IMG/VR virus record: IMGVR_UViG_3300042860_000188 | Location: 1-23,346 of that record | Length of the DNA: 23,346 nucleotides | Source of the DNA: a virus | Strand: one strand, 5' to 3' | Shown here: piece by piece, positions 1-23,346 of the stretch | Numbering within the stretch: position 1 is the first letter of the stretch | Layout of the letters: each line of letters begins with the position of its first letter | The notes under the pieces: model-generated | Database searches by the model: none | What the model was told of the DNA's origin: nothing | The model's input: only the letters and a program-made list of their open reading frames with translations | Made by a program: the position numbers and the translations under genes

Positions 1-1
1 C

Positions 2-745
2 CCGGCCGGCTACCTGCAGGTGGTCGAGCAGGTTCGAGGCCTGCCGGAGAACCCGGCCATCATCGTGGTCGACACCCTGCACCGATTCCTGGCCGGCGAT
101 GAGAACAGTGCCCAGGACGCCAAGACCATGCTGGACGCCTGCAACAGCCTGATGAACGAGTTCAACTGCAGCGTGATCTTGGTCCACCACACCGGTGTGG
201 CCGAAGAGGCCCAGCACCGGGCACGCGGCTCCAGCGCCTGGCGAGGCGCTCTGGACATCGAGATCAGCATCGTTCCAGGCAAGGACGACCAGCCAATGCA
301 GATCGTGCAGCGCAAGTCCAAGGATGCCGAGATGGCCAAGACAGTATTCGTTGAGCTGCAGCAGGTGACCATACCAGGATGGTATGACGAGGACAACCAG
401 CCTGTGACCTCGGCAATCATCGTCCAGTCGCAAGCCCCAACATCATCAAAGAAGGACGGCAAGATCGACAGCCATCGCAAGACATTTGAGAACGCCTGGT
501 GGGCATCTGGTGCCGAGGAGCGCAACGGCCAGCCATACCTCAGCAGGTCGGCCATGCTGGACTACCTGATCCAGAAAATGGATGTCAGCGAGACCTCAGC
601 CAAGCAGTACCTCAAGCCAAGCGTGCCAGGAAAACCAATCTCAGACCTGTTGACAGCCGAGATCATCGAGGCCTTTGAGCATGGCTGGCTGGTGGTCAAT
701 GAGACTCATGCAAGTTCCATGCTCATTCGCAAGTCGGAGAGATGA
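2..745 (+). CDS. RecA-fold AAA-family ATPase, probable phage replicative helicase/RepA-like protein (5' truncated)
   Basis: The frame is open from the left edge, so the N-terminus, including the Walker A loop, lies outside the window; the GTG at 20 is simply the first possible start inside it. Visible are a hydrophobic strand ending in Asp (AIIVVDTLHRF, Asp codon at 71-73), fitting Walker B, then SVILVHHTG and the Arg/Ser motif ARGSSAWRGALD. These are typical of RecA-like ATPases of the RepA/AAA_25 type found in phage replication modules. The last third (about 470-745) is mixed helical and looks like a winged-helix DNA-binding tail. The likely role is a replicative helicase or helicase loader. 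The position directly before a region with DnaA boxes and repeats supports replication. The family call is fairly secure; the exact role is inferred. Confidence 0.72.
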   Translation, partial: PAGYLQVVEQVRGLPENPAIIVVDTLHRFLAGDENSAQDAKTMLDACNSLMNEFNCSVILVHHTGVAEEAQHRARGSSAWRGALDIEISIVPGKDDQPMQIVQRKSKDAEMAKTVFVELQQVTIPGWYDEDNQPVTSAIIVQSQAPTSSKKDGKIDSHRKTFENAWWASGAEERNGQPYLSRSAMLDYLIQKMDVSETSAKQYLKPSVPGKPISDLLTAEIIEAFEHGWLVVNETHASSMLIRKSER

Positions 746-751
746 TTATGG

Positions 752-772
752 TTATCCACAGACTTATCCACA
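752..772 (+). promoter_or_regulatory. Two tandem DnaA boxes (TTATCCACA)
   Basis: TTATCCACA occurs at 752-760 and 764-772, same orientation, 12 bp apart start to start. Both match the strong DnaA-box consensus TTATNCACA exactly. They begin 7 bp after the stop of the ATPase gene. Two exact 9-mers this close, with a third in the same non-coding gap, are unlikely to be chance. They suggest recruitment of host DnaA, or DnaA-linked regulation. Confidence 0.65.
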
Positions 773-782
773 ATCATGGAAA

Positions 783-890
783 GGTAACAGGTAACTGTGA
801 CGTAAAAAAACGTAATGAGTTACCTGGGCAAAGGCTGCGTTTAGGGTAACGTAACGTAATCCCCCCCTTTAGGGGGGGTTACCAGTTACC
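783..890. repeat. GGTAAC/GTTACC and ACGTAA short repeats (iteron-like)
   Basis: GGTAAC is at 783-788, 790-795 and 845-850. Its complement GTTACC is at 819-824, 878-883 and 885-890. The doublets 783-795 and 878-890 are 7-bp-spaced tandem copies in opposite orientation and match each other at 12 of 13 bases. ACGTAA is at 800-805, 810-815, 849-854 and 854-859. The arrangement looks like binding sites for an initiator or regulator. Hexamers are short, so the case rests on density and the paired doublets. Confidence 0.55.
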
Positions 891-891
891 C
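844..891. repeat. Long imperfect palindrome with C7-TTTA-G7 hairpin
   Basis: Seven C (861-867) and seven G (872-878) flank a 4-base TTTA loop, giving a perfect 7 bp GC stem. The outer arms GGGTAAC (844-850) and GTTACCC (885-891) are complementary and extend the structure imperfectly. No U-tract follows, so it is not a classical terminator. It may be a single-strand initiation or cruciform element of the origin. Confidence 0.6.
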
Positions 892-941
892 AACGCTGCG
901 GCCAATTCCATAACCAAGGCCATATAAAAAGTGGTGAAAAG

Positions 942-950
942 TTATCCACA
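942..950 (+). promoter_or_regulatory. Third DnaA box (TTATCCACA)
   Basis: An exact TTATCCACA in the same orientation as the pair at 752-772, lying 21 bp before the next start codon. With the other pair it brackets the repeat and hairpin region. Confidence 0.6.
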
Positions 951-971
951 GGAAAGTAAGCAAGCACTAAC

Positions 972-1154
972 ATGACACAACCAATCGACCAACCAAACTT
1001 TGCAACCTGGGAGCGCGACAACCTGGTGCGCTTTTGCCAGGACTGCTACGCTGCCCTGCTGGCCGAGCAGGAGGCCAACGAGCAGCTCAGGATTGACCTC
1101 AAGGATGCAATGAAGATGGCGCGGCAGCAAATTCTGAAGGACAATGCAGCATGA
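972..1154 (+). CDS. Small hypothetical phage protein before terminase
   Basis: A 60-residue protein, mostly helical and charged in its second half (repeated Glu, Lys, Gln; ends MARQQILKDNAA), consistent with a short coiled coil. No signal peptide or membrane segment. It starts 21 bp after the third DnaA box; GGAAAG at 951-956 is a poor Shine-Dalgarno. Its TGA overlaps the next ATG by 4 bp (ATGA, 1151-1154), implying translational coupling to the small terminase. I recognise no family. Its place at the head of the packaging operon suggests a packaging or late-gene accessory role, but that is only positional. Confidence 0.6.
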   Translation: MTQPIDQPNFATWERDNLVRFCQDCYAALLAEQEANEQLRIDLKDAMKMARQQILKDNAA

Positions 1155-1603
1155 CCACGAAAACACACAAAGCAAAGACTGGCGCAAAGAAGCCAGTCAG
1201 AAGGCACGAGAACAAGGCCGAGTTGATCGGCTTGGTGCTTTCCGGAATGCGTAACGGTCTGAGCGCCTTCAAGGCCTGCGAAGCCGCTGGTTTGTCGCAA
1301 AGCACTTTCAACCTGTGGGTCAATGAGGACGCAGAACTGGCCGCAGAATACGCGCGCGCGAGGGAAGACCTGATCGAGCGCATTGCCAACGAGGTGATCG
1401 AGCTGAGCGATGCCGATGTCGGAATGCAGCCAGACGGCAAGAAAGACTGGGCAGCGGTGCAGAAGCACAAGCTGCAGGTCGATACCCGAAAGTGGCTGCT
1501 GTCCAAGCTGGCCCCGAAGAAGTATGGCGAGAAGATAGAAGTTTCTGGCGATCCTGCCAATCCGCTGGTTCAACGCATTGAGCGCGTGATCGTCAAGACA
1601 TGA
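1151..1603 (+). CDS. terS: Terminase small subunit
   Basis: A 150-residue protein with a basic N-terminus (residues 1-20, Lys/Arg-rich) and a helix-turn-helix at about 39-60 (FKACEAAGLSQSTFNLWVNED). Next come an acidic helical stretch (Asp/Glu/Arg, 60-85) and a C-terminal part with KWLLSKLAPKKYGEK, a motif common in small terminases of Sf6/P22-like and related phages. It should bind the packaging start on phage DNA and hand it to the large subunit. It is coupled to the large subunit gene by an ATGA overlap (1600-1603). Length and position fit the family. In headful-packaging phages the pac site often lies inside this gene; no such site can be identified by eye here. Confidence 0.85.
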   Translation: MTTKTHKAKTGAKKPVRRHENKAELIGLVLSGMRNGLSAFKACEAAGLSQSTFNLWVNEDAELAAEYARAREDLIERIANEVIELSDADVGMQPDGKKDWAAVQKHKLQVDTRKWLLSKLAPKKYGEKIEVSGDPANPLVQRIERVIVKT

Positions 1604-2823
1604 CCGTCCTGCAGCTTGCAACCCCCGAATGGGCGCTTCCCCTGCTGGAGCCAAGCCGCTACAAAGGCGCATGGGGTGGCCGAGGCTCGGGCAAGTCCCA
1701 CATGTTTGCCGAGCTGATGATTGAGGCCCACATCATGGATCAGAAGCGGCGCAGCGTCTGTGTGCGTGAAATCCAGAAGTCGCTCAACCAGTCCGTCAAG
1801 CGCCTGCTGGAAACCAAGATTCAGGACATGAACGCTGGCGCTTACTTCGAGGTGCAGGATGTCGTCATCAAGTCCAAGAAGGCCGATGGCGCGATCATCT
1901 TCCAGGGTATGCAGAACCACACCGCAGACTCGATCAAGTCGCTGGAGGGCTATGATTGCGCCTGGGTGGAGGAGGCCCAGAGCCTGAGCCAGACCAGCCT
2001 TGACCTGCTACGGCCCACGATCCGCAAGCCAGGCTCCGAGCTGTGGTTTACCTGGAACCCACGCGATCAGTCCGATCCGGTGGACTTCCTGCTTCGAGGC
2101 CCGACACCGCCCAAAGATGCCACTGTCCTGAAGGTCAACTTCACCGATAACCCGTGGTTCCCAGAAGTCCTGCGCGACGAGATGGAATACGACAAGCGGC
2201 GCGATCCCGACAAGTACAGCCATGTCTGGATGGGCCAGTACCTGACCAACAGCAGCAGCCGAGTGTTCAAGAACTGGCGCGTCGAGGACTTCGAGGCACC
2301 GCCAGACGCCATCCATCGCCTCGGCGCAGACTGGGGCTTTGCCGTCGATCCGACCACGCTGGTGCGCTGCCACATCATTGGCCGCACCCTATACATCGAC
2401 TACGAGGCCTACATGATTGGCTGCGAGATCGTGAATACCCCCGAGCTATTCATGACCGTTCCCGAGGCCGAGAAGTGGCCCATCGTGGCCGACTCGGCCA
2501 GGCCAGAGACCATCAGCCACATGAAAAAGAACGGGTTTCCCAAGATCATGACGGCGATCAAAGGCCCGAAGTCAGTCGAGGAAGGCATCGAGTTTCTCAA
2601 GAACTACGACATCGTGGTGCACCCGCGCTGCATCCACACAATTGACGAGCTGACCCTTTACAGTTATAAGCAAGACCCATTGACCGGCAGAATATTGCCC
2701 GTGCTGGAGGACAAGAAGAACCACGTCATTGACGCCTTGCGGTATGCCTGCGAGGCCGTGCGGCGATCCAGCGCAGCCAGGCCTGTTGCTTTTACCCCCA
2801 TCGCCAATATGAAAAAGTGGTGA
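1600..2823 (+). CDS. terL: Terminase large subunit (packaging ATPase/nuclease)
   Basis: A 407-residue packaging motor. The ATPase half has Walker A GGRGSGKS (residues 26-33), Walker B CAWVEEAQ with the catalytic Glu pair at 124-125, and the coupling motif TWNP (151-154). The nuclease half is an RNase H-like fold with acidic residues in GADWGFAVD (D244, D250), VADSA (D298) and the C-terminal DKKNHVIDALRYA (D371, H375, D378), the expected metal-binding set. It resembles the PBSX/P22-type (Terminase_3) group. It docks on the portal, pumps DNA into the procapsid and cuts it. Length is typical (about 400-500) and no key residue is missing. Confidence 0.95.
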   Translation: MTVLQLATPEWALPLLEPSRYKGAWGGRGSGKSHMFAELMIEAHIMDQKRRSVCVREIQKSLNQSVKRLLETKIQDMNAGAYFEVQDVVIKSKKADGAIIFQGMQNHTADSIKSLEGYDCAWVEEAQSLSQTSLDLLRPTIRKPGSELWFTWNPRDQSDPVDFLLRGPTPPKDATVLKVNFTDNPWFPEVLRDEMEYDKRRDPDKYSHVWMGQYLTNSSSRVFKNWRVEDFEAPPDAIHRLGADWGFAVDPTTLVRCHIIGRTLYIDYEAYMIGCEIVNTPELFMTVPEAEKWPIVADSARPETISHMKKNGFPKIMTAIKGPKSVEEGIEFLKNYDIVVHPRCIHTIDELTLYSYKQDPLTGRILPVLEDKKNHVIDALRYACEAVRRSSAARPVAFTPIANMKKW

Positions 2824-2852
2824 GACAATTGCACAAATTGAGGAATTAATCT

Positions 2853-4913
2853 ATGGCCAGAATCTCAAACGACCAACGGCTTTCGAATCTGCACAGCGAA
2901 GCCCTGCGCCAGTTCAATGACATCCAGACTGCGCTGAGGGATGAGCGCCTGCAGTGCTTGCAAGACAGGCGCTTCTACTCCCTGTGCGGCAGCCAGTGGG
3001 AAGGCCCACTGTGGGATCAGTATGAGAACAAGCCCAAGTTTGAGGTCAACAAGATCATGCTGGCGGTCATTCGCATCGTCAACGAATACCGCAACAACCG
3101 CATCACTGTGGACTATGTGTCCAAAGATGGCACAGATAACGAAAAGCTGGCCGAGGTCTGCGATGGTCTATACCGTGCCGACGAGCAGGCATCCGTTGCC
3201 GACGAGGCCTACGACAACGCCTTCGAGGAGGCAGTCGGCGGCGGCATTGGTGCATGGCGGCTGCGCACCGTCTACGAGGACGAGGAGAACGGCGAAGATG
3301 ACCGGCAGCGCATCCGCATGGAGCCGATCTTCGATGCCGACAGTTCGGTGTTCTTTGACCTGAACGCCAAGCGCCAGGACAAGTCGGACGCAAAGTATGC
3401 CTTTGTGGTCTCCAGCATGACCCGTGAGAGCTACAAAGAAATCTACAACGACGATCCCACGGACTGGCCCAAGATCATCCACCAGTATGAGTTTGATTGG
3501 GCAACGCCTGATGTCGTTTTTGTGGCTGAGTACTTCAAGGTCGAGGAAAAGATCGAGACCATCCGAATCTTCCAGGCCATCGACGGCACCGAGGAGCGTT
3601 ACAGCTCTGCCGATTTCGCAGCCGACGAGACCCTAGAGGAAACGCTGGCAGCAGTCGGAACCATCGAGGTGCGGCAGAAAAAGGTCAAGCGCAAGCGCGT
3701 GCGCAAGTACATCATGTCCGGTGGCAAAGTGCTTGAGGATGCTGGCTACATTGCAGGCAACTGCATCCCGATTGTGGTGGTCTACGGCAAACGCTGGTTC
3801 GTGGACAACATCGAACGCTGCATGGGTGCGGTGCGCCTGGCCAAAGATGCCCAGCGCCTGAAGAACATGCAGCTCTCCAAGCTGGGCGAGATCAGCGCAC
3901 TGTCCAGCGTCGAGAAGCCAATCTTGGTTCCAGAGCAGGTCGCAGGCCACCAGGTCATGTGGGCCGAGGACAACCTCAAGGACTACCCGTACCTGCTGGT
4001 CAATCCGATCACAGGGCCAAACGGCGAGCAGCAAATCAGCGGCCCCATCGCCTACACGAAAAGCCCACAGATACCTCCAGCAATGGCCGCGCTCTTGCAG
4101 ATCACAGAGACCGACATGCAGGAAATTTTGGGCAACCCACAAGGGGCTGACAAGATGGTGTCTGGCATGTCTGGCAAAGCCGTGGAGATGATCCAGACTC
4201 GTGTGGACATGCAGTCTTTCATTTACATGAGCAATTTTGCCAAGGGCATGAAACGCTCCGGAGAAATCTGGCTGAGCATGGCAAGAGACATCTACGTTGA
4301 AGAAAAACGCAAGATGAAGGCCATTGCACCAACTGGTGAGTCAAGCGTGGTCGAACTCATGAAGCCTGCGATTGACACAGAAACAGGCGCGATGGTCATG
4401 GAGAACGATCTCAGCTCTGCCACATTTGATGTGATTGCCGAGGTTGGCCCGTCCAGCAGCAGCAAAAAGCAGGCAACCGTCCGTGCCCTGACCGGAATGC
4501 TTGCCATGACGCAAGACCCAGAGACTGCGCAAGTCTTGACCGCAATGGCTATGATGAACATGGAGGGCGAAGGCCTCAGCGATACAAACGCCTACTTCCG
4601 CAAGAAACTCCTGCGCATGGGAGTGGTCCAGCCCACCGAGGAAGAGGCCCAGGAACTCATGGCCGAGATGCAGGGCAAGCCCCAAGACCCGAATGCCATG
4701 TACTTACAGGCAGCGGCAGAGGAGGCCACCGCCAAGGCCGCCCAGGCCCGTGCCAACACCGTCAAGACCGTGGCCGATGCGGAACTCAGCCGAGCCAAGA
4801 CGCTGGAGACGCTCGGCAAGGTTGACGAGACCGCCCAGAATATGGCGCTCACAAATGCAGAGGCCGTGCAGCAGATATTGCGCGGCCAGATTGTGCAGCC
4901 CGTTGTCAGATGA
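2853..4913 (+). CDS. Portal protein, P22 gp1-like
   Basis: A 686-residue protein, close to the 725 of P22 gp1. It begins with a helical segment, then NKPKFEVNKIMLAVIRIVNEYRNNR, typical of P22-type portals (a conserved N-terminal region followed by NxR). The middle has alternating acidic strands of the wing/stem. The C-terminal part (about 590-670) is long, Ala/Gln/Glu-rich and helical, like the barrel of P22-type portals inside the head. It forms the dodecameric ring through which DNA enters and leaves and on which the tail assembles. The start is preceded by GAGGA (2840-2844), 8 bp upstream. It follows terL by 29 bp. Confidence 0.9.
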   Translation: MARISNDQRLSNLHSEALRQFNDIQTALRDERLQCLQDRRFYSLCGSQWEGPLWDQYENKPKFEVNKIMLAVIRIVNEYRNNRITVDYVSKDGTDNEKLAEVCDGLYRADEQASVADEAYDNAFEEAVGGGIGAWRLRTVYEDEENGEDDRQRIRMEPIFDADSSVFFDLNAKRQDKSDAKYAFVVSSMTRESYKEIYNDDPTDWPKIIHQYEFDWATPDVVFVAEYFKVEEKIETIRIFQAIDGTEERYSSADFAADETLEETLAAVGTIEVRQKKVKRKRVRKYIMSGGKVLEDAGYIAGNCIPIVVVYGKRWFVDNIERCMGAVRLAKDAQRLKNMQLSKLGEISALSSVEKPILVPEQVAGHQVMWAEDNLKDYPYLLVNPITGPNGEQQISGPIAYTKSPQIPPAMAALLQITETDMQEILGNPQGADKMVSGMSGKAVEMIQTRVDMQSFIYMSNFAKGMKRSGEIWLSMARDIYVEEKRKMKAIAPTGESSVVELMKPAIDTETGAMVMENDLSSATFDVIAEVGPSSSSKKQATVRALTGMLAMTQDPETAQVLTAMAMMNMEGEGLSDTNAYFRKKLLRMGVVQPTEEEAQELMAEMQGKPQDPNAMYLQAAAEEATAKAAQARANTVKTVADAELSRAKTLETLGKVDETAQNMALTNAEAVQQILRGQIVQPVVR

Positions 4914-4937
4914 CAGAAAAAGGGCGAGAATGTAATT

Positions 4938-4961
4938 AACGGTATCCACCCAGCCGTTTTT
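4938..4961 (+). terminator. Weak terminator- or attenuator-like hairpin between portal and scaffold
   Basis: AACGG (4938-4942) can pair with CCGTT (4954-4958) across an 11-base loop, with T residues running on to 4961. The stem is only 5 bp, so it is at best a leaky attenuator that could tune portal against scaffold/coat expression. An alternative pairing uses CACCC (4947-4951) with GGGTG (4965-4969). Confidence 0.2.
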
Positions 4962-4966
4962 AATGG

Positions 4967-5824
4967 GTGAGTTTGATGGGGTTGAAGATGAATGAAAAGG
5001 CAGAAATTGATGACAGCGAAGTCGAGGTAGAAGAAGAGGAAATCGTAGTCAGCGAACCCGTTGACGAGGTAGAAACTGAAGATACCGAGGAAGTTGTTGT
5101 CAGCATTGGTGAGGAAGCGCCACCTCCCGAAGAACAGACTCATGCGCCTGAATGGGTACGCGAGCTGCGCAAGACGAACCGAGAATTGCAACGTCAGAAC
5201 CGCGAACTTCAGAACAAGCTGCAAACAACCGCACAGACTGAGACCAAGCCGGTCGTGCTGGGAGTAAAGCCGAAACTGGAAGATCACGATTACGATGCTG
5301 ATAAATTCGAGGCAGCATTGGCCGACTGGTTTGAGCGCAAGCGACAAGCCGACGAGGCCAGCGCCAGGCAAGAAGCTGAAGTTATGAATCAGCAGAAGGC
5401 CTGGAAAGCCAAACTGGATGGCTACGGCAAGGCGAAAGCCGAGCTGCGAGTCAAGGATTTTGAGGATGCCGAGGCCGTGGCCCTGGAACTCTTCAACATC
5501 ACCCAGCAAGGTGTCATGCTGCAAGGTGCAGATAATCCTGCTCTTGTCGTCTACGCACTTGGAAAGAACCCAAAGAAGGCCAAGGAGTTGTCCGACATCA
5601 AAGACCCCGTAAAGTTTGCCTTTGCGGTAGCGAAACTGGAGAAAGAATTGAAAGTTACCAATCGCAGAGCAGCACCCTCACCAGAGCGTATCGTCTCGGG
5701 AACTGGACGATCTTCAGGTGCGGTGGACTCAACCCTCGAACGGCTGAGAGAAGAAGCAGCCCGTACTGGCAACATGACGAAAGTCATTCAGTATCGGGCG
5801 CAGAAACGATCAGCACCCAAGTAA
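4967..5824 (+). CDS. Scaffolding protein
   Basis: A protein of up to 285 residues (P22 gp8 has 303). The first about 60 residues are strongly acidic (runs of Glu/Asp). A helical Arg/Gln/Glu coiled-coil segment follows (VRELRKTNRELQRQNREL), then a middle helical domain. The end is basic (MTKVIQYRAQKRSAPK), which in P22-type scaffolds is the coat-binding helix region. Position between portal and coat also fits. It should guide coat polymerisation and then leave. The start is uncertain: GTG 4967, ATG 4976 or ATG 4988; GGGTGAG at 4965-4971 would serve ATG 4976, and the acidic domain is complete from ATG 4988. No protease gene is visible nearby, in line with scaffold exit without cleavage. Confidence 0.8.
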   Translation: MSLMGLKMNEKAEIDDSEVEVEEEEIVVSEPVDEVETEDTEEVVVSIGEEAPPPEEQTHAPEWVRELRKTNRELQRQNRELQNKLQTTAQTETKPVVLGVKPKLEDHDYDADKFEAALADWFERKRQADEASARQEAEVMNQQKAWKAKLDGYGKAKAELRVKDFEDAEAVALELFNITQQGVMLQGADNPALVVYALGKNPKKAKELSDIKDPVKFAFAVAKLEKELKVTNRRAAPSPERIVSGTGRSSGAVDSTLERLREEAARTGNMTKVIQYRAQKRSAPK

Positions 5825-5842
5825 TTTTTTTAGGAGTCAATC

Positions 5843-7129
5843 ATGGCTAATAGTTTTTCAAAAGAAGAGCGCGTTGCGTTCGAGGACATCCTCGAAGGCT
5901 TTAACGATGCTCTGGTGTTGTCCCGCAATGTGTCCATCTACAACACTGATGGCTCGATGATGGAGCGCACCAACAACGTGATCTATCGTCCCCAGCCCTA
6001 CATCGCACAGTCGTACGATGGCATGGATCAGACCGGCAACTTCACTGCCTACACCCAGCTTACCGTCCCTGCAACGCTCGGCTTCCAGAAGTCCGTGCCG
6101 TTCATCCTGGACGCACTGGAGCTGCGTGATGCCCTGCAAGAAGGTCGTCTGGGCGATGCTGCAAAGCAGAAGCTGGCCTCCGACATCAACATCGCCATCA
6201 TGAACGTGGCCGCAGCCCAAGGCTCGCTGGTCGTGACCGTGAACACCGCTGCTGGTGACTACGACGATGTGGCCCTGTGCGACAGCATCATGAACGAGCA
6301 GGGCGTCCAATCCTTTGATCGTTACATGGCCCTGTCCTCACGCGACTACAACGGCATCGCTGGCAACATTGCTGGTGGCGCTGGCGGTGCATCTGTGTCC
6401 CGCAGCTTTGCTGGCAACAAGTCGAACAACGCCTTCGAGCGTTCTTATGTCGGCATGGTTGCAGGCTTTGACACCTACAAGCTGGACTACGCAAACCGCA
6501 TCGCAGCTCGCACTGGTTCAGACCCGACGATGAGCACCTTGGCTGCTGCCGGTAACTACTACGTTCCGCAAGCAACCCAGACCGCTGCTACCGGCGAGAC
6601 CCAGAACGTGGACAACCGCTTCCAGACCATCACGGTCTCCAGCACCACTGACCTGCCTGCCGGTACGCCGATCCAGATTCAAGGCGTTGAGGCTGTGCAT
6701 CACATCACCAAACAGGGGACTGGCTTTGCCAAGACCTTCCGTGTGGTGCAAGTGGTTAACGCCACGACCTGCGTCATCACCCCCCCGATCATCTCGGCCC
6801 AGGGCGGTACTGACGCTGAGTTGCAGTATCAAAACGTCATCGTGACCCCAGCTTCTGGCCGCACCATCACGCGCCTGAACGTGGCTGCAGCACCCATCAA
6901 CTGCTTCTGGCAGAAAGATGCGCTGGAGATTCTGCCTGGCCGTTACGCTGTCCCGTCTGATGCTGGTGTCGCAGTGATGCGTGCAAGCACCGACCAAGGC
7001 ATCGAGCTGGTCATGCAGAAGCAATACGATGTCAACACCATGAAAACCAAGTATCGTCTCGATACCTTGTTCGGTGTGGTCAATAAGCAGCCAGAAATGT
7101 CTGGCATCTTGCTGTTCGGTCAAGCATAA
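5843..7129 (+). CDS. Major capsid (coat) protein, P22 gp5-like
   Basis: At 428 residues it is almost the same length as P22 coat (430). The HK97-fold core is recognisable by the P22_CoatProtein pattern: ALELRDALQEGRLGDAAKQK (93-110) followed by INIAIMNVAAAQGSLVVT and a long spine-helix region. A beta-rich insert of about residues 225-345 (ITVSSTTDLPAGTPIQIQ, then TFRVVQVV, CVITPPII) matches the telokin-like I-domain of P22 coat. It forms the icosahedral shell. The start has a good AGGAG (5832-5836) and the gene follows the scaffold by 18 bp. Codon use is strongly biased toward C-ending codons, as expected for a highly expressed gene. Confidence 0.93.
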   Translation: MANSFSKEERVAFEDILEGFNDALVLSRNVSIYNTDGSMMERTNNVIYRPQPYIAQSYDGMDQTGNFTAYTQLTVPATLGFQKSVPFILDALELRDALQEGRLGDAAKQKLASDINIAIMNVAAAQGSLVVTVNTAAGDYDDVALCDSIMNEQGVQSFDRYMALSSRDYNGIAGNIAGGAGGASVSRSFAGNKSNNAFERSYVGMVAGFDTYKLDYANRIAARTGSDPTMSTLAAAGNYYVPQATQTAATGETQNVDNRFQTITVSSTTDLPAGTPIQIQGVEAVHHITKQGTGFAKTFRVVQVVNATTCVITPPIISAQGGTDAELQYQNVIVTPASGRTITRLNVAAAPINCFWQKDALEILPGRYAVPSDAGVAVMRASTDQGIELVMQKQYDVNTMKTKYRLDTLFGVVNKQPEMSGILLFGQA

Positions 7130-7138
7130 GGAGTCATC

Positions 7139-7753
7139 ATGAGCTATCAAGTAATTTTCACTCAGGGCACTGCTGTTGTTACCGTGCCTGCTGGCGAGAA
7201 AATCGCTGTTCAGGCCTTCTCACCAGCAAATGTGTTTCAGGAAGTTGGTTTCCCCAATTTCCCTGATTCGCAGGATTTGCTGCAAGTGGTCGAGAACACC
7301 ACCTATGTGTCAGGCGCATTCACCAATGCCACTATCGTGACCATCCAGGCCGGTGCATCGGGCGCTTACTACTCGGTGGGCGTTGCACCTGACATCAGCA
7401 ACAACGGCAACTGGCAGCCCCAGGGCGCGCCAGCCAACATTGCTGATGGCGGCTCGATGGCGGCAACTGCTGCCAACGTGCTGACTGGCATCATCACTGC
7501 AACGCCTACGGCAAGCCGTGACATCCAGTTGCCAACAGGTACAAACCTTGATCTGGCAACTGAGTGGGCAATTGGTGATTCGTTCGACTTCAGCGTCATC
7601 ACTTTGGCTGCATTTGCTTTGACTCTCACGGTCAATACTGATGTAACCATCGTTGGTTCTGCCGCAACTGCTGCTACGGCTGGTGCATCTGCACGTTTCC
7701 GTTGCCGCAAGACTGCGGCTAACACCTTCGTCGTCTACCGCATCGGCGGCTAA
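7139..7753 (+). CDS. Probable head decoration or minor structural protein
   Basis: A 204-residue protein almost entirely of Thr/Val/Ala-rich beta strands, without membrane segment or signal peptide. The C-terminal half (about 120-204) has repeating hydrophobic strands (IQLPTGTNLDL, FDFSVITLAAFALTLTVN, ARFRCRKTAANTFVVYRIGG) ending in a pattern seen in many phage virion proteins. It uses AAGGAG at 7128-7133, overlapping the coat stop, and is the last gene before a strong terminator, so it shares the coat transcript and is probably made in large amounts. Decoration of the shell is the best guess from position and beta content; I do not recognise a named family. Confidence 0.6.
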   Translation: MSYQVIFTQGTAVVTVPAGEKIAVQAFSPANVFQEVGFPNFPDSQDLLQVVENTTYVSGAFTNATIVTIQAGASGAYYSVGVAPDISNNGNWQPQGAPANIADGGSMAATAANVLTGIITATPTASRDIQLPTGTNLDLATEWAIGDSFDFSVITLAAFALTLTVNTDVTIVGSAATAATAGASARFRCRKTAANTFVVYRIGG

Positions 7754-7759
7754 ACCAAG

Positions 7760-7791
7760 ACAGGCCAGCAGAGATGTTGGCCTGTTTTTTT
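7760..7791 (+). terminator. Strong intrinsic terminator after the coat operon
   Basis: ACAGGCCA (7760-7767) pairs perfectly with TGGCCTGT (7778-7785) across a 10-base loop and runs into seven T residues (7785-7791). This is a textbook Rho-independent terminator, placed 7 bp after the stop of the preceding gene. It would end or attenuate the coat transcript and lower expression of the tail genes downstream. Confidence 0.9.
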
Positions 7792-7805
7792 AACTGGAGA
7801 ACGAA

Positions 7806-7976
7806 ATGCCAATGACCAAAGGTTACTCTCAGAAATCCATCGGCAAGAACATTGCGATGGAAATGAAATCGGGCAAGCCACAAAAGCAAGCTGTTGCAAT
7901 GGCACTCAGCACGGCAGCCAAGGCAGCAAAAGCCGCAGGCAAGCCAAGCAAAGCGCCGATGAAGAAAATGAAATGA
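7806..7976 (+). CDS. Small basic phage protein (56 aa)
   Basis: Start ATG 7806 has GGAGA (7796-7800) 5 bp upstream; the protein is 56 residues. It is Lys/Ala-rich with the segment KSIGKNIAMEM and then KSGKPQKQAVAMALS, a pattern I know from small uncharacterised phage proteins near head genes. The tail is a Lys/Ala-rich string ending PMKKMK. Net charge is strongly positive with no acidic C-terminus, so nucleic-acid contact is plausible. Its stop overlaps the next ATG (ATGA, 7973-7976). The function is unknown. Confidence 0.75.
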   Translation: MPMTKGYSQKSIGKNIAMEMKSGKPQKQAVAMALSTAAKAAKAAGKPSKAPMKKMK

Positions 7977-8272
7977 TTAAGTCAGCCGCAATCGTCAAGA
8001 CCAAAACTCTCGCCCCGTGGCGAGAGTTGCGGCTGCAAAAGCGCAAAGCCAAAAAGATTGCGATGCTTGAGCGCAAAGCGATCAAGCAGTATTACCCATC
8101 CCGCATTGATGCCCCAATCATTGAGGTGCAAGCTGCACCGCAGGACGATGCGCCCCCAACCCGCACTGAGCTGGAGGCCAAGGCCACAGAACTTGGAATC
8201 AGGTTTGATGGTCGCACAAAGGACAAAAAGCTGGGACAATTGATCCAAGACAGACTGTCTACAGGAGAATAA
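7973..8272 (+). CDS. Small basic protein with HeH/LEM-like C-terminus
   Basis: A 99-residue protein. Residues 15-41 are very basic (RELRLQKRKAKKIAMLERK). A Pro/Asp linker follows (about 52-62), and then residues 64-95 (RTELEAKATELGIRFDGR, continuing to IQDRL) resemble the two-helix HeH/LEM-SAP type motif often found at the ends of phage head proteins. Such a basic helix plus HeH could contact DNA or the capsid. It is translationally coupled to the gene upstream, and its end carries the Shine-Dalgarno AGGAG (8263-8267) of the gp4-like gene. The motif assignment is by pattern only. Confidence 0.65.
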   Translation: MIKSAAIVKTKTLAPWRELRLQKRKAKKIAMLERKAIKQYYPSRIDAPIIEVQAAPQDDAPPTRTELEAKATELGIRFDGRTKDKKLGQLIQDRLSTGE

Positions 8273-8273
8273 C

Positions 8274-8756
8274 ATGGGATGGACCAAGCGCCAATTTATT
8301 GAGCAGGCTTTCGATGAGATTGGCCTGGCCTCCTATGCCTTCGACCTTGGCCCAGAGCAAATGCAGTCTGCTCTGCGCAGGCTGGACACCATGCTGGCCG
8401 CCTGGAATGCCTTGGGCATTCGTCTGTCATACCCGCTGCCATCCAGCCCCCAGGACAGTGATCTGGACGAGCAGACCAACGTGCCCGACAGCTCCAACGA
8501 GGCCATCTACACCAACCTGGCCATCAAGTTGGCCCCGAGCTACGGCAAGCAAGTGATGCCTGACACCAAGGCCACGGCCAAGGAGTCGTACAACACGCTC
8601 CTGTCCCGTGCTGCCATGCCAATGGAGCAGCAACTGCCCAGCACCATGCCAGCAGGCGCAGGCAACAAGCCCTGGCGCGTCTACGACAATCCATTCATTC
8701 GTCCACCAGCCGATCCCGTCCTGGCCGGTCAAGACGGCCCAATCGAATACTACTGA
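8274..8756 (+). CDS. Head completion / tail accessory protein, P22 gp4-like
   Basis: A 160-residue protein (P22 gp4 has 166). The N-terminal helical half has the family pattern: ALRRLDTMLAAWNALGIRLSY (positions 28-48), then EAIYTNLAIKLAPSYG and AKESYNTLLSRAA, with a Pro-rich end containing PSTMPAGAGN, close in pattern to PSRMPTGSGN of P22 gp4. In P22 this protein binds the portal underside after packaging and is the platform for gp10. It begins 1 bp after the previous stop with AGGAG 6 bp upstream. P22 gp4 has been linked to a muramidase activity; no catalytic residues can be identified here by eye. Confidence 0.85.
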   Translation: MGWTKRQFIEQAFDEIGLASYAFDLGPEQMQSALRRLDTMLAAWNALGIRLSYPLPSSPQDSDLDEQTNVPDSSNEAIYTNLAIKLAPSYGKQVMPDTKATAKESYNTLLSRAAMPMEQQLPSTMPAGAGNKPWRVYDNPFIRPPADPVLAGQDGPIEYY

Positions 8757-8768
8757 GGAACAGCAGTC

Positions 8769-9953
8769 ATGCCCACGATCAATCAACTATCGCCCATTTC
8801 TCAAGTATCCGGTGGCGATCAGCTCCCGATCTATGTGCCCAACAATGGTGACGCACGCAGGGTCTCGGTCACGCAGCTTCTGCAATATTTCCAGCAGACG
8901 TTTGCATCTCCGACCTTGGCGACGAACCTATACGTTCCAGGCACAGGCTTTAACATCACTGTGCCAACACCCGTCAGCAATGACCAGTGGATGCTCCTGC
9001 AGCCTGCTGGCACACTGGCCACTGGCACGATCACCCTGCCATTGAACACTGGCGTGCCTGATGGCACCACGGTGCTGATTACGACCACGCAAGAGATCAC
9101 CTCGCTGACCATTGCGCTCAATGGTGCGACTGCTATTTTTGGTGGCGTGACTTCGCTGGCCGCTGGCACCGCAACAGCAATCAGGTTCTATCAGGCAACG
9201 AATTCCTGGTATCAGATTAACGCTGAGACGGTTTATGCCGCTGGTGTGCAAACTTGGCTGGCAAACCCCACCAGCGCCAATCTGCGTGCGGCAATGACCG
9301 ATGAGACCGGCACAGGCGTGCTGGTTTTCAACAACACCCCGACTTTAATCACACCAATCCTTGGCACGCCAACATCAGGTACTCTGACCAATTGCACTGG
9401 TTTACCGATTGGAACTGGCATATCTGGTTTAGCTTCAAACGTGGCCGCTTTCTTGGCAACCCCAAGCAGCGCCAATCTTGCCGCTGCGTTGACCGATGAA
9501 ACTGGCACAGGCGCAAATGTATTTGCAAACACACCAACGCTGGTGACCCCAATTCTCGGGACTCCAACGTCTGGGGCATTGACAAACTGTACTGGGTTGC
9601 CGCTAACCACAGGCGTGACTGGCGCTCTGCCAGTTGCCAATGGCGGTACAGGGGCATCTGCAACAGTTCAGGCATTGAGTGGCCCAGGTGCGGTAAATAT
9701 CACAAGTCTTGTCACTGCTTTTACTTCAACTGCAACTGGCAATGCGTTGACTCTTGCTGATGGCGCACAGGGGCAACTGAAAACAATTATTTATGTCGCA
9801 GAAGCGGCTGGTGGCGATACTGGTGTTTTGACTCCAGCCAATCTTGGAAGTGCTACCACGATCACCTTCAATGCCGTTGGAGATTCAGTAACTCTCCAGT
9901 TTGCTGGCACTGACTGGTGGGTTGTTGGGTTCCGTGGTGCGGTGGTTGCGTGA
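8769..9953 (+). CDS. Repeat-containing fibre-like virion protein
   Basis: A 394-residue beta-rich protein. The N-terminus (1-42, pattern ISQVSGGDQLPIYVPNNG then VSVTQLL) is the short adaptor often found at the start of phage tail or head fibres. Two 65-residue tandem repeats occupy about 160-287, each with TDETGTG, NTPTL, TPILGTPTSG and LTNCTGLP. ALPVANGGTG (286-295), common just before fibre C-terminal domains, follows, then a beta domain (300-394) ending DWWVVGFRGAVVA. A role in adsorption or as a head/tail decoration fibre is likely. It sits between the gp4-like and gp10-like genes, where P22 has no gene. Spacing to gp4 is 12 bp with GAGGA (8755-8759). Confidence 0.75.
   Translation: MPTINQLSPISQVSGGDQLPIYVPNNGDARRVSVTQLLQYFQQTFASPTLATNLYVPGTGFNITVPTPVSNDQWMLLQPAGTLATGTITLPLNTGVPDGTTVLITTTQEITSLTIALNGATAIFGGVTSLAAGTATAIRFYQATNSWYQINAETVYAAGVQTWLANPTSANLRAAMTDETGTGVLVFNNTPTLITPILGTPTSGTLTNCTGLPIGTGISGLASNVAAFLATPSSANLAAALTDETGTGANVFANTPTLVTPILGTPTSGALTNCTGLPLTTGVTGALPVANGGTGASATVQALSGPGAVNITSLVTAFTSTATGNALTLADGAQGQLKTIIYVAEAAGGDTGVLTPANLGSATTITFNAVGDSVTLQFAGTDWWVVGFRGAVVA
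9246..9629 (+). repeat. Two tandem 195-bp coding repeats within the fibre gene
   Basis: Residues 160-222 (DNA 9246-9434) and 225-287 (9441-9629) align along their length with a 65-residue period; TDETGTG, TPILGTPTSG and LTNCTGLP are shared almost unchanged. DNA identity is lower than protein identity, showing old duplication kept by selection on the protein. Such units usually build the shaft of trimeric fibres. Confidence 0.7.
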
Positions 9954-10141
9954 TGGCCACCAAGCCCAAGTCATCTGTCAATAAGGCGGCTGTTTATACC
10001 AAGCCGACTATGCGCAAGAACCTGTTCGAGAAGATCAAAGGGCAGGCTGTGCAGGGCACTGAAGCTGGGCAGTGGTCAGCTCGCAAGGCGCAGTTGCTGG
10101 CCAAGCAGTACAAGGCCAAAGGTGGAGGTTATAAGTCATGA
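9953..10141 (+). CDS. Small basic protein, resembles N-terminal half of DUF5872
   Basis: A 62-residue protein whose ATG (9953) overlaps the fibre stop by one base (TGATG). Residues 13-62 read AAVYTKPTMRKNLFEKIKGQ, then GQWSARKAQLLAKQYKAKGGGYKS. The GQWSARK...GGGYK pattern is one I recall from DUF5872-type viral proteins, where it is usually followed by a segment like the product of the next gene. Highly basic, no Cys, no membrane segment. The next gene overlaps by ATGA (10138-10141). Function unknown; the family assignment is from memory and needs an HMM search. Confidence 0.7.
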   Translation: MATKPKSSVNKAAVYTKPTMRKNLFEKIKGQAVQGTEAGQWSARKAQLLAKQYKAKGGGYKS

Positions 10142-10371
10142 AGGCCACGCAGAAATCGCTCAAGGACTGGAGCGCACAGAACTGGCGCACCAAGTCTGGC
10201 AAGCCGTCCAGCGAGACGGGAGAGCGCTATCTGCCTGAGAAGGCCATCAAGGCTTTGACCCCGGCTGAGTACGCTGCAACAACCCGCGCCAAGCGCGAGG
10301 CCACATCCAAGGGAAAACAGTTTGCAAAGCAGCCCAAGAAGGTGGCCGCAAAAGTGGCGAGGTACAGATGA
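10138..10371 (+). CDS. Small basic protein, resembles C-terminal half of DUF5872
   Basis: A 77-residue protein with SLKDWSAQNWRTKSGKPSSE, GERYLPEKAIKALTPAEYAA, then TTRAKREATSKGKQFAKQPK. The order W...WRTK.GK, RYLP.KA, T..AT..K and GKQF matches the second half of DUF5872-like proteins as I remember them. It is basic throughout and lacks any enzymatic motif. It is coupled to both neighbours by ATGA overlaps (10138-10141 and 10368-10371), so the three genes are a single translational unit. Shine-Dalgarno-like GGAGG lies at 10125-10129. Function unknown. Confidence 0.75.
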   Translation: MKATQKSLKDWSAQNWRTKSGKPSSETGERYLPEKAIKALTPAEYAATTRAKREATSKGKQFAKQPKKVAAKVARYR

Positions 10372-10664
10372 AAACACCGGCATGGCAGCGCAAAGAAGGG
10401 CAGAACCCAAAGGGCGGCTTGAACGCTGCTGGTCGCGCCAGCTTGAAAGCTGCAGGCCAGAACATCAAGCCACCTGTTAAGTCGGGCGACAACCCAAGGC
10501 GAGCCAGCTTCCTGGCTCGAATGGGAAACATGCCTGGCCCAGAGATGAAAAACGGCGAGCCGACCAGGCTGCTGCTCAGTCTGAAGGCTTGGGGCGCAAG
10601 CTCCAAGGAGGACGCACGCTCCAAGGCCAAGGCAATCTCAGCACGCAACAAAGCCAAAAAGTGA
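10368..10664 (+). CDS. Small basic protein, DUF6321-like
   Basis: A 98-residue protein, Lys/Arg/Gly-rich. It begins MKTPAWQRKEGQNPKGGLNA, and has the segments NIKPPVKSGDNPRRASFLAR, MGNMPGPE and LLLSLKAWGASSKEDA before a Lys/Ala-rich end. This motif string (AW.RKEGQ, GGLN, PPVK.GDNPRR.SF..RM, GPE, LSL.AWGASSK) is conserved in small viral and phage proteins I associate with DUF6321. No known enzyme motif; the invariant look suggests a folded structural or nucleic-acid-binding protein. It is coupled to the preceding gene (ATGA) and ends 4 bp before the gp10-like gene. Confidence 0.75.
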   Translation: MKTPAWQRKEGQNPKGGLNAAGRASLKAAGQNIKPPVKSGDNPRRASFLARMGNMPGPEMKNGEPTRLLLSLKAWGASSKEDARSKAKAISARNKAKK

Positions 10665-10668
10665 TGCC

Positions 10669-12114
10669 ATGCAAGTTCCAATCCTAAGCGGCATCTACAC
10701 TGACAGCACACCAGAGCTGCGCACCGCCTACCCTGTGAACATGGTGCCAGTGCCAAAGGCATCAGGCATCAGCAATGGATTCCTGCGGCCTGGCGATGGC
10801 ATTGTGGCCAACGGCACAGGCCCAGGCGTTGACCGTGGCGGCATCAACTGGAACGGCGTCTGCTATCGAGTCATGGGCACCAAGCTGGTCTCCGTGGCCA
10901 GCAATGGCACTGTGACCGTGCTGGGCGATGTTGGTGGGCCTACCACCGAGCTGGTGACGATGGACTACAGCTTTGATGTGCTGGCCATTGCATCCGGTGG
11001 AAGGTTGTATTACTGGATTCCAGTCAATACTCCTGGAACCATAGGCTGGAACCCAACGGCTCCAATCTTGCGGCAAGTCACTGATCCAGACCTTGGCGTA
11101 GTGCTGGACTTCTGCTGGGTTGACGGCTACTTCATGACTACTGATGGTGCCAATTTGGTCGTCACCGAGTTGTCAGACCCGACCCAGGTCAACCCCCTGA
11201 AATACGGCAGCTCAGAAGTTGACCCTGATCCTGTTGTAGCACTCATCAAGCTGCGCAACGAGGTCTATGCCATCAACAGGAACACGATGGAGGTCTTCGA
11301 CAACGTGGGCGGCGAGTTGTTTCCATTCGCACGCATTGACGGCGCACAAGTTCAAAAGGGCGCTCTTGGCACGCACGCCTGCTGCATCTACTTGGAACGC
11401 ATTGCCTTCTTGGGCGGTGGCCGCAATGAATCCCCAGGCATCTACCTTGGCGCAGCGGCCACCACCCAGAAAATCAGCACGCAGGAAATCGACAATCTGC
11501 TCCTTCAGTACACCGAGGCGCAACTGGTCAAGGTTCAACTGGAAGCACGCAACGACAAGAATCACCAGCACCTCTACGTCCACCTGCCAGACCGCACGGT
11601 GGTCTACGATGCCTCAGCATCTGAGGCTTTGGAGCAGCCTGTCTGGTTCACTCTTACCACCACCGTGGCTGGTTTCAACCAGTATCGCGCGCGCAACATG
11701 GTCTGGATATACGACAAGTGGCTGGTCGGCGATCCGCAGTCCAGCTCCATCGGCTACCTTGTGCAAGACATTGGCCACCACTGGGGCCAACAGGTGCGCT
11801 GGGAGTTTGGCACGGTCATCGTCTACAACGAAGGCAATGGCGCAATCTTCAATGAGTTGGAGTTGGTCGCACTGACCGGCAGCGTGGCGCTGGGCAAGAA
11901 CCCGCAGATCAGCACCAGCTATAGCGTGAACGGCCTGTCCTGGAGTCAAGACCGCAGCATTGCTGTTGGCACGATTGGCAGCACAGCCAAGCGCCTGGCT
12001 TGGTTCCAGCAGGGGCACATGCGCAACTGGCGCATCCAGCGTTTCCGTGGCGACAGCGATGCCCATGTGTCGTTTGCACGCCTTGAGGCACAGATCGAGG
12101 CGCTGGCATACTGA
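10669..12114 (+). CDS. Tail hub / packaged-DNA stabilisation protein, P22 gp10-like
   Basis: A 481-residue protein (P22 gp10 has 472). Family features include an N-terminal LSGIYTDSTPELRTAYPVNM with the YPVNM core, a Gly-rich strand FLRPGDGI, then a beta-propeller-like series of strands and the segment HLYVHLPDRTVVYDASAS (P22 has HLPRHVLVYDASS). The C-terminal region ends in a beta domain with WRIQRFRGDSDAHVSF. In P22 this hexameric protein binds under gp4, closes the channel with the needle and carries the tailspikes. Good overall pattern match, no truncation. The stop overlaps the start of the needle-like gene (TGATG). Confidence 0.88.
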   Translation: MQVPILSGIYTDSTPELRTAYPVNMVPVPKASGISNGFLRPGDGIVANGTGPGVDRGGINWNGVCYRVMGTKLVSVASNGTVTVLGDVGGPTTELVTMDYSFDVLAIASGGRLYYWIPVNTPGTIGWNPTAPILRQVTDPDLGVVLDFCWVDGYFMTTDGANLVVTELSDPTQVNPLKYGSSEVDPDPVVALIKLRNEVYAINRNTMEVFDNVGGELFPFARIDGAQVQKGALGTHACCIYLERIAFLGGGRNESPGIYLGAAATTQKISTQEIDNLLLQYTEAQLVKVQLEARNDKNHQHLYVHLPDRTVVYDASASEALEQPVWFTLTTTVAGFNQYRARNMVWIYDKWLVGDPQSSSIGYLVQDIGHHWGQQVRWEFGTVIVYNEGNGAIFNELELVALTGSVALGKNPQISTSYSVNGLSWSQDRSIAVGTIGSTAKRLAWFQQGHMRNWRIQRFRGDSDAHVSFARLEAQIEALAY

Positions 12115-12908
12115 TGGCAACCGCACCACAATCCCGCAAGTTGAACCTGACCCGCGATCAGCTCGCGGAGTTCTTGACCGACCAGCAGCAGATCAGGCAG
12201 TTTGAGCTGCTGTTTTCTGCCGTCGATCAGCTCCAGGTTATTGTCGGGACTGACTTTGAGTACCAGGCAGACACGGCGGCGGCCACAGCCAACGAGGCGC
12301 TGGCGCAGATCAGTGCATTGGCACAAGAAACCTCTGTCAGCATTGCGTCAGCCGAGAACAAAGCCAATCAAGCATTGGCGCTGCTAAATAAATTGACCGC
12401 AGCCGTTGAGGGTTTGCAAATGACCCCACCGCCAAGGGAGTTTAAGCGCAGCCGCTACGGATCGTTCTACGACACCACCACTCAGACAGCCACCACAATC
12501 AACACAGCCAAGGCGATCACGTTCAACAACACCGACCTGAGCAATGGTGTTTATCTTGGTTCTCCCACCTCGCGCATCGTTGTGGACAGCGAGGGAATCT
12601 ACAACTTTGATACATCGTTTCAACTGGACAAAACCACAGGTGGCACTGCTGAGTTCTATTTTTGGTTCCGGCTCAACGGCGTGGATGTGACAAACAGCGC
12701 AAGCCAGATCAGAATTCAAGGCAACAACTCTGAAATTTTCTCGTCGTTAAATTACTTTTTTAACCTCAAGGCCAACGATTATGTCGAGCTGATGTTCTCG
12801 GTCACCGACCTCAGCGTCGAGGTTACCGCCTTTCCTGCGGCTGCACCGCACCCAGGTATTCCGTCCATAATTCTCACAGTCAACAACAACATCGGAGGTG
12901 TCCAATGA
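12114..12908 (+). CDS. Probable tail needle (gp26 analogue): coiled coil with C1q/TNF-like knob
   Basis: A 264-residue protein directly after the gp10 homologue, where P22 has the needle gene 26. Residues 1-45 are helical; 46-102 form an Ala/Gln/Glu-rich helix with GTD and TANEALAQISALAQ, a long trimeric coiled-coil candidate. A Pro break (104-107) follows. Residues 112-260 are beta-rich with the C1q/TNF-type pattern (TAKAITFNNTD, GIYNFDTSFQLDK, AEFYFWFRLNGVDV, YFFNLKANDYVELMFSV). The Sf6 needle is known to end in a TNF-like knob, so this architecture fits a needle that seals the portal and contacts the cell first. It could instead be an ordinary fibre. One-base overlap with gp10 supports joint assembly. 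Confidence 0.68.
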   Translation: MATAPQSRKLNLTRDQLAEFLTDQQQIRQFELLFSAVDQLQVIVGTDFEYQADTAAATANEALAQISALAQETSVSIASAENKANQALALLNKLTAAVEGLQMTPPPREFKRSRYGSFYDTTTQTATTINTAKAITFNNTDLSNGVYLGSPTSRIVVDSEGIYNFDTSFQLDKTTGGTAEFYFWFRLNGVDVTNSASQIRIQGNNSEIFSSLNYFFNLKANDYVELMFSVTDLSVEVTAFPAAAPHPGIPSIILTVNNNIGGVQ

Positions 12909-13240
12909 CCGTCATCATCAAAGTGCTGATTCCTGCCAAGCAGGCCGAGAATAGCCAGACCACTCAGTACACTGCCACCAACTGCAAGGCCATCATCGAC
13001 AAGTTCACTGCCACCAACACGAGCGCAGCAAATGTGACCATCAGCGTCAACCTGGTGACCAGTGGCGGCAGTGCAGGCACGAACAACTTGATCGTGGACA
13101 CCCGCAGCATCGTACCGGATGAGACCTACACTTTCCCAGAACTGGTTGGCCAGGCATTGGAGCCGAGTGGCTTCATCTCCACCATCGCCAGCGCAGCCAC
13201 ATCGTTGACAATCCGCGCATCTGGCCGAGAAATCACTTAA
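12905..13240 (+). CDS. Small beta-rich virion-type protein
   Basis: A 111-residue Thr/Ser/Val-rich protein, all-beta by pattern (IIDKFTATNTSAANVTISVN, then a Gly-rich turn, NLIVDTRSIVPDETYTFPEL). No signal peptide or membrane segment. The phrase of strands around DKFTATNTSAANVTISV is common in small structural proteins of podoviruses and siphoviruses, though no function is known to me. It has an ideal Shine-Dalgarno (GGAGGTG, 12894-12900) inside the needle gene end and overlaps it by ATGA. A minor tail or capsid component is the best guess from strand content and position. Confidence 0.65.
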   Translation: MTVIIKVLIPAKQAENSQTTQYTATNCKAIIDKFTATNTSAANVTISVNLVTSGGSAGTNNLIVDTRSIVPDETYTFPELVGQALEPSGFISTIASAATSLTIRASGREIT

Positions 13241-13251
13241 AGGAGAACAGC

Positions 13252-13653
13252 ATGGACAAATTCATGATGATGCCCAAGGGCTTTATGGGCCTGCCGATGG
13301 ATGAGGAATTCATCACCACGGCAGAAAACAAGAAGAACTATGTCATTGCGGTGCAGGATTGGAACTACGGCCCAGAGATGCCAACCAATGAGCCAGGCGC
13401 AAACAAGGAGTTTTACGCAGGGCTGGCCGAGGCTATGCAGTGCAGCGAAAAGGACGCACGGCGCAAACATTGCTCAAACTGTGGTTACTACGAAAACAGT
13501 TTTATGGACCAAGTCAAGATCGAGCGCATCCCGATGGCAGCCTACGACAAGGGCGCAGGCTTTCGTGGCCACTGTGAAAAGCTGAACTTCATCTGCAACG
13601 ACATGCGCGTCTGCCAGGCCTGGGAAGACCGGGAAGAAGAAGAAGAATATTGA
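13252..13653 (+). CDS. Cysteine-rich protein with HiPIP-like metal/iron-sulfur pattern
   Basis: A 133-residue soluble protein with six Cys: C64, C74, C77, C108, C115, C121. The segments HCSNCGYYE (73-81), GHCEKLNFIC (106-115) and VCQAWED (120-126) follow the order CxxC-aromatic, GxC, xCxxW. This is the cysteine layout of high-potential iron-sulfur proteins, in which four Cys bind a 4Fe-4S cube. Zinc binding is the alternative. The N-terminal 60 residues are Met/Glu-rich without recognisable fold; the C-terminus is an acidic tail (EEEEEY). Shine-Dalgarno AAGGAG (13240-13245), overlapping the previous stop. Phage virion clusters sometimes carry related Cys-rich genes; the function is unknown. 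Confidence 0.7.
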   Translation: MDKFMMMPKGFMGLPMDEEFITTAENKKNYVIAVQDWNYGPEMPTNEPGANKEFYAGLAEAMQCSEKDARRKHCSNCGYYENSFMDQVKIERIPMAAYDKGAGFRGHCEKLNFICNDMRVCQAWEDREEEEEY

Positions 13654-13665
13654 CGGGATGCCGAA

Positions 13666-14181
13666 ATGTGGGAAAATGCAGCCGCTGAGCCTATCGAGCC
13701 GCCAGCAGCTCACCCTGAACAGGAGCTGCGCATGTCTGGTGTCGATTGGTTGAGAGTGAACCTGCAAAGGGTTTTCGCGCTCCCAACGCCAGCCGTTGAG
13801 TGGCTGCTCATGCTTTATGGGGCCATACAGGTCTTTGATGATGTCGCAGACGGTGATCCAGTCGAGCGCGAAGACCTCAATGCGGTGATCTGGAACACCC
13901 TGGTAGGCATGAACCAGAACACATTTTGGATTGCCAACTCCCACAGCCTCGCACCCATAGTGGCCACCATGATTCTGAAGTGGCAGGCCTCCGACCAGGC
14001 CGAGCGATCAGGCAAGGCCGATGCACGGTCATTTATCTGGCGTGCAGGATACTATGACGTTGTGCTGATGACCGTGGCGCTGTGCCACGGCACTCGTCGT
14101 GCGACAGAAGATGCAAGCAGCGTCATGGAGTTGTATGGCGAGAAATTTGAAGACTACATGAAGGAGTTCAGCCATGCCTGA
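13666..14181 (+). CDS. Unknown phage protein with FDDVADGD motif
   Basis: A 171-residue mostly helical protein. Residues 45-66 (EWLLMLYGAIQVFDDVADGD and onward) include FDDVADGD (57-64), a sharply conserved-looking acidic cluster; further on are helices with GMNQNTFW, APIVATMILKW and YYDVVLMTVALCHG. I recall similar W/F-DD-D.D proteins in other phages but know no function. The start is uncertain: ATG 13666 has a weak GGGA, while ATG 13732 (residue 23) has AGGAG (13721-13725) six bases upstream and would remove a Pro/Ala/Glu-rich leader. It lies in the needle-to-ejection interval, where P22 has gp14, and overlaps the next gene by 8 bp. Confidence 0.65.
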   Translation: MWENAAAEPIEPPAAHPEQELRMSGVDWLRVNLQRVFALPTPAVEWLLMLYGAIQVFDDVADGDPVEREDLNAVIWNTLVGMNQNTFWIANSHSLAPIVATMILKWQASDQAERSGKADARSFIWRAGYYDVVLMTVALCHGTRRATEDASSVMELYGEKFEDYMKEFSHA

Positions 14182-14824
14182 TCCAGTCACTGGTTTAATC
14201 GTTGGAGGCTCGCAACTGCTTGGCGGCATGATGCAGGCCGATGCAGCAGGAGAGGCCGCAGGCATTCAAGCAGGCGCAGCAGAGGCTGGCATTGCAGAGC
14301 AGCGCAGGCAGTTCGATGCACTGCAAGCATTGCTCAAGCCTTACACCGAGGCAGGTCTTCCTGCGCTCCAGCAGCAGCAGGCATTGCTCGGCCTACAAGG
14401 CCCAGAAGCAGAGCAGGCCGCCATTGAGCGCATTCGAGGTGGCGAGACCTTCCAAGCATTGGCACAGCAGGGCGAAGAGGCTCTACTTCAGCGTGCTTCG
14501 GCCACTGGTGGACTGCGAGGTGGCAACATCCAAGGCGCACTTGCACAGTTCCGACCAGCTCTGCTGAACCAAGCAATCGAGCAGCAATACGGACGGCTCG
14601 GAGGAATGACATCACTAGGCCAGCAATCAGCAGCCGGTGTCGGAACTGCCGGCATGCAAACAGGCACCAATGTGGCCAACTTGCTGGCCCAGCAAGGGGC
14701 AGCCAGAGCTGGTGGAGAACTTGGCGAGGCTAAGGCATTCAGTGGCCTGTTCAACCTGCCAGCTCAGGTGCTTGGTTTCCAGTACGGCGCAGGCGGCAAG
14801 GCTGGTCTTGGCTTTGGGTTTTGA
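14174..14824 (+). CDS. Ejection (DNA transfer) protein, P22 gp7-type
   Basis: A 216-residue Ala/Gln/Gly-rich protein. The first 30 residues are Gly/Ala/Met-rich and weakly hydrophobic (PVTGLIVGGSQLLGGMM). Helical repeats follow with LLKPYTEAGLPALQQQQALL (53-72), GLQGPEAEQAAIERI, then the motif RASATGGLRGGN (107-118) and LAQFRPALLNQAIEQQYGRL. These are hallmarks of small internal virion/DNA-transfer proteins of P22-like phages (P22 gp7, 229 residues). It is packed in the head and should enter the host envelope ahead of DNA. Strong Shine-Dalgarno AAGGAG (14161-14166). It heads a run of three ejection-type genes. Confidence 0.78.
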   Translation: MPDPVTGLIVGGSQLLGGMMQADAAGEAAGIQAGAAEAGIAEQRRQFDALQALLKPYTEAGLPALQQQQALLGLQGPEAEQAAIERIRGGETFQALAQQGEEALLQRASATGGLRGGNIQGALAQFRPALLNQAIEQQYGRLGGMTSLGQQSAAGVGTAGMQTGTNVANLLAQQGAARAGGELGEAKAFSGLFNLPAQVLGFQYGAGGKAGLGFGF

Positions 14825-14834
14825 GGAATAGAAC

Positions 14835-16325
14835 ATGGCCACCATCAATCCATTCCAAGCCCCGATCAACTACGCAGTCGACGTGCAAAGCCCTTTTGAG
14901 GCGGCGCTGGGTGGTTTTAAGATGGGTTCTGTTGTTGCGGAGGCCGAAGCGGCCAGAGCTGCGCGTGAGCGTGCCCAAGCAGCACAAAGAGAACTCACCA
15001 ATCTGTTTAAAAACCCCAATGCAACATCCGCAGACTATGCGAGGGTTACGGCTTTCTTGCCCAAAGACCAAGCGTCAATTGTCATGCAGGGCTTTGAGGC
15101 GCAGACAAAAGAGCAGCAACAAAATACTTTGCGATTGGGCACGCAAGTTTATACCGCCATCAAGTCAGGCAATTTGCCAGTTGCTGAAATGCAGCTCAAA
15201 GAACAAGCGGCTGCTCTAAGAAATTCAGGCAGAGAAAAAGAAGCGCAAGGGTATGACGACCTATCAAATCTCATTAGGCTGAACCCAACGAATGCACAAG
15301 CAATAATTGGCTTGAACATTGCTGGTCTGCCTGGCGGCAAGGACTTCCTTGATAGTGCTGATAAGGCACTGGCAACAATCCGAACAGAAGCAGAAGCGCC
15401 GAGCAAATTGATGGAGGCGCAGGCAAAAGCTCAAGAAGCGGTGCAGAAAGCAGCAAATGCTGTTCTTACCGCAGAAGATGATATTGCGAAGGCAAGAGCG
15501 CAAAGGTTGGAAGCGGAGGCCAAAGCAAACTTAGAAGCGATAAATGAACGCGTGGCAAGGGCCACGCAGCCATTTAAAATCAGCGAGGCTCAAAGCATCT
15601 CAACTATCAAGGCAGCAGAGGCCAAGTTTGCGCCAGATAAATTTGGGGCTGAACTTGGGTTGACGCAGTCCCAGATCGAAGCATCCAAGGCAGCCCGTCG
15701 GGCGTCTGATGCTGCTGCCGCGAAGTCTGGTGCAGAGGCCAAGCGTGCGCAGGCAGAAGCTGACCAGATAGCCGCAGGCATTCTTCCTAATGAAAAGCGC
15801 CCAGAAGCCGAGAGCAAGTTCCGCAAGGAATACAACGACCAGACAAAGCCTTTTCAGGAGGTCAAGTCTGCTTATGGTCGTGTGCTGGTATCTGAGGACA
15901 CGGCAGTTGGTGATCTGTCACTGATCTTCGGCTACATGAAGATGCTTGACCCTGGAAGTGTGGTGCGCGAGGGAGAATATGCGAATGCGGCAAATACCGC
16001 AAACGTACCAGACACAATCCGCAATATTTACAACAGGGTCGTAAACAAAGAACGTCTAACACCTTCGCAGCGCGATTCATTCAAAGGCCAGGCCAAAAAA
16101 CTCTACGAATCTGCTGGACAACAGGAAGCTATTGTCAGGCAAGGTCTTGAGCGCATTGCCAAAGGCTATGGTCTGAACACGGCCAACATCTTTTATACGC
16201 CATCCGAGGTTGCACCGACAGTCCCTGGCGCTCCTGCTCCAGCGCCTGCTCCAGCCCCAGCGGCTCCTGCGGCAGCCCCCGCAGCAGCCCCAGCAATGCC
16301 CTCTGGTTTTCGCGTAATTCGGTAA
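14835..16325 (+). CDS. Ejection / internal virion protein, P22 gp20-position
   Basis: A 496-residue helical protein rich in Ala, Gln, Lys and Glu. Residues 30-130 and 185-315 are long amphipathic helices with coiled-coil character (AEAEAARAARERAQAAQREL; QAKAQEAVQKAANAVL). A conserved-looking core at 356-420 (VGDLSLIFGYMKMLDPGSVV, then REGEYANAAN and RNIYNRV) recurs in phage internal proteins as I remember. The C-terminus is an Ala/Pro string (466-487) ending SGFRVIR. No lytic transglycosylase motif seen. It likely forms part of the ejected channel, like gp20. GAGGA (14823-14827) precedes the start. Confidence 0.7.
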   Translation: MATINPFQAPINYAVDVQSPFEAALGGFKMGSVVAEAEAARAARERAQAAQRELTNLFKNPNATSADYARVTAFLPKDQASIVMQGFEAQTKEQQQNTLRLGTQVYTAIKSGNLPVAEMQLKEQAAALRNSGREKEAQGYDDLSNLIRLNPTNAQAIIGLNIAGLPGGKDFLDSADKALATIRTEAEAPSKLMEAQAKAQEAVQKAANAVLTAEDDIAKARAQRLEAEAKANLEAINERVARATQPFKISEAQSISTIKAAEAKFAPDKFGAELGLTQSQIEASKAARRASDAAAAKSGAEAKRAQAEADQIAAGILPNEKRPEAESKFRKEYNDQTKPFQEVKSAYGRVLVSEDTAVGDLSLIFGYMKMLDPGSVVREGEYANAANTANVPDTIRNIYNRVVNKERLTPSQRDSFKGQAKKLYESAGQQEAIVRQGLERIAKGYGLNTANIFYTPSEVAPTVPGAPAPAPAPAPAAPAAAPAAAPAMPSGFRVIR

Positions 16326-16661
16326 AGGTCAAGACCAATGGCAAAATACAAAGTCCAAGCGCCTGACGGCAGCATCATCGAGCTGGATGGCCCGGATAAC
16401 GCAACAGATGCGCAACTGATCCAGGCTGCTCAGGCAGCCTATGCACAGCGCCAGCAAGGCGCTCAGGCAGCTCCAGCACCAGCTGCTGCCCCTGCACCTG
16501 CCGCAGCTCCTGCCGCAGCGCCAGCAGCAATGGCACCTGCGCCAGCACCGGCTGCGGCTCCCAGAGCAGCTAGACCTGCTCCTGCCGCTATGGCAACTCC
16601 TGCGCCTGTGGTTGCACCTATACCGGCAGCTCCTGCCCCTGCTCCTGCTGCGGCTCCAGGG
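16230..16661 (+). repeat. Ala/Pro-coding low-complexity tracts spanning a gene junction
   Basis: Two GC-rich tracts made of GCTCCT/CCAGCA-type codons encode Ala-Pro strings: 16230-16295 at the end of one ejection gene and about 16467-16661 near the start of the next. They are simple-sequence repeats, not CRISPR or promoters. They probably encode flexible linkers and may be slippage- or recombination-prone. Confidence 0.75.
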
Positions 16662-19115
16662 CAGCCAAAGCCGATGGGATTTTTCGAGGGTTTGGTTGAG
16701 ACTGTGACTGGCCGCGCTCGCGCAACGCCTGAGACACAGCGCCTGCCAGAGTGGACGACCATGCCAGAACTCAACCAGATGAGCGTGGCATCCTTCAGAA
16801 CTGCCCTTGGATCACTGCTCAGCAACCCCAAGGAAACGGTGCAGATTCTGCAGTCTAATTTCCCTGGCGTGCAGGTGCGTCAAGACGAGAAGGGGAACTA
16901 CATCCTGCGGTCGTCTGTCAACCAGCAGGAATACGCAATCCCGCCAGGCCTCACGATGGGCGACATTCCTCGGGCGATTGGAGGCATTGCAGCTTTTACG
17001 CCAGCAGGACGAGCTGCAACCATCCCTGGCGCAGTTGTTGGCGCTGGTGCAACCCAGGCGGCTATCGAGACAACACAGGCCGTCACTGGCGGTCAAGTCA
17101 GCCCAGCAGAGATTGGTCTGGCAGCGGTCACAGGACCAGCAGGACAGATTCTGCAGCGGGTGACACCTCCGGTTACGGCAGCCGTTCGCAGAGGCGTACA
17201 GCGTGCCACAGGCCGCGCACCGGCTCCTGCTGCGGCTGCTCCCGCACCTCGTGTCGAGCCGACACTTGAAGCCTTCCCTGAGCCAAGCGTAGATCAGCAA
17301 ATTGCTGGACTCCGGTTCCAGCAACAGCGTCTTGCATCAGAACCCCTTCAAGAAGGAGAGTCGGTATATCTGCGAGAACTTAGCATCAATGATCTACAGC
17401 GGCAGATAGATCAACTCAGCGCACCGCCTGTAGCACCTCCAGCAGCCGCAGCAATACCCGAGGCACCACCTCCTGCTCCTGGCCCTGCTGGCGCTCCTAT
17501 GGGCACGGCAATGGCCCCTGAAGTGCCACCTGCAGCAGCCGCTGCAGAAGGTGGCAATGTTGGCGATGTGCTGAACCTGGCACGCAAGGCCGGAGGATTT
17601 GGTCCTGGCTCCTCTGCGGCCAAGGCCAAATTGATTGATCTTGCGCAGGTCAACCCAGAGGCCCGTGCTGCAGCCGAGCGCCTTCGCATGGACTTGCCAT
17701 TTGATGTGTTTAGCGACAACCCTCAGGTGCGTAATGCTGTTGGCCTTACCCGTGCACTGGTTGCAGGAGAGACAGAAGCTGCATGGGAAAGCACCTTGCG
17801 CAACGTTGTCCAGCGTGCCGACGAGGTGTCGCAGCAGTTTGATGCGAATTTCATTGCTGGCAGACCAGCTCCTGGGGCTACCTCGCAGAAGATTGTGGAT
17901 TCGCTCACAAGTACTAGGGCAAGCGTAAAGCAAGAAGCAGATGACTTGTATAAGCGAGTGGATGCAGTTGTTCCAAAATCTTTTCCAGCAAGTACGGACA
18001 ACCTTGCTAGAGAACTTGCCAAAATCAAAGAAGAACTCGGCGCATCTGCAACTGGCATCAAGTCTTTGAAAAAACTTGATGAGATGGTTAATAGCGGGAT
18101 GACCTATGGTGGTGTTTCTTTTGAAAAAAGCATGTTGGGTGCTGCAAAACGCGCAGGCACAACAAACGATTACGCTACAAACCTAAACATCGGAACAATT
18201 AAACGGTTGGAGGCAGCCATTGCCAAAGATCAACTTGATACCGTAGAGGCATTTGGCGGTGAAGAAGTTCGTAGACAGTTGCGTGCGGCCAACCTGCTGA
18301 CAGCCAAGCAGAAGGCACTTGAAGATCGCATCGTTGGAGCATTTGGCAAGGAAATCGACGGCAGCGTGGCTCAGCGTATGCAGACAGCCATCAACACAGC
18401 CGCAAAGGGAGATGCTGCAGCCTTCAATCGCTTGATGAAGGTTGTGCCAGCAGAACTGCAAAAAGAAACGCTGGCTACGGCATTTGCGTCTGTCACTTCT
18501 GGCAAGGGAGCAGGCAAGGCAGCAGGAGCTGCTGAAACCGTGTTCAGCCCAGCCGAGTACACGAAGGTTTATCGTGGCCTTCGAGCCAACCCGCCTGTCT
18601 ACTCCCAGATGGTCAAGATCATGGGGCCAGAGTGGGACCGTGCCTCGCGTGATCTCTACGAGATTTCGAGGCGCATTGCTGATGCAGATGCGCGTATTCC
18701 AACCACAGGCAAGGCTAACCAGATTTTGGGACAGGCTGCTGTAGAAAGTCTGATGGGTCAGGTAATGTCTACTAGTATGGCGCAGCGTGCTGCGACTGGC
18801 GTGGCAAGCATGATGGGGCCTGTTGGCGGCGTCGTGGCCCCAGACATTGTGCAATGGATGTCTAATACCAAGGGCGCTGGCGTGCAGAAGGCGGCCAAGC
18901 TCTTTGCCTCGCCAGAGTTCCAAGAGCTGGCTGTGCAAACTGCCACTAAAGGTGGTCAGCCAAGCCAGGCGGCCATCCGTCGCACGGCCATGAGCAAGTC
19001 CTTTGGGGATTTCGCAAAAGAAGCGAACCTGCCACAATCTCTGGATGCACGCATCCAGTTCTTGCAGAGTGCAATCCAAACAGGACGACAATTCGACCAG
19101 GAGAACCAACAATGA
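16338..19115 (+). CDS. Large ejection / internal virion protein, P22 gp16-position
   Basis: The largest protein in the window, 925 residues. Residues 1-38 form a short beta/helix module (YKVQAPDGSIIELDGPDNAT, then LIQAAQAAY) seen at the start of other phage internal proteins. Residues 44-108 are an Ala/Pro linker. Then come a mixed region (112-200) and Gly/Ala-rich hydrophobic segments around 210-280 that could insert in membrane. After further Pro-rich linkers (about 290-400), a long helical C-terminal half (about 410-925) contains amphipathic helices and a Gly/Met/Ala stretch near 820-850. It should be ejected with its two neighbours to form the DNA conduit through the cell envelope. No peptidoglycan-cutting domain was recognised. 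The start has only a weak AAAGG upstream. Confidence 0.7.
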   Translation: MAKYKVQAPDGSIIELDGPDNATDAQLIQAAQAAYAQRQQGAQAAPAPAAAPAPAAAPAAAPAAMAPAPAPAAAPRAARPAPAAMATPAPVVAPIPAAPAPAPAAAPGQPKPMGFFEGLVETVTGRARATPETQRLPEWTTMPELNQMSVASFRTALGSLLSNPKETVQILQSNFPGVQVRQDEKGNYILRSSVNQQEYAIPPGLTMGDIPRAIGGIAAFTPAGRAATIPGAVVGAGATQAAIETTQAVTGGQVSPAEIGLAAVTGPAGQILQRVTPPVTAAVRRGVQRATGRAPAPAAAAPAPRVEPTLEAFPEPSVDQQIAGLRFQQQRLASEPLQEGESVYLRELSINDLQRQIDQLSAPPVAPPAAAAIPEAPPPAPGPAGAPMGTAMAPEVPPAAAAAEGGNVGDVLNLARKAGGFGPGSSAAKAKLIDLAQVNPEARAAAERLRMDLPFDVFSDNPQVRNAVGLTRALVAGETEAAWESTLRNVVQRADEVSQQFDANFIAGRPAPGATSQKIVDSLTSTRASVKQEADDLYKRVDAVVPKSFPASTDNLARELAKIKEELGASATGIKSLKKLDEMVNSGMTYGGVSFEKSMLGAAKRAGTTNDYATNLNIGTIKRLEAAIAKDQLDTVEAFGGEEVRRQLRAANLLTAKQKALEDRIVGAFGKEIDGSVAQRMQTAINTAAKGDAAAFNRLMKVVPAELQKETLATAFASVTSGKGAGKAAGAAETVFSPAEYTKVYRGLRANPPVYSQMVKIMGPEWDRASRDLYEISRRIADADARIPTTGKANQILGQAAVESLMGQVMSTSMAQRAATGVASMMGPVGGVVAPDIVQWMSNTKGAGVQKAAKLFASPEFQELAVQTATKGGQPSQAAIRRTAMSKSFGDFAKEANLPQSLDARIQFLQSAIQTGRQFDQENQQ

Positions 19116-21262
19116 GCGCACTCTCGATTCAAGTCCCATTTCCGGTCTTTCAAGACCGTGATGGCCAGCCATTGGAGAACGGTTACATCTGGATTGGCCA
19201 GGCAAATCTGAACCCACAAACGAACCCTGTCGTGGTGTACTTCGATGAGGCTCTGACCATCGTAGCGGCACAGCCTCTACGCACGCTCAACGGTTACATC
19301 TCCCGCGCAGGCACACCAGCACAGGTTTACGTTGATGGTGTAAGTTTCAGCATCCTGGTGCAAGACAGCAAAGGATCAATGGTCTACAACTTCCCAGATG
19401 GAACTGGCATCAGCCCAGATGCTTGTGGGGTGATTTATAACCCACCATTTACTGGCGCTGTTCCGACACCTGTTTGCGAGAAGTTAGAGCAAACTGTCAG
19501 CGTCATGGACTTTGGCGCTGTGGGTGACGGCGTAACAAATGACACGGCTGCTTTTAGTGCAATGTTTACGTACACCAATAGTTCCGGTGCGTATTGGCAT
19601 ATCCCAGCAGGAACCTACATTGTCAACGGCGCTTCTCCGATTCAGATTAAAACTAGCGGGCGCTGCGATGGTTTGATAAAGATTCCAAAAGCAAACACGA
19701 CCTGCTGGTTTGAAATTGCTAGGGATACCGCTGGAACAGTTGTTTCAACAACTGGATGGGACCCCCTGATTCGCGGTAAAACACAAGTTGGGGCTACTAA
19801 TGCTGCCAACAAATACCTGTTCATCAATTCAACTGAAGTTGTTATTGATCGAATTGGTGCTGCGGCCCCTTATTACAAGCAAGAATTCATACGCTGCGAC
19901 AACCAAGGCAACATGACCACTTCGCTGGTCAACACCTACACCAGTTACGCAAACGTCACGGTAACGGCAAATACTCCCTCAGAACCTGTGCAGATTGACG
20001 GGCTTAAGGTTTTACGCACTGGAGCTGGCCCCGTAGGACTTCGCGGAAGCATTGTAGTCAATCGAGACAACGTGATTTTGAATCAACCGGAAGTCCGAAA
20101 TGAAGATCCTTCAGTACCTTTGGCGTTTGCCATTGAAGTTGGGTATTGCGCTGATGTGACATTGAATAGACCATTTGCAAATGGGCTTCAATACGCAGGC
20201 TTGGGTTACGGTGTTAGCGCCACAACAACAATTGGTTTGACGGTAAACGACGCCACCATGATTGACTGCCGTCATGGTTGCTCTGGTGCTTTCAACGTCG
20301 ATTGGACAATTAACGGTGGCAATTGGCACTATGGGATTGACGATCACTGGGGTAACCGCATGATTGTCAATGACGCAAAGATTTTTGCACCTCAAGGTGG
20401 CAGTGCAATTGGTTACGCTGGCTATGACATTTCAGTCAATGATTGCCAGCAATTTGGTGGCCGTAACTTCTTTGCAATCAGGCTTGACACGCCAGCACTT
20501 GGCGGTGTGGTGTCTATCAAAAACACAAAAGTTCAATCATCGGACGGAAGCTCAACATATTACTTTTTTGGCTTTTCTTCTGATGATGGCAGTGGTCCAA
20601 TTGTTTGGCCGATCACGGTAAAGCCGTTTCTTCCTGATTTAATTGTCATTGAAGACGCTCAAATAAATGTAGACGTTGCCACAATTTCTGTTGCAAGACT
20701 TGGTTTGCTTGAAACAGCACACACTAGTTGGGGAACTGTAATTGTCCGTGGCGCTGTTCGCTCTGAGGCAAACATTGTTCCAATTTTTGCGATCAAAAAT
20801 TCAACGTACAGCCAAGATCGCACGGCAAATTTGACAGTTGACGGGCCAATTGATTGCAAGAATGAAAGTGTGATCTACGCTACGGCAACCGATGGGGTTG
20901 CTACTAGAGCATACAACTGCCGCATTGAAGGCGTTGTATCTGGCAGCGTTCGTTACAGCGGGTACAGCGTAAACACCATGCGTATTGCAGACTGTTCTTT
21001 GGCAAGTATTGTCAATGACGACGCTGCTGCTCCTTGGGGCAATACGCTCACAACCGTCAGCGACACGTTTATGGTGGGTGGCGTGGTTAGCGGAAACTTT
21101 CGAAACATTGCGTTCTATAACTGCACGTTTACGGGCACGATTACGCAATTTCCATTTGATGGTGTTACGAACTATGCGACGCTGGTTGGAAACACTCGCA
21201 CAGTAACCCAAGCGGCAATGCCAGCCGACATCAGAAACAACGTAGTTTCACCATTCATATAA
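19112..21262 (+). CDS. Tailspike protein: P22-type head-binding domain plus pectate-lyase beta-helix
   Basis: A 716-residue receptor-binding protein. Residues 1-105 match the P22 tailspike head-binding domain pattern: PFPVFQDRDGQPLENGYIWI, NPVVVYFDEAL, AAQPLRTLNGYISRAGTPAQ and VYNFPDG. A linker follows, then VMDFGAVGDGVTNDTAAF (131-148), the entry motif of pectate-lyase-type (Pectate_lyase_3) beta-helices. The next about 500 residues are short strands with stacked Asn, Val and Ile, and a beta-rich C-terminus. Such trimers bind and often cut surface polysaccharide; the catalytic residues cannot be identified by eye. AGGAG precedes the start, and ATGA overlaps the previous gene. Base composition is clearly more AT-rich than in the head genes. 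Confidence 0.88.
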   Translation: MSALSIQVPFPVFQDRDGQPLENGYIWIGQANLNPQTNPVVVYFDEALTIVAAQPLRTLNGYISRAGTPAQVYVDGVSFSILVQDSKGSMVYNFPDGTGISPDACGVIYNPPFTGAVPTPVCEKLEQTVSVMDFGAVGDGVTNDTAAFSAMFTYTNSSGAYWHIPAGTYIVNGASPIQIKTSGRCDGLIKIPKANTTCWFEIARDTAGTVVSTTGWDPLIRGKTQVGATNAANKYLFINSTEVVIDRIGAAAPYYKQEFIRCDNQGNMTTSLVNTYTSYANVTVTANTPSEPVQIDGLKVLRTGAGPVGLRGSIVVNRDNVILNQPEVRNEDPSVPLAFAIEVGYCADVTLNRPFANGLQYAGLGYGVSATTTIGLTVNDATMIDCRHGCSGAFNVDWTINGGNWHYGIDDHWGNRMIVNDAKIFAPQGGSAIGYAGYDISVNDCQQFGGRNFFAIRLDTPALGGVVSIKNTKVQSSDGSSTYYFFGFSSDDGSGPIVWPITVKPFLPDLIVIEDAQINVDVATISVARLGLLETAHTSWGTVIVRGAVRSEANIVPIFAIKNSTYSQDRTANLTVDGPIDCKNESVIYATATDGVATRAYNCRIEGVVSGSVRYSGYSVNTMRIADCSLASIVNDDAAAPWGNTLTTVSDTFMVGGVVSGNFRNIAFYNCTFTGTITQFPFDGVTNYATLVGNTRTVTQAAMPADIRNNVVSPFI

Positions 21263-21272
21263 GGAGAATTAA

Positions 21273-21926
21273 ATGGCAGATGCAAAAATTTCCGCATTAA
21301 CTGGCGCTACTACCCCGCTTGCGGGTACTGAAGTATTGCCAATTGTTCAAGGCGGCACAACCGTAAAAGTTGCTGTTTCAAACTTAACGGCTGGACGAGC
21401 AGTGGCTGTCTCTAGCCTTGCAAGCAGCGGAAACATTGGCGCGGTAAATACAGCCCCTACAACGCCGTTGATGGTAAACACCTACAACGGTAGCGACCCC
21501 ACTTACCGGGGCGATGTTGTTGTCAATTCACCGGGAGCTTCGCTCTCAAGCAACGGTGGAATTGAACTCAAAGTGGACAACGCTGGCAGCGGTTTTGGGG
21601 CTAGATTCTTAAACTACTATCCAGGAAGTGGAAGCACATACGACATCGCAATCCAAATGCGGAACAACTCCGCATCTTGGACAACGCAACTGAATATAAA
21701 GTCAACTGGCAATGTATCTGTCTCAACAGGAAACCTTGTCATTGACACCTCGGGCAAAGGCATTACGTTGCCGGGTGAAATAACTTGGACAAGCGGTGCT
21801 GGTAGCCCCGAAGGTGTTGTAACAGCACCTGTTGGGTCTTTGTATTCCCGATCTGATGGTGGCTTACTCTCGTCACTGTACGTTAAAGAATCAGGAAGCG
21901 GAAACACTGGTTGGGCGGGCAAATAA
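21273..21926 (+). CDS. Second fibre-like protein with adaptor N-terminus
   Basis: A 217-residue beta-rich protein. Residues 1-38 (MADAKISALTGATTPLAGTE, then VLPIVQGGTT and VKVAVSNL) are the standard adaptor pattern ISxL...G.(D/E)VLP(I/V)xxGG that anchors fibres. The centre has Asn/Ser/Gly-rich strands. The C-terminus (178-217: SPEGVVTAPVGSLYSRSDGG, then LYVKESGSGNTGWAGK) is a common fibre tip ending in phages. Shine-Dalgarno AAGGAG (21261-21266), overlapping the tailspike stop. It may be an auxiliary fibre or a tailspike partner. It has no enzymatic motif. Confidence 0.75.
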   Translation: MADAKISALTGATTPLAGTEVLPIVQGGTTVKVAVSNLTAGRAVAVSSLASSGNIGAVNTAPTTPLMVNTYNGSDPTYRGDVVVNSPGASLSSNGGIELKVDNAGSGFGARFLNYYPGSGSTYDIAIQMRNNSASWTTQLNIKSTGNVSVSTGNLVIDTSGKGITLPGEITWTSGAGSPEGVVTAPVGSLYSRSDGGLLSSLYVKESGSGNTGWAGK

Positions 21927-21927
21927 A

Positions 21928-22092
21928 ATGTTAAAAGCAGTAAGAGCATCTATCACAAGCGGAATAATTAGTTTTATTTCGTCCAGACCAAAGGTTGTTC
22001 CATTGCAAAGCCAAGTGGTTTTGTATGGAATATTACTTCTTGAAGATGGCTTTGCTCTTCTGCAAGAAGATGGTTCAGAAATCATTTTGTAA
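21928..22092 (+). CDS. Small protein with LLEDG/LLQEDG repeats (54 aa)
   Basis: A 54-residue protein starting 2 bp after the fibre stop (TAAAATG), with no clear Shine-Dalgarno, so translation probably continues by reinitiation. It has a short N-terminal helix and the tandem ILLLEDGFALLQEDGSEIIL at the C-terminus, a repeat style (LLLEDG.xLLxEDG) I have seen in small phage proteins near fibre genes. AT-rich like its neighbours. Possible beta-hairpin element added to a fibre tip or an assembly factor; function unknown. Confidence 0.6.
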   Translation: MLKAVRASITSGIISFISSRPKVVPLQSQVVLYGILLLEDGFALLQEDGSEIIL

Positions 22093-22103
22093 AAGGAAAA
22101 ATT

Positions 22104-22460
22104 ATGGCATCGAATAGTCAAATCGCATTCGCACCCCTTGGCAATACAGTCGTCATTCCTGCCACTACTGTTGCATCAACTGGAGTCCAGGCACTGGTGT
22201 TCTCAAGGCTTGATGCACAAAGTACAGGCCAGTATCGCATCATCAACAGCAGCTCTAATACGGTGTTTCTTGGCGTTGGCAACACTGCAGCAGAGGCTGC
22301 GGCCAATGCAGTGGCTCCTGTAGCTGGCACTCCTACAGCGGCCATCGTGCTGATTCCTGGTGCTGTTGAAGTGCTGCGCTTTGCGCGTGAGTCGTTCTTC
22401 TCAGGCCTGGCACCTGCTGGCGCATCTACCGTCTACATCGTGCCAGGCGAGGGCATGTAA
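22104..22460 (+). CDS. Small beta-rich virion-type protein (118 aa)
   Basis: A 118-residue protein, Ala/Val/Thr-rich, with strands IAFAPLGNTVVIPATTV, YRIINSSSNTVFLGVGN and AAIVLIPGAVEVLRFARESF, ending IVPGEGM. The pattern YRI.N..S..VFLG.G, together with the IPG.VEVLRF segment, resembles small phage structural proteins of unknown role. No signal peptide, no membrane segment. AAGGAAAAATT (22094-22103) provides the ribosome site. The stop overlaps the next start (TAATG at 22458-22462). GC content rises again here compared with the preceding genes. Confidence 0.65.
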   Translation: MASNSQIAFAPLGNTVVIPATTVASTGVQALVFSRLDAQSTGQYRIINSSSNTVFLGVGNTAAEAAANAVAPVAGTPTAAIVLIPGAVEVLRFARESFFSGLAPAGASTVYIVPGEGM

Positions 22461-22639
22461 TGAGCCAGGTCGATGCAACCGATGCACGACTTCAGACGCA
22501 CGAAGAAATTTGTGCGCTGAGGTATGACCAGATCAATGCGCGACTCAAGCGCATTGAGGCCATCATGATGAAGACGGCAGGCATCATGCTTGTGTCAATG
22601 GCAGGAACCATTTTTGCTGCGATCTGGATGACAAAATGA
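22460..22639 (+). CDS. Small membrane protein with coiled coil, XhlA-like (holin-accessory candidate)
   Basis: A 59-residue protein with ATG overlapping the previous TAA. Residues 5-34 form a charged helix (ATDARLQTHEEICALRYDQI, then NARLKRIEAI). Residues 38-56 form a single hydrophobic segment (KTAGIMLVSMAGTIFAAIWM). The helix-then-one-TM layout is that of XhlA/haemolysin-type phage accessory proteins, which work with a holin. The similarity is of form, not of clear motif. Its stop overlaps the next ATG (22636-22639), so it is coupled to the neighbouring membrane-protein gene. Confidence 0.6.
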   Translation: MSQVDATDARLQTHEEICALRYDQINARLKRIEAIMMKTAGIMLVSMAGTIFAAIWMTK

Positions 22640-22875
22640 TTGCAAAAGACAAGATACAGCATCTCGCAATGGGCGTCGGCTCGACTGTTGTCCTTGGCGC
22701 GATTCACTTCTTGCCCGTGGGCTGGGCCGTTGCCATCGGTGGCATCGTGTTCGGCATCTTCTACGAGTTCCAGCAGTGGTATCGCAAAGAAGGCCAACCT
22801 GATGCTTGGGATGCTGTTGCCACCGCGCTGCCTGGCATTGTGATCGGCGCTGCCTGGGAACTGCTGAAGGTGTAA
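22636..22875 (+). CDS. Small multi-pass membrane protein (DKIQH...DAWDAVAT)
   Basis: A 79-residue protein with an N-terminal AKDKIQHLAMGV motif and two or three hydrophobic helices (about 10-24, 28-45, 60-76). Between them lie EFQQWYRKEGQ and PDAWDAVATALPG. The pattern DKxxH, E, and D..DxxAT...G is seen in small VanZ/DUF2279-like membrane proteins carried by many phages near lysis genes. The conserved His, Glu and Asp in or near the membrane suggest a real active or binding site rather than a simple holin. A holin role remains possible. It is coupled by overlap to the preceding gene and ends 2 bp before the next start. Confidence 0.65.
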   Translation: MIAKDKIQHLAMGVGSTVVLGAIHFLPVGWAVAIGGIVFGIFYEFQQWYRKEGQPDAWDAVATALPGIVIGAAWELLKV

Positions 22876-22877
22876 GT

Positions 22878-23303
22878 ATGTCAGACCAAGACCTGAACCA
22901 CGAACTGGCGCTCATCAAGGAACAGGCCAAAGTAGAGCTGAACAAGCTGCAAGCGCAAAGCACAGCAAAGGAAGTGGCCGGTAAAGCCATCGGCGAAAGC
23001 GGCCTCTTTTACATCACGCTGATTATCGTCATCGGCGTTGGCTCCAGCGTGGTGCTTGAGAATGAAAAAATCGCTGCAGTGATGGGCCTGCTGGGTGCCG
23101 CATTGACTGCGCTCATCTCGATGCTCAATGGAATCGCTGGTGCAAGCACCAAGCAGGAAAAGCCTGAATTTGAAATCATGAAGCAGTTGATTGAAAAGCT
23201 CGACCGCCTTGACCGTCCAGAGCAGCCGATGCGCGTTGACGTTGAAGGCGACAAAGTAACAGTGCGCAAGGGTGACGATGTTGTAACTGCGAAAAAGGAG
23301 TGA
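22878..23303 (+). CDS. Two-TM membrane protein, holin candidate
   Basis: A 141-residue protein from ATG 22878 (the frame is open further upstream, but this ATG is right after the previous stop). Residues 4-40 form an amphipathic charged helix. Two hydrophobic segments follow, 43-60 (LFYITLIIVIGVGSSVVL) and 66-88 (AAVMGLLGAALTALISMLNG). The C-terminus is charged, with FEIMKQLIEKLDRLDRPEQP and a short strand tail (MRVDVEGDKVTVRKGDD). Size and two TMs with a charged tail fit class II-type holins or a phage membrane-remodelling protein. No lysozyme is in the window to confirm a lysis cassette. Confidence 0.68.
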   Translation: MSDQDLNHELALIKEQAKVELNKLQAQSTAKEVAGKAIGESGLFYITLIIVIGVGSSVVLENEKIAAVMGLLGAALTALISMLNGIAGASTKQEKPEFEIMKQLIEKLDRLDRPEQPMRVDVEGDKVTVRKGDDVVTAKKE

Positions 23304-23305
23304 AC

Positions 23306-23346
23306 ATGGACTGGCTCAAGCAGATCGCCCCGACGATTGCCACCGC
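23306..23346 (+). CDS. Start of a further small phage gene (3' truncated)
   Basis: ATG 23306 has AAGGAG (23295-23300) 5 bp upstream and opens a frame MDWLKQIAPTIAT running off the right edge. This opening (MDWLK.IAPTIA) recalls small phage proteins near lysis genes that continue with a Gly/Ala-rich hydrophobic region. Too little is present to name it. Confidence 0.6.
   Translation, partial: MDWLKQIAPTIAT

Follow-up and report, generated by a model that had tools for sequence, protein, structure and literature searches.

Iterons of a putative tailed-phage replication origin vary together with the predicted winged-helix tail of the adjacent primase-helicase

Introduction

Does the repeat-rich gap that separates a replication gene from the packaging genes of an environmental tailed phage serve as an origin of replication, and if so, which protein would recognise it? 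The question is raised by a viral contig (IMG/VR record IMGVR_UViG_3300042860_000188, positions 1–23,346), the whole 23,346-nucleotide stretch of which was analysed and is hereafter called the window. Between an open reading frame that ends at 745 and a small one that starts at 972, the gap 746–971 contains three DnaA boxes, six copies of GGTAAC/GTTACC, four of ACGTAA and a GC-rich hairpin. A sequence-only reading of this DNA had listed these elements, all of which were found again in place, and had proposed a candidate origin beside a replication ATPase, using a DnaA-box mode of replication distinct from that of P22. Comparison with relatives, structure modelling and analogy with known replicons together make it very probable that the gap is indeed a tailed-phage origin, but one whose initiator would be the upstream primase-helicase itself, with its predicted tail on the GGTAAC iterons and DnaA in an accessory role.

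Results

A dense repeat cluster follows a primase-helicase gene

The clustering of repeats in 746–971 is far above chance (Table 1). Matches to TTATNCACA in the 23.3 kb window are confined to the three DnaA boxes (0.36 expected), and GGTAAC/GTTACC occurs 12 times in the window against 3.8 expected, with half of the copies lying within ~110 nt. Positions 826–903, considered as single-stranded DNA, fold much more stably than shuffles (z −3.8), giving a long hairpin of nested stems.

Table 1. Coordinates of the primase-helicase tail and of the repeat region in the window.
Feature	Positions	Strand	Basis or remark
Toprim_3/AAA_25 (RepA-like) primase-helicase, C-terminal 247 codons	2–745	+	Pfam AAA_25, E=4.6e-12
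C-terminal stretch with predicted winged-helix domain, proposed iteron-binding (origin-binding) domain	398–742	+	AlphaFold2
Predicted recognition helix (model residues 65–72)	590–613	+	AlphaFold2; column association
Gln637 codon (L003 numbering)	605–607	+	inside predicted recognition helix
Codons 643–644 (Val-Pro), loop past recognition helix	623–628	+	switch together with 637
DnaA box 1, TTATCCACA	752–760	+	exact match
DnaA box 2, TTATCCACA	764–772	+	exact match; 11–12 nt spacing kept in relatives
Iterons 1 and 2, GGTAAC-A-GGTAAC	783–795	+	copies at 783 and 790
Half-type repeats ACGTAA on either side of A-tract (ACGTAAAAAAACGTAA)	800–815	+	ACGTAA at 800 and 810
Iteron 3, GGTAAC	819–824	−
Conserved block GGGCAAA, between both iteron groups	826–832	+	109/222 relatives
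Long imperfect hairpin, closure CTGCG/CGCTG, iterons 4–6 inside	833–901	+	counterparts across relatives
Iteron 4 and overlapping half repeats, GGTAACGTAACGTAA	845–859	+	GGTAAC at 845; ACGTAA at 849 and 854
Apical hairpin, GTAATCCCCCC-CTTTA-GGGGGGGTTAC	856–882	.	GC-rich, arms 856–866/872–882; in relatives stem retained, sequence varies
Iterons 5 and 6, GTTACC-A-GTTACC	878–890	−	copies at 878 and 885
3′ conserved block of long hairpin, CGCTGCGG	894–901	+
DnaA box 3, TTATCCACA	942–950	+	exact match; ~180 nt from box 2 in close clade

The open reading frame at 2–745 encodes the last 247 of the ~671 residues of a primase-helicase, the 5′ part of the gene lying outside the window. A full-length homologue (L003), which matches the part encoded in the window at 100% identity, carries Toprim_3 and AAA_25, so that primase and helicase domains are joined in a single phage protein, as they are in relatives. 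The helicase profile matches RSF1010 RepA (1g8y/1nlf; E=9e-7, residues 323–503), and the domain has, as judged from its sequence, the characters of a RepA-like hexameric RecA-fold ATPase. Plasmid records match either the primase or the helicase part, and none covers 80% of the protein. The last 115 residues, modelled by AlphaFold2 with 94 relatives, are predicted to adopt a winged-helix topology (core pLDDT 94–98); Foldseek/VIA searches with this model gave, among the matches listed, only generic winged-helix neighbours (Z up to 7) and no close structural family, and a PDB sequence search with the tail profile gave no match.

The primase part varies in phage ct3Oc712 (L085/L370), where Prim-Pol/PriCT_1 stands in place of Toprim and helicase, tail and array are retained. 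Together with L219–L287 it makes up a subfamily with a RepA-like helicase, the tail, an iteron array and a Prim-Pol/PriCT_1 primase, which on domain content is a modular primase swap.

Downstream of the repeats lies a 60-aa ORF (972–1154) with no Pfam or PHROG match, followed by TerS, TerL and the P22-type genes for portal, scaffold and coat. In Idiomarinaceae phage 1N2-2 (L372) the same replication module is found beside head and tail genes of a non-P22 type (prohead protease, tape measure), indicating that the module moves between virion types.

Iteron arrays and hairpins recur behind the gene in relatives

Relatives were collected as ~360 loci from IMG/VR scans, a genome scan and a phage collection, and counts are given over their 222 distinct downstream gaps. 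An array, defined as at least five copies of one GG-hexamer in the 270 nt past the primase-helicase gene, is present in 180 of the 222, as compared with 0/222 for shuffles and 4/222 for control stretches from the same loci. The hexamer itself differs: the window has GGTAAC, phages 90% identical in the primase-helicase carry GGGAAC or CGGAAC, and more distant ones GGGGGC, GGGTCA, GGGACA, GGTACG, GGTCCG, GGTACA, GGTTCA, GGTAGT and others, the hexamer register of the GGAAC/GGACA types having been chosen by the analyst. These switches between lineages are coherent, i.e., many copies are altered together.

The apical hairpin is likewise kept as a structure, with long perfect stems of differing sequence (at least eight pairs in 125/180 relatives, 1/180 when shuffled), and a GGGCAAA/GGGGCAA block stands between the iteron groups in 109/222 (shuffles 11). 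In some CGphi29-like relatives (~18; L144–L181, various) no GG-hexamer array is recognisable within 1.5 kb downstream, and residue 637 of the primase-helicase is Arg or Gln.

Hexamer type is coupled to residues of the predicted tail

When GGTAAC (n=18) and GGGAAC (n=21) relatives are compared over the whole primase-helicase, only two positions separate them perfectly, 637 (Q versus V/T) and 644 (P versus T/N/K), with 643 coming third. Over 62 units of all iteron types, the column most strongly associated with iteron base 3, out of 651, is residue 637 (z 14.4; the next column, 9.4, is in the same helix, and the top five also include 633, 636 and 643), and in a CTD-only analysis it reaches z 23 versus 8.5 for the next, these mutual information z-scores being computed regardless of kinship among the relatives. 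A tree from which the CTD was left out shows 12 switches between the GTAAC and GGAAC types, at least 7 of them on well-supported branches, and Gln637 follows the iteron type in 5.6 of 7 independent pairs and the opposite never (p ~0.03).

The same residue reappears further afield, Gln637 being found in distant relatives with GGTA-type iterons (GGTACA, GGTACC, GGTACT, GGTAGT and GGTATA). A clade with Lys637 has GGTACG together with Ser643-Ala/Thr644, and GGTCCG together with Tyr643-Pro644. There are exceptions: at 637, three GTAAC-type relatives carry L, M or V, and several iteron types occur with K or N. The observed association suggests that residues 637 and 643–644 determine, by contact with the DNA, which hexamer is read.

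As tail and array are adjacent, hitch-hiking had to be excluded as the source of this association. L007 and L012, which differ in iteron type, are distinguished past residue 560 at 637, 643 and 644 only, and mismatches number 2 over the final 100 nt of the gene and 58 over the 200 nt that follow; the same switch at the three residues, plus a few changes upstream at 576–603, separates L013 from L008 and L016. In two further relatives the gene and the array have been driven apart with the origin intact, by an insertion of ~280 nt containing a short ORF between the helicase stop codon and the array (L044) and by one of ~860 nt (L036), and both arrays are GGTAAC, as Gln637 predicts. The near-identity, in close pairs, of the DNA from the switching codons to the iterons led us to reject linkage or cassette exchange as a full explanation, although more distant pairs such as L030/L033 may have exchanged a larger block as a cassette. 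Iteron binding by the tail thus has indirect support from this apparent coevolution, and the earlier proposal of an origin beside the ATPase is well supported: the architecture is conserved, and the repeats appear to coevolve with the DNA-binding tail predicted for that ATPase.

DnaA boxes are scattered across the family

Host DnaA could instead be the main initiator, opening the DNA at its three boxes and leaving the GGTAAC repeats a secondary role. The three exact boxes do form a cluster of high-affinity sites, and their spacing is conserved in the GGTAAC/GGGAAC clade nearest to the window, where two boxes lie 11–12 nt apart after the stop codon, ~180 nt ahead of the third, and the boxes mostly share one orientation; the GGGTCA group still has boxes, on the opposite strand. 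However, at least one box is found in only 79 of the 222 relatives and at least two in 49, so that 143 with the same gene have none in the region, whereas the iterons (180/222) are a near-constant feature that tracks the phage protein rather than the host. A DnaA-driven origin therefore appears unlikely, and the boxes seem to be an optional accessory with positions fixed in the window's clade. This leaves the DnaA-box mode of the sequence-only reading half standing: the boxes are real and keep their places among close relatives, but are missing from many others. The phage seems to supply an initiator of its own and in that respect resembles P22, which uses other proteins.

Cumulative GC skew does not single out the region as the origin. 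Detrended skew has its minima 2–5 kb upstream of the region in six of eight genomes; in the other two, which include the closest relative, they fall far away (combined p 0.13). Undetrended minima, which fell at the region, were discarded as the map had been rotated to start there, favouring its ends.

Packaging or transcription control is improbable

The proximity of the terminase genes raises the possibility of a packaging (pac/cos) site for the small terminase, which starts at 1151 in the window, and TerL starts within 3 kb in 53 of the 54 relatives with a recognisable TerL. Against this, in Alteromonas phage XX1924 ~5.5 kb separate the array from the downstream terminase, an array without a window-like TerL occurs in 55 relatives for which at least 2.9 kb of downstream sequence is present (a more divergent TerL could escape this count), and the repeat type goes with the helicase tail, all of which makes packaging a very improbable function.

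Equally hard to credit is transcription control, whether through an array of operators bound by a Cro-like repressor or an autoregulator, or through an RNA element or terminator of the helicase operon: a Cro/XRE-like gene does lie directly upstream of the primase-helicase in relatives and the hairpin is strong, but the region has no promoter-like site, no terminator-like T-run at the hairpin and no Rfam family above gathering score, the array lies on the 3′ side of the gene and is preserved where inserts separate the two, iterons are clustered nowhere else in the eight near-complete genomes checked, and specificity maps to the helicase tail.

Discussion

A probable self-contained origin read by the helicase's own tail

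The gap is most likely a self-contained origin, P4-alpha-like in function and recognised by the tail of the helicase, because the iterons behind the gene change with residues of the predicted recognition helix. The C-terminal winged-helix domain would bind the GGTAAC iterons, with 637 and 643–644 setting the choice of hexamer. Binding on either side of the GGGCAAA block could melt the DNA and so place the RepA-like hexameric helicase domain, and the hairpin would then turn single-stranded, allowing the Toprim domain to lay a primer there. In this clade only, host DnaA on the three flanking boxes might aid opening or helicase loading. These steps are modelled on P4 alpha at its iterons and on RSF1010 RepC, RepA and RepB′ at iterons and ssi hairpins.

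Relation to known replicons

In P4 alpha, according to PMC4234260, which cites Ziegelin & Lanka 1995 and Yeo et al. 2002, a Toprim primase, a helicase and a C-terminal winged-helix origin-binding domain are combined in one protein. The window's phage shares the single fused primase-helicase with a winged-helix tail, here predicted, and the nearest anatomical parallel to its array is P4 crr, a set of short repeats in either orientation just past the alpha gene (+ + − − +, compared with + + − + − − in the window). The two differ in that P4 has an extra, separate ori in place of a single region, in that the repeat type varies among the relatives of the window's phage, and in the three DnaA boxes of the window, none being annotated in the P4 record. 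Furthermore, the helicase part of P4 alpha has D5_N and Pox_D5 and no AAA_25, while the window's protein has AAA_25 and neither of the others. The tail gave no match to P4 alpha by hhalign against the single P4 sequence, and the P4 origin-binding domain (PDB 1KA8) is absent among the structure matches listed for it. We therefore make no claim of homology to P4 alpha, whose helicase part belongs to a different family.

The oriV of RSF1010 (IncQ) combines iterons with stem-loops, priming taking place at an exposed hairpin (PMC4234260). The likeness lies in the RepA match of the helicase domain and in the pairing of iterons with a hairpin; the difference is that RepA, RepB′ and RepC are separate proteins, whereas in the window's phage a single polypeptide combines the helicase, the primase and the proposed iteron reader, and that the primase is of Toprim type. 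For pRN1, the same source describes a non-coding stem-loop just 3′ of the rep gene, conserved in structure and not in sequence. A primase-helicase with a winged-helix tail and a stem-loop just 3′ of its gene are thus common to pRN1 and the window, but the pRN1 protein has an archaeo-eukaryotic primase and an SF3 helicase, and there are no iterons.

The principle of an initiator tail that coevolves with iterons is already known. In geminiviruses the iterons vary along with the iteron-related domain of Rep (PMC12548392), and in PLE satellites the recognition region of RepA_N varies along with element-specific iterons (PMC8263062); both are precedents for the principle only, their proteins and replication modes being unrelated.

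Implications

No description of this phage replication module was found in the open-licence literature. For a module that is widespread among environmental phages yet uncharacterised, and that occurs with P22-type as well as other virion genes, the present analysis proposes an initiator and an origin and predicts a specificity map. It also provides a natural set of closely matched protein–DNA pairs, some differing at only three tail residues, in which a change of binding site by a replication initiator can be studied, and phage contigs could be sorted by predicted origin compatibility.

A broader proposition, to which we give slightly less than an even chance, is that environmental tailed phages share a diversifying lock-and-key of origin and initiator, in which the winged-helix tail of a fused primase-helicase would change its iteron specificity by ~3 residues (637, 643, 644) and so define ~20 possibly non-interfering origin types, by rules perhaps readable from sequence. 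If so, the pressure behind it would be the avoidance of cross-recognition by co-infecting phages or of origin-directed defences.

Finally, the 39.7 kb contig of L040 carries two such replicons ~33 kb apart (L385/L386), one with GGGGCA-type iterons and Asn637 and the other with GGGAAC-type iterons and Val637, which may represent two prophages in tandem, a chimeric assembly or a single phage that has two origins.
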